From NCBI RefSeq assembly GCF_000429525.1, contig NZ_AUCA01000011.1, positions 1 through 64,000 of the forward strand: a stretch of DNA of 64,000 nt, read 5' to 3'. Below are positions 1 through 64,000 of this stretch, in pieces. The notes under the pieces were generated by a model, which searched no databases, was not told where the DNA came from, and saw only the letters and a program-made list of their open reading frames with translations. A program made the position numbers and the translations under genes. The stretch's first letter is position 1. Each line of letters begins with the position of its first letter. Source of the stretch: Alicyclobacillus contaminans DSM 17975 (lineage in GTDB: Bacteria; Bacillota; Bacilli; Alicyclobacillales; Alicyclobacillaceae).

Positions 1-237
1 ACCACCATAGCGGGGTTGAAGAGCCTCAAAGCCTTTCTCGTTAAATGCGTGAATCACATGGCGGACATGTTCCTCCGACAAGTGATAGAGTCGTGCGATT
101 TCGGGGACCTTCATTCGTTGAGCAGAAGCCAGGACAACCAGTGCTCTACGCACGGAGACCGGATTGGACCCCTTACGGGCAATACGAACCAATCTGTTAC
201 CCTCGGCAGGGCTCAATTCACGGACATACAGGCACAT
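1..237 (-). CDS. IS630-family transposase, N-terminal part (cut by window edge)
   Basis: The minus strand carries an open frame running off the window's low end. Its translation begins MCLYVRELSPAEG, continues with a VSVRRALVVLASAQ segment and then a helix-turn-helix-like part (VPEIARLYHLSEEHVRHVI) ending in FEALQPRYGG. This is the typical N-terminal DNA-binding region of IS630/Tc1-mariner-type transposases; the DDE catalytic domain would lie outside the window. The ATG at 237 fits homologues. An upstream in-frame GTG at 273 has a good GGAGG eight bases before it and is an alternative start. The gene lies downstream of the dut end of the operon, on the far side of a small plus-strand gene. 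Whether the element is intact cannot be judged here. Confidence 0.8.
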   Translation of the reverse strand, partial: MCLYVRELSPAEGNRLVRIARKGSNPVSVRRALVVLASAQRMKVPEIARLYHLSEEHVRHVIHAFNEKGFEALQPRYGG

Positions 238-238
238 G

Positions 239-262
239 AATATCACCACCGTTGGTGATATT
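239..262. other. Inverted repeat at the transposase start
   Basis: Ten-base arms AATATCACCA and TGGTGATATT flank a 4-base centre. The structure lies just upstream of the ATG at 237, and inside the coding sequence if the GTG at 273 is used. It could reduce transposase translation or be part of the element's end. Without the other terminus the role is unknown. Confidence 0.6.
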
Positions 263-361
263 CTCCATTCCACTGGTTGATCCTCCACTTTCCTCAAACT
301 ACGTTGCCTGAAGGGGCACTAGCGAAGACCGAGATGGCGAAGGACAACGGATGGAGGAAAG

Positions 362-730
362 ATGCACATGAAGGAAAGAAACTGGGTGTGTGCGGGGTTG
401 GGGCTCTGGCTCACCGTGTTGCCGTGGGTGTTGGACTTTGGCGGGCAGCGCAGGGCGGCCACTGGACACCTCATTGGCGGCATTGTGCTCACCGTGGCCG
501 CCATCGCGGCGGCGTTGCACCCCCGCGTGGATGTCCAGAAATGGTACGCCATTCCGCTATTTCTCTGCGGGATGTGGTTTGCGACCGCTCAGGCGTTTCT
601 CGGCCACTACTCCATCGCCCAGTTCTGGAGCACCGTGTGGCCAGGCATTATTGTGGTAGGCATCGCGCTCTGGACATGGATGCAGTTCAATCGCTTTCTG
701 GAAGGACGCAACCCGCCCGACGGCCGATGA
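362..730 (+). CDS. Small membrane protein with SPW-type repeat
   Basis: A 122-residue, very hydrophobic protein with about four predicted membrane segments. Its first segment contains GLWLTVLPWVLDF, resembling the G-WL--SPW motif of SPW-repeat proteins, and a second Trp-rich half (MWFATAQAF, FWSTVWPGI) looks like the repeat's partner. Start: ATG at 362 with GGAGGAAAG just upstream; a second ATG two codons later is possible. The cellular role of this family is unknown to me. It is the only plus-strand gene at this end. It is divergent from the IS630-type transposase gene and convergent with dut, so it is probably a separate transcription unit. The family assignment is moderately sure. Confidence 0.65.
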   Translation: MHMKERNWVCAGLGLWLTVLPWVLDFGGQRRAATGHLIGGIVLTVAAIAAALHPRVDVQKWYAIPLFLCGMWFATAQAFLGHYSIAQFWSTVWPGIIVVGIALWTWMQFNRFLEGRNPPDGR

Positions 731-764
731 CGAACGATTCAAAGCCGGGGATCATCAAGCAGCA

Positions 765-781
765 GGGGGCACCGAGCCCCC
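765..781. other. GC hairpin between convergent genes
   Basis: Six-base arms GGGGGC and GCCCCC with a 5-base loop lie in the 180-base gap between the end of the SPW-type gene and the end of dut. Neither side has a clear T-run, so a terminator role is only possible. I see nothing else in this gap. Confidence 0.4.
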
Positions 782-910
782 AACCTCGTGTCGTGGCAAG
801 TCATCCAACGAAATCCTATTCGGTACCTCCGGTCGAGGGTTCGCCTCGAGTCGGGCGTATGCACACCACCCGTTGGGGTGTTTGTTTGTTTGCGACCTGT
901 ATCCTCGATG

Positions 911-1390
911 TCAACGTTGCACCGGTGAGACCCCGGTCGATCCGAACCCGTTTGCGCCCCGCTCTGTATCCGGGACCGCTTCCGTGTGAACCAACTGCGC
1001 CTGATGGACCGGCGCGAACACAATCTGGGCAATTCGGTCGCCAGGTTGGATGGTGAACGGTTCGTCGCCGAAATTCGTCAGCAGAACCTGAATTTCCCCC
1101 GTGTAGTCGCTGTCGATGACCCCGACGCCATTCGGCAATGCAATGCCGTGTCGCCACGCGAGACCGCTGCGCGCATACACCAGTCCCACGACTGAAGGTC
1201 CGGGGAAACTCAGTGCGATGCCCGTGGGAATCCGGACGCGCTGCAACGGCTCAATGCGGACCGGTGCTTCCACGCAGGCGTGCAGATCCATGCCCGCCGC
1301 TCCGGAGGTCGCGTAGCGGGGGAGGTATTCAGGCTTGTACAATGGCGAGACAACAGCGTACCCAATGTTCAGCGATGCCCAATCGTTCAC
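911..1390 (-). CDS. dut: dUTP diphosphatase (dUTPase)
   Basis: A trimeric-type dUTPase of 159 residues that hydrolyses dUTP to dUMP and pyrophosphate. It keeps uracil out of DNA and supplies the dTMP precursor. The conserved motifs are all visible in order: SGAAGMDLHA (motif 1), YARSGLAWRHG (motif 2/3 region), GVIDSDYTGEI with the catalytic Asp, PGDRIAQIVF (motif 4) and the C-terminal RGANGFGSTG glycine-rich lid. The start is a GTG with AGAGGAG eight bases upstream. It follows the M16 peptidase gene by 43 bases and is the last gene of that minus-strand group. In B. subtilis a ymxH-type gene lies between the two; it is absent here. Confidence 0.95.
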   Translation of the reverse strand: MNDWASLNIGYAVVSPLYKPEYLPRYATSGAAGMDLHACVEAPVRIEPLQRVRIPTGIALSFPGPSVVGLVYARSGLAWRHGIALPNGVGVIDSDYTGEIQVLLTNFGDEPFTIQPGDRIAQIVFAPVHQAQLVHTEAVPDTERGANGFGSTGVSPVQR

Positions 1391-1433
1391 GGTTCGACTC
1401 CTCTGCTCGTCAGACTACTCGTAAGGCCCGGGG

Positions 1434-2693
1434 TTACGACGTGTGGTACTCGGCAAATACGTTGGCATCCACCGGTCCCACGGCCGCCAGTGCAAATCGC
1501 TGCTTGAGGAGATTTGCGGCCACTCTCCGGATGTCGTCTGCGGTGACGCGCTGAATGCCCTTGAGCGTTTCATCCAGGGTCACTTCGCGCCCGAGCACCA
1601 ACTCGTTTTTGCCCAAGCGGCTCATGCGGCTGCTGGTGCTCTCCAGACTCAACATCATGGACCCTTTGACCTGTTCGCGCCCCTTGCGCAGTTCATCGTC
1701 GGTCAGGCCGTGTTCTGCCACGTCTTCACAGATGCTCTCGACCACGGACATCACTTCCCGCACGTGTTCCGGCGAAGTGCCGACATAAATGCCGAACATG
1801 CCGCAATCGCGGTAGGAGGTGTGGAACGAAAACACGGAATACGCCAATCCTCTGTCTTCCCGAATCTCCTGAAACAGTCGCGAACTGCTGGAATTACCCA
1901 GCGTGTTGTTCAACAACACCAGCGCGTAGAGATCTTCGTGACCCGCCGGCAGGCCCGGTGCCGCCAAGCAGATGTGAATCTGCTCGGTGTCCTTTTCGCG
2001 GACGCAGAATCCCCGCGTGAACGTCGGCTGCACCAATCCGTCCGCTGGAAGCTCCGAACGATGGGTCGGCGCAGATCCAAAATACCGATTCACCACTTCA
2101 ATCGCCATGGCCTCGGAAATATTTCCGGCGATGGCGACCACCATGTTCGACGGCTGATAGCGTTCGGCGACATATCCCTGGATGTCGGTCCGCGAGAAGC
2201 CGCGCAGGTTCTCCTCGAGACCGAGGATGGTATAGCCGAGCGGGTGGCCCGGATACACGCTTTCAGCCAAAATGTCCATCACCAGTTCATCCGGCTCGTC
2301 TTCGTACATCCGGATCTCTTCAATGACAACCTTTTTTTCCTTCTCTATTTCCTCCGGTGCAAAGGTAGAATGGAACAGCATATCCGACAGAGTTTCCACC
2401 GCCAGCTCAAAGTGTTCGTCCAGCACCTTCGCGTAATAACAGGTGTACTCCTTCGCCGTGAATGCATTCACATGCCCGCCGATGCTGTCAAAAACCTCCG
2501 CGATGTCGCGGGCCGTGCGCCGCTCAGTCCCCTTAAAAAACATATGTTCTAAAAAATGGCTTATGCCGTTATTGTGTATTGTCTCATAGCGCGATCCGGT
2601 GCCAATCCAGACACCGATGCTGACCGAGCGCATAGACGTCATTTCTTCACCAATCACTCGTACGCCGTTTGGCAGCGTGATGCGATAGGTCAC
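1434..2693 (-). CDS. mlpA: M16-family zinc peptidase (MlpA/PqqL type)
   Basis: A 419-residue insulinase-family peptidase. The inverted zinc motif H46-F-L-E49-H50 lies in GISHFLEHMFFKGT, with the further acidic ligand region in EEIRMYEDEPDE. A second M16 lobe follows, containing the substrate-contact R-Y-type segment near the C-terminus. Homologues of the B. subtilis mlpA (ymxG) product sit at the same place beside dut. They are processing peptidases whose substrates are poorly defined. I chose the GTG at 2693 because GGGAGGG sits 6 bases upstream; the ATG five codons earlier overlaps that ribosome-binding site and is unlikely. Confidence 0.92.
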   Translation of the reverse strand: MTYRITLPNGVRVIGEEMTSMRSVSIGVWIGTGSRYETIHNNGISHFLEHMFFKGTERRTARDIAEVFDSIGGHVNAFTAKEYTCYYAKVLDEHFELAVETLSDMLFHSTFAPEEIEKEKKVVIEEIRMYEDEPDELVMDILAESVYPGHPLGYTILGLEENLRGFSRTDIQGYVAERYQPSNMVVAIAGNISEAMAIEVVNRYFGSAPTHRSELPADGLVQPTFTRGFCVREKDTEQIHICLAAPGLPAGHEDLYALVLLNNTLGNSSSSRLFQEIREDRGLAYSVFSFHTSYRDCGMFGIYVGTSPEHVREVMSVVESICEDVAEHGLTDDELRKGREQVKGSMMLSLESTSSRMSRLGKNELVLGREVTLDETLKGIQRVTADDIRRVAANLLKQRFALAAVGPVDANVFAEYHTS

Positions 2694-2762
2694 ATTGCTC
2701 CCTCCCATGCCGGGGTCGCCTATGTACAGCGTACATAACTATAACAAATCCCCCCAGGGGAC

Positions 2763-3710
2763 TCAAGAATCGCGGGACACCAGCGCGGGAGGCGGCACAA
2801 CGGCTGTTTCATCCACCATTTGCCCCACCGTTTTGCAGGTGTACCCTTTCTCCGCCAGGCGCTGCAACAATCGCGGCAAGGCTTCCACCGTCGGTGCCGT
2901 GGGATGCATGAGGATGAGTGCGCCCGGCTCCATCTGCTGATCGATCCTTCGAACGATGGCGTCCGCCGGCGGTCTTCTCCAGTCCAGGGTGTCCACCGTC
3001 CACAGGATGGTGTACATGCCGTGCCCGCGAGCCAGCGCCACGGTCCGTTGGTCATAGCTGCCACCCGGCGGCGCCAGCAGCCGTGGTGTTACTCCCAACG
3101 TATGCTGCAGCACCTCATTGGTGCCGATGATCTGTTGCGTCAACGCACTGGTGCCAATCCGCCGAAAATCCGGATGCCCGCTGCCGTGGCTGCCAACCTC
3201 GTGCCCGGCCGCGACAATGCTCCGCGCCACCTCCGGGTGTCGCCTCACCCACGCGCTGTCCAGGAAGAACGTGGCCCGTACACCTGCGCGGCGCAGCGCA
3301 GCGAGGACGCCCGGCACGTATTCCTCTCCCCACGAGACGTTGACCATCAGGGCGACCGATTTTTCCTGGGACGGACCGCGGTAGATGGGTTCCGCCGGCA
3401 GGCTGGCCAAGGATATCTCCGGAGGCGTGGGGTGCCACACCAAATGCAGCTTACCATCCGCGGCTTTGGTGGTCGCCGCATGACTCGCCGTTACATCCAG
3501 TTGCCAGCCCTGTAGTCCCGGGATGGCATGCCAAACCCTGTCCACTCGAGCATTCACAGCGGGGCGGCCGTATTTGGCCTGCAGATCCGCCCAAACCTCG
3601 GACGACGCTGTGACCACGGGTTTCTCTACCGCAAACCACGGTGCCAGAGCGACGTCGGCGCTTGGCATCGGACCCACTAACAGCGCCCACCCGAGCATCA
3701 GCCAATCCAT
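2763..3710 (-). CDS. ylxY: YlxY-type polysaccharide deacetylase homologue
   Basis: A 315-residue protein with an N-terminal signal or anchor (MDWLMLGWALLVG) and a NodB-like domain from about residue 115. Motif 2 is present as SHGSGHPD (His-x3-His), and later LLAPPGGSYD and LILMHP resemble motifs 3 to 5. The usual first motif TFDDG is replaced by NVSWGEEY, so the Asp pair that supplies the base and a metal ligand is not there. Activity may be altered or lost, as seems typical of the YlxY subgroup. The ATG at 3710 is preferred because AGGAGG lies 9 bases upstream; the TTG at 3731 would place that site inside the gene. It follows the pnp terminator, so it may have its own promoter or use read-through. 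Confidence 0.88.
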   Translation of the reverse strand: MDWLMLGWALLVGPMPSADVALAPWFAVEKPVVTASSEVWADLQAKYGRPAVNARVDRVWHAIPGLQGWQLDVTASHAATTKAADGKLHLVWHPTPPEISLASLPAEPIYRGPSQEKSVALMVNVSWGEEYVPGVLAALRRAGVRATFFLDSAWVRRHPEVARSIVAAGHEVGSHGSGHPDFRRIGTSALTQQIIGTNEVLQHTLGVTPRLLAPPGGSYDQRTVALARGHGMYTILWTVDTLDWRRPPADAIVRRIDQQMEPGALILMHPTAPTVEALPRLLQRLAEKGYTCKTVGQMVDETAVVPPPALVSRDS

Positions 3711-3761
3711 CAGGTACGCCCTCCTCTCCAACCGTTCCGAGATTAGCGTACCCAGATCAGC

Positions 3762-3786
3762 AAAAAACCCTCCACGCCCGGGAGGG
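3762..3786 (-). terminator. Rho-independent terminator after pnp
   Basis: On the minus strand a CCCTCC/GGAGGG stem with a 7-base loop is followed directly by six T residues. It starts 9 bases past the pnp stop and separates pnp from the ylxY-mlpA-dut group. Confidence 0.85.
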
Positions 3787-3794
3787 ATTTCGCT

Positions 3795-5900
3795 TTAGGA
3801 GACCGGCTGCTGTCCGGTTCGTCCCGCCTGTTCCTTGAGCACTTCCTTGCGGGACAGATTGATGCGATTCTGCGGATCGATCTCCGTCACCTTGACGGTG
3901 ATCATATCACCGACCTTGCAGATGTCCTCGACCTTGTTCACGCGGTTCAGGTCGAGTTGCGAGACGTGCACCAGACCTTCCTTGCCCGGCAGGACTTCGA
4001 CAAACGCCCCGTACTTCTCCACCCGGGTCACCCGGCCGAGGTACGTTTTCCCGACCTCCACCTCACGGGTGATATTGAGGATTTGATCCCGCGCTCGATT
4101 GGCACCGTCCGCATCCGTGCCGGAAATGAAGATGCGGCCGTCCTGCTCAATGTCGATTTTGACCCCTGTCTCCTCGATGATCTTGTTGATCACTCGGCCG
4201 CCTGGTCCGATGACGTCGCGAATCTTGTCTGGATTGATCTGCAGCGTGAGCACCCGCGGCGCGTACGGAGACATCTGCGGTCGCGGTTCCGAAATGGCCT
4301 CCAGCATCTTTCCGAGAATGTACATCCGTCCCTCGTGGGCCTGTTTCAGAGCGCGCTCGAGAATGTCCTTGTCAATCCCGTCAATTTTGATGTCCATCTG
4401 GAGCGCCGTGACGCCCTTCGCCGTACCGGCCACCTTGAAGTCCATGTCGCCCAGGTGATCTTCCAACCCCTGAATGTCCGACAGCACCGCCACCGCATCG
4501 CCCTCTTTCACGAGTCCCATGGCAATGCCGGCCACCGGTGCTTTGATGGGCACCCCCGCATCCATCAGCGCCATGGTGCTGCCGCAAATACTCGCTTGCG
4601 ACGTGGATCCGTTCGACTCCAACACTTCGGAGACCACGCGGATGGCGTACGGAAACTCTTCCGGCGGCGGAATGACCGGATCGAGTGCACGTTCACCGAG
4701 TGCCCCGTGCCCGATGTCGCGACGGCTCGGCGCCCGCAGCGGCCGCGCCTCGCCCACGCTGAAAGGCGGGAAATTGTAGTGATGCATGTATCGATTGGAC
4801 TCTTCGACCCCGAGACCGTCCAAAATCTGTTCATCCCCGAGGGCGCCGAGCGTGCACACGGACATCACCTGCGTTTGACCGCGCGTGAACAGGGCGGACC
4901 CATGCGCGCGCGGCAGCATTTCCACTTCGCAGGAGATGGGCCGGATCTCATCCATTTTGCGGCCGTCGGGACGAATGCCTTCATACAGGATGGCGCCGCG
5001 CACTTCTTCCTTCAAAATGTCGTGGAGTACTTCCTGAATGTCCTTCTCCTGTTCGGGGAACTGCTCCGCCAACGCGGCCAGCGTCTCTGCGTTGACCTCG
5101 TCCACCGCGGATTGCCGCGCCTGCTTGTCCGGATTGCGAACCGCCACCTTGATTTTTTCCGTGGCATAGGCGCGGACCGCTTCGTTGAGCGCGGGATCGA
5201 CCGTGTGCAATTGAACCTCGCGCTTCGGAACGCCGGCCTGAGCCACGAACTTCTCAATCTCGGCGACGATCTTTTGGATTTCGCGGTGCCCGAACAAAAT
5301 CGCCTCCAGCATCTCGGCCTCGGGCACCTCATTCGCTCCCGCTTCCACCATCATGATGGCGTTCTTCGTGCCGGCTACGACCAGGTGCATGTCGCTCTGT
5401 TCCGACTGCGCCAAGGTCGGGTTGATGACCAATTCGCCGTTGACGCGGCCGACAATCACACCGGCAATCGGCCCATTGAATGGGATGTCCGACATGGTCA
5501 GCGCAGCCGATGTGCCAATCATCGCGACAATTTCCGGTGCGCAGTCCTGATCGACGGACATGACGATGTCCACCACCTGCACATCGTTGCGAAACCCTTC
5601 CGGGAACAGTGGTCGAATCGGTCGGTCAATCAGGCGCGATGCGAGAATCGCTTTTTCGCTCGGCCGTCCTTCGCGTTTAATGAAGCCGCCGGGAATCTTC
5701 CCGACCGCGTAGAATCGCTCCTCGTAGTTGACGGTCAGAGGAAAGAAATCGAGATCTTTTGGTTCCTGTGATGCCGTGACGGTGCACAGCACCACCGTGT
5801 CGCCGTAGCGCACATTGACAGCACCCGTGGCTTGTTTCGCCAATTTCCCCGTCTCGAGCACCATGGTGCGGCCCGCGACCGTGAATTCGTGCTTAATCAT
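3795..5900 (-). CDS. pnp: Polyribonucleotide nucleotidyltransferase (PNPase)
   Basis: A 701-residue phosphorolytic 3'-to-5' exoribonuclease, a core enzyme of mRNA decay. The first RNase PH domain (about residues 1-140, with [20 protein letters not shown]) is followed by the helical linker and the second, catalytic RNase PH domain (about 310-540, with FTRGQTQVM and [12 protein letters not shown]). A KH domain follows with a GPGG loop at about 565, then a C-terminal S1 domain ([19 protein letters not shown]). Length and domain order are those of a normal PNPase. The ATG is preceded by AAAGGGG. It lies downstream of rpsO beyond a terminator, the arrangement common across bacteria. Confidence 0.98.
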
Positions 5901-5962
5901 GCTTGTCCGTCAAGCCCCTTTCTGCCGTATCGAAGCGGATTCCTGACACGTTATGTACGATA

Positions 5963-5991
5963 AGTATACGGCGGGATCCGCATTCTTCGAA
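5963..5991 (-). promoter_or_regulatory. Possible promoter for pnp
   Basis: TTCGAA, a 17-base spacer and TATACT lie about 60-90 bases upstream of the pnp start. The -10 box is good (5 of 6) but the -35 is weak. A second AT-rich stretch near 6010-6020 is an alternative. The rest of the 270-base pnp-rpsO gap shows no other feature except the rpsO terminator. Confidence 0.35.
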
Positions 5992-6142
5992 CATTGGCAC
6001 ACCTCTAATTATGTATACTGTTCACCGAGCGTCCGCAAGTTCCTCTTCAGAAACGCAACTGGAACCATTTATCAGATTGGTGGGAACGAGGCCCGAATCC
6101 TGAAAATCCGAGCGGCGCACTCGCAGGACCCATTCGGAATGC

Positions 6143-6165
6143 AAAACAAGCGGGCCGAAGCCCGC
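6143..6165 (-). terminator. Terminator after rpsO
   Basis: On the minus strand GCGGGC, a TTCG tetraloop and GCCCGC are followed by TTGTTTT. It lies 5 bases beyond the rpsO stop codon, between rpsO and pnp. The stable tetraloop makes it a convincing intrinsic terminator, probably with some read-through into pnp. Confidence 0.85.
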
Positions 6166-6170
6166 CCGCC

Positions 6171-6437
6171 TCACCGACGCAGTCCCAGCGTCTGAATGAG
6201 TTCCCGATAGCGATTGACATCCTTCTTCCGAAGGTAGTTCAACAGATTCCGACGATGACCAATCATCTTGTACAAACCGCGGCGAGAGTGATGATCCTTC
6301 TTGTGCACGCGGAAATGTTCCGTCAGTTGGTTGATGCGCTCCGTCAAAATCGCAATTTGAACTTCCGGAGAACCGGTGTCCGTGCCATGGACTTGAAACT
6401 TCTCAACAATTTCCTTTTTCTTGTCATTCGACAGCAT
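6171..6437 (-). CDS. rpsO: 30S ribosomal protein S15
   Basis: An 88-residue primary 16S-rRNA-binding protein of the 30S platform. The sequence carries the family signatures [19 protein letters not shown] and [19 protein letters not shown], and the length is standard. The ATG at 6437 follows GGAGGA by 9 bases; the longer upstream open frame is the untranslated leader. It has its own promoter about 130 bases upstream and a terminator directly after the stop, so it can be made as a monocistronic unit between ribF and pnp. S15 often represses its own leader RNA; the leader here is long enough for that, but I did not resolve a fold. Confidence 0.98.
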
Positions 6438-6567
6438 TCGTGTGAGTCCTCCTCCGAGTATTTCGAAGCGACATCCCTGCAACGGAGAAGGCGTCCGGAG
6501 GGAACGCGCATCCACGTCGCAGTTCAGGAGGCGAGCCCCCCAACGCTTCGTGAATTCAGACCTACCC

Positions 6568-6596
6568 AGTATATATGATTTTCCGCATACAATCAA
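6568..6596 (-). promoter_or_regulatory. Housekeeping (SigA-type) promoter for rpsO
   Basis: TTGATT, an exact 17-base spacer and TATACT read on the minus strand, in the 180-base gap between ribF and rpsO. The predicted transcript start is near 6561, giving a leader of about 120 bases. Confidence 0.75.
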
Positions 6597-6617
6597 CGAT
6601 TCCTGTGTGCCATCCCC

Positions 6618-7574
6618 TCAGTCCCGCTTGTTCAAGCCGAGCATCGACTGGGCATACAGCACATCCTGGCGAATCTGGTTCGTCAATTCCTCCACATTTT
6701 GAAATTTCTTTTCCGAACGGACGCGGCGAAGCAGCGACACGCGCAACCGCTTGCCGTACAGATCGCCGTCGAATCCCAACAGATGTACTTCCACGCGGAA
6801 GGTGGTGCCCCCGACCGTCGGCCGAAATCCTGCGTTCATGACCCCGAACCAGTTTCCACGCGGCGCGCCCTCGGGCTGATTGAGAATTTCCACGGCGACT
6901 GCGTAGACACCGCCGCCCGGCAGCACGTATTCGTCCAAATCACCGAGGTTGGCGGTCGGAAAACCGATTTTGCGCCCCAGCTTGTCCCCTGGGATGACGG
7001 TGCCGACGAACGAATAAGGCCGACCCAGCAATGCTTCGGCCGCTTCCACGCGCCCTTCGCCCAAATGCTCGCGAATCTGCGAACTGCTCACCTTTTGGCC
7101 GTTTTCCTCGACCGGATGAACCACGGTCACCGGCACGCCGATGTCCGCACACATCCGCCGGAGGTCCTCCACATCGGCTTTTCCTCCCTTGCCAAAGCGG
7201 AAGTCAAATCCGACCACCACGTGGCGCAGCGACAGGTTCGCCAGGTGCTCATGCACAAACTGTTCTGCCGTGGTGCTAGCGTACGCCTGGGAAAAATGTA
7301 CGTGGTACATCCGCTGCACCCCGAACGCCGTCAGCAATCTCACCTTCTCCGGGAACGGCGTCAGCCACCGATCATATCCGGCCTTGTGCGCCAGCACCCA
7401 CATGGGGTGCGGCCAAAAGCACATGACGCCAAATTCCCATCCCGGCTGCAGCCGGTCTCGGGCATGCGACAAGATGGCCTGATGGCCAATATGTACACCG
7501 TCAAACTTGCCGATGGCCAATACCAGTGGTTCTGAACTGCGGGGAGGCAGCGTCTCGACCTCAATGACGTTCAT
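6618..7574 (-). CDS. ribF: Bifunctional riboflavin kinase / FAD synthetase
   Basis: A 318-residue enzyme that makes FMN from riboflavin and then FAD. The N-terminal nucleotidyltransferase domain shows the (H/G)xGH-type motif in GKFDGVHIGHQAI, plus SSSQIREHLGEGRVEAA. The C-terminal riboflavin-kinase barrel starts around residue 185, with GRKIGFPTANL and GVMNAGFRPTVGG. The ATG at 7574 overlaps the truB stop by 4 bases (ATGA) and has GGAAGAGG upstream, so the two are translationally coupled. The longer open frame upstream lies inside truB and is not used. Confidence 0.97.
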   Translation of the reverse strand: MNVIEVETLPPRSSEPLVLAIGKFDGVHIGHQAILSHARDRLQPGWEFGVMCFWPHPMWVLAHKAGYDRWLTPFPEKVRLLTAFGVQRMYHVHFSQAYASTTAEQFVHEHLANLSLRHVVVGFDFRFGKGGKADVEDLRRMCADIGVPVTVVHPVEENGQKVSSSQIREHLGEGRVEAAEALLGRPYSFVGTVIPGDKLGRKIGFPTANLGDLDEYVLPGGGVYAVAVEILNQPEGAPRGNWFGVMNAGFRPTVGGTTFRVEVHLLGFDGDLYGKRLRVSLLRRVRSEKKFQNVEELTNQIRQDVLYAQSMLGLNKRD

Positions 7575-8482
7575 GGTGCATCGTCCCTCTTCCAAAAGAC
7601 TTTTTTCGGCTGCATACGAAGGCCCGATCTGGTCGCGTCGACGTTCGCCACGCACACCAACTGCCCGCCACAGCATACCGCCACAATCCCGTTTGGTACC
7701 GCGGTCGCATCGCCCACGGTCACTCCCTGACCGCGCGCCAGTCGTTCGGCTTGCGCTTCGCTCACCGAAATGGATGCGAGCGTTCGCAAAGCCGTGGTCG
7801 GCGGGTGCAAAAACCGCTCTGGTTCGCTCGCATGTTCCAACACGTCCAGAGCCACCGCCTCATCGATGGAAAACAGGCCGGATGCGACACGGCGCAAGCG
7901 GTGCATGTGCGCAGGCAGATCCAGTCGCGCTCCCCAGTCCCGGCACAGCGCGCGAATGTACGTCCCTTTGGAACAATGGACCCGGAAATCGGCGAACGCC
8001 TGTTCACCGGGGCGAAACTCCAACACCGACAGTTCATGAATTTCAATGGGACGGGCCGGCAGTTCCACGTCCATGCCGTGGCGCGCATACTCATAGGCGC
8101 GTCTGCCCGCCACGTGCACCGCAGAATACCTGGGGACCACCTGCATGGACGGCCCTACGAAGGCCACCGCCGCCTGCTTCACCAACTCGTCCGTCAGGTG
8201 TACGGCAGACGCCCGCGCCATCACCTGTCCGGCGGCATCGTCCGTATCCGTCGCCACGCCGAAGCACACCGTTCCCTCGTAGACCTTGCTCTCGGCTGCC
8301 GCATACTCGAGCAGGCGGGTCGCCCAGCCCACGCACAGCACGAGGACGCCGGTGACGTCCGGATCGAGCGTGCCGGCATGTCCCACTTTCTTGGTGCCGA
8401 ACACCCGCCGCACGCGATGCACCACGTCGTGCGACGTGAGCCCTGCCGGCTTATCCACAATCAGGACGCCGGAAACACTCAC
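7571..8482 (-). CDS. truB: tRNA pseudouridine(55) synthase
   Basis: A 303-residue enzyme that forms pseudouridine 55 in the T-loop of tRNAs. The catalytic motif is GHAGTLDPDVTGVL with the nucleophile Asp40. Further TruB signatures include YSAVHVAGRRAYEYAR and CSKGTYIRALCRDWG, followed by a C-terminal PUA-like part with LARGQGV. The start is a GTG whose last bases overlap the nrnA stop (GTGA). The gene is in the usual rbfA-nrnA-truB-ribF order. Confidence 0.97.
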   Translation of the reverse strand: MSVSGVLIVDKPAGLTSHDVVHRVRRVFGTKKVGHAGTLDPDVTGVLVLCVGWATRLLEYAAAESKVYEGTVCFGVATDTDDAAGQVMARASAVHLTDELVKQAAVAFVGPSMQVVPRYSAVHVAGRRAYEYARHGMDVELPARPIEIHELSVLEFRPGEQAFADFRVHCSKGTYIRALCRDWGARLDLPAHMHRLRRVASGLFSIDEAVALDVLEHASEPERFLHPPTTALRTLASISVSEAQAERLARGQGVTVGDATAVPNGIVAVCCGGQLVCVANVDATRSGLRMQPKKVFWKRDDAP

Positions 8483-9507
8483 GCGCCCGCAGCCTCCAAC
8501 GCGCGCTCAATCTCTTCGACGACGGCGTCCATGGCGTCGCCGAGGTCGCCGACGATGGTGCAGCCGGCCGCCCGTGTGTGCCCGCCGCCCGCGAACATCT
8601 GCGCAATGCGCGACACGTCAACCCGCCGCTTGGAGCGCAGGGAGACTTTGATCCGCCCGTCCGCGGTCTCCCGAAACAACGCGCCGACCTCCACAGTGTC
8701 GATGCTGCGGGTGAATCCGACGAGCCCCTCCGTATCATCATCCGTACACCCGGCGCCCTCGAGCATGCCCTGGGTGACGTAGAGAATGGCGTACTTCCCA
8801 TCACTCGACACGGTGAGGTTGTTCAGCGCCATCTGCAGCAGACGCATTTGCGGCCAGGTTCGCGACTCCAACGCCGGTTCGGCGATATCGTACGGCTGCA
8901 CGCCGCTGGCCAGCAGGCGCGCGGTGATGAGATGGACGTCTCGCGTCGTGTTCGGCTGCGCAAAACCGCCGGTGTCGGTGAGAATCCCTGTGTACAGGCA
9001 GGTGGCCAGCGGCTCGTTCAACTCCACATCGAGCGCCAGCGCCAAATGGAACATCAGTTCACACGTCGCCGCAGCATCGGCATCGACCCAGGCGGCCGCA
9101 CCGTACCGGGGATTCGTGTGATGATGGTCCACGTTGACAATTTTGGCGCCCTCCGCAATGAACGAGCGTGCGTGAGCGAACCGCGCTTCGTCAGCGCAAT
9201 CGACGGCAAGGACGTGTTGGAACTGTCGATCCACCGCCTGAATCGAGGTATACGCCTGAGAAAACAGCGGCAGGTAGTTGAACCGAGCCGGCAGCGGACC
9301 CTCTGCTACAAACCGCCACGTCTTCCCAAGCGCGGTCAGAATGTGCGCCGCGGCCAGAGCACTGCCGATGGCGTCTCCGTCCGGGCGTTCATGGCTCACA
9401 ATCAGCCAGTCGTCATGTTCCTTCACGAAATCCACGACCGACTGCAGTGCGTCCGCATACCGAGGGGCAGGTATGCAGTCCAAGTGCCCCTGCGATTGTC
9501 GCGTCAT
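8479..9507 (-). CDS. nrnA: Bifunctional oligoribonuclease / pAp phosphatase (DHH family)
   Basis: A 342-residue DHH-DHHA1 protein that degrades nano-RNA and 3'-phosphoadenosine 5'-phosphate. Motifs: SHERPDGDAIGSALA (metal-binding DxD), VDHHHTN (the DHH core) and the DHHA1 signature AGGGHTRAAG near the C-terminus. The length is a little above the usual 310-330. The ATG overlaps the rbfA stop by 4 bases and the gene's own stop overlaps the truB start by 4, so rbfA, nrnA and truB form a coupled translation chain. Confidence 0.95.
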   Translation of the reverse strand: MTRQSQGHLDCIPAPRYADALQSVVDFVKEHDDWLIVSHERPDGDAIGSALAAAHILTALGKTWRFVAEGPLPARFNYLPLFSQAYTSIQAVDRQFQHVLAVDCADEARFAHARSFIAEGAKIVNVDHHHTNPRYGAAAWVDADAAATCELMFHLALALDVELNEPLATCLYTGILTDTGGFAQPNTTRDVHLITARLLASGVQPYDIAEPALESRTWPQMRLLQMALNNLTVSSDGKYAILYVTQGMLEGAGCTDDDTEGLVGFTRSIDTVEVGALFRETADGRIKVSLRSKRRVDVSRIAQMFAGGGHTRAAGCTIVGDLGDAMDAVVEEIERALEAAGA

Positions 9508-9872
9508 TTCGGCGCCTCCCCTGTTTCTTCGTCGCGGTGAATCTGGCGAATCACGGATTCGATGTGCGCACTGTACTCTCCGGATTCATCCAGCTTGAAT
9601 TGAACGTCCGGAGCCACCCGCATACGCAGCCGACGGGCCACCTCTCCCCGGACAAATCCGACCGCCCGTTGCAACGCGTCCATCGTCGCCTGCTTCTCCG
9701 CCGAGTTGCCAAGGACACTGACGAAAATCTTCGCATGCTGCAAATCCCCGGCCACCTCGACGCGCGTGACGGTCACGAAGCCGATGCGCGGATCCTTGAC
9801 CGAGTGGCGGATGATGTCCGCAACTTCCTTCTTCATCTGTTCCGCCACACGCTGTGCACGAATTTTCACCAT
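9504..9872 (-). CDS. rbfA: 30S ribosome-binding factor A
   Basis: A 122-residue KH-fold assembly factor for the 30S subunit, needed for late 16S maturation and cold adaptation. The family pattern is clear: QRVAEQMKKEVADIIRHSVKDPR, then FVTVTRVEVAGDLQHAKIF and a C-terminal PDVQFKLDES segment. The normal neighbour ylxP, found between infB and rbfA in B. subtilis, is missing. Instead a 92-base spacer with a GC hairpin separates rbfA from infB. Confidence 0.95.
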   Translation of the reverse strand: MVKIRAQRVAEQMKKEVADIIRHSVKDPRIGFVTVTRVEVAGDLQHAKIFVSVLGNSAEKQATMDALQRAVGFVRGEVARRLRMRVAPDVQFKLDESGEYSAHIESVIRQIHRDEETGEAPK

Positions 9873-9930
9873 GACCCATCACTCCCAAGCAACCGTTGTG
9901 CAGAAACCGCCCCATCTGGCGACACCTGCC

Positions 9931-9953
9931 GCGCCGCCCCGTCGGGGCCGCGC
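9931..9953. other. GC hairpin between infB and rbfA
   Basis: Ten-base arms with a single mismatch (GCGCCGCCCC and GGGGCCGCGC) and a 3-base loop. No T-run follows on the minus strand, so it is unlikely to terminate. It may stabilise or space the infB-rbfA mRNA. Confidence 0.5.
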
Positions 9954-9964
9954 CGTGGAGCCTA

Positions 9965-12946
9965 TCACTCGGGCTTTACGGCCTCCATCTGGAATGCTTC
10001 CACAACGTCGCCAACCTTGATGTCATTATACTTATCCAGCGTCAATCCGCACTCGAACCCTTGGGCGACTTCGCGTACGTCATCCTTGAAACGCTTCAGC
10101 GTATCCAGACGGCCTTCGTACACCACCACGCCGTCGCGGATCACGCGGCATTCGGCGTCGCGCGTCAACTTGCCGTCGGTGACGTAACAACCAGCCACCG
10201 TACCAACCCGGGAAATGTGGAACGTCTGACGCACCTCGGCGTGGCCAATGACCACCTCTTTGTACGTCGGATCCAGCATGCCCTTCATGGCAGATTCCAG
10301 TTCTTCAATCACATTGTAAATTACGCGGTACAGGCGGATGTCCACTTTCTCCGCTTCCGCCGCGCGCGCGGCGTTGGCGTCGGGACGCACATGGAAACCG
10401 ATGATGATGGCATTCGACGTGCTCGCCAGCAGGACGTCGGATTCATTGATGGCCCCGGCCCCGCGATGAATGACATTGACGCGAACCCCTTCAACCTCAA
10501 TCTTCTCAATGGCCTGCACCAGCGCTTCCACGGAACCCTGCACGTCCGCCTTCACGATGACGTTCAGTTCTTTGACGTTGCCCTCCTGGATTTGCCGGTA
10601 CAAATCGTCCAACGTCACGCGCGCCGTGTTCTGCTGCTGCTGGACCTTCTCTCGGTTCTGGCGTTTCTGGGCCAAATTCCGCGCGGATCGTTCGTCGTCA
10701 TACACCACGAACAGGTCACCGGCGGACGGCAGCTCGTTCAACCCGAGAATCTCCACCGGCGTTGACGGCGGCGCCTCCTTGATGCGCTTGCCCACGTCGT
10801 TCATCATCGCGCGGACGCGGCCGTACGTCTGTCCAGCCACCACAATGTCGCCGACGCGCAAGGTGCCGTTCTGCACGAGCACCGTCGCAACGGTACCGCG
10901 GCCCTTGTCAAGCTTCGCCTCAATGACTGTACCGCGCGGTCGCGCTTTCGGATTCGCCTTCAGTTCCTGGAGATCTGCTACCAGCAGCACCATCTCCAGC
11001 AGCGAATCCAAGCCTTCCTTTTTGAGCGCGGAAATATTGACGAAGATGGTGTCGCCGCCCCACTCTTCGGCCACCAACCCATGCTGCGTCAGTTCCTGTT
11101 TCACCCGATCCGGGTTCGCGCCCGGCTTGTCAATCTTGTTGACAGCCACGATGATGGGGACGTTCGCCGCCTTCGCGTGATTGATGGCCTCCACCGTCTG
11201 CGGCATCACGCCGTCGTCCGCGGCGACCACCAGAATCGTCACATCGGTCACCTGAGCGCCGCGCGCACGCATGGTGGTGAACGCCTCGTGGCCCGGTGTA
11301 TCCAAGAACGTGATGCGCCGATCCTGCACCACCACCTGGTACGCTCCGATATGCTGCGTGATGCCGCCGGATTCCGTGGCCGTGACGCGACTGGAGCGGA
11401 TGGCGTCCAACAGCGTCGTCTTCCCGTGGTCGACATGGCCCATGATGGTGACCACCGGCGGCCGTGGCACGAGATCCTCCGGCTTATCTTCCTCCACGAG
11501 CATATCCAATGCCTCTTCATCCACCGGCTCGACAACGGTCATCTCCACGTTGAACTCACTGGCCACGAGTTCCATGGCATCCGTGTCAATCTCCTGGTTG
11601 ATGGTGGCCATAATCCCTAAGAACAACAGTTTCTTGATGATTTCGGAAGGCTCCCGCTTCAGCAACTTCGCGAAATCGCCCACCGTCATCGGACCTTCCA
11701 CGGTGATGCTGGTTGGAAACTCCGGCTTGCGCTCCTCGGATTGACCACCACGACGTTTGCCGGAGCGAACGAGCTTATCTTCATTGAACTGCTCTCGCCG
11801 ATCCCGCGAAAAATCGTTGCGACTGCGCTCCCGTTCCTTCTCTTTCTCCTTCGCCTTCGACGCGGGGCTCACCGGTTTCGCGGTCACGCTCATCGGCGCT
11901 GCCGCCGGCCGTCCGCCACCGGGTCGTCCACCGCCCGGCCGACCACCGCCGTGGCCACCGCGGCCGCCACCGTAGCCCCCGGAGCGTTGACCTCCGCCGC
12001 CCTGGCCGCCGTAGCCGCCAGAACGCTGGCCGCCGCCGTAACCGCCGGAGCGTTGGCCACTGCCCTGACCACCGCCGTAGCCCCCGGAACGCTGCTGGCC
12101 GCCTCCGTAACCACCGGAGCGTTGGCCACCGCCCTGACCACCGCCGTAGCCCCCGGAACGCTGCTGGCCGCCTCCGTAACCACCGGAGCGTTGGCCACCT
12201 CCCTGACCACTTCCGTAGCCTCCGGAACGCTGGCCGCCTCCGTAACCACCGGAGCGTTGGCCACCGCCCTGACCACCGCCGTAGCCCCCGGAACGCTGCT
12301 GGCCGCCGTAGCCGCCGCGTGACCTGTTCCGATCTCCGTTACCGCCGGATCTCGGCCCCGCGTTGGTCCGGTGTCCGCCGCTTTCCGGCGCGTCTCCGGT
12401 CCCGGTGTTCATACCCTGATTGTGCTTTTCTGTCTGTGCGCTCGGCACCTCCGACCCGGTGCCCGTTTTCGTGTTCCCCTTCATGCTGTCCTCTCCCGCT
12501 GTTGCCGCCTCCCGTTCGCTCCGTGCTTCTGAACCTCTCGCGGTCTTTCCGGCCGCCGAGCCACTTCGCGCCGCGTCCGTGGCTTCTCTGCCGCCTTGAT
12601 CATTCGCGAAGTTGACGTGCGCCGATGAAGCGGTTGATCCCCGCTCTGCCGGCCAGGCGCGTCCACCGGATTCCACCGCAGCCGTGTCGCGACCGCCCGG
12701 ATGCGTGCCGGCGCGCTCGCGCTGGCGTTGCTTTTCCCGGAGCTCCCGTTCCACCTCGGACGCGTGCTTGATGGCAGCCTTCTGTTTCACATCCGAGAAA
12801 AATTTTTCTACCTTGCTGACCATTTCCGGTTCCATCACACTCATATGATTGGCCACGGGCACGTCCAGGCGGTTGAGAATGGTTAAAATCTCTTTACTCG
12901 ACATGTTCAGTTGCTTTGCGTACTCATATACTCGAAGTTTCGCCAA
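9965..12946 (-). CDS. infB: Translation initiation factor IF-2 with long Gly-rich insert
   Basis: A 993-residue GTPase that brings initiator tRNA to the 30S subunit. An N-terminal IF2N helix ([19 protein letters not shown]) is followed by a charged linker. An RSGGYG repeat tract covers about residues 208-346. A second IF2N domain follows at about 410-460, then the G domain with G1 GHVDHGKTT at about 502, [12 protein letters not shown] and NKIDKPGA, then the C-terminal domains. I chose the TTG at 12946: GGAGGTG lies 6 bases upstream, and the protein then starts MAKLRVYEY as homologues do. The start overlaps ylxQ by 23 bases. The glycine-rich insert is unusual for Bacilli and makes the protein longer than most relatives. 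Confidence 0.96.
11909..12323 (-). repeat. In-frame tandem repeats encoding an RSGGYG tract in IF-2
   Basis: Ten copies of a unit beginning RSGGYG, alternating between a long form ([13 protein letters not shown]) and shorter forms ([19 protein letters not shown]). They are followed by a [10 protein letters not shown] tail. At DNA level the long-plus-short pair gives a near-identical 69-base unit repeated several times between about 12067 and 12310. The reading frame is kept throughout. Confidence 0.9.
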
Positions 12947-13310
12947 AGGCTTCACCTCCGCCAGATTCCTTGAGATACTCCTGCATCTTCGCCGCAAAAC
13001 CTTGGTCCAACAGCGCAACGGCAGCCGTCTCCGCTTTGCCGCACGCCCCGCCAAGCGTGCGTTTATCGAACGCTACGCATAGCGGCACCTGATAGTACGC
13101 ACACTTGTCGCGGTACTTCTTGGCCATGTTCGCACCGACATCGGCCGCCATGAGCACAAGCCGCGCTCGGTTGGACTGGATGGCCCGCAAGACCGCGTCC
13201 GCGCCCACAGCCGCTTTGCGCGCCCGCACCGCCAGGCCAATCCACTGCACGGCACGCTGCCCGTTCATCGCGGAATCCGCCGCTTCGGCGCGTCCATCAC
13301 GACTGTCCAT
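12924..13310 (-). CDS. ylxQ: L7Ae-type ribosomal/k-turn-binding protein YlxQ
   Basis: A 128-residue L7Ae/L30e/S12e-fold protein, likely a kink-turn RNA binder associated with ribosomes. The core reads [18 protein letters not shown], then [19 protein letters not shown] and [18 protein letters not shown]. Two ATG starts are possible: 13310, used here and overlapping ylxR by 14 bases with GGAGGG upstream, or 13268 just before the conserved core. The extra N-terminal dozen residues are not conserved in what I know of the family. The gene is in the standard nusA-ylxR-ylxQ-infB order and its end overlaps infB. Confidence 0.9.
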
Positions 13311-13587
13311 CTGCAGCCAGCGCCCCCTCCAAGCGAAACTCCAACTCGTCAAATACGCTTTCAGGAATCGCTGTTTTGAGCGCCCGCTCGAGCGACTTTT
13401 TCTTTCGAGCCAATTTGAAGCAATCCATCTTCCGACACACGTACGCGCCACGACCGTTCTTGCGTCCGGTCAAATCGAGCTCCACGGCGCCGTCAGGCGT
13501 GTGTACCACGCGAATCAGTTCCCGCTTCGCATGCTGTTGCTGACAGCCGACGCATTTTCGCAGCGGCACCTTCTTCGGCCGTTGCAT
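13297..13587 (-). CDS. ylxR: YlxR-family RNA-binding protein (RnpM-type)
   Basis: A 96-residue protein of the YlxR family. The hallmark is [21 protein letters not shown] with the Cys-x2-Cys pair, then [20 protein letters not shown]. In B. subtilis this protein has been linked to RNase P regulation and to transcriptional effects. I take the ATG at 13587, since GGGGGTG stands 7 bases before it; the GTG two codons earlier overlaps that site. It sits between nusA and ylxQ, as in most Firmicutes. Confidence 0.94.
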
Positions 13588-13620
13588 GAACACACACCCC
13601 CTTTCGATGGCTCCTCTGGC

Positions 13621-14739
13621 TCAGGGCTCGTTCAACCAGTCCGCGGACAACGTGCCAATGTCGTCCTCGTCGTCTTCCTCGGTCAGCCGTCCAAACATGC
13701 CGAGTTCCGCGGCTTGCGTTTCGCTCTTGATGTCGATTTTCCACGCCGTCAGCTTGGCCGCCAGGCGAGCGTTCTGTCCCTCTTTGCCAATGGCGAGCGA
13801 CAACTGGTAATCAGGCACAATCGCGCGCGCAATTTTTTCATCCTCGAGAATCTGAACGGAGACCACCTTGGCCGGCGAGAGGGCATTCGCGACAAACTCC
13901 GCCGGATCTTCGCTCCACTTCACAATATCCACTTTTTCACCGTGCAGTTCATTGACGACCGCCTGAACGCGCATGCCGCGGCTGCCCACGCAGGCGCCAA
14001 TCGGGTCCACCTCCGGATTCCGAGAGTGAACCGCAATCTTGGACCGGTGGCCCGCTTCCCGGGCCACCGATTTAATCTCGACAACCCCCTCAAAGATTTC
14101 GGGAACCTCGAGTTCAAACAACCGCTTCAGAAGTCCGGGATGCGTCCGTGACAAGACAATCTGCGGCCCTTTCGTGGTCCTCTCGACCCGCGTGATGTAC
14201 GCCTTCACCCGATCCCCGGGCTTGAACTGATCTGTCGGCATCAACTCCGCCAGCGGCAGCACCGCTTCCGTCTGGCCGACATCCACATACAGCATGCGGG
14301 CATCCTGGCGCTGCACCACGCCGGACACAATATCCTCTTCGCGATCCACAAACTTACTGTAGACGATGGAACGCTCCGCTTCGCGAATGCGCTGCGTCAC
14401 CACCTGCTTGGCCGTCTGCGCCGCAATCCGGCCAAAATCGCGCGGCGTCACCTCAATCTCGACGACGTCGCCCAACTGATACGTGGGACTGATGTCGAGC
14501 GCCGCGTCCAACGAGATCTCGAGTCGCGTGTCCACAGGCTGCTCGACCACCGTCTTGCGCGCGAACACCTTGACAATCCCGGTGTCCCGGCCAATCTCCA
14601 CGCGCACATTGGGCGCCGAATTGAAGTTCCGCTTGTAGCCGGAAATCAGCGCAGCTTCAATCGCTTCCAGCAGCGTGTCCTTGTCAATGCCCTTCTCTCG
14701 TTGCAGTTGTTCCAGTGCGTCAATGAACTCTGCATTCAT
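13621..14739 (-). CDS. nusA: Transcription termination/antitermination factor NusA
   Basis: A 372-residue RNA-polymerase-associated pausing and termination factor. The N-terminal RNAP-binding domain ([19 protein letters not shown]) is followed by an S1 domain (about 130-200, [20 protein letters not shown]), then KH1 ([18 protein letters not shown]) and KH2 ([20 protein letters not shown]-like region). The protein ends with an acidic tail and lacks the C-terminal acidic-repeat domains of E. coli NusA, as is normal for Firmicutes. It lies 34 bases after rimP. Confidence 0.98.
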
Positions 14740-14773
14740 GAACAGGACCTCCCCCTTTCCAGGTCAAACAAGG

Positions 14774-15247
14774 TTAAAACTCGATGGCGAGCCGAGCGCC
14801 GGCCACCTTGTCGAGCGGAATGACAACGGTTTTCTCCACACCTTTCCGCCGAACGAGCAGCGTCAACTGTTCGCTGTCGAACGCGGTCAGCGTCCCTTCA
14901 AAGACCTTCTGCCCAGCCTCGGGTTCGTACAATGAAATATGTACGTATTCGCCAATCGCCCGCTCGAAATCCGCGGGTTTCTTCAAAGGCCGCTCGGCGC
15001 CCGGCGAGGAGACCTCGAGAAAATACGAATTTGGAATCGGATCGACCTCATCCAATTTATCGGACAACTGTTCGCTCACGCGACTGCAGTCGTCAATATC
15101 GACGCCTTCGGGCTTGTCGATGAAGACGCGCAGATACCAGTTGGCTCCTTCCTTTTTGTACTCCACGTCGACAAGCTCCAGACCCGCGGCCTCAACAATG
15201 GGCAGTGCCAGACGTTCCACAATGTCGGTCACACGCTCTTTCGGCAC
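14774..15247 (-). CDS. rimP: Ribosome maturation factor RimP
   Basis: A 157-residue 30S assembly factor. Family signatures are [40 protein letters not shown] and [16 protein letters not shown]. The start is a GTG at 15247 preceded by GGGAGGT six bases upstream; the longer open frame to 15373 runs into the leader hairpin and is not used. It is the first gene of the rimP-nusA-infB operon and has a readable promoter about 150 bases upstream. In B. subtilis it follows polC directly; here an inverted typA-tdk pair intervenes. Confidence 0.96.
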
Positions 15248-15336
15248 ACACGTACCTCCCTTTGCTGATGAATCCATGACTCGCGCGATCCGCCCAGTCG
15301 ACGCAGAGACACGTGAATCGCCCGAATCATAGATCA

Positions 15337-15359
15337 AAGAGTGGGGGAACCCCACTCTT
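15337..15359 (-). promoter_or_regulatory. Perfect hairpin in the rimP leader
   Basis: Arms AAGAGTGGGG and CCCCACTCTT pair over 10 bases with a 3-base loop. It lies about 30 bases into the predicted rimP transcript. On the minus strand it is followed by TTTGATC, too short for a strong terminator, so a partial attenuator or a protein-binding site are both possible. Confidence 0.6.
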
Positions 15360-15393
15360 CGCGTACGATACATATACGAAGTCTAACACTCAG

Positions 15394-15423
15394 AGTATAA
15401 CACCAAGGTTGAACATCTGGCAA
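15394..15423 (-). promoter_or_regulatory. SigA-type promoter of the rimP-nusA-infB operon
   Basis: TTGCCA (5 of 6), an 18-base spacer and TATACT (5 of 6) on the minus strand. Predicted start near 15387, giving a leader of about 140 bases that contains the hairpin at 15337-15359. Confidence 0.75.
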
Positions 15424-15443
15424 ACACTTTATGCGGCGAAAAA

Positions 15444-15472
15444 TTGCGGATTTGCCAGTCACGTGGTAAGGT
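15444..15472 (+). promoter_or_regulatory. Weak candidate promoter for typA
   Basis: TTGCGG, 17 bases and TAAGGT on the plus strand, about 90 bases upstream of the typA start. Both boxes are poor matches. The rest of the 313-base rimP-typA gap holds the rimP promoter and hairpin and nothing else that I can see. Confidence 0.3.
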
Positions 15473-15560
15473 GAATGGCGGCACGTGCAACGCGCGCAAT
15501 GTGGCGTCCTTGCACCGATGTTCCACAACCAATCCAACTGACCCAAGGGTGACGATAGAG

Positions 15561-17402
15561 ATGAGTAAACACGAACAGAAAAACCTGCGCAACGTCGCGA
15601 TTGTCGCCCACGTCGACCACGGCAAGACCAGCTTGGTCGACCAATTGCTGCGCCAATCCGGCCTGTTCCGAGAGAATGAACAGCTGCAGGAACGCGCGTT
15701 GGACTCCAATGACATCGAACGGGAACGCGGCATTACCATCCTCGCCAAAACCACCGCAATCCCATACAAGGACTATAAAATCAACATCGTCGATACCCCC
15801 GGACACGCGGATTTCAGCGGTGAAGTTGAACGGATTGTGAAGATGGTCGACGGCGTCCTGCTCGTGGTCGACGCCTTTGAAGGCGTCATGCCACAGACCA
15901 AGTTCGTCCTCCAGAAGGCGCTGGCGGTCGGGCTGTCGCCGATTGTCGTGGTGAACAAAATGGACCGGCCGAACGCTCGACCCCTGGAAGTGATTGACGA
16001 GGTGCTCGACCTGTTCATCGAACTCGGAGCCTCAGAGGAGCAGTGCGACTTCCCGGTGGTGTACACATCCGCGCTGCAGGGCGCGGCCAGCGACACCCCG
16101 GAACAACTCGGCGATACCATGCAACCCCTGTTCGATGCGATTGTACGCCACATTCCCGCCCCCGAGGCGGATCCGGACGCACCGCTGCAATGGCAGGTGA
16201 CCATGCTCGACTACAACGAATTTCTTGGTCGCATCGGCATTGGGCGCATTTCCCGCGGGCGCGTGGAAATCGGGCAGCCCGTGGCCATTGCGAAGCGCGA
16301 TGGTTCCGTCGAACGGGCGCGCATCACCAAACTGTTTGGCTTCCAAGGGTTGAAGCGCGTGGAAATTGAGTCCGCCAGCGCGGGCGATATCGTCGCCATC
16401 GCCGGGGTTTCCGACATCACGGTAGGCGAGACGGTGTGCGACGCCAACGTGGTGGAACCCCTGCCGTTGCTGGCCATTGACGAACCCACCCTGCAAATGA
16501 CCTTTCTCGTCAATGACAGTCCGCTCGCCGGGCGTGAAGGCACCCACGTCACCTCGCGCAAGCTGCGGGAGCGGCTGTTTGCAGAACTGGAGTCGGACGT
16601 GAGTCTGCGCGTCGAGGAGACGGACGATGCGGATGCGTTCCTGGTGTCGAGCCGCGGGGAACTGCACCTGTCCATTCTGATTGAAACGATGCGCCGGGAA
16701 GGGTACGAACTACAGGTGTCGAAGCCGCGCGTCATTTTGAAGCGCGAAGGAGACCGCGTGTTGGAGCCGATTGAGCTGTTGGTGGCCGACGTCCCGTCGG
16801 ACGCGGTGGGCTCCGTCATTGAAGCGTTGGGATTCCGCAAGGGCGAGATGCACAAACTGGAGACCTCGCCTTCCGGCGAAACCACGCGGTTGGAGTTCAC
16901 CGTCCCATCCCGCGGACTCATTGGCTTTCGAACCGAGTTCCTGACGCTCACCCGCGGCTACGGGATCATGCACCACAGCTTCTTGGAATATGGCGAGTGG
17001 CGCGGCGATGTGGTCACGCGCCGGCAGGGCGTGCTCGTGTCCATGGACAGCGGGCAGGCAACCACCTACGCGCTGCAGAACCTGGAAGACCGAGGGGTCA
17101 TGTTTATCACGCCGGGAACCGTGGTCTACGAAGGCATGATTGTCGGCGAGCACAACCGCGAGAACGACCTGACCGTGAATGTCACCAAGCAAAAACACAT
17201 GAGCAACGTGCGCTCCTCCACCAAAGATGAGACGGTGCGTCTGAAGGCGCCGCGCAAGCTGAGCCTGGAACAGGCCATCACGTACATCGAGGACGATGAA
17301 TTGTGCGAGATCACTCCGCAGACGTTCCGCCTGCGGAAGCGGCAACTCTCGAAAAGCGAACGCGAAAAGGCGGCAAAGAAAGCGAAAGTCACCGCCCCCT
17401 GA
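15561..17402 (+). CDS. typA: Ribosome-associated GTPase TypA/BipA
   Basis: A 613-residue translational GTPase of the EF-G/LepA group that acts in ribosome assembly and stress or cold adaptation. G motifs are clear: [13 protein letters not shown] (G1), RERGITI (G2), [14 protein letters not shown] (G3) and VVNKMDRP (G4). The C-terminal BipA-specific part has [10 protein letters not shown] and [11 protein letters not shown]. The ATG at 15561 is preceded by AAGGGTG; the open frame upstream of it lacks family similarity. Together with tdk it forms a plus-strand pair inside an otherwise minus-strand block, divergent from rimP. Homologues normally lie elsewhere in Bacilli genomes. Confidence 0.97.
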
Positions 17403-17481
17403 CGCCCTGTGCACGGCGCCCCCGACCGGGCCGCGCGGACAGGCGCCCGCAGCACCTCGTTCATGCTGGAGGAATGGAGTC

Positions 17482-18183
17482 ATGCATCGACCTTTGTGGT
17501 TCCCTGAAGCTGGTCATCTGCTGGTGATTACGGGTAACATGATGTCCGGGAAGACCGAAGAACTGATTGCCCGGTTGAAAACCATCCAGCGCGTTGAGAC
17601 CATTCGTCAGGCCGCCGCGGAGCGCGACGGATTCAGCTATACACAGCGCAAGATAGGCGTGTACAAGCACAGTTTGGACACCCGGTACTCGGAGACCGAA
17701 ATTGCGAGCCACGGCGGAGATAGGATGCCCGCAGTGCCGGTCGACTCGGCCGCGGCGCTGCTGGAACGCGTCATTGCGGATGACGTGCAGATTGTGGCTT
17801 GTGATGAAGTGCAGTTCTTTATGGAGCGGGACGACGACGGATACGTAATTGTACGGGTGCTGGTGGAGCTGCTGCGCCGACGCTGCCAGGTGATTGTCTC
17901 AGGACTGGACAAGGACTTCCGAGGACTGCCGTTCGGCCCGATGGGAGATATCCTGGCCCTCGCCGACGAACGCGTGAGTCTCACGTCCACCTGCGTTCGC
18001 TGCGGCGCGCCGGCCACACTGCCGCAGCGGCTCATCAATGGCAAACCCGCCGCGTGGGACAGTCCCGTGGTATTTCCGGGCGCCACGGAATCCTATGAAC
18101 CGCGCTGTCGGCGTTGTCATGTCACGTTTTACGAAAACCATTCCCTCCATGTGCGCGAAACAGCAACCGCCGAAGAGGAATAA
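17482..18183 (+). CDS. tdk: Thymidine kinase (type II, TK1-like)
   Basis: A 233-residue salvage enzyme that phosphorylates thymidine to dTMP. The P-loop is GNMMSGKTEELI, the catalytic Glu lies in ACDEVQFF, and the glycine-rich FRGLPFGPMGDIL segment follows. The lasso region VFPGATESYEPRCRRCH contains the second half of the Cys4 zinc site, the first half being CVRCG. It is about 30-40 residues longer than many bacterial TKs, mainly through an insertion after the P-loop around AAAERDGFSYTQRK. Start ATG at 17482 after GGAGGAATGGAGTC. It is 79 bases downstream of typA and ends in a terminator. Confidence 0.95.
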   Translation: MHRPLWFPEAGHLLVITGNMMSGKTEELIARLKTIQRVETIRQAAAERDGFSYTQRKIGVYKHSLDTRYSETEIASHGGDRMPAVPVDSAAALLERVIADDVQIVACDEVQFFMERDDDGYVIVRVLVELLRRRCQVIVSGLDKDFRGLPFGPMGDILALADERVSLTSTCVRCGAPATLPQRLINGKPAAWDSPVVFPGATESYEPRCRRCHVTFYENHSLHVRETATAEEE

Positions 18184-18201
18184 TCCCCTTCGGCGGTTTT
18201 T
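18166..18201 (+). terminator. Terminator after typA-tdk
   Basis: Ten-base arms ACCGCCGAAG and CTTCGGCGGT are followed by a T-run on the plus strand. The stem includes the last tdk codons. It sits between the convergent ends of tdk and polC. The minus-strand tail is only weakly T-rich, so it mainly stops plus-strand transcription. Confidence 0.88.
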
Positions 18202-18232
18202 GTCGCCCATCAGCCGGCAAGATCCCATCCGT

Positions 18233-21200
18233 TCAGAACAACGAGAGCTGATTCGTTTCCGGCATCCCCTTGAGACATCCGAGTCCTTCCAGGATTTCAA
18301 TCACCGCCTTGGACACCCGGCTCCGTGTCTGCAGGTCCTCGATGGACAAGAATTCACCTTCCTGGCACGCCTGATACAGATTGTTGGCAGCCGCCTCCCC
18401 CACGCCCGGAATGGCCGCGAAGGGCGGCCGCAACGCCTGTTCCTGTTCATCAATCAGAAACCGGGTCGCATGAGACTTGTACAGATCTATCGGCAGGAAC
18501 TTGTATCCTCGAACCACCATTTCCAAGGCGACCTCAAGCACCGTCATCAAGCTCTTCTCTTTCGGCAGCGCGGCGTTGCCCTTCTGTTCAATCTCTTCAA
18601 TTTTCCGCCGGATGGCGTCCTTGCCCCGCACCACCAACTCGACGTCAAAATCGTCGGCGCGCACCGTGAAATACGTGGCATAGAACGCCAGCGGATGATG
18701 AATTTTGAACCAGGCGATGCGCACGGCCATCAACACGTACGCTGCCGCGTGCGCCTTCGGGAACATGTACTTGATCTTGCGGCCGGATTCGATGTACCAC
18801 TCGGGGACTCCAAACTGGCGCATGTACTCCGCGTCCTCTTCTTTGACGCCTTTCCCTTTCCGGATACTCTCCATGATTTTGAAGGCGCGCCCCGGTTCCA
18901 GCCCTTTGTAGATCAGATACACCATGATGTCGTCGCGAGCGCAGATGACTTCTGACAGCGTGGCCACGCCTTGGCGGATGAGGTCCTGGGCGTTGTTCAG
19001 CCAGACGTCCGTCCCGTGCGACAGACCGGAAATGCGAACCAGCTCAGAGAACGTCGTCGGACGCGTGTCCTCCAACATCTGACGGACAAATTTCGTACCA
19101 AACTCCGGAATCGCGTACGTCCCCGTGTTGGAGCGAATGTCTTCCGGTTGCACGCCGAGCGTCTCGGTGCCGGAGAACAGTCCGAGCACCTTCGGATCAT
19201 CCAGGGGAATGGTCTTCGGATCCACCCCCGTGAGATCCTGCAGCATGCGGATCACGGTCGGATCGTCATGACCGAGAATGTCCAGCTTGAGCAGACAGTT
19301 CTCGAGACCGGAGTGGTAGTCAAAGTGCGTGGTCAGCGTTCCCGCCGACTTGTCGTCGGCCGGATATTGCACGGGGGTGAAGTCGTACACCGTCACGTGG
19401 CCCGGGACCACGACCTGACCGCCCGGATGCTGGCCCGTGGTCCGCTTCACGCCGGTGCAGCCCTTGACCAGACGATCAATTTCCGCGTTGCGCAGGACGA
19501 GCCCGCGCTCTTCCGCAAACTTGCGGACGTATCCATATGCCGTCTTTTCTGCCACGCCGGAGATGGTCCCGGCGCGAAAAACGTGATCTTTGCCGAACAG
19601 TTCCTCGGTGTAACGGTGCGCCCGCGGTTGGTACTCGCCGGAGAAGTTCAGGTCGATATCCGGTACCTTGTCGCCATGGAAGCCCAGGAACGTCTCGAAC
19701 GGAATGTCCTGTCCGTCGCGCACCATGTCCGTCCCGCAGTTGGGGCAATTCTTATGCGGCAGGTCAAACCCGGATCCGACCGAACCGTCTTCGATGAATT
19801 CGCTGTGGCGACAGGATGGACACCGATAATGCGGCGGCAGCGGGTTCACCTCAGTGATATCGGTCATGGTGGCCACCAAAGAGCTGCCGACCGATCCGCG
19901 GCTGCCGACCAGGTAGCCGTCCGACAACGACTTGGTCACCAGCTTGTGCGCAATCAAGTAGATGACGGCAAATCCGTTGTTGATGATGGAATTGAGCTCT
20001 TTTTTCAAGCGAGCTTCCACAATCTCCGGCAGCGGATCGCCGTACAGCGCCCGCGCCCGTTCGTACGACATGCGCGTGATCTCGTCTTCCGCACCCTCGA
20101 TAACGGGCGTGAACAACTGATCCGGGATGGGCTTGACGTCTTCCAACTGTTCCGCGATATAGCGCGTGTTATCCACGACCACTCGCACCGCGTCGTCGCC
20201 GAGATGGGCGAACTCCTCCAACATCTCGTCGGTGGTCCGCAGGTACAGCGGCGGCTGTTGCACCGCTTCCCCTTGGCTTTGCGACTGCAGGTAAATTTCC
20301 CGGAAGATGGCATCGTTCGGATGCAGATAGTGCGCATCCCCAGTCGCCACCACGGGTTTGTTCAGTTTCGCGCCGAGCTCCACCACCTGGCGGTGGATGT
20401 CTTTCACACTCTGCAGACTCTGCACCATCTGCTCGCGCACCAGGTTCTCGTAATGGCTCAGCGGCTGCAGTTCCAGGTAATCGTAAAACTCGCAGATGGA
20501 CTCTATTTCATCCATGCTTTTTCCGCGTAGAAAGGCCTGAATCAACTCGCCCTGCTGGCATGCGGTGCCAATCAACAATCCCTCCCGGTGCTTCACCAAC
20601 TCGCTCTTCGGGATGCGCGGCACCCGGTGCAGGTAGGTGGTGTGCGCCATGGACACCAGCTTGTACAGGTTCTTCAGGCCCGTTTGATTGCGCACCAGCA
20701 GCGTGGCATGAAACGGGCGCACCCGGGAGACATCCACGTCGCCGGACAGGCCATTCAGTTGCGGCAGGCGCGTTAAGCCTCGCTCCCGTAGCGTATCCTG
20801 CATATGGGCGAACACCTTCGCCGTTGCCTCCGCGTCGGCAATGGCGCGGTGGTGATTGATCAGTTCCACCTGAAATTTCTGGGTTAACGTCTTCAGTCGA
20901 TAGTTCTTTTCGCCGGGATACAGGCTTCGGGCCAGTGCCAGCGTGTCAATCACCGGCTGCGTCCAGGGCTCCATTCCAATGCGGCTGGCGCACTGCCCCA
21001 GAAAGCCCACGTCGAACTCCGCGTTGTGCGCTACCAGGATGGCCCCTTCCGCAAACCGGCGAAACTCCGGCAAGACCTCTGCCAGTTTCGGCTGTCCCGC
21101 CAGCATGTCCGGCGTGATGCCCGTCAACTCGGAGATCTTCGGCGGTATTGGGCGTTCCGGATCGATGAGCGCGGCGAACTGATCCACAATCTCCTTCCCG

Positions 21201-22660
21201 CGCATGCGCACACCGGAAATTTCAATCAGCGTGTCCTCGCGCGCGTTGAGACCCGTCGTCTCGGTGTCAAACACGACGTATTCGGTCTCGTCCGTCAGCG
21301 CCACGTCCGCTTCCCGATACACGACCGGCGTGCCGTCGTCCACCACATACGCTTCCACGCCGAGCAGTACTTTGATGCCGTGCTTTTTCCCAGCGGCGTA
21401 CGCTTCCGGAAACGCTTGGACGACGCCGTGGTCGGTGATGGCGATGGCCTCATGCCCCCAGGCCGCAGCCTGCTGCACAAACCGCTTGACCGGCGTCACG
21501 CCGTCCAGCTGCGACATGTTGGAGTGCAGATGCAATTCCACGCGCTTTACCTCGGCCTGATCCACGCGCTCCGGCGCCTGTGCCGGCTGCATGTCCTGGA
21601 CCATGAACACGAGTTCCTTGGCGTACGTGTCAAATTGCACCTGCCCCTGTATGCGGACGTACACGTCGTCCTTGAGTGGTTCAAGAGCTTCCAGCTGCCG
21701 CTCCTGGTTGGAAAACAGCTTCGCCGTAATTGAGCTGGTGTCGTCCGTAATGTTGAATTGAATCAGCGTGCGTCCGCTCGGCAATGTGCGCTTGTCCACA
21801 CTGAACACGCGCCCTTCCACCACGGCCTTGCGCATTTCGTCCACAATCTCGCGAATTGGAATCACCTGCGCCGCATCGATGGGCCGCCCCAGCGTGAGCG
21901 GCGGCAGTGGCTGGTCATCCTCTCGCCGTCGATCCCGTCGAAACGCCGGACGCTCACCCCCATTCTCGGACGGTGGCGCCGGTTTTTCCGCCGCACTCTT
22001 CTCCTCCTGGGCCAGCATGTCGAGGACTTCTCGCCGCTCGTTTTCCTCCAACGTCTTCTTCAACTCGTTCAGCCGTTCTTCAGCGGCGGCGTCGACGGCA
22101 AAACGGTACTCCACGGCGAGTCCGAACACGTCCTGCAACCGCTCGGTCAACCACCTGTCCGTGCGCTTCTTCTGCAGCACACCCAGTTCCGCATCGTTGG
22201 CCACCCAACAGTGCCAACGCTGGATGGCCGGCTGGCCGTCTGCCGCCGCTTTCGGTTCCACCGTGATCCGCGCGTTCGCCAGCCAATTGGCCACCACCGG
22301 TTCTTCTTCGCCGTACCAATCCACCAGCGCAGCGAACAGCGCAGCCGCGGTTTCATCCGCCAGCGGCGCCTCCCAGGGCGCCGGCACAACCCGCAATGCA
22401 ATCGCTTCGCGATGCAAGGATGTTGCCAACTGGCGCAGTGTTCTCACTGCGGTCACCACGTCTTTGGCCACGGTCTGCTCATCCGGCTCCGTCGCGCCGG
22501 CCGCTCTGGCCGACAGAAGCTCCGGCCACGACATCAACTGCACTTCGATGACCCGGGACACCGATTTCACCACGACCCGCCGAATCACACCGGAGGGCAG
22601 CTGGGCAGGCGTCGTCCCCTCTGCGGTCGGCTCCTTCAGCGGCAACTCCATAGCACTCAT
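18233..22660 (-). CDS. polC: DNA polymerase III alpha subunit, PolC type
   Basis: A 1475-residue replicative polymerase of low-GC-type Gram-positives. Order of domains: N-terminal domain (1-200), OB fold (TLIQFNITDDTSS, about 300), PHP part (VELHLHSNMSQLDG, about 375), and the inserted DEDDh proofreading exonuclease (FDTETTGLN at about 463, HNAEFDVGFLG, HHRAIADAEAT). Then come the second PHP part, the zinc-binding Cys segment (YRCPSCRHSE, CPNCG) and the polymerase core with GSRGSVGSSLVA and the palm DIDLNFSGEYQ. It ends in QLSLF, a likely beta-clamp-type motif. The start is ATG at 22660. It lies 65 bases after rseP; the usual proS gene between them is absent. Confidence 0.98.
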   Translation of the reverse strand: MSAMELPLKEPTAEGTTPAQLPSGVIRRVVVKSVSRVIEVQLMSWPELLSARAAGATEPDEQTVAKDVVTAVRTLRQLATSLHREAIALRVVPAPWEAPLADETAAALFAALVDWYGEEEPVVANWLANARITVEPKAAADGQPAIQRWHCWVANDAELGVLQKKRTDRWLTERLQDVFGLAVEYRFAVDAAAEERLNELKKTLEENERREVLDMLAQEEKSAAEKPAPPSENGGERPAFRRDRRREDDQPLPPLTLGRPIDAAQVIPIREIVDEMRKAVVEGRVFSVDKRTLPSGRTLIQFNITDDTSSITAKLFSNQERQLEALEPLKDDVYVRIQGQVQFDTYAKELVFMVQDMQPAQAPERVDQAEVKRVELHLHSNMSQLDGVTPVKRFVQQAAAWGHEAIAITDHGVVQAFPEAYAAGKKHGIKVLLGVEAYVVDDGTPVVYREADVALTDETEYVVFDTETTGLNAREDTLIEISGVRMRGKEIVDQFAALIDPERPIPPKISELTGITPDMLAGQPKLAEVLPEFRRFAEGAILVAHNAEFDVGFLGQCASRIGMEPWTQPVIDTLALARSLYPGEKNYRLKTLTQKFQVELINHHRAIADAEATAKVFAHMQDTLRERGLTRLPQLNGLSGDVDVSRVRPFHATLLVRNQTGLKNLYKLVSMAHTTYLHRVPRIPKSELVKHREGLLIGTACQQGELIQAFLRGKSMDEIESICEFYDYLELQPLSHYENLVREQMVQSLQSVKDIHRQVVELGAKLNKPVVATGDAHYLHPNDAIFREIYLQSQSQGEAVQQPPLYLRTTDEMLEEFAHLGDDAVRVVVDNTRYIAEQLEDVKPIPDQLFTPVIEGAEDEITRMSYERARALYGDPLPEIVEARLKKELNSIINNGFAVIYLIAHKLVTKSLSDGYLVGSRGSVGSSLVATMTDITEVNPLPPHYRCPSCRHSEFIEDGSVGSGFDLPHKNCPNCGTDMVRDGQDIPFETFLGFHGDKVPDIDLNFSGEYQPRAHRYTEELFGKDHVFRAGTISGVAEKTAYGYVRKFAEERGLVLRNAEIDRLVKGCTGVKRTTGQHPGGQVVVPGHVTVYDFTPVQYPADDKSAGTLTTHFDYHSGLENCLLKLDILGHDDPTVIRMLQDLTGVDPKTIPLDDPKVLGLFSGTETLGVQPEDIRSNTGTYAIPEFGTKFVRQMLEDTRPTTFSELVRISGLSHGTDVWLNNAQDLIRQGVATLSEVICARDDIMVYLIYKGLEPGRAFKIMESIRKGKGVKEEDAEYMRQFGVPEWYIESGRKIKYMFPKAHAAAYVLMAVRIAWFKIHHPLAFYATYFTVRADDFDVELVVRGKDAIRRKIEEIEQKGNAALPKEKSLMTVLEVALEMVVRGYKFLPIDLYKSHATRFLIDEQEQALRPPFAAIPGVGEAAANNLYQACQEGEFLSIEDLQTRSRVSKAVIEILEGLGCLKGMPETNQLSLF

Positions 22661-22725
22661 GTCCCGTTCTTCCTTTCCGTCGCAATTCCCAGGGTACTCG
22701 TCTCACGACGCAATCCGGACCTGCG

Positions 22726-23994
22726 TCAGAACAGTCGGGTCACATCCCGATACGTAATCACCACCGCAAACAGCATCAGCAGGCCGAATCCCACCAGGTG
22801 AACGAGACCTTCCTTGCGCGGGTCGACCGCCTTCCCGCGAAACATTTCCACAATCATGAACAACAGTCGCCCGCCGTCCAACGCCGGTATGGGCAACAGA
22901 TTAAACAATCCCAGGTTCAAGCTCAGCAGCCCCGCAATCATCACCACGTGCCAGAAGCCGGATTGCGCTTGCTGATTGATGACGTCCGCAATACCCACCG
23001 GCCCCGCCAGACTGCTGAACTGATGCTGAGAAAGAACCTGCCAATACGCCTGAACGGCGTTCACCGATCCGTAATATACGTTGGCAAATCCCGTGCCAAC
23101 CGCGTCTATCAGATTATGGGAAAACACCGGACTCATGCCAATCTGCGGCAGATTCCCATCCACCAACTTGGGTGTGACCACCAACTCCTGCGTCGTACCG
23201 TCCCGTTCAACCCGAATTCGCAAGGGGTGCGGCGGACGGCTGGTGTCGGATCGAACCGCATTGACGAATTCGGTCCATCCGTGAATGGGCCGATTGTCCA
23301 CCGCCACCACTCGGTCTCCAGGGCGCATCCCCGCCGTTGCCGCCGGATCTCCCGGAACGAGCTGCCCCACCACCGCCGTCGGGAATCCCGTGTGGGCAAA
23401 CCACGCGGTGAACAGAACGCCCGCGAGGAGGAAGTTCATCACCGGCCCGGCCAGAATGATGGCGGCTCGCTGCCACAGCGGTTTTCCCAGCACCTGTTCG
23501 TGGCGCTCGACCAACGGGATGGAGTTGCGCGCGTTCGTCATCAGTTTGGCATGAGGAATCAGTTGGTACGTCCGCACTTCGTCCCCGGTGTCAATGGTCA
23601 TTTCGAGGCGATGCATGAGGTCGAGATCCTTCAGAATCCCCACCTGGCCGCCGCGCACATCCAGAGGGTCGCCGAGCACCGCCACGCGACCGTCCGCGTT
23701 CAGGCGAAATGCAATTTGTTCGCCTTTCCGGAACAGCGCGTCCTGCGGAATCTCGCCAGCCAACTGCACCAGTCCACCGATTGGAAACAGCCGGATGGAG
23801 AACTCCGTGCCGTTGAGAGTCCAGCGCACCAACTTCGGCCCGAACCCCACCGCAAACGCGGGCACGGCCACCCCGCTGCGCTTGGCCACCCAGAAGTGAC
23901 CGAACTCATGCAGGACGATGCAGACCAGAAACACGGAGACAATGGCGACAATCCCTTTCAGCACGCTGACGACTGCTATGGTCAACAGTTCCAC
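22726..23994 (-). CDS. rseP: Site-2 membrane metalloprotease RseP/RasP
   Basis: A 422-residue intramembrane zinc protease that cleaves anti-sigma factors and signal-peptide remnants. The zinc motif H29-E30-F-G-H33 lies in the first membrane segment. A PDZ domain with PGDPAATAGMRPGDRVVAVD lies in the middle. The third zinc ligand is in NLLPIPALDGGRLLF near the C-terminus, followed by a last membrane helix. It overlaps the end of dxr by 13 bases, so the two are probably co-translated. Its substrates here cannot be told from the window. Confidence 0.96.
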   Translation of the reverse strand: MELLTIAVVSVLKGIVAIVSVFLVCIVLHEFGHFWVAKRSGVAVPAFAVGFGPKLVRWTLNGTEFSIRLFPIGGLVQLAGEIPQDALFRKGEQIAFRLNADGRVAVLGDPLDVRGGQVGILKDLDLMHRLEMTIDTGDEVRTYQLIPHAKLMTNARNSIPLVERHEQVLGKPLWQRAAIILAGPVMNFLLAGVLFTAWFAHTGFPTAVVGQLVPGDPAATAGMRPGDRVVAVDNRPIHGWTEFVNAVRSDTSRPPHPLRIRVERDGTTQELVVTPKLVDGNLPQIGMSPVFSHNLIDAVGTGFANVYYGSVNAVQAYWQVLSQHQFSSLAGPVGIADVINQQAQSGFWHVVMIAGLLSLNLGLFNLLPIPALDGGRLLFMIVEMFRGKAVDPRKEGLVHLVGFGLLMLFAVVITYRDVTRLF

Positions 23995-25151
23995 CCGCCC
24001 TTTTCCAGCATTGCGTGAGCTGAACGCCGAGCCCAGTTGTCCATCTCTACAATATCATTCAATTCAGAAGGTGTCCCCGGTATGTGCATTTCCAGAACAC
24101 TCTCCACCAGTTTCGCCATCTGAAGAAAAGTCATTCGCTTGGACAGGAAAGCCTCGACCGCCACTTCGTTGGCAGCATTCAGCACGCAGGGCGCAAATCC
24201 ACCGGCTCGTCCCGCTTCGTACGCCAAACGCAGGTTGGGAAACCGCTCAAAATCCGGCCGCTCAAAGGTGAGCTGTCCCACTTCTGCAAGGTCAAGCCTT
24301 GGCCACGGACTTTCCACTCGGGCAGGGTACGTCAGCGCGTACTGGATGGGCAACCGCATATCGTGCGTGGCCAGTTGAGCAATGGTCGATCCGTCCACGA
24401 ACTCCACCAGCGAATGGACGATGCTCTGCGGATGCACCAAGATGTCAATCCGATCATAGTCGACGTTGAACAGGTGATGCGCCTCAATGACCTCCAATCC
24501 CTTGTTCATCAGCGAGGCCGAGTCGACCGTGATCTTCATCCCCATATTCCAAGTGGGGTGCCTGAGTGCCTGCTCCACGGTGGCTTTCCGCAATGCGTCA
24601 AGACTCCATGTGCGGAACGGCCCTCCGGAGGCCGTCAGAATGTATCTCCGCACTTCCTTCGGATCACCGCTGTGCAGCGACTGAAACAACGCCGAATGCT
24701 CGCTGTCCACCGGCAAAATCACAGCGCCGGTGGCCCGTGCGTGCGCCATCACGAGATCTCCCGCCGCCACCAGGGTCTCCTTGTTGGCCAGCGCCACCGT
24801 CGCGCCCCGCTCCACCGCCGCCCAGGTGGGCGCCAGGCCTTTGGCCCCGACGATGGCCGAGACGACGATGTCGGTGGGAATTCGGCTGACCTCCATCAAC
24901 CCAGCATCGCCGACAAAAAATTCCGGCAACGGGCGAAATCCGCTCAATCGTTGCCGGACGCACTCGAGCGTCTCCTCATCTGCCACCGAGACACACTCCG
25001 GCCGCCAGACCCGGATTTGTTCTGCCAATCGTTCTGCATTCCGCCCGGCGGCCAACACTTTGACCACGTAATGTTCGGAAAGGTGGGCCAACACGTCAAG
25101 CGTCTGGGTGCCAATGACACCGGTCGAGCCAAGGACAGTGACAGATTTCAT
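23982..25151 (-). CDS. dxr: 1-deoxy-D-xylulose 5-phosphate reductoisomerase
   Basis: A 389-residue NADPH enzyme of the MEP isoprenoid pathway. The nucleotide-binding loop reads GSTGVIGTQTLDVL, where most homologues have Ser in place of Val. Catalytic and metal-site signatures follow: LANKETLVAAGDLV, LPVDSEHSALFQ, LTASGGPFR, HPTWNMGMKITVDSASLMNKG and the C-terminal LNAANEVAV. Together with uppS and cdsA it links isoprenoid supply to cell-wall and lipid precursors in one operon. It lies 26 bases after cdsA. Confidence 0.97.
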   Translation of the reverse strand: MKSVTVLGSTGVIGTQTLDVLAHLSEHYVVKVLAAGRNAERLAEQIRVWRPECVSVADEETLECVRQRLSGFRPLPEFFVGDAGLMEVSRIPTDIVVSAIVGAKGLAPTWAAVERGATVALANKETLVAAGDLVMAHARATGAVILPVDSEHSALFQSLHSGDPKEVRRYILTASGGPFRTWSLDALRKATVEQALRHPTWNMGMKITVDSASLMNKGLEVIEAHHLFNVDYDRIDILVHPQSIVHSLVEFVDGSTIAQLATHDMRLPIQYALTYPARVESPWPRLDLAEVGQLTFERPDFERFPNLRLAYEAGRAGGFAPCVLNAANEVAVEAFLSKRMTFLQMAKLVESVLEMHIPGTPSELNDIVEMDNWARRSAHAMLEKGGWNC

Positions 25152-25177
25152 GGTGATTCACCTCGATTCACGTCCCT

Positions 25178-25957
25178 TCACGTGGACAGGTGAAGAATGA
25201 AGTACAACGCCACCGGACCCGCGAACAGCACGCTGTCCACACGGTCCAGCACGCCGCCGTGACCGGGAAGCAGGTGTCCAGAATCCTTCACCCCTGCCGA
25301 CCGCTTGTAGGCCGACTCCGCTAAATCGCCGAGCTGTCCGGCGATGGACACCAGAGCTCCGAAGCTGAAGAACCACCCCACGCCAAGCCGCCCCACGGTC
25401 AGCGACCCCAGCACCACGGCCGCAATGCCGCCTGCCACAACGCCGGCCACCGCGCCGCTGATGGTTTTATTGGGGCTGATCTCGGGCCACAGTTTTGGGC
25501 CTTGCAGTCGTTGCCCGACGAAAAAGGCCGCGGTGTCCGTCGTCCAGATGCTCACCATGGTGATGAACAGCCAAGCAATGCCATCATCCAATCCACGCAA
25601 GGACACCAGGCTCCATCCGCCCATGCCGATGTACACGGCGCCCACCGTCAACGGCGCCGCTGCGGCGAACGGAACGCGGTTCCGCGTGAGCACCGGAATC
25701 GTCAGCGTGATCAGCACTCCCCAAGGAACCAGGAAAGACGGCGCCCACTGTGGAGCGAGCACCCATGCTGCAACCAGCAGATAGCCCCACAGGGTTCCAA
25801 GGCCGAACCGCCGCTGTTTCACCATCGCCGCCAGTTCCGCCATCCCCATCAAGGTTCCGGCCAGAACCAGGACACACCACGTCCACGGACTGATGAAAAT
25901 GGCCGCAACCACGACAATCAACGCAACGGCCGCGGTCACGACGCGCTGTTTCAGCAT
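25178..25957 (-). CDS. cdsA: Phosphatidate cytidylyltransferase
   Basis: A 259-residue multi-spanning membrane enzyme that forms CDP-diacylglycerol from phosphatidate and CTP, the branch-point of phospholipid synthesis. About seven or eight membrane segments are seen. The family signature near the C-terminus is SAGVKDSGHLLPGHGGVLDRVDS (positions 215 on, quoted in part), and the metal-site region TDTAAFFVGQ precedes it. I use the ATG at 25957 because AGGTG lies 6 bases upstream; the GTG three codons earlier overlaps this site. It lies only 9 bases downstream of uppS. Confidence 0.94.
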   Translation of the reverse strand: MLKQRVVTAAVALIVVVAAIFISPWTWCVLVLAGTLMGMAELAAMVKQRRFGLGTLWGYLLVAAWVLAPQWAPSFLVPWGVLITLTIPVLTRNRVPFAAAAPLTVGAVYIGMGGWSLVSLRGLDDGIAWLFITMVSIWTTDTAAFFVGQRLQGPKLWPEISPNKTISGAVAGVVAGGIAAVVLGSLTVGRLGVGWFFSFGALVSIAGQLGDLAESAYKRSAGVKDSGHLLPGHGGVLDRVDSVLFAGPVALYFILHLST

Positions 25958-25966
25958 GGGCGTCAC

Positions 25967-26734
25967 CTACTTCAGTCCGCCGAAGCGGCGCTTTCTTCCT
26001 TGAAAGTCGCGCAGGGCTTGAATCAGCACATCGCGCGTGAAATCGGGCCACAGGACGTCGGTGAACCACAGTTCAGCGTACGCCGCCTGCCAGATTAAAA
26101 AGTTGCTCATTCGCAGTTCTCCGCTCGTTCGAATCACCAGATCCGGATCGGGCAGATGACAGGTGGACAGAAGCTCGGAGAATCGTTCCTCCGATAAATC
26201 CTCTGCAGATGCACGACCGGCCGCCACCTCAAGGGCAAAGGATTTCGCCGCAGCGATGATCTCCGCTCGCCCGCCGTAATTCAGGGCGAAGTTGACAATC
26301 ATCCCCTGACTGTTCCGGGTTCTCTCCAGCGTCTTGGCCACGATTTCCTGCGTATGTGGCGGCAGTTTCGCCGTATCCCCGATGAACCGAACGCGAACGC
26401 CCCTGTCGACGAGTTCGTCAATCTCCGTCGCAAAGAACTCCGCAGGCAGCCGCATCAAATATTCCACTTCGTCCGCGGGCCGCTTCCAGTTCTCCGTGGA
26501 AAAGGCGTACAGGGTCAAACACCGGATGCCGAGTTCATCGCAGTCGCGAATCACCTGTCGCAGGCGCTTCATGCCCGCATGATGGCCCGCAAATCGCGGC
26601 AACCCGCGCCGGTTCGCCCACCGGCCATTGCCATCCATAATGATGGCCAGGTGGGCAGGGAGGTTTTCTGCGAGCAGTCCGCTTGCCAGCTCACGTGGCT
26701 TTTTGCGAAATCGTGCCAGCAGCTTCGGTACCAA
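25967..26734 (-). CDS. uppS: Isoprenyl transferase (undecaprenyl diphosphate synthase)
   Basis: A 255-residue cis-prenyltransferase making the C55 lipid carrier for wall synthesis. Signatures: IIMDGNGRWANRRGLPR with the catalytic Asp, GHHAGMKRLRQVI, LTLYAFSTENWKRP, and the C-terminal DLVIRTSGELRMSNFLIWQ. The preferred start is a TTG at 26734, nine bases after GGGGGAGGT. The TTG eight codons earlier would place the ribosome-binding site inside the gene. It lies between frr and cdsA, the common Bacilli order. Confidence 0.95.
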   Translation of the reverse strand: MVPKLLARFRKKPRELASGLLAENLPAHLAIIMDGNGRWANRRGLPRFAGHHAGMKRLRQVIRDCDELGIRCLTLYAFSTENWKRPADEVEYLMRLPAEFFATEIDELVDRGVRVRFIGDTAKLPPHTQEIVAKTLERTRNSQGMIVNFALNYGGRAEIIAAAKSFALEVAAGRASAEDLSEERFSELLSTCHLPDPDLVIRTSGELRMSNFLIWQAAYAELWFTDVLWPDFTRDVLIQALRDFQGRKRRFGGLK

Positions 26735-26772
26735 TGAAGTACGACCTCCCCCAAACAACCAGAACCAGCTGC

Positions 26773-28168
<1,396 letters not shown>

Positions 28169-28822
28169 TCATTTCCGAACTTGAGCCATGACTTCTTCAG
28201 CGAAGTTGGCCTCCTGTTTCTCGATGCCTTCTCCGACCACAAAACGAGCGAAGCGGCGCACCGAAATGTTCTCCCCAATGTGAGCAATCTGCTCTTTCAC
28301 CAACTGATCCACCGTCTTATCGGGGTCCTTGACAAAGGGCTGCTCCAACAGGCAAACGTCCTTGAAGAACTTGTCGATTCGCCCTTCCACAATCTTGTCG
28401 ACAATGTGTTCCGGTTTCCCTTCGTTGAGCGTTTGCGCGCGGAGAATTTCCTTCTCGCGTTCTACAACTTCGGCCGGGACGTCTTCACGCCGGACGTACT
28501 GCGGATTGGCCGCCGCAATATGCATGGCCACATCGTGAACGAAGTCACGGAACGCTTGGTTCTTGGCGACGAAGTCCGTTTCACAGTTGACTTCGACCAA
28601 GACGCCGATGCGGCCACCGCCGTGTATGTACGCTTCCACAATCCCTTCTGCCGCGACGCGCCCCGCCTTCTTCGCAGCGGAAGCCAATCCTTTCTCGCGC
28701 AGAATCTCGGAGGCCCGCTCCAAGTCGCCGCCGGCTTCCGTCAACGCCTTTTTACAATCCATCATACCCGCGCCCGTTTTCTCGCGCAATTCTTTGACAA
28801 GCGCCGCTGAAATCTCCGCCAT
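28169..28822 (-). CDS. tsf: Elongation factor Ts
   Basis: A 217-residue nucleotide-exchange factor for EF-Tu. The N-terminal UBA-like part ([20 protein letters not shown]) and the core [10 protein letters not shown] are present. As in other Gram-positives it is shorter than the E. coli form, lacking part of the second core subdomain. The ATG at 28822 is six bases after AGGAGG; an ATG two codons earlier overlaps the spacing. A terminator-like hairpin lies between rpsB and this gene. Confidence 0.98.
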
Positions 28823-28887
28823 GTCCATCCTCCTAATCCTTGATAGCTCTCGGCACTCCACCCAGCCAAACCAGCCGGTGACGGCAC

Positions 28888-28922
28888 AAAAAAGGTGACG
28901 AGGCAGAGAAGCTCCCGCCACC
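28888..28922 (-). terminator. Attenuator-like terminator between rpsB and tsf
   Basis: On the minus strand a G-rich arm beginning GGTGGCGGGAGC pairs imperfectly with GCCTCGTCACC, including G-U pairs, and is followed by six T residues. It would lower tsf, pyrH and frr transcription relative to rpsB. Confidence 0.65.
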
Positions 28923-28957
28923 TCACAACCTCTCTCGAAACTGTTTGCCGTATGCGA

Positions 28958-29662
28958 TTACGCCGTTGTGGTTTCCTCGCCGCCCTGCGTCCCTTCCAAA
29001 ACAGCTTCCGCCATCTTGTTGGTGAGCAGTTTCACTGCGCGAATCGCGTCATCGTTACCCGGAATCACGTAGTCAATTTCGTCCGGATCGCAGTTTGTAT
29101 CGACAATCGCAACGATGGGGATCCCCAACTTGCGCGCTTCCGCAACCGCGATGCGTTCCTTCCGCGGATCGATGATGAACATCGCGTCCGGAATCCGCTT
29201 CATTTTCTTGATGCCGCCGAGGAACTTTTCGAGGCGTTCCTTTTCCTTCTTCAGCAGGATGACTTCCTTCTTCGGCAAAACCGAGAAGGTGCCGTCCTCT
29301 TCCATCTTCTCCAACTCCACCAAACGCGCAATCCGCTTTTGGATGGTCGGGAAGTTGGTCAGCGTACCACCCAGCCACCGCTGGTTCACATAGAACATAC
29401 CGCAGCGTTCTGCCTCTTCCGCCACCGCTTCCTGAGCCTGCTTCTTCGTTCCGACAAACAGGATGGTCTTCCCTTCCGCAGCCAGCTCGCGAACGAACTG
29501 GTACGCTTCCTCCACTTTGCGAACCGTCTTCTGCAGGTCAATGATGTAGATGCCGTTGCGCTCGGTGAAGATATAACGCGCCATCTTCGGATTCCAGCGA
29601 CGGGTTTGGTGCCCGAAATGGACACCCGCTTCCAGCAGTTGCTTCATTGAAATAATGGCCAT
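28958..29662 (-). CDS. rpsB: 30S ribosomal protein S2
   Basis: A 234-residue protein of the small subunit, with the signatures [46 protein letters not shown] and [19 protein letters not shown]. Length is standard. The ATG is preceded by AGGAGGT. A SigA-type promoter lies 125-150 bases upstream, inside the end of the preceding SwrB-like gene. The gene leads the rpsB-tsf-pyrH-frr group. The 5' leader is long enough for autoregulation by S2, but I could not define a binding site. Confidence 0.98.
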
Positions 29663-29785
29663 GGTTTACCTCCTAATTGGTTGATTCCTCCGCCAGCCTC
29701 ACCTGCCTCACCGCCGTAACGGACCCAGTGAGACATCGGTCTAGCGTGTGTTCTCCGCGTTCTGCGGGCAATCACACTGCCCTAC

Positions 29786-29814
29786 AATATAACATAAGCC
29801 ATGGGCAACATCAA
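29786..29814 (-). promoter_or_regulatory. SigA-type promoter of rpsB
   Basis: TTGATG, an exact 17-base spacer and TATATT on the minus strand. The -35 overlaps the last codons of the upstream SwrB-like gene. The predicted start near 29779 gives a leader of about 115 bases. Confidence 0.7.
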
Positions 29815-30539
29815 CCATTTACCGGCGAATGCTCTGTATCCCCAATGGGGGTCAGCAAGAGTTGTCGGACCTGTTGAATATCCTCCTTGGATACGCCGAG
29901 TTGACGCATCATCGCCTCGTCGGAGAGCCCGGCCTGCAGCCCATCGAGGATGGCGAAGTAGGGGTCCATGGGCAAGTCGTCCGTCGAAGCGACGGTCGGT
30001 TCCGCCACGGACCCCACAGTGGTTGCCACAGCTCCGTTGGAAGCTGAAGGGGGTTCTGCGACAGCGTTCTGCCTCTCCGCCGAGGACGTGGTGGACAGGG
30101 TGCCCGTTGGTTCCTGGCGCTCGGCCAGCGCCTCCGCCCCCGCCGTCGCGGCCCCGTCGGCGCGCGCCGCGAGTTCCTGCCGCAACGCCTCCAACTCCGA
30201 CTGCCATTGACGCCGGTCGGCTTCCCAGGCGGCTTGCATCGAAGCCAATCGATCTTCAAATGCGGTTCGCAGGCCCTCCACCTCGTTCATGAATTCCGAA
30301 TAGATGTCCTCCAGCACGGCGACCACCGCGTCGGCGCGTTCCCCCTCCGAACGGGCCGCCCCAATCTCATCATTGCCCGCCGCAGAGCGATTGGAGATGG
30401 CCGGTTTCACCGGCGACCAGCCGGATTTCAACCAAGTGAAGAAACTCGGCCGATTCTCCTTGTTATTCCGCTGTGTATACCAGTACAGACCGACAGCGCC
30501 CGCGATGATCACCGCGTAGATGGAAAGTATAACCCACAC
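29811..30539 (-). CDS. SwrB-like membrane-anchored coiled-coil protein
   Basis: A 242-residue protein with one N-terminal membrane helix (VILSIYAVIIAGAVGLYWY). A charged linker follows, then a coiled-coil stretch (about residues 70-125, rich in E, R, L and A), an Ala/Thr/Pro-rich low-complexity region, and a C-terminal segment LDGLQAGLSDEAMMRQLGVS resembling a helix-turn-helix. This plan and the position just before rpsB match the B. subtilis swrB slot (DUF6115-type proteins), where SwrB promotes flagellar assembly. Sequence similarity to SwrB itself is weak, so I give no symbol. The gene follows cheD after 27 bases; no sigD lies between them. Confidence 0.7.
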   Translation of the reverse strand: MWVILSIYAVIIAGAVGLYWYTQRNNKENRPSFFTWLKSGWSPVKPAISNRSAAGNDEIGAARSEGERADAVVAVLEDIYSEFMNEVEGLRTAFEDRLASMQAAWEADRRQWQSELEALRQELAARADGAATAGAEALAERQEPTGTLSTTSSAERQNAVAEPPSASNGAVATTVGSVAEPTVASTDDLPMDPYFAILDGLQAGLSDEAMMRQLGVSKEDIQQVRQLLLTPIGDTEHSPVNG

Positions 30540-30566
30540 GTGGAGCCCCTCTTCCTCAGAAAACCC

Positions 30567-31070
30567 TCAGATGTAGTATGTGCCCCGCATGGCGGTCCGA
30601 ACAGACAAACGGCCCGTTGCGATGTCGAATTCGATGGTCCGTCCCACATTGCCGCCAACGTCGGCTGCCACCACCGGCACCCCCAACTGATTGAGCGCAT
30701 GGTTTACCGCTTCCACATTTCGGGGTCCCACGCGCAGAATATCCGACTGCCCGGCGGACGCAAACATCTGCGCGCCGCCCGCAATTTTCGCGCGGATGAA
30801 ATCCCGTTTGCCACCAATTTTCATGACTTGTTCGAACAACCAAGGGACGCCGACATCGGCATACTTGGTGACGTTCGTGGCTCCCACCGGTGACGTGGGG
30901 AGCATCACGTGCACCAGTCCCGCCACCGCCGCCGTCGCATCGTACAAAACCACCCCGACACACGAACCGAGGCCCGACGTCCGCAGCCGCATCGGGGCGC
31001 GCGCCACACCGCCCTCGGCGATGCCAATCTTGCGCACCAGCTCTGCTTCCTGACGGAGCGCATCGTTCAT
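30567..31070 (-). CDS. cheD: Chemoreceptor glutamine deamidase CheD
   Basis: A 167-residue deamidase that modifies chemoreceptor glutamines and, in B. subtilis, partners with CheC. The catalytic Cys is in GLGSCVGVVLYD and the His and Thr/Ser in GLVHVMLPTS; AKIAGGAQMF follows. The ATG at 31070 overlaps the cheC stop by 4 bases (ATGA), so cheC and cheD are translationally coupled. The longer GTG start would lie within cheC. Confidence 0.96.
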   Translation of the reverse strand: MNDALRQEAELVRKIGIAEGGVARAPMRLRTSGLGSCVGVVLYDATAAVAGLVHVMLPTSPVGATNVTKYADVGVPWLFEQVMKIGGKRDFIRAKIAGGAQMFASAGQSDILRVGPRNVEAVNHALNQLGVPVVAADVGGNVGRTIEFDIATGRLSVRTAMRGTYYI

Positions 31071-31684
31071 GTGCACCACCCCAGCGCACACAGCAGGGTG
31101 GTCAGAGAGTCCGGATCGGGAAGGAGAAAAAAGTGTCCCTGCACATCGAATTTCCCTTGGCTGATCACGGTATCAATCAAAATCGCTTCGTCACACACTT
31201 CACCAGCAGACAAAATGCCAATATCGAGGATCGCCGCCGCCATATCGATGGCCACCGCAGGCACCGACTGCGTCAGTGTCAGATGCGTCAGCGTGCCAAT
31301 CGCGTTCATATACGATCCGCCAAGAATATTCCCGACTTCCGCCAACGCCGATATCTCGAGTTCATTAAATTCCAAAGTTTCCTGCTGGCCCGGCAACAGT
31401 CGGCGCAGGAGCTGCTTTGCGCTGGGAAGGGAGAGCATCAACAGCATATTGCCGTGTACGTCCCCCGTCATGCGCAGATAAATCCCTGCGGCCACAACTT
31501 CATCGCCGCCGACAGCGTCCGCGATCTCGTTGAACGCGCACATGCGCGCACTGGTCACGGAGATCTTGACTTCTTCTCCAAGAAGCGCGGACAATGCCGA
31601 CGCAGCGTGGCCTGCGCCAATGTTGCCCACCTCCCGCAGGATGTCTTCGTGCTCCGCTCTCCAGTCTGATCGGTTACTCACCAT
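31067..31684 (-). CDS. cheC: CheY-P phosphatase CheC
   Basis: A 205-residue member of the CheC/FliY/CheX phosphatases. Two active-site helices are visible: LREVGNIGAGHAASALSALL and LAEVGNILGGSYMNAIG. The second keeps the full E-x2-N-x22-P pattern; the first lacks the Pro at the expected place and may be weak. The ATG at 31684 overlaps the cheW end by 11 bases. In B. subtilis CheC together with CheD takes part in adaptation, and the same coupling is likely here. Confidence 0.94.
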   Translation of the reverse strand: MVSNRSDWRAEHEDILREVGNIGAGHAASALSALLGEEVKISVTSARMCAFNEIADAVGGDEVVAAGIYLRMTGDVHGNMLLMLSLPSAKQLLRRLLPGQQETLEFNELEISALAEVGNILGGSYMNAIGTLTHLTLTQSVPAVAIDMAAAILDIGILSAGEVCDEAILIDTVISQGKFDVQGHFFLLPDPDSLTTLLCALGWCT

Positions 31685-32144
31685 GCACCGCCAACTCAGC
31701 TTCCTGCAACTGTTTTGCCTCCGCCTCCGAGAGCACTTTCGGGAGATTGACCAAAACCAGCAGATCCTCGCCGCTGCGGTAAACGCCATTCAGGTATGCG
31801 GCATGCATCCCGCCCACCATGCTCGGCGGCTCCTCCACCGCATCGCTGTCAATTGTGCGCACGTCGTGGACCGAGTCGACCACAACGCCGACCACCATAT
31901 CATCCACTCGCACCACCACCATGCGCGTATCCTCGGTGTACTCGGCGGCTTCGAATTGGAACCGTTCCCTCAGGTCTATCACGGGAACCACTTGCCCCCG
32001 CAGGTTCACCACCCCTTTGATGAAGGGCAGTGTCCGCGGCACCCGCGTGATCTCCATCACCCGCTCAATGGACTCCACCTGAGCCACCGGCACTCCGTAC
32101 TTTTCGCCTGCCAAGCTGAACACCACAATCTGCTGCTCTGCCAT
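31674..32144 (-). CDS. cheW: Chemotaxis coupling protein CheW
   Basis: A 156-residue SH3-like adaptor that joins CheA to chemoreceptors. The core shows EKYGVPVAQVESIERV, LPFIKGVVNLRGQVVPVIDL and VGVVVDSVHDV, all standard. The ATG at 32144 has AGGAGG nine bases upstream; the GTG six codons earlier overlaps this site. It is placed between cheA and cheC. Confidence 0.97.
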   Translation of the reverse strand: MAEQQIVVFSLAGEKYGVPVAQVESIERVMEITRVPRTLPFIKGVVNLRGQVVPVIDLRERFQFEAAEYTEDTRMVVVRVDDMVVGVVVDSVHDVRTIDSDAVEEPPSMVGGMHAAYLNGVYRSGEDLLVLVNLPKVLSEAEAKQLQEAELAVHGE

Positions 32145-32178
32145 TTCATGATTCCTCCTCACCGCATGGATTGAACAC

Positions 32179-34224
32179 TTATGACAACAATGCCATCAGC
32201 GAATGCACGTCCACAATCAGCGCGATTCCGCCGTTGCCGAGAATGGTGGCCCCCGCAAAGTAGCGGACCGATTCCAGGTATTTCCCGAGCGACTTGTGGA
32301 CAATTTCCTGTTGCCCTACGAGGTCGTCCACAATCAACGCGATGGCTTTGCTGCCCTCGCGACAGATGACAGCCTGCCACGGATAGGCGCCGGCGCTCGG
32401 CCGTCCGAACAACAGATCGCCGAAGTCCAACAAAGGTACCAGGCTTTCGCCGTACGTCAGCACCTTCCGGCCATGCACCAGCGACAGGTCGCTTTCGTTC
32501 ACCTCCCGGACTTCGGACACGCTGTCGAGCGGGATGGCGAACGCATCGCCGTCCACCATCACCAGCAGGGCCTGCGAAATCGACAGGGTTAACGGCAACT
32601 GAATTCGGAACGTGGAACCTTTTCCTCGTTCTGAGTCGATTTCAATGCTGCCCCCGAGCGACTCCACTTTGCCTCGCACCGCGTCCAGACCAACACCGCG
32701 GCCGGAGATGTCCGACACCTTGTCAGCGGTGCTGAAACCGGAGGCAAACAACAGTTCGTATGCCTGCTGCCGCGTGAGGGTGGCTGCTCTCGCCGCGTCA
32801 ATCACGCCTTTCTCAACCGCTCGGCGCTTCACTTTTTCCACGTCGATGCCGGCCCCGTCATCGCCCACCTCGATGAAAACCCGCTGGCTGGCTGAGTACG
32901 CGCGCAGAAAAATCGTTCCCTCCGCAGGTTTTCCCTGCCGTAGACGGTCTGCGCTGGACTCCAATCCGTGGTCCGCCGAATTGCGGATCAGATGGACCAA
33001 CGCTTCACCCATCTCATCGATGATGGTCCGGTCCAACTCCGTCTCCATTCCGGACATCTCCAGTCGAATCTGCTTGTCCAACGACTTCGACAAGTCTCGG
33101 ACCATTCGCGGGAAGCGTTGAAACAGCGTTTCCACCGGGACCATCCGCAGCGACAGCACCGTCCCCTGCAAATCGTTGGCGATGCGCGAAATATGGTCGC
33201 TGAGGGTCTTCAAATCCACGTGGTTCAATTCATCCGCAATCGACGCCAACCGGGTCTTGTCAATGACCAATTCGCTGAGCAGGTTCATCAATCCATCCAA
33301 CCGCTCCACCTGTACGCGGATGGTTCGCTCCACCTTTTCCACTTTGCTCCTGGGCGACGGGCTGCTCGTCTTCGCAGGCCGTTGCGCAGAGCTGGACGAA
33401 GCCGTATCCGTACCGCTGCGGGCGCCGGATGTCCCCTTTTCAGTTGGTGCGGTCGGCTGCCGCTCCAACCATTCCTGGAACCACACGAGCTCGGCCCCCG
33501 CGACTTCAGAAACGCCCCGGACGGTCCCCAGACACTGCTCCGCGTCGCCCTCGAAGGCGACGAGCCACAGCAGCTCAAACGTCTCAAATTCCCCGGTTTG
33601 CATCACGTCCGCCGGCGGTGAGCAGGCCAGCACCTGCGCGAAGTCATCCATGGCGCGCTGAACCAGAATCGCCCGGGCCGCCTTCATTTGACAGGAGGGT
33701 TCCAAAGTCACCGTCAGTACCGCCACGGGCAATCCCATCTCCTGACACTGCTTCGCCATGCTCAGCGCAGCTTCATCGAAAACGGATGCCGCCTGGACCG
33801 TTGGTCCTGCGACCGCGGCCGCGGCCGCCACTTCACCCGTGGTGCCCGCCATCGCCTGTTGCAATTTTTTTACGAGTGCCTCGTGGTCCCCGTCCGGCAA
33901 GCTCCCGGTGTCGCGCAGTGCCGCCAAATCGGATTCCAGCGCGTCCACGCATTCGAACAGCGCATCCATCACCGGCTGCGTCAATTGCTCCGGATGCTGA
34001 CGGAGGGCTCCCAGTGCATCTTCTAGCTTGTGCGTCAAGTTTGCCATGGCTTGGAATCCCATGGTGGCGCTCATCCCCTTCAGGGTATGCGCCGCCCGAA
34101 ACATGACCGCAAAGTCGTCATCCACCGGCTCTGTCTGCTCCATTTTGAGCAGCAGCGAGTTGAGGATTTGCGTATTCTCTTGGGACTCGTCCAGAAAGGC
34201 CTCTAAATACTGTAAATTATCCAT
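32179..34224 (-). CDS. cheA: Chemotaxis histidine kinase CheA
   Basis: A 681-residue hybrid-type kinase. The P1 domain carries the phosphoacceptor His46 in FRAAHTLKGMSATMGF. A variable P2-like region and a Ser/Pro-rich linker follow. The P3 dimerisation helices come next (about 300-370), then the P4 kinase with N-box HLIRNSADHGLE at about 406, the G1 region VGDDGAGID and the G2 region SGRGVGLDAVR at about 506. A CheW-like P5 domain (about 540-681) ends the protein. It phosphorylates CheY, encoded 7.6 kb upstream in the same orientation. The B. subtilis neighbour cheB is absent between flhG and this gene. Confidence 0.97.
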   Translation of the reverse strand: MDNLQYLEAFLDESQENTQILNSLLLKMEQTEPVDDDFAVMFRAAHTLKGMSATMGFQAMANLTHKLEDALGALRQHPEQLTQPVMDALFECVDALESDLAALRDTGSLPDGDHEALVKKLQQAMAGTTGEVAAAAAVAGPTVQAASVFDEAALSMAKQCQEMGLPVAVLTVTLEPSCQMKAARAILVQRAMDDFAQVLACSPPADVMQTGEFETFELLWLVAFEGDAEQCLGTVRGVSEVAGAELVWFQEWLERQPTAPTEKGTSGARSGTDTASSSSAQRPAKTSSPSPRSKVEKVERTIRVQVERLDGLMNLLSELVIDKTRLASIADELNHVDLKTLSDHISRIANDLQGTVLSLRMVPVETLFQRFPRMVRDLSKSLDKQIRLEMSGMETELDRTIIDEMGEALVHLIRNSADHGLESSADRLRQGKPAEGTIFLRAYSASQRVFIEVGDDGAGIDVEKVKRRAVEKGVIDAARAATLTRQQAYELLFASGFSTADKVSDISGRGVGLDAVRGKVESLGGSIEIDSERGKGSTFRIQLPLTLSISQALLVMVDGDAFAIPLDSVSEVREVNESDLSLVHGRKVLTYGESLVPLLDFGDLLFGRPSAGAYPWQAVICREGSKAIALIVDDLVGQQEIVHKSLGKYLESVRYFAGATILGNGGIALIVDVHSLMALLS

Positions 34225-34267
34225 ACACCCTTACCCCCTGCGGGCTCGAATTATAACCCAATTGTCA

Positions 34268-35155
34268 TCATGCACTGTGTCCCGCGTCTGTCTTGCTCCC
34301 GCGACGTCCGAACAACCGTTCCATGAAACCGGCGAGCCCTCTCGGTTTGACCGCTTCCTGCTGATCCAGGTTCCGAATCAGTTGCTCGATGCAACGGGCC
34401 GCCTGCGAATTGGGATAGGAATCCAGCAGCGCTTCCTGCCGCTTCACCGCCATGGAGACGTGCGCGTCATCCAAAACGTAGCCGAGCACGCCCACCTTCA
34501 AATCGAGAAACCGATCCGCCACAGCACACAATTTATCGGCGGTCAACCGTCCCTCCGTGAAGTTTTTCGCACGGTTGACCACCAACCGCACCGGCGGCAC
34601 ACTGCCCCGCACCACCAGCATTTTCAGGAGCGCGTACGCGTCCGCAACCGATGTGGGCTCCGGCGTCGTGACCAGGAGGAGCTCATCGGCCGCGTGCAGC
34701 AGTCGGCTCACATTTTCTGTTAGGCCAGCGCCGCTGTCGATGAGCACGACATTGAATTTCTCGTGCAGACGCTGCATCTGTTGAACCAACTCTTCCATCT
34801 GTTCCGAGGTGAACTCTTGAATGTTCAACAGTCCGTTTCCTGCGGACAGAAACGCCAATCCGGAGGAATGGTACTCCAGCGCCTCGAAGATGCTCGTACC
34901 CTGAGCCACATCGACAATCGTCTTGCGGGGGCGAACGCCGAGCAACACCTCCACATCCGCGAACCCCACGTCGGCATCAATGACAATCGGCCGCTGTCCC
35001 GCCTTTTGCAGCGCAAGCGCCATATTCACGCAGACATTCGATTTGCCAACGCCCCCCTTGCCGCTGGCAATGGCCAGAACACGATGCGGCGCGGGTTCCG
35101 CCGATTGTCTGTGCGCCATCAACGCCCTGAGATGCTCCGCTTGGTCGCCCATCAT
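34268..35155 (-). CDS. flhG: MinD-like ATPase FlhG (YlxH)
   Basis: A 295-residue ParA/MinD-family ATPase that controls flagellum number and placement. The N-terminus DQAEHLRAL (residues 4-12) is the FlhF-activating motif. The deviant Walker A is SGKGGVGKSNVCVN, with VIDADVGFADVEVLLG (switch I) and VLIDSGAGL. A basic C-terminal tail GLAGFMERLFGRRG resembles the membrane-targeting helix of the family. It overlaps flhF by 4 bases (ATGA). Confidence 0.95.
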   Translation of the reverse strand: MMGDQAEHLRALMAHRQSAEPAPHRVLAIASGKGGVGKSNVCVNMALALQKAGQRPIVIDADVGFADVEVLLGVRPRKTIVDVAQGTSIFEALEYHSSGLAFLSAGNGLLNIQEFTSEQMEELVQQMQRLHEKFNVVLIDSGAGLTENVSRLLHAADELLLVTTPEPTSVADAYALLKMLVVRGSVPPVRLVVNRAKNFTEGRLTADKLCAVADRFLDLKVGVLGYVLDDAHVSMAVKRQEALLDSYPNSQAARCIEQLIRNLDQQEAVKPRGLAGFMERLFGRRGSKTDAGHSA

Positions 35156-36330
35156 GACGCCCCCCCAACGATCAAACGAAGAAGATTCTCAAACGACGCC
35201 ACCTCGATGTCATCCGGGACATTCTGGCCTGTGGTGACATACGACAGCGGCTTGCGATAGGCATCCAACAGGTTCAATATCGCGCCGTACGTCGAGGTCT
35301 CGTCCAGCTTCGTAAACAAGAATTTGTCGATGGGCAGGTCTGCGAAGGCTGCGGTCACTGCCTCCATGTCCTCGCCTTTGCTGGCAGCGGAGAGCACGAG
35401 AATCGTTTCGTCCGCACCGACAGCTTCGAGCAAGCCGCGCACTTCCTCCACATGCCGATCCATCCGGAAATTGCGCCCCGCGGTATCCATCAACACCAGG
35501 TCGCAGTTGGACAATCGCCGCATGGCGGCCTGCGCTTCGTCCTCGTGATACACCACTTCAAGCGGGATGTTCAAAATGTTTGCGTACGTTCGCATTTGGT
35601 CCACCGCGGCAATCCGGAACGTGTCGGTGGTCAGCAACCCGATTCGGCGTTTGCCAGCCAACACGTGCAGGGACGCCAATTTCGCAATGGTGGTGGATTT
35701 CCCGACACCGGTGGGACCGACCAGCGCAACCACCCGCGACGTCGGTTCGATGGGCCGTGCCTCCACCTCGGCCAGTTCGGTCATCACCCGCTTCAGGAAT
35801 GCCTCATGCGCACCCTCTGCTTCCGACGGATCGTCTGCCCTCAGCCACCGCACAATTCGCTCCTCACTCACACCTTGCCGCAACAACTGCTGCATCAGCG
35901 GCGGCCGCATCGGACTCGACGGTCCGCCAACCATCGTTCGCAGCATCTGCTTCATCTCTTCGATTTGAGCACGCACGTCATCCAAAGGTGTCGATGTCGG
36001 ATGGCTGACACCGCCCGACGGCTCGCCCGCGGACGTGTCAGCACCGGTCCCTGCAGCCGCCTGAGCCGCATCGTTTTCACCCGCCGGCCGAACTGGCGCC
36101 GCGGCTCGCCCAGCCTTCATTTGCGACCATTCTCTGGGACCGGCAATCCGCACAGGGACGTCGTCACCCGCAGCAGCCAGCACCTCAATGCGCTTTGTCC
36201 GCCACAACCCCAGCCATTTTTTGATGGTGATCCGCTTGCTGCTGAGGATGACCGCGTCCTTGCCCAGTTCACGCCGAATCTGGATGACCGCATCCGGCAT
36301 TTCGCGCACCACGTAGCGACGGATCATCAT
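35152..36330 (-). CDS. flhF: SRP-type GTPase FlhF
   Basis: A 392-residue GTPase that positions the flagellar basal body. The N-terminal B domain (RYVVREMPDAVIQIRRELGK) and a Pro/Ala-rich linker are followed by the NG domain. Its P-loop is ALVGPTGVGKSTTIAKLA, with LLTTDTFRIAAVDQMRTYA, VLMDTAGRN and LTKLDETSTYG. It is normal length. The start ATG follows the flhA stop by one base, and the end overlaps flhG, its regulator. Confidence 0.96.
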   Translation of the reverse strand: MMIRRYVVREMPDAVIQIRRELGKDAVILSSKRITIKKWLGLWRTKRIEVLAAAGDDVPVRIAGPREWSQMKAGRAAAPVRPAGENDAAQAAAGTGADTSAGEPSGGVSHPTSTPLDDVRAQIEEMKQMLRTMVGGPSSPMRPPLMQQLLRQGVSEERIVRWLRADDPSEAEGAHEAFLKRVMTELAEVEARPIEPTSRVVALVGPTGVGKSTTIAKLASLHVLAGKRRIGLLTTDTFRIAAVDQMRTYANILNIPLEVVYHEDEAQAAMRRLSNCDLVLMDTAGRNFRMDRHVEEVRGLLEAVGADETILVLSAASKGEDMEAVTAAFADLPIDKFLFTKLDETSTYGAILNLLDAYRKPLSYVTTGQNVPDDIEVASFENLLRLIVGGAS

Positions 36331-36331
36331 G

Positions 36332-38371
36332 TCACAGGTTCACCACCCCTCCGCTCTCAATATCAATGGACGGATCCAACTCGTTGTACGACAGCACCAC
36401 CAGGTCGGGCAGCGAACGCATCAACCAGCGTCGCACCGCGAGCCGGAGGTGTGGATGGGTGAGCAGAATCGGCGTCTTTCCGAGCGCGGTCAGGCGGTTC
36501 GCCTCTTCGCGCAGTTTCCGGAACACCTGCTGTGCCACTGCGGGATCGAGACTGATGTACGCGGCACCTTCTTGTTGCACGAGCGCGCCCTGGATGGTGT
36601 CCTCCACGACGGGCGAGAACGTGATGACCGTCAGCGGCTCGCCGGGAACTCGGAACTGATGGCAGATTTGCCGAGCCAGCGCCTGACGAACATATTCCGT
36701 GAGGACTTCCGGGTCCTTAATCTGCTTTCCATAGTCTCCAAGCGTCTCCAAAATGGTGACCAGATCCCGAATGGATACCTTCTCCTGCAGCAGATTTGCC
36801 AACACCCGCTGCACCTGTCCCACCGACAAAGTGTTCGGAACAACATCTTCCACAGCCGCCGGCGCGACTTCCCGCAGGTGATCCAGCAGCGCTTTGGTGT
36901 CCTGGCGGCTCAGCAACTCGTGGGCATGTCGCTTCAATACTTCCGTCAAATGGGTTGCAACCACCGAAGACGGATCCACCACCGTGTACCCGGCCGCCTC
37001 CGCGCGCAGCTTCATATCCCCGGTCACCCACAGCGCCGGCAACCCGAACGCGGGCTCGGTGGTCGGGACACCAACAACGGTGGAGTCTTCAATGCCCGGA
37101 CTCATGGCCAGCCAGTGTCCCATCAACAATTCGCCAACCGCCACCTCAACTCCTCGTATCTTGATGGCGTATTCCGTCGGTTTTCGCTGAATGTTGTCGC
37201 GAATGCGAATCGTCGGGATCACCATGCCAAGCTCAGTCGCCAATTGGCGCCGAATGAGCACAATCCGCTCCAACAGATCGCCGCCCTGCTTGCTGTCCAC
37301 AATGGGAATCAAACCGTAGCCAAACTCGAACTCAATCGGCTCAACTTGGATCAGGGAAAGCACACTTTCGGGTTTCTTCGTCTCCTCCCGCTGTGTCCGA
37401 ATCTCCTGTTCCTGCTCGGTCTTCTGCGCTTTCAACGCAGACTGGCGAACGCGCCAACCTGCGAATGCGACCACGGCGGCGATGGGCAGCGTGCGGAACA
37501 GCCCGATGGGTGTCAATCCGAGGAGCGCGATGGCACCAGCCACAATGAAGAGGGTTCGCGGATAAGAGAACACCTGCTGCACCACGTCGGTGCCGAGGTT
37601 GCTGTCGGACGCAGCCCGCGTCACCATCAGCCCGGTCGCGGTAGACAACAGGAGGGCAGGCAATTGGCTCACGAGGCCATCACCGACGGACAGGAGCGTG
37701 TACTGCTGCAGGGTGGACTGCCAGTCCCCCTTGTTCATCGCCATGCCAATGATGAACCCGCCAACAATGTTAATCGCCACAATCAAAATGGCTGCGATGG
37801 CATCTCCTTTGACAAATTTCGACGCACCGTCCATCGCACCATAGAAGTCCGCTTCCCGTTCGATATTCTGGCGCCGCTCTCTGGCCTGCGCCTCCGTGAT
37901 CAGTCCTGCGTTGAGATCCGCGTCAATCGCGATTTGCTTTCCCGGCATGGCATCCAACGTGAACCGCGCCGCGACCTCAGCCACGCGCTCAGCGCCTTTC
38001 GTGATCACAACAAACTGGATGACGACCAGAATGAGAAAGATGATGAACCCCACCACGGGATTGCTGCCGATGACGAAACTCCCAAACGTGTGGATGACTT
38101 CACCCGCTTGCCCCTTGGACAAAATCAAACGGGTCGAAGATACGTTTAACGCCAGTCGATACAATGTCGTGATCAGCAGCAGCGATGGAAACACCGAAAA
38201 TTGCAGCGGCTCGGTATTGTTCATCGCAACCATGAGCACGGTCATGGAAATAAACAGGTTGATGACAAGCAGCACATCCAACAGCATCGGCGGTATCGGG
38301 ATCACCAGCATCACAATGATGCCAAGCACGCCTATCATCACGATGAGATCTGATCGTTTCACCCTTGTCAC
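36332..38371 (-). CDS. flhA: Flagellar export gate protein FlhA
   Basis: A 679-residue export-apparatus protein with about eight N-terminal membrane helices (to about residue 320) and a large cytoplasmic domain that binds chaperones and substrates. Family signatures are QFVVITKGAERVAEVAARFT, LDAMPGKQIAIDADLNAG and ASKFVKGDAIA. It is full length. The end abuts flhF and the start overlaps flhB by 4 bases. Confidence 0.98.
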   Translation of the reverse strand: MTRVKRSDLIVMIGVLGIIVMLVIPIPPMLLDVLLVINLFISMTVLMVAMNNTEPLQFSVFPSLLLITTLYRLALNVSSTRLILSKGQAGEVIHTFGSFVIGSNPVVGFIIFLILVVIQFVVITKGAERVAEVAARFTLDAMPGKQIAIDADLNAGLITEAQARERRQNIEREADFYGAMDGASKFVKGDAIAAILIVAINIVGGFIIGMAMNKGDWQSTLQQYTLLSVGDGLVSQLPALLLSTATGLMVTRAASDSNLGTDVVQQVFSYPRTLFIVAGAIALLGLTPIGLFRTLPIAAVVAFAGWRVRQSALKAQKTEQEQEIRTQREETKKPESVLSLIQVEPIEFEFGYGLIPIVDSKQGGDLLERIVLIRRQLATELGMVIPTIRIRDNIQRKPTEYAIKIRGVEVAVGELLMGHWLAMSPGIEDSTVVGVPTTEPAFGLPALWVTGDMKLRAEAAGYTVVDPSSVVATHLTEVLKRHAHELLSRQDTKALLDHLREVAPAAVEDVVPNTLSVGQVQRVLANLLQEKVSIRDLVTILETLGDYGKQIKDPEVLTEYVRQALARQICHQFRVPGEPLTVITFSPVVEDTIQGALVQQEGAAYISLDPAVAQQVFRKLREEANRLTALGKTPILLTHPHLRLAVRRWLMRSLPDLVVLSYNELDPSIDIESGGVVNL

Positions 38372-39444
38372 CCCCCTTGCCGCAGGCGGTACACGTACGC
38401 CAAGACCTCAGCGACCGCCTGATACAATTCGCTGGGAATCAATTGGTCAAGCTCCACGGTCCGGTACAGCGTCTGTGCGAGTTGTCGATTTTCCACCCGC
38501 GGTACACCGGACTGTTCTGCGAGCTTGCGAATGCGCCATGCCAGCTCGTCCTGTCCTTTGGCAACCACCTTCGGCGCGCTCATCGACGCCGCGTCGTACC
38601 GAATGGCCACAGCAAAGTGCGTCGGGTTGGTGATCACCACGTCCGCCTTGGGAACTTCCTGCATCATTCGGCGCAGGGCGAGTGCCCGGCCCCGTTGGCG
38701 AATCTGCGACTTGATCTGAGGATCCCCTTCCTGGCGCTTCATCTCTTCTTTGATTTCTTCTCTCGACATGCGGATGCTGCGTTCAAATTCATAACGCTGA
38801 AATAGATAATCCAGCGCCGCCAGCACGACAAATGCACCGGAGATCTCCAGGCCGAGTTGGGCCACCATCCCGCCGACCACCTTCGGTAATCCCTGAATCT
38901 CAGTGGTCATCAGGTCCGCGAGGTGACCGATGATGTTTTGCGCCGCCAGGTAAGCCATCGCGGCCACGATGAGCAATTTCAATATCGATTTGACCGCTTC
39001 GGCCAGCGACTGCACACTCCACATGCGTCGAAAGCCCGCCGCAGGAGATATTTTTTGAAAGTCCGGCATTATCCGTTTCGGTACTATCAGAAAACCCACC
39101 TGGGCCACGGCGACTCCGACCCCTATTAACAGCGCGGTCGCGAGAACGGGTGCGAGCAATACGACGCAAGCCCAGGTATTGGTGCGAAACAATGCCATGA
39201 CACTGGCGGTCGTGAGGTCGGCCGTGTTGATCTGTTGCAGCTGTGTTTGCATCATAGTCAACCAGCCATCCCAGATACGTGGCCCCCCCCATCGCAGCAC
39301 CACCAAACTGCTCAGCAAGACCAGCGCGGACGTCAGCTCCGGACTGCGCGGCACTCTGCCCTCACGCCGAACCTCGCGCCGCCGTTGAGGCGTCGCACGC
39401 TCCGTTTTCTCACCTGCGAAGCGCTGCAAGTCCAACGCGAGCAT
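38368..39444 (-). CDS. flhB: Flagellar export protein FlhB
   Basis: A 358-residue export-gate component that switches substrate class by self-cleavage. The N-terminus QRFAGEKTERATPQRRREV is typical. Four membrane helices follow, then a basic linker SREEIKEEMKRQEGDPQIK and the autocleavage site N273-P-T-H276 in VITNPTHFAVAIRYD. It acts with FliK on hook length. It lies 3 bases after fliR. Confidence 0.98.
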   Translation of the reverse strand: MLALDLQRFAGEKTERATPQRRREVRREGRVPRSPELTSALVLLSSLVVLRWGGPRIWDGWLTMMQTQLQQINTADLTTASVMALFRTNTWACVVLLAPVLATALLIGVGVAVAQVGFLIVPKRIMPDFQKISPAAGFRRMWSVQSLAEAVKSILKLLIVAAMAYLAAQNIIGHLADLMTTEIQGLPKVVGGMVAQLGLEISGAFVVLAALDYLFQRYEFERSIRMSREEIKEEMKRQEGDPQIKSQIRQRGRALALRRMMQEVPKADVVITNPTHFAVAIRYDAASMSAPKVVAKGQDELAWRIRKLAEQSGVPRVENRQLAQTLYRTVELDQLIPSELYQAVAEVLAYVYRLRQGG

Positions 39445-39447
39445 GCG

Positions 39448-40230
39448 TTACCCTCCCATCCAACGCAGCAGCGTGTCCAATTCGGAAAACGTGGCCTGAA
39501 ATAAAACGCCAAGCATATACACAATACCGGGCATGACCGCCGCGAACACCGCCAGTCCAACAAACAGTTTTGCTGGTTGGCCGACGACGTACACGTTCAT
39601 CTGCGGCACCGCCCGCGACAGAAACGCGAATGTGATATCGGTCAGCAACAACGCGGCAAGTAATGGAGCCCCCACCTGAAGCCCCAACACCATCACCAGC
39701 GTGATCAGGTGAGCGAGGAACGTCCAAGCCTCGTGCGGTGCCACGAAGGCCCCGAGCGCCACGTAGTCGTACGACTTCATCACCCCAAGCACCAGTCCAT
39801 CCAATCCGTTCATGCCGAGGAAGTACAGCGTGAACAGGGCGGACAGAAACGCATTCGTTAACCCGGCGGACTGTCCGCCGGACGGATCGAACAGCGTAGC
39901 GGTGCTGAACCCAATCTGTAGATCAAACAACTGCCCTGCGGTGGACAACGCGACCGTCATCACAGTCGCCACAAACCCCATCAGCATCCCGACGAGCGTC
40001 TCTTTCAGTGCAAGGCCGATGTAGACATCGGGCTGCACGAGCGGATCTGGCACGGTGGCATGCACATCTGGTGTCACCACGAGAGCGACGAACGCCGCCA
40101 ATCCCACCTTTGACCACATGGGCCACAGTCGAACCGACAGAATGGGGGATGTACCGATGAACCCCACCATCCGCAGGAGAACCAGCAGATACACGGCATA
40201 GTGCGATGTTGCGTATGAAATCATCGTCAT
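39448..40230 (-). CDS. fliR: Flagellar export protein FliR
   Basis: A 260-residue integral membrane protein, part of the FliPQR gate. About six hydrophobic segments are present, with LLRMVGFIGTSPIL at the N-terminus and GAPLLAALLLTDITFAFLSR in the centre; both are conserved family positions. The start overlaps fliQ by 4 bases. Confidence 0.96.
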   Translation of the reverse strand: MTMISYATSHYAVYLLVLLRMVGFIGTSPILSVRLWPMWSKVGLAAFVALVVTPDVHATVPDPLVQPDVYIGLALKETLVGMLMGFVATVMTVALSTAGQLFDLQIGFSTATLFDPSGGQSAGLTNAFLSALFTLYFLGMNGLDGLVLGVMKSYDYVALGAFVAPHEAWTFLAHLITLVMVLGLQVGAPLLAALLLTDITFAFLSRAVPQMNVYVVGQPAKLFVGLAVFAAVMPGIVYMLGVLFQATFSELDTLLRWMGG

Positions 40231-40496
40231 TGAATGAACGAATTGAGATTCCCCAGGATGTTGCGACTGAAGTCAAGCATCGTGGCCAACATCCACGGGC
40301 CAAAGATTAAGAGCGCCACAATGACCGCCACGATTTTTGGCACGAATGCCAGCGTTTGCTCCTGAATCTGCGTGGTCGCCTGAAAAATGCTGACGAGTAA
40401 ACCGACCGCCAGCCCGAAGCCAAGGACGGGCGCCGTCAACTTTACCACCATCCACATTACCTGGGCACCGAGGCCGAGAACGAAGGTCGCGTTCAT
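40227..40496 (-). CDS. fliQ: Flagellar export protein FliQ
   Basis: An 89-residue protein with two membrane helices and the family pattern FQATTQIQEQTLAFVPKI between them. It is a subunit of the FliPQR export gate. It is standard in length, follows fliP by 41 bases and overlaps fliR. Confidence 0.97.
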   Translation of the reverse strand: MNATFVLGLGAQVMWMVVKLTAPVLGFGLAVGLLVSIFQATTQIQEQTLAFVPKIVAVIVALLIFGPWMLATMLDFSRNILGNLNSFIQ

Positions 40497-40537
40497 GTCC
40501 TTCCTCCTTCCGCCGTTCTACGAATCGGTGACACCCA

Positions 40538-41320
40538 TCACGTGTACCCGGCCAGCAGCGATTTCACCACCAGATACCAGCCATCCACCATTACGAACAG
40601 CAAAATTTTGAATGGAAGTGAAATCATCACGGGCGGCAGCATCATCATTCCCATCGACATCAGTGTCGTCGCAACCACCAAATCAATGATTAAAAATGGC
40701 AGGTACAGCATGAATCCGATTTGGAACGCCGTCTTCAGTTCACTGATGCCATAGGCCGGGACGAGCGCCGTCATGGGAATGTCCTGCGTCGATTTCGGCT
40801 TCGGCAGATGACGATAATCCAAAAACAGTTGCAGGTCCGCTGGACGCGTGTGCTTGGCCATGAACTCCTTGAACGGAACTTCAGCACGCTGCAGCGCCAC
40901 AGACTGTGTGATTTGTCCCTTCAAATATGGTTGCAACGCCTGTTGATTCGCCTGACTGAGCGTGGGCTGCATCACAAACAGCGTAATAAACAGCGCGAGT
41001 CCAATCAGCACCTGATTCGGCGGCGTTTGCTGCAGCGACAGCGCACTTCGCACAAACGACAGCACCACCACCACGCGCGTGAAACAGGTCATCAGAATGA
41101 GAATGGCCGGCGCCAACGACAACACGGTCAGCAGCAAAATAATTTGCAAAGTGGAGCCGACCGCCTGCGGCGAACTGGACGTGGTCACGCCAGGAAGGAG
41201 CGACGTCGACGTTGTTGCAGCAAACGCCCGCGCAGGCACCGCCGCGCAGGATACCACACCCGTGCCCAATCCGACCAGCCATGCAGCCATCCGTGTCCGT
41301 AATCCGACGGGTCTCTCCAT
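40538..41320 (-). CDS. fliP: Flagellar export protein FliP
   Basis: A 260-residue export-gate subunit with a cleavable-looking signal peptide (MAAWLVGLGTGVVSCAAVPA). Three or four membrane helices and the signatures SFVRSALSLQQTPPNQVLIG and SELKTAFQIGFMLYLPFLII follow. The ATG at 41320 is one base after the fliO stop, with GGAGGAG upstream; the longer open frame lies inside fliO and is not used. Confidence 0.96.
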   Translation of the reverse strand: MERPVGLRTRMAAWLVGLGTGVVSCAAVPARAFAATTSTSLLPGVTTSSSPQAVGSTLQIILLLTVLSLAPAILILMTCFTRVVVVLSFVRSALSLQQTPPNQVLIGLALFITLFVMQPTLSQANQQALQPYLKGQITQSVALQRAEVPFKEFMAKHTRPADLQLFLDYRHLPKPKSTQDIPMTALVPAYGISELKTAFQIGFMLYLPFLIIDLVVATTLMSMGMMMLPPVMISLPFKILLFVMVDGWYLVVKSLLAGYT

Positions 41321-41321
41321 G

Positions 41322-41855
41322 CTAAGACATCTCCTCCCCCGGCTCATCCCCACGCCGCCGTTGGCGCAGGGTTCGGAGCGCGTCGGCCAACGCTGCACCA
41401 AATTCGTCGGAGGAATCCGCGGGTTGACCGGCCAATCCCGACTCATGCGGCTCTCTCGTCGACATCGGGGTCAATTCGGCCAACAGTCGTACGTCGTTTC
41501 CTACGCCCAACACAAAGGCCCGACCTTCCACGGACACGACCTGAATGGACTTGTTCGGTGCCAATTGGCGCGCCGCAAGCACCTGAATGGCCCCGCGTTC
41601 CGCGACCTGTGACTTCCGCGCCAAAAACCGAATCAAGACGATAACGAGAAGAATGATGATGCCAAGGGACAGCACCAATTCCAGCAACGACACCCAGGGA
41701 TTTGGAAACGACGGTGAAGAGGCAGGGGCCGCGTCAGCCACCTGCCCCCACGTGCCCAGCAAAACGGCGCCTCCCGCCGAAGCCACCGCACGCAAGCCCC
41801 ACGCCGTCAAGCCCGGTCCACGGATGTTACGCCAGGACTTTTTTAACAGCTTCAA
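41322..41855 (-). CDS. fliO: Flagellar export-associated membrane protein FliO (FliZ-type)
   Basis: A 177-residue protein with a signal-like N-terminus, one strong membrane helix (SLGIIILLVIVLIRFL) and a cytoplasmic FliO domain (GAIQVLAARQLAPNKSIQVV and VEGRAFVLGVG). It assists FliP assembly. The TTG at 41855 is inside cheY by 29 bases and has only a modest ribosome-binding site, so the true start could be some codons further in. The C-terminal acidic tail is not conserved. Confidence 0.88.
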   Translation of the reverse strand: MKLLKKSWRNIRGPGLTAWGLRAVASAGGAVLLGTWGQVADAAPASSPSFPNPWVSLLELVLSLGIIILLVIVLIRFLARKSQVAERGAIQVLAARQLAPNKSIQVVSVEGRAFVLGVGNDVRLLAELTPMSTREPHESGLAGQPADSSDEFGAALADALRTLRQRRRGDEPGEEMS

Positions 41856-42189
41856 TCACCCTATCCGCTTGGAACGGTTTGACGATGAAGTCCTTCGCTC
41901 CAGCTTGAATCGCGTCAATCACCATCGCCTGCTGTCCCATGGCGGAGCACATGATGACGCGCGCGGCGGGATCGACAGCGCGAATCCGCTTCAACGCCTC
42001 AATGCCGTCAATTTCAGGCATGGTGATATCGAGCGTGACGAGGTCCGGGCGCAATTCCTGGTACTTTTCCACGGCCTGCGCACCGTCCGCCGCTTCGCCC
42101 ACCACCTCATATCCATTCTTGGTCAAAATATCTTTGATCATCATTCGCATAAACGCGGCGTCGTCCACGACCAATACTCGATTCCCCAT
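41827..42189 (-). CDS. cheY: Chemotaxis response regulator CheY
   Basis: A 120-residue single-domain receiver. The acidic pocket is D9-D10, the phosphoacceptor D54 in LVTLDITMPEIDG, and the conserved Lys lies in FIVKPFQADRV. The ATG at 42189 has AAAGGTGG eight bases upstream; the GTG four codons earlier overlaps it. Its phosphatases FliY (next gene) and CheC, its kinase CheA and its target FliM are all encoded in the same locus. Confidence 0.97.
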   Translation of the reverse strand: MGNRVLVVDDAAFMRMMIKDILTKNGYEVVGEAADGAQAVEKYQELRPDLVTLDITMPEIDGIEALKRIRAVDPAARVIMCSAMGQQAMVIDAIQAGAKDFIVKPFQADRVIEAVKKVLA

Positions 42190-42232
42190 TGCTGCGTCCA
42201 CCTTTCCATGCGTTTGCTGTGATTCTTTGTGA

Positions 42233-43402
42233 TTACTGTAGTTGCTTCACCCGGTCCGCCGGATGCAGAATATCGGTCACGCGCACTCCAAAGTTTTCGT
42301 CAATCACCACCACTTCGCCAATGGCAATCCGCTTATTGTTCACCAGGATATCCACCGGCTCACCGGCCAGCTTGTCCAATTCGACGATGGAACCCGGCGT
42401 CAACTCGAGAATTTCGCGAATCGTTTTCTTTGTCCTGCCGAGTTCCACGGTGACATTCAAATTTACGTCGAATAACAGCGACAAATTTCGCGGTGACTGC
42501 GCTTTGGATGCACTGTCGCCAAAATCCACAAACTCCGGGCTCTGGACGGACACCGGCCGAACCGGCTTGGCTGGTGCTGTCGCCAACCCTGCTGCCGCTT
42601 CTTCCAGCCCATGGGCCGCAGGAGACGCAGGCACTTGCGATGGTATTGCATCGACGGGCGTCTGTGCGCCCACTGCCTGTGGGGCAGCGTCAGCCGGTGT
42701 GGACGCAGGTGCCGAATCCGCCGAATCCCCGGCACTCCCCAACAATCCAAGAATCTGCTTGGCGAAGTGCAACGGGACCAATTGCATCAGATGAGAATCA
42801 ATGAGATCCCCGACCTTCAGCCGAAACGCAGTGTTGACGATGGTCGAGTCGAATCCGAGATCCTGCTGTGTAGGATTGGACATGTCCACAAACTGGACGG
42901 TCGGCGGCGAAATATTGATGGGCATGCCGAACATCTGCGACATGGCCGTCGCCGCGCCACCCATCATCTGATTCATCGCTTCCGCCACGGCACTCAAGTG
43001 CAGTTCGTTCAGTTCCACGTCGGTGTTGCGGCCGTCACCGCCGAGCATCAGATCGGCGATGGTTTTGGCGTCCGACACCTCCACCGCCAACGCGTTCGTT
43101 CCCGACAGCCCTTCGGTGTACTCGACGGTCACCATCACGTAGGGGCGCGGGAAGTCGGTCGGAATGTCTTCTGGTTTCATCACGGACACCGTGGGCGTGG
43201 TAATCTCCACTCGCTGATTGAGCAGCGTGGACAACGAGGTCGCAGCGGACCCAAACCCGATGTTTCCCACTTCACCGAGCGCATCGCGTTCGGCCTCCGT
43301 CAGGGTCTCCGTCTCCATAGATGACTCGGACGACGAGGATTCGGAGGTCCGGCCCAACAGCGCATCAATCTCATCCTGTGACAGCTTCATGTCCCCGGTC
43401 AT
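42233..43402 (-). CDS. fliY: Flagellar switch protein and CheY-P phosphatase FliY
   Basis: A 389-residue fusion of a CheC-like phosphatase and a FliN-type SpoA domain. Both phosphatase sites (DALGEVGNIGFGSAATSLS and VAEAMNQMMGGAATAMSQM) keep the E-x2-N-x22-P spacing, so both appear active. An N-terminal SQDEIDALLG motif could bind CheY-P. An Ala/Pro-rich linker leads to the C-terminal FliN domain (LNVTVELGRTKKTIREILEL). The ATG follows AAGGAGGTG by seven bases and overlaps fliM by 32 bases. Confidence 0.97.
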   Translation of the reverse strand: MTGDMKLSQDEIDALLGRTSESSSSESSMETETLTEAERDALGEVGNIGFGSAATSLSTLLNQRVEITTPTVSVMKPEDIPTDFPRPYVMVTVEYTEGLSGTNALAVEVSDAKTIADLMLGGDGRNTDVELNELHLSAVAEAMNQMMGGAATAMSQMFGMPINISPPTVQFVDMSNPTQQDLGFDSTIVNTAFRLKVGDLIDSHLMQLVPLHFAKQILGLLGSAGDSADSAPASTPADAAPQAVGAQTPVDAIPSQVPASPAAHGLEEAAAGLATAPAKPVRPVSVQSPEFVDFGDSASKAQSPRNLSLLFDVNLNVTVELGRTKKTIREILELTPGSIVELDKLAGEPVDILVNNKRIAIGEVVVIDENFGVRVTDILHPADRVKQLQ

Positions 43403-44393
43403 CGCCGCTCACCTCCTTCACGTCTCCCAAAATTTGAACCGCGTATTTGTTACGCCGGGTCCCAATGCTGCCCAACAGTGTGGGCACGTCATTCACCAAG
43501 ACATTGAGCGGACTGCCAATCGGTGTGTTCAATGGAATCACGTCTCCGACCTGAATATCCAACAACTCCTGCAATGTGAGCTCTGCTTCTCCGAGGACCA
43601 CGGAAACTTCTGCGGAACTTCCGAGCAGGTGGCGCTGCAAACGCGGAACCTCCGGGCGATCGCTGGACCGCCGGACCTTCCCGCTGTCCATGAAGTACTG
43701 AGTGCTCAATTTCGGAATCAACGGTTCAATCGTCACATGCGGGATGCACAGGTTGATGAGTCCGCTCGCCGATCCGATTTTCGCACTCATCGTCACCACC
43801 AGCACCGTCTCGTTCGGTGTGGTCAACTGCAAGAACTGCGGATTGCTTTCAATCGACAGGAGTTCCGGTGACAACTCGCCCACGTTCCGCCACGCTTCGG
43901 CCAAAAAATCGGTGGTTGAGCCGAGCGCGCGGAGCAGCAGCGCGTGCTCAATTTCCGTCAATTCCCGTTCCCTGTACGGTCCCTTCACCACACCGCCCAA
44001 AAGTCGGTCGAGCAGCGCAAATACCACCTGCGGATTCATCTCCATGACGGCCTTGCCCTGGAGCGGATGCAATTCCATAACCTGGATCACCGTCAGTGTG
44101 GGGATGGACCGAATGAATTCCTCATACGGCACCTGATCCACCGACTCAACCTGAATCTGCACGACCGCTCGAAGTTGTCCGGATAAGCTGGTAGCGAGCA
44201 ACCGGGCGAAGTGTTCGTGAATACGCCGGATGATTCGAATGTGATCTTTCGAGAACCGCATCGCTCGGCGAAAATCGTACGTTCGCACGTGATTCGAGTC
44301 TCCGGCATCGCGGATCTCCTCGGCGTTCACCTCGCCGCTGGTCAATGCCGACAACAGCGCGTCAATTTCAGCCTGGGACAGGACGTCAGCCAT
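43371..44393 (-). CDS. fliM: Flagellar switch protein FliM
   Basis: A 340-residue C-ring protein. The N-terminal LSQAEIDALLSAL is the CheY-P docking motif. The middle domain carries the GGXG-type loop region DRLLGG, and a SpoA (FliN-like) domain closes the C-terminus (EVSVVLGEAELTLQELL). It is normal length. It lies 12 bases after fliL and overlaps fliY. Confidence 0.97.
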   Translation of the reverse strand: MADVLSQAEIDALLSALTSGEVNAEEIRDAGDSNHVRTYDFRRAMRFSKDHIRIIRRIHEHFARLLATSLSGQLRAVVQIQVESVDQVPYEEFIRSIPTLTVIQVMELHPLQGKAVMEMNPQVVFALLDRLLGGVVKGPYRERELTEIEHALLLRALGSTTDFLAEAWRNVGELSPELLSIESNPQFLQLTTPNETVLVVTMSAKIGSASGLINLCIPHVTIEPLIPKLSTQYFMDSGKVRRSSDRPEVPRLQRHLLGSSAEVSVVLGEAELTLQELLDIQVGDVIPLNTPIGSPLNVLVNDVPTLLGSIGTRRNKYAVQILGDVKEVSGDDRGHEAVTG

Positions 44394-44405
44394 GACTACG
44401 CCCCC

Positions 44406-44837
44406 TCACTGTACGATCCATGTGGAGAAATACACCTGGGTGATTTTCATCCCGCCCTGAAGCAGGTGATTGACCCGATTTTCAATATCCTGCTCAAGCT
44501 TGGTCTGCCCATCGGCGGTTTTCAGTTGGGCGTCGGTAAAGTCACGCATCGCCTGGTTCACCGCGTCCTGTACCATCGGCAAGATGTCCGTCACCGCGGT
44601 TTTGCTCTTGTCATTCGCCGCCAGCAGATGCGCCGTGAACTGAATCAGGCCATCCTGCGTATTGGTGGTGTTCTCCGGTAGATCCACCAAGAGAGCCTTC
44701 AGCTCACTGGGTGTGGGTGCATGCGGCGTTTTCGGTTTGGCGGCACTTTTCACGTAGAAGTAACCGCCCACCGCGAGCCCACAAATAATCACCATCACCC
44801 CTAGAATCGCTAGCATCACGAGAAACGCTCTCTTCAC
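44406..44837 (-). CDS. fliL: Flagellar basal-body-associated protein FliL
   Basis: A 143-residue single-pass membrane protein (helix at about residues 5-29, LAILGVMVIICGLAVGGYFY) with a periplasmic-side domain typical of FliL. It supports stator function and torque. The GTG start overlaps the flbD stop by 4 bases. The sequence TTNTQDGLIQFTAHLLA is the recognisable family segment. Confidence 0.9.
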   Translation of the reverse strand: MKRAFLVMLAILGVMVIICGLAVGGYFYVKSAAKPKTPHAPTPSELKALLVDLPENTTNTQDGLIQFTAHLLAANDKSKTAVTDILPMVQDAVNQAMRDFTDAQLKTADGQTKLEQDIENRVNHLLQGGMKITQVYFSTWIVQ

Positions 44838-45049
44838 TCTAACTCTTCCTTCCCTGCGGCGGCCGCCGCCAGTCCAATGGACCGGTAGAACTGTACCACC
44901 TGCTGCGCAATCTCCCGCGTCGATTCACGGACCACGTACTTGTGACCGTTGGTCAAGGTGATGACCGTGTCCGGCGTGTGTTCCATCGACTCAATCAGCA
45001 GCGGACTGAGCCACAGTTCACTGCCGTTCAACCGCGTCAACGCAATCAC
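44834..45049 (-). CDS. flbD: Flagellar protein FlbD (YlzI/SwrD-type)
   Basis: A 71-residue FlbD-family protein: IALTRLNGSELWLSPLLIES and TLTNGHKYVVRES are the expected conserved parts. In B. subtilis its homologue SwrD increases motor torque by acting on the stators, which fits the position between flgE and fliL. I use the GTG at 45049 since homologues begin at the Ile-x-Leu-Thr-Arg stretch; the TTG one codon earlier is closer to the ribosome-binding site. Confidence 0.92.
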   Translation of the reverse strand: MIALTRLNGSELWLSPLLIESMEHTPDTVITLTNGHKYVVRESTREIAQQVVQFYRSIGLAAAAAGKEELE

Positions 45050-45068
45050 CAAAATCCCTGCCCTTCAC

Positions 45069-45095
45069 GCCGGCCGCCCGCAGCCAGCGGCCGGC
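45069..45095. other. Very stable GC hairpin between flgE and flbD
   Basis: Perfect nine-base arms GCCGGCCGC and GCGGCCGGC around a nine-base loop, in the 58-base gap just after the flgE stop. No T-run follows, so termination is unlikely. A stem of this strength can protect the upstream hook mRNA from 3' decay or limit read-through. Confidence 0.7.
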
Positions 45096-45107
45096 CAGCA
45101 CTCAGCC

Positions 45108-45905
45108 TCAGCTGTTCTTCAGATTCACGACATCCTGCAGAATCGCGTTGTCCGTGCCAATCATTTTTGAGTTAGCGTCAAACCCACGTTGAGCAATAAT
45201 CATCTGCGTAAATTCTTGAGTCAAATCGACGTTGGACATTTCCAGGTACCCATTCGCCAGTGTACCGGAGTTATTTTGCCCAGGTGCACCTATGGTCGGG
45301 GAACCTGAGTTGTTGGACTGCTCGTACAAAGAGTCACCAACCTTTTCCAATCCACCGTAGTTCGGGAAAGTCGCAAGCCCTAACGTTGCAATGGTTTGTC
45401 GCTTATTAGTGGTGGTATCAATGCCTGTCACACTCCCATCGGGGCCAATCTGAATATCACTATAACCGGACGTATTGATAATAGCTTTACTAGAATCCAG
45501 CACAAACATGCCATTGGGGAGCACCAATTTTCCATTTGCATCCACCGTGAAGTCGCCTTCGCGGGTGTAGTAGAGGTTCCCATTAGCATCTTTCACGACG
45601 AACAGCCCATCTCCATTTATAGCCGTATCCAACGGATTTCCGGTGGACTGGTCCGCACCCTGTGTAAACAAAGTCTGAATATCAGCCACCTTCACGCCTA
45701 AGCCAACCTGTTGTGGATTGGTTCCTCCGCTAGTGGTACTGGGACTACTACCGGCGGTCATGGTCTGGCTCAACACATCACTGAAGTCCACACGTCCCGC
45801 CTTAAATCCCGTTGTGTCCACATTGGCAATATTGTTGCCAATCACATCTAACTTTGTTTGGAACGCTTGCATGCCAGAAACCGCCGAATACATGGAACGA
45901 AGCAT
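45108..45905 (-). CDS. flgE: Flagellar hook protein FlgE
   Basis: A 265-residue hook-rod-family protein. The N-terminus MLRSMYSAVSGMQAFQTKLD and NIANVDTTGFKAGRVDF, together with the C-terminal ANGYLEMSNVDLTQEFTQMI, are the paired helices that polymerise. The central domain is short, as in the B. subtilis hook protein (264 residues), which occupies the same place. A distal-rod FlgG assignment is possible by sequence alone but is less likely by position. ATG with GAGGAGGAG seven bases upstream. Confidence 0.92.
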   Translation of the reverse strand: MLRSMYSAVSGMQAFQTKLDVIGNNIANVDTTGFKAGRVDFSDVLSQTMTAGSSPSTTSGGTNPQQVGLGVKVADIQTLFTQGADQSTGNPLDTAINGDGLFVVKDANGNLYYTREGDFTVDANGKLVLPNGMFVLDSSKAIINTSGYSDIQIGPDGSVTGIDTTTNKRQTIATLGLATFPNYGGLEKVGDSLYEQSNNSGSPTIGAPGQNNSGTLANGYLEMSNVDLTQEFTQMIIAQRGFDANSKMIGTDNAILQDVVNLKNS

Positions 45906-45993
45906 GTTTCCGTCTCCTCCTCAGTTTCGCGCGTATCATGCGCATCCTGTTTATCAGTGCGGCAGTTCAATCAGTCCCCACCGCGAGACCCCC

Positions 45994-46398
45994 TTATCGG
46001 TCCGGCCTCGACGCCATCACGACACTGTCAATGTTGGTGACAATCGTATGATCTTGGTGTACCATCGCCGTCACGACGGTGCGATTCGGTACGTTGACGA
46101 CAAACCCGGTGTTGCCGTAGAGGACATAGGCGTCCTTGCACCCCTTCGCCTCGGCTCTGTCCACTGCCTGACTCACCTGCAACCAATCTTGCGCCGTCAT
46201 CGTCACCCCGCGCTGCGAAATCCGTTCGCTCGCATGAGCACTGACTTTCAACCCGCCGGTACTTCCTAGTTGCTCGACTTGCCCAAGAACATCCGCAAAC
46301 GCGGGATGCTGGGTATTTGATGTCGATTTCTGGTTCGGAGTTCGAACGCCGGGTGTATATGGTACACCCGCAATTCTGTCAAGGAATTCGTTTGGCAT
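45994..46398 (-). CDS. Conserved flagellar-operon protein (TIGR02530 type), unknown function
   Basis: A 134-residue protein whose C-terminal two thirds matches a small family found next to flgD and flgE in Gram-positive flagellar operons. Recognisable parts are SAHASERISQRGVTMTAQDW, AVDRAEAKGCKDAYVLYGNT and FVVNVPNRTVVTAMV. It has no signal peptide or membrane helix. The ATG at 46398 lies six bases after GGAGTGA, which overlaps the flgD stop. The role is not known to me; a part in hook assembly or regulation is only inference from position. Confidence 0.85.
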   Translation of the reverse strand: MPNEFLDRIAGVPYTPGVRTPNQKSTSNTQHPAFADVLGQVEQLGSTGGLKVSAHASERISQRGVTMTAQDWLQVSQAVDRAEAKGCKDAYVLYGNTGFVVNVPNRTVVTAMVHQDHTIVTNIDSVVMASRPDR

Positions 46399-46404
46399 TT
46401 CCAA

Positions 46405-46869
46405 TCACTCCGAAGCGGCCGTTGTATCCGTCGCACCCGTTGAATTGGATCCATCCGCCGTTCCGGTGTTCACCGTTGTATCGCTTGCACCCGCGGGCAC
46501 TTCTGTTAAGGAAGATAGCGGGTACGAAGTGCCTCCTATCTCTAGCTGCGGATCGCCATTCACGAACTTGATGGCACTGACCGTTCCCGTGACACTGTTT
46601 CCGTTGGCATCCGTCACGGTCACCTGAGAATTCAGCAACTGGTGCTCAAAACTCAACTCCACCATCTGCAGTACTTGCGAATCCGTCTGCGCCACATTGG
46701 TCATCTGTTCCAATGACGTGAACTGCGCCAACTGTGCCAGAAACTCCGAGTTATCCTGCGGCTGCAGCGGATCCTGATACTGCATCTGCGTCACCATTAA
46801 CTGCAAGAACGCGTTTTTGTCCAGGGATCCACCTGGTGCCGTCGCGCTGGTTGTGCTGCTCACGAGCAT
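46405..46869 (-). CDS. flgD: Flagellar hook-capping scaffold FlgD
   Basis: A 154-residue protein with the conserved N-terminal FlgD segment LDKNAFLQLMVTQMQYQDPL and SEFLAQLAQFTSLEQM, needed for hook polymerisation. It then has a reduced central domain (VTVTDANGNSVTGTVSAIKF) and a Thr/Gly/Ser-rich tail. It is shorter than the E. coli protein, as common in Bacilli. It lies between fliK and the conserved small gene. Confidence 0.95.
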   Translation of the reverse strand: MLVSSTTSATAPGGSLDKNAFLQLMVTQMQYQDPLQPQDNSEFLAQLAQFTSLEQMTNVAQTDSQVLQMVELSFEHQLLNSQVTVTDANGNSVTGTVSAIKFVNGDPQLEIGGTSYPLSSLTEVPAGASDTTVNTGTADGSNSTGATDTTAASE

Positions 46870-46875
46870 TCCCTC

Positions 46876-48306
46876 CTAAACGGTCAAATTCACCCGCGAA
46901 TCGGACGCGGCATCCGGAAGCCGAAACGACTCGCTCCACGACGAGGCGCCATTGGACGTTCCGCTGACCTGGGCCAACGAAGGCGTTTGCTGACGCTGTT
47001 TCTTCGCGGACGAACCGCCGGTGTCCGCTTGTGTCAAATTCGCCTGTCCCAGCGAGACTTCCACGGACTGGAGATCGACGCCCGCTTGCCGGATCGATTG
47101 CGTCAATCCATCCGTCTGCTGCTGTAGCCACTGCACCGTCTGCCACTGATTGCCCTCCACACGAACGTGCACGCCGGTTGCCTGCTGTTGCACGGTGACC
47201 AAAATGTCCCCGAGACCTTCGGGATGAACGTGCACCTTTAATTCTCCCGGTCCCGCGGCAACCTGCGCGGCCACCAGTCCGGCGAACTGCTGTCCAGCCG
47301 CGGGATGGCTCACGTTCAGCACCGGCGATCCGAGCGTCTGACCGCTGTGTCCCTGCGCACCGACCGTTCTGTCCGCCTGTGCCACCGACATCGATGGCAT
47401 GGATGCAACGACCGTTGTCCCTGTCATCACTGAGGCGGCATCTTGCCCCAGCGTCGGCTGCCGCGCAACACCCTGGCTTCCGGGATCCGACGCATCTGTC
47501 TGTGCATGGGCCACGCGCGAGGAAGCCCCAGCCCTGCCCGGATTCACTGGCTCCGTCAAACCTTCGCTCTGTTCCTCCGATTTCGTCGTTCGCGGAACGG
47601 ACGGGTTGGGCACTGGGACAACGCTCCCTGCGTAGACCGTCGCGCCCCGCTTCACATCCGTCGGGTTTCCCTTCACATCCGTCGGGTTTCCCTTCACATC
47701 CGTCGGGTCTCCCTTCACATCCGTCGGGTTTCCCTTCACATCCGTCGGGTTTCCCTTCACATCCGTCGGGTCTCCCTTCACATCCGTCGGGTTTCCCTTC
47801 GCATCCGTCGCGCCCCGCTTCACATCCGTCGGGTTTCCCTTCACATCCTTCGTGTTCCCCTTCGGCCCGGCGTGATCTTGAATGAGGTTGTGCACCGAAG
47901 CCATTGGTTGCTCGGCGGCCTGTCCCCCATTCGACGCTGAATCTGCGGCCAACGCGACACGCGCAGTACCTGTGGATGGTGCGCTCCGTCGCACAAGCGA
48001 GCTGCCGATGGGTTCCCGGTCTTCCTTGGTCGCCGAGGCTGAAGCAGTGCGGCCAAGCGGTGATGCACCATCAGCCCTCATCCATACCCCCTTGGCCTCC
48101 GCGGACGACTGCATCCCGACGGTGTGTTCGGATGATTGACGAGGATTGTCGATGGTCTTAGCTGGCCATCCCGGCGCGGTTGTCAACCCTTGGAACAAAT
48201 CCGCAAACACCGAGCTCCCGATGTCGGACAGAAGGCTTTTTCGCTTATCCTGCGCGACGGTCGACGATTTCACTTGCAGCACCCCTTCGGCACTCCTACT
48301 GATCAT
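46876..48306 (-). CDS. fliK: Flagellar hook-length control protein FliK
   Basis: A 476-residue protein. The long N-terminal half is disordered and includes 11 heptapeptide repeats (about residues 149-225). The C-terminal FliK domain is recognisable by VHVHPEGLGDILVTVQQQAT and WLQQQTDGLTQSIRQAGVDL. FliK is exported as the hook grows and, when it is long enough, its C-terminus signals FlhB to switch substrates. ATG preceded by GGAGGTGAT. Neighbours MotE-like/YlxF upstream and FlgD downstream are typical. Confidence 0.9.
   Translation of the reverse strand: MISRSAEGVLQVKSSTVAQDKRKSLLSDIGSSVFADLFQGLTTAPGWPAKTIDNPRQSSEHTVGMQSSAEAKGVWMRADGASPLGRTASASATKEDREPIGSSLVRRSAPSTGTARVALAADSASNGGQAAEQPMASVHNLIQDHAGPKGNTKDVKGNPTDVKRGATDAKGNPTDVKGDPTDVKGNPTDVKGNPTDVKGDPTDVKGNPTDVKGNPTDVKRGATVYAGSVVPVPNPSVPRTTKSEEQSEGLTEPVNPGRAGASSRVAHAQTDASDPGSQGVARQPTLGQDAASVMTGTTVVASMPSMSVAQADRTVGAQGHSGQTLGSPVLNVSHPAAGQQFAGLVAAQVAAGPGELKVHVHPEGLGDILVTVQQQATGVHVRVEGNQWQTVQWLQQQTDGLTQSIRQAGVDLQSVEVSLGQANLTQADTGGSSAKKQRQQTPSLAQVSGTSNGASSWSESFRLPDAASDSRVNLTV
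47632..47862 (-). repeat. 21-base in-frame tandem repeat in fliK
   Basis: Eleven consecutive 21-base units encode heptapeptides. Seven are KGNPTDV or KGDPTDV exactly in pattern, preceded by a KGNTKDV and KGNPTDV and interrupted by KRGATDA, and the run ends in KRGATVY. The units are nearly identical at DNA level, with no spacers between them, and the frame is preserved. This looks like a recent or actively varying repeat within the ruler part of FliK. Confidence 0.92.
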
Positions 48307-48339
48307 CTTTCATCACCTCCTTTCACAACCCGAGAACGG

Positions 48340-48960
48340 TCACCCGTTGGTCGAGTTATTCGTTGAATTCGTCGTCGACGTTTGCTGCTGAATCTGCGCA
48401 GCCTGCGATAAGATTTGCGCCGCCTTCGCAGCATCCAACTGGGCCAACAGTTGCCCGGAAGCATCGGCCGACATCTGCGCCACGGCGGCCGCTGCTTCCT
48501 GCACCGACATCTTGGCCAGCAGCGCCGCGCCTGCCGTTGGATCCATCCCCTGCAGAATGGCCGCCTCCTTCTTGGCCGTTTGCAACGCATCCTGTTTCGC
48601 GGCCGCGGCACCGCGCCACTGTTGGACCTGCGCGCTCAACGCTTGGTTCTGCTGCTGCAGCGTAGTGACCTGCTGCTGCAGCTGGCTCAACTGAGTGCGC
48701 AGCGCCCGGTTTTGCGCCTGAACGCTGTCGTACTGCGTTTGCAGGGTGGTGGCGGGGGCGGACGCCGTGTGCGATCCGCCACCGAAGTAAGCACGGGTGG
48801 TCTGCCACACGGGCACCCCCACAATCTGCAGCGCCACCCCAATCATAATTACCGCCGCGATGATGGGAACCACCACCACCAGTAGAGCCCACACGAGCTT
48901 CTGCAGCCATCGCGGCATGCTTCGCTGCGCTTGTTCCGCGCTCGCCGCCTCAGCTTTCAT
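48340..48960 (-). CDS. MotE-like / YlxF flagellar protein
   Basis: A 206-residue protein with an N-terminal membrane anchor (LVWALLVVVVPIIAAVIMIG). A coiled coil rich in Gln and Leu follows (about 80-125), then an MgtE-N-like helical part (GAALLAKMSVQEAAAAVAQM). It lies in the position of B. subtilis ylxF, between fliJ and fliK; homologues include MotE-type stator-associated proteins. Its end is Gln/Thr/Asn-rich. The start overlaps fliJ by 11 bases. A general flagellar role is sure by context, the exact one is not. Confidence 0.8.
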   Translation of the reverse strand: MKAEAASAEQAQRSMPRWLQKLVWALLVVVVPIIAAVIMIGVALQIVGVPVWQTTRAYFGGGSHTASAPATTLQTQYDSVQAQNRALRTQLSQLQQQVTTLQQQNQALSAQVQQWRGAAAAKQDALQTAKKEAAILQGMDPTAGAALLAKMSVQEAAAAVAQMSADASGQLLAQLDAAKAAQILSQAAQIQQQTSTTNSTNNSTNG

Positions 48961-49387
48961 GAGCCAATCCCCTTCCGAACATCAGCGCTGCACGCTCATC
49001 GGCCGCCCGCATCTCGTCCGCGGCCCGCAACTTCTTCACCCGCTCTGCAACGGCATCCGCGACCATCTCCCAGCGACGGACATCCCGATAAGCAGACTCA
49101 ACGGTCCGACGACGGTCTCGTTCCTCATTCAGCGCCGCTTGCCACGTTTCATACAACCGAGCCTCCTGCACCCGCAGCGCGTCGACGTAATGGCGCCAAA
49201 GTTCCAATTCTTGCGTCTCCGAACAGGCGGCGAGATGGGACTGCGCCGACTGTCGGCGCCGCACCGTGGCCTCGTAGGCGGCGGCGGTTTCGTGGACCGT
49301 CTCTGTGGCCTTCGCCAATTCGTATTCCGCCAATTCCTGAACACCCTTTTTCAATTTCATCAAACGGGCCGCCAACCGTTCATCCAT
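48950..49387 (-). CDS. fliJ: Flagellar export chaperone FliJ
   Basis: A 145-residue, almost entirely helical protein with long charged heptads (RLAARLMKLKKGVQELAEYE, VHETAAAYEATVRRR), as expected of FliJ. FliJ is the central stalk-like coiled coil that couples the FliI ATPase to the FlhA gate. The ATG at 49387 has GGTGGGGTG seven bases before it and lies next to the fliI stop. Sequence identity to known FliJ is low, so the call rests on position and coiled-coil form. Confidence 0.82.
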   Translation of the reverse strand: MDERLAARLMKLKKGVQELAEYELAKATETVHETAAAYEATVRRRQSAQSHLAACSETQELELWRHYVDALRVQEARLYETWQAALNEERDRRRTVESAYRDVRRWEMVADAVAERVKKLRAADEMRAADERAALMFGRGLAHES

Positions 49388-49391
49388 TTCT

Positions 49392-50708
49392 TCACACCCC
49401 ACCCGCCAGGTCAGCCATCATGCGCAGGGCGTCATCCCGCGAAACCACTTCGGACACCCCTTGGCGCAAAAACGCGCGAATGGCTTCCTGTCGTTCAATT
49501 GCCCGATCTGTCTCTGCGTCCAATCCATTCTGATATGCGCCGATTCGCAACAGATCTTCAACATCCCGATACCGTTGCATCCAATCGCGGATGCGCATCG
49601 CCGCCGCCTTCTGAGGCTCGTCCGCCAATCGATGAAAGAGACGGCTGATGCTGGCCAGCACGTCAATGGCCGGGAAATGACCGGCATTCGCCAAGCTTCG
49701 CGACAGCACCACGTGTCCATCCAGGATGCCACGAACGGCGTCCGCAATCGGATCGTTCAGGTCATCCCCGTCCACCAGCACGGTGTAGAACGCCGTGATG
49801 GATCCCACCTGCGCGGTTCCCGCCCGTTCCAGCAACTTCGGCAGCAGGGCAAACACGGACGGCGTATAGCCGCGACTGGTCGGCGGTTCGCCGACGGCGA
49901 GGCCGATTTCACGCTGGGCCATCGCGAAGCGAGTGACGGAATCCATCATGAGATTCACCGATTTGCCAGCATCGCGGAAGTACTCCGCGATGGTGGTGGC
50001 GACAAACGCGGCTTTGATGCGCAGCAGCGGCGGTTGATCCGACGTTGCCACCACCACCACGCTCTTGGCGAGGCCGTCCGCGCCGAGATCATCGTCCAGG
50101 AATTCGCGAACTTCCCGACCGCGTTCGCCGACCAGCGCGATGACGTTCACGTCCGCGGAGGTGTTGCGAGCAATCATCGATAGGAGCGTGCTCTTGCCCA
50201 CCCCGCTGCCGGCGAAGATGCCCATCCGTTGCCCCTCGCCGACCGGCAGCATGGCGTCAATCGCCCGGACCCCCGTCTGAAGGGGCGTCCGAATGGGCGG
50301 GCGCTGCAACGGATGCGGAGGAGCCCCAAGCAGCGGCCGCGGAGAAACGTGCGTCAAGGGACCCAAATCGTCGAGCGGCTGCCCGAAGCCGTCCAGGACG
50401 CGCCCGAGCAGCCCATCCCCGCACGGGACCTGCAGTCCGCCCCGCAGCACCAACACCTCCGCGCCTCTTCCGATGTTGGAGAGTTCGCCGAGCGGCATCA
50501 ACACCAGGTGCGAGCCGCGGAACCCCACCACCTCGGCCAAACAGCTGACGCCCTCTCCCGAGTGGATCTCGCACAGTTCGCCCAGTCGGGCGGGTGGGCC
50601 AAACGACTCCACTGTGGTGCCCACCACCTGTGTGACTCGCCCGTAGAGCCGATAACGCGGTACGCTGCGGACGCGATGGAGCGCGTCATCCCAATGCGGA
50701 AGCCACAT
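49392..50708 (-). CDS. fliI: Flagellum-specific ATP synthase FliI
   Basis: A 438-residue export ATPase related to the F1 beta subunit. Walker A is FAGSGVGKSTLLSMIARN at about 170, Walker B is VNLMMDSVTRFAMAQREIGL, and the ERGREVREFLDDDLG and RAIDAMLPVGEGQRMGI segments are conserved. It pairs with FliH and FliJ encoded on each side. The ATG at 50708 overlaps fliH by 23 bases. Confidence 0.97.
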   Translation of the reverse strand: MWLPHWDDALHRVRSVPRYRLYGRVTQVVGTTVESFGPPARLGELCEIHSGEGVSCLAEVVGFRGSHLVLMPLGELSNIGRGAEVLVLRGGLQVPCGDGLLGRVLDGFGQPLDDLGPLTHVSPRPLLGAPPHPLQRPPIRTPLQTGVRAIDAMLPVGEGQRMGIFAGSGVGKSTLLSMIARNTSADVNVIALVGERGREVREFLDDDLGADGLAKSVVVVATSDQPPLLRIKAAFVATTIAEYFRDAGKSVNLMMDSVTRFAMAQREIGLAVGEPPTSRGYTPSVFALLPKLLERAGTAQVGSITAFYTVLVDGDDLNDPIADAVRGILDGHVVLSRSLANAGHFPAIDVLASISRLFHRLADEPQKAAAMRIRDWMQRYRDVEDLLRIGAYQNGLDAETDRAIERQEAIRAFLRQGVSEVVSRDDALRMMADLAGGV

Positions 50709-51480
50709 ATTCCTTCACACTCCGCTCCAGAAACGACGTCAGTTCCGCCCGCAGCGAATCCAATTTCGTGGACAATCGCCCGTCCGCTCTCCCCGATTCC
50801 CACACCACCTCGCAGCCCCCTGGCTCTACGCCGGCGTCGGGAACCACCCCGATGGTCCACTGGCCGTACCTGCCGGATTGCCATGTGGGTTCTGCAGCCA
50901 AGGCCAAATGGTAGTCGTCCGGATGTACGCGAACCTCCAGCATCGTGGCGTCGCTCACCACCTGCAGCATCTCGTCGACCAGACCGGCGATATCCGCAGG
51001 CTGAAGCGCCAGTTCCCGGGCCAACAGTCGTTCCACGGCCGCCATGCACAGTTCGGTCAGCGGCGCAGCCATTTGCAGAATCAACTGACCTCGCGCCGCA
51101 ATGGCAGCCCGCGCCACCTCCTGTGCTCGGGTCCACTCCGTGTCGATCCGTGCTTGCAGGGAGGCTTCACCTGCCGCTCGTCCCTCCGCATAGCCGGCTT
51201 CGAAGCCTGCCTGATGGCCGACCGCTCGCGCTTGTTCCCGAATTTCCTCCGCCTCTCGCTCGACAGCGGCCAACCGTTCCGCGGCGGCCTGCTCTGCCTG
51301 CCGCACAATGGCCGCAGCTTGCTCCTCCGCAGCCTGCAGCAGTTCCGCCGAACGCACCGCTGTGGTTTCGTCCGCCGGTTCCTCCGCGAGCGTCTCGCGG
51401 CGCAAAATGACGGGACTTGGAATTTTTCGTGTGCCACCTGAGATGACAACCCAGTCCTGGGCGCGAAATACATTAGACAA
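50686..51480 (-). CDS. fliH: Flagellar export regulator FliH
   Basis: A 264-residue protein with an Ala/Glu-rich coiled-coil N-terminal half and a C-terminal domain like V/F-type ATPase stalk subunits. It regulates FliI and docks it to the C-ring. GFEAGYAEGRAAGEASL shows the family's glycine-containing helix repeats (GxxxG-like), and VRVHPDDYHLAL is the recognisable C-terminal core. I prefer the TTG at 51480, nine bases after GGAGGAG; the ATG three codons earlier would overlap that site. The start lies within the last codons of fliG. Confidence 0.88.
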   Translation of the reverse strand: MSNVFRAQDWVVISGGTRKIPSPVILRRETLAEEPADETTAVRSAELLQAAEEQAAAIVRQAEQAAAERLAAVEREAEEIREQARAVGHQAGFEAGYAEGRAAGEASLQARIDTEWTRAQEVARAAIAARGQLILQMAAPLTELCMAAVERLLARELALQPADIAGLVDEMLQVVSDATMLEVRVHPDDYHLALAAEPTWQSGRYGQWTIGVVPDAGVEPGGCEVVWESGRADGRLSTKLDSLRAELTSFLERSVKEYVASALG

Positions 51481-52486
51481 TGATGTCATCTCCTCCACCG
51501 CGAGAGACGATGATCTCGCCGGATTCCTCCAGTCGGCGAATGACACCGACAATCCGCTGTTGGGCGTCCTCCACATCCCTCAGGCGAACCGGCCCCATGA
51601 ATTCCATTTCCTCTTTGAACGTTTCGACCATGCGCTTGGACATATTGGAGAACACCACCTCGCGCACTTCGTCCGTGGAGACCTTGAGCGCCAATTGCAA
51701 ATCTTTCGGATCCACATCGCGGATAACGCGTTGAATGGACCGATTGTCCAGCAGGACAATATCTTCGAAGATAAACATACGCTTCTTGATTTCGTCCGCC
51801 AGTTCCGGATCGGTAAGCTCCAGAGATTCCAGAATCGACTTTTCCGTGCCGCGGTCCACCCCGTTGAGAATCTTCACCACCGCATCCACACCACCGGTGT
51901 GGGCATTGTCAATGGTCGCCATGGTGGACAACTTCGATTCCAGAACCTGCTCTACTTCCGCGATGACGTCCGGTGACGTCCCGTTCATCAGGGCGATGCG
52001 CCGAGCGACGTCCGCCTGCAAGTCGTTGGGCAGTGCGGAGAGCACCATCGCCGCCTGAGCGGGATCGAGATAGGACAACACCAACGCCATCGTTTGCGGA
52101 TGTTCATCTTGCAGAAAACTGAGCAACTGGCTGGGATCTGCCTGGCGCGCGAAGTGGAACGGCTTCACCTGCAGCGTTGCCGTCAGGCGGTTCAGAATCT
52201 GTTCCGCTTTCTCGGGTCCTACCGCCTTCTCCAGAACTTCTCGCGCGTAATCAATGCCGCCCATGGCCATGTATTCCTTGGCCCGGGCGATGTCGGCGAA
52301 TTCACGAACCACCTTTTCGCGTTGTTCCAGATCCACCTTGCGCAAATTCGCGATCTCCAGGGTTAACTGCTCAACCTCTTCATTGGTCAATCCTTTATAC
52401 ACTTTGGAAGCAATATCCGGTCCCAGACTGATCAGCAGGATAGCCGCTTTTTGCCGTCCTGACATGCCTTGTCTAACACGCGGCAT
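51473..52486 (-). CDS. fliG: Flagellar motor switch protein FliG
   Basis: A 337-residue rotor protein. It has the usual three parts: an N-terminal FliF-binding domain (LSGRQKAAILLISLGPDIAS region), a middle domain with EHPQTMALVLSYLDPAQAA, and a C-terminal torque domain with charged residues in DPELADEIKKRMFIFEDIV and LKVSTDEVREVVF. ATG at 52486 after GGGAGGTGG. It lies 29 bases after fliF. Confidence 0.97.
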   Translation of the reverse strand: MPRVRQGMSGRQKAAILLISLGPDIASKVYKGLTNEEVEQLTLEIANLRKVDLEQREKVVREFADIARAKEYMAMGGIDYAREVLEKAVGPEKAEQILNRLTATLQVKPFHFARQADPSQLLSFLQDEHPQTMALVLSYLDPAQAAMVLSALPNDLQADVARRIALMNGTSPDVIAEVEQVLESKLSTMATIDNAHTGGVDAVVKILNGVDRGTEKSILESLELTDPELADEIKKRMFIFEDIVLLDNRSIQRVIRDVDPKDLQLALKVSTDEVREVVFSNMSKRMVETFKEEMEFMGPVRLRDVEDAQQRIVGVIRRLEESGEIIVSRGGGDDIIV

Positions 52487-52515
52487 ATACCCCACCTCCC
52501 GCTCGCACCATCCTG

Positions 52516-54048
52516 TCAATCACTGGCCAACCAGGTACGCAACAGACTGACAAATTCATCCGGCTTTTTATCCGCCAACTTCGCCAACTCACTCTTGATC
52601 AATTCATCCTCAGACAGCGGCCGCTCCGCAATTGGCTCAATATTCGCCGCTTGCGCCAGCGCATCCGCCTCCTCCAACTTCCGCTTGCGACGGTTTCTCC
52701 ACACGATCGTTCCAGCGGCCGCGGCCAAGGCAGCAGCGCCCAAGCCCCCCCACAACCAGGCAGACGAGCCCTTTTGTTGGAACATCGTTTGACTCCCGTT
52801 TTGGAACGGGATTGTGGAAACGGAAATGTTGTTATTCGTACCACCGGCCTGGTTGCCAATGGATGTGGCCACAAAATTCTTGATCTGGGCCACCACCGCA
52901 GGTGTCAACTGCTTGTCCTGCGAATTGAGCAGAACACTCACCGTATAGCCCTTCACCTGCATCGGATCGTTGACCTGGGTAGTGTTTGTGTAACTGTTGT
53001 CATAATTGGTAACGGTATGGCTCTGCGTGGATGTCGAATTGCCCCCGCCCGGTGTGGTTGAGGCATAGGTGGACAGCCCCGGATTGCTGCTCGCTTGTCC
53101 GGCAACGCCACCTGCCGTCGACGTTCCGTTCGTTGTGCTCGAAGACCGGTCGGTCTCCACGCTGGACGGGAGTCCTGTCGTCGATCCCTGCACCGGTTGA
53201 TACACGTGGGACGTTGAGGTGACCTGGTCAAAGGAGACGTTCGCGTGCACAATCACCACCGCATTGCCCGGTCCAACGATGCTGTTCATCCCCTGCATCA
53301 ACTGCGATTGCATGCTCTGCTCCACCCGCTGGCGCAGCTGAAGTTCCGTGGACGCCCCTGTCGTGGGCGCGTTGGCATCTGCCGCACCCGACAGGGTTAC
53401 ACCATTCTGGTCAACCACCGTCACGTTGTCCGGGGTGAGCCCCTTGACCGAATGTGCGACGAGTTGTTGTATGCCCGCCACCTGCGCGGAGGTCAACTGC
53501 ACGCCCTGACCCAACTGCACAAACACGGACGCTTTCGCGGTCGAGTCCGGCTGGGAAACGAACAGCTGTTGATCCGGCATCACGATGTGCACCTGAGCAC
53601 TCTCAATTCCGTCAATACTCTCAATGGTCTGATTCAAACTCTGTTGAAGAGCGTCCAAAACCTGAATATTGAACTGATCGGATGTCATTCCGAAAGAGCT
53701 CTGCACCGAACTGTATCCGATATAGCCCGACTGTGGAAGCCCCGCCATCGCCAGTTGAATCCTCGCCTTATCCGCGTCCGCGGCCGGCACCAGCACCGAG
53801 GTTCCCTCAATCTTGTCAGGGATTTTCAAGTCCTGCAATTTTTGATCCACTTGACCCAGCGACTTGTCGTCGAGGCCACTCATCACCGTCACATAGTGCG
53901 GTCTCAACAGCATCCAAAGCACAACGAGAACGCACACCACCCCCGCCACAACTGCGATGAGGATGTTGCGCCGCTGCACCTTGGAATATCTGCCCCACCA
54001 AGGGGTCACCCTAGCCCAAATCTCGCGTATCCGCTCGTTCAAAATCAA
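52516..54048 (-). CDS. fliF: Flagellar MS-ring protein FliF
   Basis: A 510-residue double-pass membrane protein that forms the MS ring. The first helix is at about residues 27-48 and the second lies near the C-terminus (LWGGLGAAALAAAAGTIVW). Ring-building motifs of the YscJ/FliF family (KDLKIPD-type and AQVHIVMPDQQLF) occur between them, with a long Thr/Ser/Gly-rich insertion. The C-terminal FVSLLRTWLASD is the FliG-binding end. It is the third ring or rod gene after flgB, flgC and fliE. Confidence 0.96.
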   Translation of the reverse strand: MILNERIREIWARVTPWWGRYSKVQRRNILIAVVAGVVCVLVVLWMLLRPHYVTVMSGLDDKSLGQVDQKLQDLKIPDKIEGTSVLVPAADADKARIQLAMAGLPQSGYIGYSSVQSSFGMTSDQFNIQVLDALQQSLNQTIESIDGIESAQVHIVMPDQQLFVSQPDSTAKASVFVQLGQGVQLTSAQVAGIQQLVAHSVKGLTPDNVTVVDQNGVTLSGAADANAPTTGASTELQLRQRVEQSMQSQLMQGMNSIVGPGNAVVIVHANVSFDQVTSTSHVYQPVQGSTTGLPSSVETDRSSSTTNGTSTAGGVAGQASSNPGLSTYASTTPGGGNSTSTQSHTVTNYDNSYTNTTQVNDPMQVKGYTVSVLLNSQDKQLTPAVVAQIKNFVATSIGNQAGGTNNNISVSTIPFQNGSQTMFQQKGSSAWLWGGLGAAALAAAAGTIVWRNRRKRKLEEADALAQAANIEPIAERPLSEDELIKSELAKLADKKPDEFVSLLRTWLASD

Positions 54049-54108
54049 TCACCTGATGTCTCTCTGTCTGTTTGTGTCGTGCCATTTGCACACCGTTCAC
54101 ATAAAACG

Positions 54109-54411
54109 TCAGATCTGCATATTCATGATGGACTGATACGCGCTCACCACGCGATTGCGCACCTGTACCACCATATCCACCGCGAGCGAGGCCTCCTGCT
54201 CAGCCACCATCAGTTGATCAATGGACACCGGTCCGCCCGCCGCAAACGACGACGCCAATTGATCCGCCTCGTTGGTGGTGGCGTTCACCTGATCCAACGC
54301 ATTCTGCAAAGCGTCCGCGAACCCGCTGCCCGCAGCGGACCCCGCCGCCGACGTCGAAGTCGAAGCGGGTGTGGCCAAACCTGTGTTTGATACGCCTGCG
54401 ATGGTTACCAT
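54109..54411 (-). CDS. fliE: Flagellar hook-basal body protein FliE
   Basis: A 100-residue rod adaptor that joins the MS ring to the rod. The C-terminal helix region LMVAEQEASLAVDMVVQVRN and SAYQSIMNMQI are diagnostic. The N-terminal part is Ala/Ser/Thr-rich. It lies between flgC and fliF. Confidence 0.95.
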   Translation of the reverse strand: MVTIAGVSNTGLATPASTSTSAAGSAAGSGFADALQNALDQVNATTNEADQLASSFAAGGPVSIDQLMVAEQEASLAVDMVVQVRNRVVSAYQSIMNMQI

Positions 54412-54425
54412 TCAGCGTTTCCTCC

Positions 54426-54887
54426 TCACTTGCCCAAGGACAGCGCGTCCATGGCCATCTGTTTGCCCGCGTCAAAGGCGGTCACGTTCGCTTCGTAGGC
54501 ACGCGATGCCGAAATCATGTCCACCATCTCCGTGGAAATATCCACATTCGGCATTTGCACATATCCGTTCACCGCGTCGGGGTTCGTTGGATCATAGACC
54601 ACTTTGAACGGACTGGGATCTTCTACAATGCCGGTTACCGCCACACCCGCGGGCTCAACCCCGGCCTGGCCAAAGGAGCCACCTCCGGACACCTGGTCGA
54701 GCACGCTTTGAAAAGATGTCGATTCATACTGGGGCTGCAGCACCACCATCTCCCGCCGATACGGGCCTCCCTCCGGTGTTCGGGTGGTCTGTGCATTCGC
54801 GATGTTATTCGCGATCACGTCCATGCGCAGTCGCTGCGCCGTCAGACCGGACGCACTGATTCCAAGACTGGGCATCCAGTTCAGCAT
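54426..54887 (-). CDS. flgC: Proximal-rod protein FlgC
   Basis: A 153-residue rod protein. Typical N-terminal LGISASGLTAQRLRMDVIAN and NIANAQTTRTPEGGPYRRE, and C-terminal GYVQMPNVDISTEMVDMIS. It overlaps flgB by one base (TAATG) and lies 14 bases before fliE. Confidence 0.97.
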   Translation of the reverse strand: MLNWMPSLGISASGLTAQRLRMDVIANNIANAQTTRTPEGGPYRREMVVLQPQYESTSFQSVLDQVSGGGSFGQAGVEPAGVAVTGIVEDPSPFKVVYDPTNPDAVNGYVQMPNVDISTEMVDMISASRAYEANVTAFDAGKQMAMDALSLGK

Positions 54888-55318
54888 TACGCTCCACCAC
54901 CGTCAATGGCATTTTTCAATCTGTCCAACCGCATCTGCATATCCTGAACCAGCGCATTATATTGAATCTGATTTTCCGCCAAGCGTGCCATTTCCGCGTC
55001 CACATCAACGTTGTTGCCGTTATTGTCCACCGTGGTCGAGGTGTCGGTCACCACCTGCGGCTGAACATTCAGCGCTGCCTGCCAATTGGGGGAGCTCTGA
55101 CTCAGCGGAATCCATTTTTCACCGGTGTCACTGGTGACCGTCGAGGTGTTCAAAGCATTCTGCAACAACGACTCGAATGTAACATCCTGTCGATGATATC
55201 CGGGCGTGTCGATATTTGCGATATTATTGGAATATACCTGTTGCCTTAGCTGCGCCGCTTGCATCGCGTTCTGAAGCAGCTGAAACGCTGTAATCTCTGA
55301 ATTCACGGTCTCCCTCAC
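54887..55318 (-). CDS. flgB: Proximal-rod protein FlgB
   Basis: A 143-residue rod protein with YSNNIANIDTPGYHRQDVTF near the N-terminus and the C-terminal helix VDAEMARLAENQIQYNALVQ. It is the first gene of the flagellar run. The 137 bases upstream hold the hslU terminator and a TTGACA sequence near 55360, but I find no properly spaced -10, so its promoter is unclear. In B. subtilis codY sits between hslU and this gene; it is absent here. Confidence 0.96.
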   Translation of the reverse strand: MRETVNSEITAFQLLQNAMQAAQLRQQVYSNNIANIDTPGYHRQDVTFESLLQNALNTSTVTSDTGEKWIPLSQSSPNWQAALNVQPQVVTDTSTTVDNNGNNVDVDAEMARLAENQIQYNALVQDMQMRLDRLKNAIDGGGA

Positions 55319-55400
55319 CCCTCCATGTCACGAATGACACGGAGTACATGTTCGTCGAATCTTGTCAAATTCCTGCCGAAACGCGAAAAGTCTCATACAG

Positions 55401-55430
55401 ACAGAAACGGACGGTCCCTCGGACCGTCCG
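55401..55430 (-). terminator. Terminator after hslU
   Basis: Perfect ten-base arms starting CGGACGGTCC with a 3-base loop, followed on the minus strand by a moderately T-rich tail (GTTTCTGTCTG). It lies about 25 bases past the hslU stop and would separate the protease genes from the flagellar operon. Confidence 0.7.
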
Positions 55431-55455
55431 GTAACGTGAAAAGAAACCTTCAACA

Positions 55456-56841
55456 TCAGAGAATGAATTGGCTGAGGTCTTTGTTCACAACAATCGACTT
55501 CAACTTTTCATCGACGTACTCTGGCGTGATGACCACTTCCTCCAGATGTACCTCGGGGGCCTCGAACGACAGGTCTTCCAGCACCTTTTCCACCAACGTG
55601 TGCAGACGGCGGGCTCCGATGTTTTCCGTTTCCCGGTTCACCTGCTCCGCCATCTCCGCGATTCGGCGAATCGCTTCGTCCGTAAAGCGAACCCGGACAC
55701 CCTCGGTTTCCAACAGTGCTGTGTACTGCTTCAGCAGCGCGTGCTGCGGCTCCTTCAGAATTCGCTCAAAGTCATCCGGTGTCAGACTCTCAAGCTCGAC
55801 GCGAATAGGAAAACGCCCCTGCAGCTCCGGGATGAGGTCGGACGGTTTGGCGATGTGGAAGGCACCTGCACCGATGAACAGAATGTGATCAGTTTTGACC
55901 GCCCCGTACTTGGTGGCTACGGTCGAACCCTCAACGATGGGCAGAATGTCCCGCTGCACGCCTTCTCGAGACACGTCTCGACTATTCGTTTCTCGACCCG
56001 CGATTTTGTCCATTTCGTCAATGAAGATGATGCCGTGGTTCTCCACCCGGTGCACCGCCTCCGCCGTGACGGCATCCATGTCAATCAGCTTCTGCGCTTC
56101 CTCCTGTGCCAGTACCTTCCGCGCCTCGCGCACCGTCATTTTGCGCCGTTTCGTTTGTTTCGGCAGCAGATTGCCGAGTGCTTCCTGCAGGTTGCCGAGA
56201 CTTTCCGGCCCCATGCCGGGCAGAAACCCGAGCATCGCGCCCTGCTGCTCCTCGACATCCACCTCAATCAGCCGATCCTCCAGTTCGCCCATCGCCAGTT
56301 GGTGCGCAACCCGCCGACGCTCGCTGCGCACCGCTTCTGAAGGACCGCTGTCGGTCCGGTTCCCCTGACCGCCACTGAACAGCATTTCGAACGGATTGCG
56401 CATCGTCTGCTTGGCATTGGGATCAGGCACAAGGGCTTCCACAATGCGCTGCTCCGCCTGTTCCGTCGCCTGGGCTTTCACTTTTTCCGCGTGCTCCGCC
56501 TTCACCATACGGATGGCCGCCTCCACCAGGTCGCGCACCATCGATTCGACGTCCCGTCCGACGTACCCGACCTCCGTAAACTTGGTGGCTTCGACCTTGA
56601 GGAATGGCGCGCCCACCAATTTACTCAGCCGTCGCGCAATTTCCGTTTTGCCGACGCCGGTTGGGCCAATCATCAAGATGTTCTTCGGCGTCACTTCCTC
56701 CTGCAACGACGGAGGGAGCTTCGCGCGGCGCATGCGATTCCGCAAGGCGATGGCGACCGCCCGCTTGGCCGCTTTCTGGCCCACGATGTACTTATCCAAT
56801 TCCGCTACAATCTGCCGGGGCGTCATATTGACTTCTGGCAT
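55456..56841 (-). CDS. hslU: ATP-dependent protease ATPase subunit HslU (ClpY)
   Basis: A 461-residue AAA+ unfoldase for HslV. N-terminal [17 protein letters not shown], Walker [18 protein letters not shown], the pore loop [14 protein letters not shown], Walker [12 protein letters not shown], sensor [13 protein letters not shown] and the C-terminal degron-like end QFIL are all present. The inserted I-domain spans about residues 115-240. ATG at 56841 follows AGAGGGG by six bases. It lies 46 bases after hslV. Confidence 0.97.
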
Positions 56842-56888
56842 CCCAATCCCCTCTTTTCCTTCCATCCAGTTCCGTGATGAGGCAACGG

Positions 56889-57434
56889 TTAGTCGCCGAT
56901 GGACTCGACCACAATGTGGTCATTGGTGTACACGCAGATCTCGGACGCGATTCGCAGGGCCTGTTCCGCAATTTCACGGGGCGACATCTCCGTGTTCCGG
57001 GCGAGCGCACGGCCCGCCGATAGGGCGTACGCTCCTCCGGAGCCAATCGCACAGATGCCGTCGTCCGGTTCAATCACTTCTCCAGTACCGGACAAAATGA
57101 ACAGATGCTCTCTGTCCATCACAATCAACATCGCTTCCAATTTGTGCAGAATTTTGTCCGAGCGCCACTCTTTCGCCAATTCAACGGCCGCCCGCTGCAG
57201 GTTCCCATGGAATTCCTCGAGTTTCCCCTCGAATTTCTCGAACAGAGTGAACGCGTCCGCGACCGATCCGGCAAATCCCGCAATCACCTGTCCGCGGTAC
57301 AATCTGCGCACCTTTCGCGCATTCTGCTTCATGATCATGGTATTCCCGAGAGTCACCTGACCGTCTCCGGCCATGGCCCCGCGCCCGTCCTTCAGGACGG
57401 CGAATATTGTCGTGGCATGCATCTCTTGCAGCAT
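56889..57434 (-). CDS. hslV: ATP-dependent protease subunit HslV (ClpQ)
   Basis: A 181-residue proteasome-like peptidase. The sequence starts [14 protein letters not shown]: the Thr-Thr-Ile stretch that is the N-terminal nucleophile in E. coli HslV comes after seven residues. B. subtilis and related ClpQ also carry a few residues before that stretch and use an N-terminal Ser, which is not available here. Conserved core: [40 protein letters not shown] and [21 protein letters not shown] at 57434 after AAGGGGGCGG; a second ATG four codons on would give MHATTIF. Propeptide removal seems likely. Confidence 0.95.
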
Positions 57435-57447
57435 GCAACCGCCCCCT

Positions 57448-58377
57448 TCATTGCGTATCCAATGGCAGTCCGCTTTGTCGGGCTGCCCGCGGATGCGCCG
57501 ACTGATACACCCGTACCAACCGTTCCCTCGTTGTATGGGTATAAATTTGCGTGGAAGACAGACTGATGTGGCCGAGCAGTTCTTGAACCACCCGCAGATC
57601 CGCGCCGCCGTCGAGGAGATGTGTGGCGAAACTATGGCGGAGGGCATGAGGACTGATATGGGCCAGCCCCGCCACTTCCGCAATCCTCCGATCCAAGATT
57701 CGGCGCACGCTGCGGTCGCTGAGCCGTCCTCCGCGCCGATTCACGAACAACGCCTCAGCGCACAGGTTCGCGCCGGCGCGAGCGGACAGGTATCGCTTGA
57801 GACTGTGCACCGCCCGACGGCCCATCAACACGTATCGTTCGCGGGCCCCCTTGCCGAACACGAGCGCTCCGCCCTCCTGTAAGTCTACGTCTGTCACATC
57901 GAGTGCAACACACTCACTCACGCGTATCCCAGTGGCATAGATGAGTTCCAGCAGCGCCCGATCCCGCAAGCTCCACAGATCATCCCCGGTGATGTGATCC
58001 AACAACGCGTTCATCTCTTCTTGATAGTAAAAATCAGGAATGCGTTTTTCCAGCTTCGGCATCGTCAACAGTTGGGCCAGGTTGCGCTCCGCAATCCCCA
58101 CGCCGGTCAAATAATCGTAGAAACTACGATAGCACGACAACCGCCTGGCCACGGACGACTTGGCCAACCCACGCCGAATCTCCTGCGCCAGAAAGGAGCG
58201 CAGGTGCCTAAGCCGGATCTGTTCGACGGCATGGATTCCCTGCGCAGCCAGGTATGTCGCCAGTGCCTCCAAGTCTTTTCGGTAGGCGACGAGGGTCCGT
58301 TCGGACCCGCCGCGCGCTGCGCGCCGGACCTCGAGAAAGACGTCAATGGCGGATGGAATCGGCGTGGTTCCATTCAC
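57448..58377 (-). CDS. xerC: Tyrosine recombinase XerC (CodV)
   Basis: A 309-residue site-specific recombinase that resolves chromosome dimers at dif with XerD. The N-terminal SAM-like domain ([18 protein letters not shown]) is followed by the catalytic domain. The active-site residues are visible: Arg in [12 protein letters not shown], His-x2-Arg in [18 protein letters not shown], the His of [15 protein letters not shown] and the nucleophilic Tyr in the same segment. The start is a GTG overlapping the trmFO stop by 4 bases. Its place between trmFO and hslV matches B. subtilis codV. Confidence 0.97.
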
Positions 58378-59681
58378 AGTTGAGACGCCCCCATGGTCCG
58401 CGCCAAGTCGGACAGCGCACGGTCGGCCATTCGCTGTGCGCGCTCTCGCTTGTCCCGAATGCGCTCCGGCAACGGCGGCATAATGCCAAAGGTCGCGTTC
58501 ATCGGCTGAAAGTTGCCCTTGTCCGCGTGTGTGATGTAATGCGCCAGACTGCCCATCGCCGTCGTGGGCGGCAGCGTCACCAGGTTTTCGCCGCGCGCCA
58601 AACGGGCGGCGTTGATGCCAGCCAGCAGCCCGGCTGCCGCGGACTCCACGTATCCTTCCACACCCGTGATTTGCCCCGCGAAGAACAGGGTATCCCGAGC
58701 TTTGGACTGATACGTGGGATGCAGCGCGGTCGGACTGTTGATGTAGGTGTTTCGATGCATCACGCCAAAGCGGACAAACTCCGCCTGCTCCAACCCGGGA
58801 ATCATGCGGAACACGCGAGCCTGCTCGCCCCACTTCAGATGCGTCTGAAACCCGACCAGATTGTACAGGGTTGCCGCCGCGTTGTCCTGCCGCAATTGAA
58901 CTACGGCATAGGGACGCTCTCCCGTCTTTGGATTCACCAGCCCAACCGGTTTCATCGGACCAAACAACAACGTTTTCGGCCCGCGAGCCGCCATCACTTC
59001 TACGGGCATGCACCCTTCGAAGTACTTCTCTTCCTCGAAGTCGTGCAGAGGTGCTGTTTCCGCATGGATCAACGCCTCGTAGAATGCCTGGAATTCCGCT
59101 TCGGTCATCGGACAGTTCAGGTATGCGGCTTCTCCTTTATCGTATCGGGAAGCCAGGTACACCTTGTCCATGTCCACCGATTCCTTGGTCACAATCGGCG
59201 CCGCCGCATCGTAGAAGTACAGGTAATTCTGGCCGATGAACGCCCGTATAGACTCGGACAAATCCGGCGACGTCAACGGTCCGGTCGCGACCACCACAAT
59301 GCCGTCGTCCGGCAGCGCCCGAATCTCCTCTCGCCGAATTTCCACCAGCGGGTGCTCCTCCAACGCGCGCGTGACCGCGGCGGAAAACCCCTCCCGATCC
59401 ACCGCCAGCGCTCCCCCAGCCGGCACGGCATGCGCATCCGCCGACTGTATGATGAGCGACTGCAATCGTCGCATCTCTTCCTTTAATAGGCCAACCGCAT
59501 TGGTGATGGCCGCGGATCGAAGGGAATTGGTGCACACCAACTCGGCGAACCGATCCGTATGATGCGCCGGCGTCTTCCGGACCGGCCGCATCTCATACAA
59601 CCGCACCGGTACACCCTGTCTCGCCACCTGCCAGGCGGCCTCCGATCCGGCCAGCCCAGCTCCGATGACCGTTACATGCAT
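58374..59681 (-). CDS. trmFO: Folate/FAD-dependent tRNA m5U54 methyltransferase TrmFO
   Basis: A 435-residue flavoprotein that methylates U54 of tRNA with methylene-tetrahydrofolate. FAD motif [20 protein letters not shown], the [14 protein letters not shown] segment, a conserved Cys in LVCTNSLRS and another in [14 protein letters not shown], and the C-terminal [20 protein letters not shown]. The ATG at 59681 follows GGGGGG nine bases upstream; the open frame further upstream lies within topA. It is coupled to xerC. Confidence 0.97.
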
Positions 59682-59698
59682 CCGCTGCGCCCCCCTTG

Positions 59699-61825
59699 TT
59701 ACGACAGTTTCTTCTTTCGAACACCTTTCACCTTCTGCCCGTGCGCCTTGGCCGCGCCGGCGTCCGGATGTGCCGCGGCGTTGCTGCAGACGACCAGCGA
59801 CTCTCCCTTGGAACGCTTTTCGACCATCGGGTGGTGGCAAACGGGACACAGCGCTCCGGTTGGTTTGTCCCAGAGCACGTAGTCGCAGTCTGGATAGCCG
59901 CTGCATCCATAAAACACCTTGCGCTTCCCGCGACGTTCCACCAACGGTTTCTTGCACCGCGGACAGTCCACGCCGACTTCCTTGACGATGGGCTTGGTGT
60001 TTCGGCACTCCGGAAATCCCGGGCAAGCCAGGAATTTTCCGTAACGACCGTGTTTGTACACCATCTTTCGGCCGCACTTATCGCAAACCACGTCCGATTC
60101 CTCGTCGGCAATCTGCACGTGTTCCAATGTCTCTTCCGCGCGTTCGAGTTCGGTTTCAAACTCCCGATTGAATGATTCGAGCAGGGCGACCCAATCGGTT
60201 TTTCCTTCTTCGATGAGGTCCAATTGCTGTTCCAAATGGGCCGTGAAATCCACGTCAATCAGTTGGTGGAAGTTTTGCACCAACAGGTCAACGACGAGTT
60301 CTCCCAATTCGGTCGGATAAAACCGTTTCTGATCCAGTATGACATAGCCGCGTTTCAAAATGGTTTCCATCGTGGGCGCGTACGTGCTCGGCCGCCCAAT
60401 CCCGAGTTCCTCCATCGCCTTGACCAAACTCGATTCACTGTAGCGCGGCGGCGGCTGAGTGAAGTGCTGTTCCGGCGACACCGTGGGTTCCGGCAGCGGC
60501 TGACCCTCGCTGAGCGGTGGAAGGATCTTGCCGTCCTTTTCGTCCGTTGCCGGATCGTCCGTGCCTTCGGTGTAAACCGCCATGAACCCCGCGAACTTGA
60601 CAACGGAGCCGGTGGCTCGGAACCACGCTTCGTTGGCCCGAATATCCACCGTGGTCGTATCCAGCACTGCCTGCGCCATCTGGCTGGCCACAAACCGCTC
60701 CCAAATCAATTTGTACAATCGGAGTTGATCTCTGGACAGGAATTCCTTGAGGGAATCCGGCGTACGAACCACCGAGGTGGGCCGAATCCCTTCGTGCGCA
60801 TCCTGGGCGTTGCCTTTGGTGGAAAATTGACGTGCCTCCCGCGGCACGAAATCGGTGCCAAAGCGGTCCGCGATGAACGCCCGCGCCTCCGTCTGCGCGG
60901 ACTCCGCGATGCGCGTGGAATCGGTTCGCATGTAGGTGATGAGACCGACGGTGCCTTCTGCACCCACATCCAAGCCTTCGTACAGCTGCTGCGCAACGGA
61001 CATGGTCTTGGACGCGCGAAATCCCAATTTGCGCGCAGCTTCCTGTTGAAGACTGCTGGTGGTGAAGGGTGGACTCGGATTCCGCCGGCGCTCGCTGCGC
61101 TTCACTCGCTCCACGCGGTAGTCCGCGCCTTCAATGTGCTTCAACAGTTCGTCGACCGCTTCGCGATTCGGCAACTCCGTCTTCTCGTCGCCATACCCTT
61201 GAAAACGTGCGCTGAACCGCCCTTGGGCCACTGTGAATTCAGCGTCCACCGTCCAGTACTCCTGTGGAACGAACGCCCGAATCTCCCGTTCCCTGTCCAC
61301 AATCAAACGCACGGCCACCGACTGCACGCGGCCCGCCGACAATCCTTTCTTCACTTTTCTCCACAGCAGAGGACTCAAACGATAGCCCACCAGTCGGTCC
61401 AATATGCGCCGGGTCTGCTGGGCGTTGATGAGGTCATAATTCAGTCGACGCGGCGCATTGAACGCTTCGCGAACCGCGTCTTTCGTAATTTCATGAAACA
61501 CCACGCGACAGGCTTCCTCCTGGTTCACGTCCAGCAGGTTGGCCAGGTGCCAGGCGATGGCCTCTCCCTCTCGGTCCGGGTCAGCCGCCAAAAACACTTT
61601 TTTCGCCTTTTTGCGCGCGTCGCGCAACGATTTTATGACATCGCCCTTGCCGCGAATGGTGATGTATTTCGGTTCAAAGTGACGTTGAATATCCACGCCG
61701 AGTTGACTCTTTGGCAAATCGCGGACATGGCCCATCGAGGCCTTCACGGTGTACTTCTTCCCCAGGTATTTTCCAATGGTCTTTGCCTTTGCGGGCGACT
61801 CCACGATAACTAAGTACTCGGACAA
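59699..61825 (-). CDS. topA: DNA topoisomerase I
   Basis: A 708-residue type IA topoisomerase that relaxes negative supercoils. The Toprim domain ([34 protein letters not shown]) is followed by the catalytic Tyr298 in [15 protein letters not shown]. Three C-terminal Cys4-type zinc segments follow (CDKCGRKM with [15 protein letters not shown] with CSGYPDC; CPVCHHP with a later Cys). The third lacks a clean fourth Cys because [10 protein letters not shown] replaces the usual pattern. Start is TTG at 61825, six bases after GGGGAGGT; the next upstream ATG overlaps this site. A promoter lies about 130 bases upstream. Confidence 0.97.
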
Positions 61826-61953
61826 AACGCTACCTCCCCATGCCTGCGTCGCGCGGCACGCGCGGTGCGCAACAGGCAATCCGGCTACTGGTACCCAACG
61901 GGACACCCCCGCCGCCCAAGGAGAACCGGGCGGTGCCCCCGCGTTCTACAAAT

Positions 61954-61981
61954 ATTATCACCACACACTTTTCTTTTGCAA
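61954..61981 (-). promoter_or_regulatory. Candidate SigA promoter of topA
   Basis: TTGCAA, a 16-base spacer and GATAAT (5 of 6) on the minus strand, in the 160-base gap between dprA and topA. The -35 reaches to within a few bases of the dprA stop. Confidence 0.6.
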
Positions 61982-61987
61982 ACGTCA

Positions 61988-63115
61988 TCACCGGTCCACC
62001 ACCGAACGGCCGCCGTGCGTTGCGGTTCCAGTGCGCCGGTACGTCCCGTCTGGATTTCTTGCCACCATGCCCGCCAGTTCTAATTCCAAGAGCCCTTCGT
62101 ACACCCGTCCCACCGGTTGGCCCAACGCCCGGGCGAGCTGGCCCGGAAGTTTCGCCTCCACCATACTATCGTACAAATCTCGCCACCGTTCCGGAATTCC
62201 ACTGCGCGACAATTCCGCATGGTCAAGTCCGCAATCCGCCAGGAACTCCGTCGGATCTAGCAGTACCTGCGCACCCTGTTGCAAGAGACGATTCGAACCG
62301 CGATGCAGCGACGCCGTGATGGGCCCGGGAACCACATAGACATCTCGGCCCAGATCCAGGGCGGCATCCACCGTGTGCAGCGCCCCGCTGCGTTCCCCCG
62401 CCTGAATCAGAACCAGTTTCGGCGACAGCGCGGCAATCAAACGATTACGCCAAGGAAATCGGTGCTTCGCAACCGGCACGTCCGGTGCGTATTCGCTGAC
62501 AATCAACCCGCCACTGGCGAGGATCTCATCGTACAGCCGCCGATGGTGTGACGGATAGCAGAGATTCACGCCACACCCGAGCACCGCGGTCGTTCCGCCG
62601 CGGACGGCCAATGCCCCGCGATGCGCCACGGCGTCTATGCCTTCGGCGAGTCCGGACACGATGTGGATGCCGCCCGCCGCCAGGGTTTCCGCAATCCAGC
62701 GCGCCGCCTCCTGACCATAGGCGGACATGCGGCGGGTGCCCACGATACTGACGGTCCGCCGAAACGCGTGCATCCGCCCCTTCGTGAACAACACCAGCGG
62801 CGGTTGCGCCAACTCGAGCAACGCGTCGGGGTAGTCATCGTCCCCTCGAACCACGCACCGAATGTCACGGTGCATGAGTCGCTCCTCCACAGTCGCTGGG
62901 TCGTGCCCTTGACGCCATCGATCCAAGGCCCATACGGTGGCCGGTCGCAGGCGACAGACGGCCAGCCACTGCTCCGCTGATGACGCCCAAACCGCATGGG
63001 CACCCCCGAGACGGTCCACCAATCGGATGAGGGTGGTTGGCTCCACACTTGGGCAAGCCGCCAGTGCGATGGTACACGCGCGATCCCATCCATCCGAATT
63101 CCTCTCCGTCCCCAT
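61988..63115 (-). CDS. dprA: DNA-processing protein DprA
   Basis: A 375-residue RecA loader for incoming single-stranded DNA in transformation. The Rossmann-type core shows VSIVGTRRMSAYGQEAARW, HIVSGLAEGIDAVAH, TAVLGCGVNLCYPSHH and the SEYAPDVPVAKHRFPWRNRL segment. A winged-helix C-terminus follows after GQPVGRVYEGLLELELAG. The ATG at 63115 is six to seven bases after GGGGGG; the longer open frame upstream passes through the sucD terminator. The gene lies alone between sucD and topA in the usual order. Confidence 0.95.
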   Translation of the reverse strand: MGTERNSDGWDRACTIALAACPSVEPTTLIRLVDRLGGAHAVWASSAEQWLAVCRLRPATVWALDRWRQGHDPATVEERLMHRDIRCVVRGDDDYPDALLELAQPPLVLFTKGRMHAFRRTVSIVGTRRMSAYGQEAARWIAETLAAGGIHIVSGLAEGIDAVAHRGALAVRGGTTAVLGCGVNLCYPSHHRRLYDEILASGGLIVSEYAPDVPVAKHRFPWRNRLIAALSPKLVLIQAGERSGALHTVDAALDLGRDVYVVPGPITASLHRGSNRLLQQGAQVLLDPTEFLADCGLDHAELSRSGIPERWRDLYDSMVEAKLPGQLARALGQPVGRVYEGLLELELAGMVARNPDGTYRRTGTATHGGRSVVDR

Positions 63116-63234
63116 GCACCATCCCCCCCTATTCTCACAGCGTATAGCTGGAACGAAGGTGACGCCATTGCGCGTAGGGTACTCCTTCATCCTATCGGTC
63201 ATCCCGCGTGACAATATCGCCGTGATGCATGTGC

Positions 63235-63277
63235 GAAAGAAAAAGCTTTCGGATCTCCCTGGAGATCCGAAAGCTTT
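63235..63277 (-). terminator. Strong terminator after sucD
   Basis: Seventeen-base perfect arms (63242-63258 and 63261-63277) around a two-base loop, followed on the minus strand by GCTTTTTCTTTC. It lies 21 bases past the sucD stop, between sucD and dprA. Confidence 0.92.
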
Positions 63278-63298
63278 CTTCCACAACTTCGCTGGTGA

Positions 63299-64000
63299 TT
63301 ACTTCACCAGGCACTTTTCCAACAGACCGCGTTCCTCAAGCACCTGCGCCAACGTCGCTCCAATTTCCGACGGTGTCGGCGCAACGCGGATCCCGCACGC
63401 TTCCATGGTGCGAATTTTCGACTCGGCTGTGCCGCTGCCGCCGGAGACAATCGCGCCCGCATGACCCATCCGGCGTCCCGGAGGCGCCGTTGCGCCGGCG
63501 ATGAAGCCAACGACCGGTTTCGTCATATTGTCGCGGATCCATTCCGCCGCTTCCTCTTCCGCCGTACCACCGATCTCGCCGATCATGACCAACGCCTCGG
63601 TGTCCGGATCTTCGTTGAACATCTTCAGAACATCGATAAACTCCGTGCCTTTGACCGGATCGCCACCGATGCCGACAGCGGTCGACTGCCCGATGTTGCG
63701 CACACTCAGCTGATAGGCAGCTTCGTACGTCAGCGTGCCGCTGCGCGAGATGACGCCGACTTTCCCCGGCGTGAAGATGTAACCCGGCATAATGCCGATC
63801 TTACATTCGCCCGGCGTGATCACCCCGGGACAGTTGGGGCCAATCAAACGGGTGTGCCGCCCTTCCATATAACGTTTCACCTTGATCATGTCCAACACCG
63901 GAATGCCTTCGGTGATGCAGATGACCAGGTCCAATTCCGCGTCCACCGCTTCCATGATGGCATCCGCTGCCCCCGCGGGCGGGACGTAGATGACGGACGC
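63299..64000 (-). CDS. sucD: Succinyl-CoA ligase alpha subunit (N-terminus outside window)
   Basis: The last 233 residues of the ADP/GDP-forming succinyl-CoA synthetase alpha subunit of the TCA cycle. The active-site His lies in [19 protein letters not shown]. Family segments [20 protein letters not shown] and [18 protein letters not shown] are intact, and the C-terminal [15 protein letters not shown] ends the protein. The CoA-binding N-terminus begins beyond the window edge. sucC would be expected just outside. A strong terminator follows. Confidence 0.98.

Follow-up and report, generated by a model that had tools for sequence, protein, structure and literature searches.

The window, that is, the whole 64,000-nucleotide stretch of Alicyclobacillus contaminans DSM 17975 DNA analysed here, carries a fliK gene among other flagellar genes, and the N-terminal part of the encoded protein contains a tandem array of short in-frame units (Table 1). 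FliI, FliH, FliG and FliF are encoded upstream of fliK on the same strand, with two other frames intervening, and flgD (FlgD, PF03963) lies directly downstream. Beyond FlgD, the same strand encodes a FlgG-type rod protein, FliL, FliM, a CheC/FliN-type switch protein and a response regulator (all by Pfam), and NCBIfam recognizes a TIGR02530 flagellar protein after FlgD. The gene is fliK, as the initial annotation had proposed, by its Pfam domain, the predicted fold of its C-terminal domain and its gene neighbours. The Flg_hook domain PF02120 is matched at residues 346–423 with an E-value of 1.5e-11 and a score of 44.4 bits (cut-off 29.8), while none of the NCBIfam models matched the protein. 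Searches of the source genome with the whole FliK protein and with PF02120 returned a single match each. A single-sequence structure model of the protein is confident in the C-domain only (pLDDT 77–84 for residues 351–420), and the top two of its 1046 Foldseek hits are 2RRL, the FliK C-terminal domain, and 5CUK, the switch domain of PscP. The best match, 2RRL, has an E-value of 1.8e-4, a TMt of 0.41 and an rmsd of 29 over a long alignment, a poor overall value because the alignment extends past the domain; 5CUK follows with an E-value of 2.7e-3, a TMt of 0.64 and an rmsd of 3.3. By sequence, phmmer found no relatives of FliK in the PDB at E-values up to 0.1.

Table 1. Features of the fliK gene and its repeat array, in window coordinates.
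Feature	Position	Strand	Basis or remark
fliK, 476 aa	46876..48306	-	ATG start at 48306; open frame, Pfam PF02120
Shine-Dalgarno sequence AAAGGAGGTGAT preceding the fliK start	48312..48323	-	Seen in the sequence itself
C-terminal export-switch domain (Flg_hook), residues 346–423	47038..47271	-	Pfam PF02120; predicted fold similar to 2RRL
FADLF, residues 34–38, candidate export-gate recognition motif	48193..48207	-	Fits F-x-x-x-hydrophobic
Array of eleven in-frame 21-base units, residues 149–225	47632..47862	-	Tandem Repeats Finder and in-frame reading
Higher-order repeat, exact 88-base copies 47650–47737 and 47713–47800	47650..47800	-	Shift of 63 bases, equal to three units
Divergent unit 3, KRGATDA	47800..47820	-	Variant bases common to unit 11
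Divergent last unit 11, KRGATVY	47632..47652	-	

Close to the N-terminus, the FADLF segment fits the pattern F-x-x-x-hydrophobic, which we take to be the one recognized at the export gate. A phenylalanine followed at this spacing by a hydrophobic residue and starting at residues 25–50 occurs in 159 of the 179 FliK frames compared below, a count for a short pattern that is given without a shuffle control. Early export subunits are described as having a gate recognition motif (PMC8983047). The 405-residue FliK of Salmonella comprises a ruler (residues 1–207), a linker (208–267) that is also part of the ruler, and a switch domain (268–405) (PMC6972891). The window's protein resembles it in its C-terminal switch domain, its long and poorly conserved N-terminal part and its flagellar gene setting. 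The two differ in that the window's FliK has a 77-residue array in its N-terminal part, whereas the Salmonella protein is described, in the part of PMC6972891 available, without a tandem heptad array. The array is separated by 110 residues from the candidate export motif and by 120 residues from the switch domain. Since it lies between these two elements, it belongs by position to the measuring part of the protein, and its original placement in the ruler part is thus upheld with Salmonella as the reference.

Eleven in-frame 21-base heptapeptide units had been reported at this place, and Tandem Repeats Finder (TRF) together with a reading of the minus strand gives the same array. TRF delimits it at 47650–47863, with a period of 21 bases, 10.2 copies, 90% matches, no indels and a score of 351. 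Read on the minus strand from 47862 down, the first six heptads are KGNTKDV, KGNPTDV, KRGATDA, KGNPTDV, KGDPTDV and KGNPTDV, followed down to 47632 by KGNPTDV, KGDPTDV, KGNPTDV, KGNPTDV and KRGATVY. With up to three mismatches, the consensus unit occurs nine times in the window, each time within the array, against an expectation of 0.01, and none of 100 shuffles reaches nine; chance is therefore excluded. Lys and Asp each make up 15.6% of the 77 residues and Gly and Pro together 24.7%, at a net charge of +2, and the structure model gives the array a pLDDT of 35–41, a low confidence that does not establish disorder. The units had been called nearly identical, which is true of eight of the eleven (units 2 and 4–10, at most one base apart from each other) and not of units 1, 3 and 11, which are 3, 6 and 10 of 21 bases, respectively, off the common unit. 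The higher-order repeat consists of an N-D-N triplet of units present twice, then one further N unit, and units 2–3 match units 10–11 exactly over 44 bases at a shift of 168. We infer that this pattern is the trace of repeated block duplication inside the array. The hint of recent variation seen in the near-identity of the units is hence borne out as far as recent duplication inside the array is concerned, which their homogeneity shows, and not as variation among living strains. A mobile or dispersed repeat was considered and rejected, since the source genome has no significant second match to the array (next best E-value 0.1, over 20 bases).

To place the array among its relatives, FliK frames were collected at two levels. 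The family set comprised 41 genomes, 38 of which, counting the window's own, match Flg_hook. It yielded 40 other FliK frames from 37 genomes, of which 38, including two from G029, were used to compute the length figures and two were additional copies, L043 and L044; eight weaker second-copy Flg_hook rows were left out of this set. Several family genomes have two or three Flg_hook matches. In the wider class search, 209 of 299 genomes, family members included, have a Flg_hook match, and 138 frames from 137 genomes, the stronger matches among those listed, were added; three distant loci that had been retrieved with FlgG as the query were left out. The only congener compared (G001, at one genome per species) gave no FliK match, and its FliI matches are distant ATPases of 31% identity or less, against 66–70% in five other family genomes tested. 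The searches for these two proteins suggest that the congener may lack flagella.

Among the 40 other family FliK frames, neither a periodicity scan nor TRF found the window's array, and a repeat common to the relatives is rejected for these frames. In the protein-periodicity scan, the window's FliK reaches an identity of 1.00 over 28 residues, and the highest values among the 40 family frames are 0.68 (L044, at a 24-residue period) and 0.46 (L029), with a per-protein shuffle maximum of 0.39 for both. L044, a second FliK-like frame of G030, has a 72-base in-frame repeat of 2.6 copies at residues 95–156, in its N-terminal part. A blastp search with the 77-residue array found no hit among the 178 other FliK frames at E-values up to 0.01. 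A heptad array of its own, with 2.9 copies of a 21-base unit of consensus GAAAACAAAGCGGAACAACTT, is present at residues 58–77 of the FliK of another genome (L115, G139); blastp reported no similarity between it and the window's array.

Tandem arrays scoring at least 80 in TRF occur in seven of the 179 FliK N parts (168.6 kb) and in none of the 179 C parts (70.9 kb). The periods of the seven (18, 18, 21, 21, 33, 42 and 72 bases) are all multiples of three, and the window's array is the largest by both copies and score. At the same threshold, arrays were found in two sequences among 303.2 kb of flanks of the same loci and once in the remaining 62.6 kb of the window. Without the window's FliK, which was picked for its array, the comparison of N parts with flanks stands at six to two, and weaker arrays (TRF scores of 50–79) are present in C parts too. 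The FliK N-terminal part thus gathers in-frame arrays now and then, and this enrichment may reflect no more than low-complexity sequence. One array outside FliK lies in the flank beside fliK at L147, with a period of 52 bases, 7.1 copies and a score of 577. Within the window, infB (9965–13054, minus strand) contains a Gly-rich tandem repeat of IF-2 ahead of the GTPase domain at 11962–12317, with a period of 69, 5.1 copies and a score of 506. Like the FliK array, it is made of short units repeated in tandem and in frame within a stretch of low complexity; no role in measuring length is known for this segment of IF-2.

With the array, the N part of the window's FliK measures 344 residues, and without it 267. 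In 38 family frames the N part has a mean length of 322 residues (sd 42, range 236–452), with 30 of the 38 at 344 residues or shorter and three at 267 or shorter. The 138 class frames give a mean of 312 (sd 42), with 86% at 344 or shorter and 7% at 267 or shorter. In these surveys start codons were set by a script rule and domain starts by profile match, and single lengths can be off. Without the array, the window's FliK would stand at the short end of the length range; with it, the protein stands above the middle. It need not restore a required length, because 267 residues are inside the family range and the protein with the array is somewhat longer than usual; both lengths being within the range of the relatives, the comparison gives at most a hint of selection on total length. 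Following the array, the remainder of the protein gives blastp hits over the C domain among the 178 other FliK frames at E-values up to 0.01.

What such a segment might do can be estimated from Salmonella. Engineered FliK variants of 363–785 residues still control hook length tightly, at a gain of 0.2 nm per inserted residue, whereas the two shortest variants have partly lost this control (PMC6126814). At this rate, the 77-residue array would correspond to 15.4 nm of hook, one unit to 1.4 nm and the 63-base block to 4.2 nm, although the figure was obtained with alpha-helical inserts and a Gly/Pro-rich array could contribute more or less per residue. The engineered proteins are a fitting comparison in that FliK tolerates added residues and the hook lengthens; they differ in carrying artificial alpha-helical inserts from YscP, whereas the window's FliK has a natural, Gly/Pro-bearing repeat (PMC6126814). 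Wild-type Salmonella hooks measure 53.8 ± 5.6 nm (PMC6972891). Single-unit steps should therefore be nearly invisible, as 1.4 nm is less than this scatter, and drift in copy number should for the same reason be easy. The earlier suggestion that hook length could change by slippage or recombination without loss of function is accordingly credible in view of the engineered proteins (PMC6126814), with the restriction that a single-unit step would be a coarse and noisy control: the case for tuning by slippage is better for block steps than for single units, and a duplicated 63-base block is a likelier step than one unit.

Taken as a whole, the locus is probably best read as an otherwise ordinary FliK with a lineage-specific in-frame minisatellite as a spacer, the copy number of which sets hook length coarsely. 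The array would have grown by replication slippage or unequal recombination, and its growth would have been tolerated because 21-base steps keep the frame and because the region is of low complexity and poorly conserved. The heptads may serve as a flexible, export-compatible spacer. During the passage of FliK through the growing hook, this spacer would delay the moment at which the C-terminal domain meets FlhB and would so give a hook about 15 nm longer than with an array-free FliK. Hook length would thus follow copy number roughly, and the gain or loss of one unit would be nearly neutral. As a counterpoint to the simple length reading, some deletions in Salmonella FliK loosen control or lengthen hooks through weaker binding to FlgE or FlhB (PMC6972891); such deletions do not appear simply to rescale hooks, and length alone is probably not everything.

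An unlikely alternative is that the array is neutral filler, situated in a part of FliK that is not read as length, or balling up or looping, so that copy number drifts with no effect on the hook. The wide spread of N-part lengths among the 38 family frames agrees with this, as does the poor conservation of the N-terminal sequence, residues 1–148 having matched none of the 178 other frames by blastp at E-values up to 0.01. It is opposed by the Salmonella work, in which N-terminal insertions and deletions as well as linker deletions shift hook length (PMC6126814, PMC6972891). There is also a small chance that the copy number is in part an artefact, a 63-base block having been collapsed or expanded by the assembler. 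The source assembly is a draft of 111 contigs, so that the 63-base blocks may have been miscounted, and within the 231 bases of the array a stretch of 88 bases recurs exactly 63 bases further on; the D variants nevertheless anchor the array, as do units 1, 3 and 11 through their divergence, leaving its existence firm and only the exact count in doubt.

The array could be a contingency locus, its copy number changing so often, mainly in three-unit steps of 63 bases, that hooks of different length, about 4 nm apart for each step, coexist in a population; we consider this improbable. If true, the flagellar joint could be tuned in a way that is inherited and can be reversed. It is very improbable that the array acts as a periodic binding ruler, in which each heptad is a weak FlgE or FlgD site in the hook channel and export is slowed or the hook sampled repeatedly. 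In its favour are the uniformity and charge of the middle heptads and the binding of FlgD and FlgE by the N-terminal part of Salmonella FliK (FliK-N) (PMC6972891); however, recent duplication predicts the uniformity equally well, the 40 other family frames have no similar array, and blastp matched the array to none of the 178 other FliK frames. An action of the repeat at the RNA or DNA level, through an mRNA hairpin or an antisense frame and not through the protein, is hardly credible and a special RNA structure is rejected, since the fold of the array RNA (-78.9 kcal/mol, z -5.2, with none of 200 dinucleotide shuffles as low) is near in stability to that of any such tandem array (of 400 arrays each, 52 fold as stably after permutation of columns and 41 after permutation of codons), and the two antisense frames open through the array (47379–47885 and 47443–47940) are a trivial product of a 21-base period, which repeats any stop-free frame.

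Rulers of type III secretion systems with repeats are already known. YscP of Yersinia enterocolitica has three repeated motifs (of 14, 25 and 46 aa) in strain-dependent number, and its size is linear with needle length (PMC3469391, citing Wagner 2009). The window's FliK is similar in having in-frame repeats in the ruler part, as judged by position. In contrast, YscP belongs to the injectisome and not the flagellum, its repeats are longer and different, and its strain variation is documented, while the window's FliK is known from one genome. For FliK, no report of natural tandem-repeat variation was found in the open-access literature, among the matches listed and in the parts available; two papers on Treponema mention FliK only in passing. 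Given that YscP already shows a ruler of this class to vary in its number of repeats, the FliK array is an understandable curiosity and not a new kind of system. If hook length follows the number of units, the array would be a natural modular ruler for the nanometres contributed per non-helical residue, which is beyond the reach of helical engineered inserts; if it does not, part of the FliK N-terminal region would not be read as length. The array further suggests a route by which the length of the ruler may evolve in small in-frame steps.
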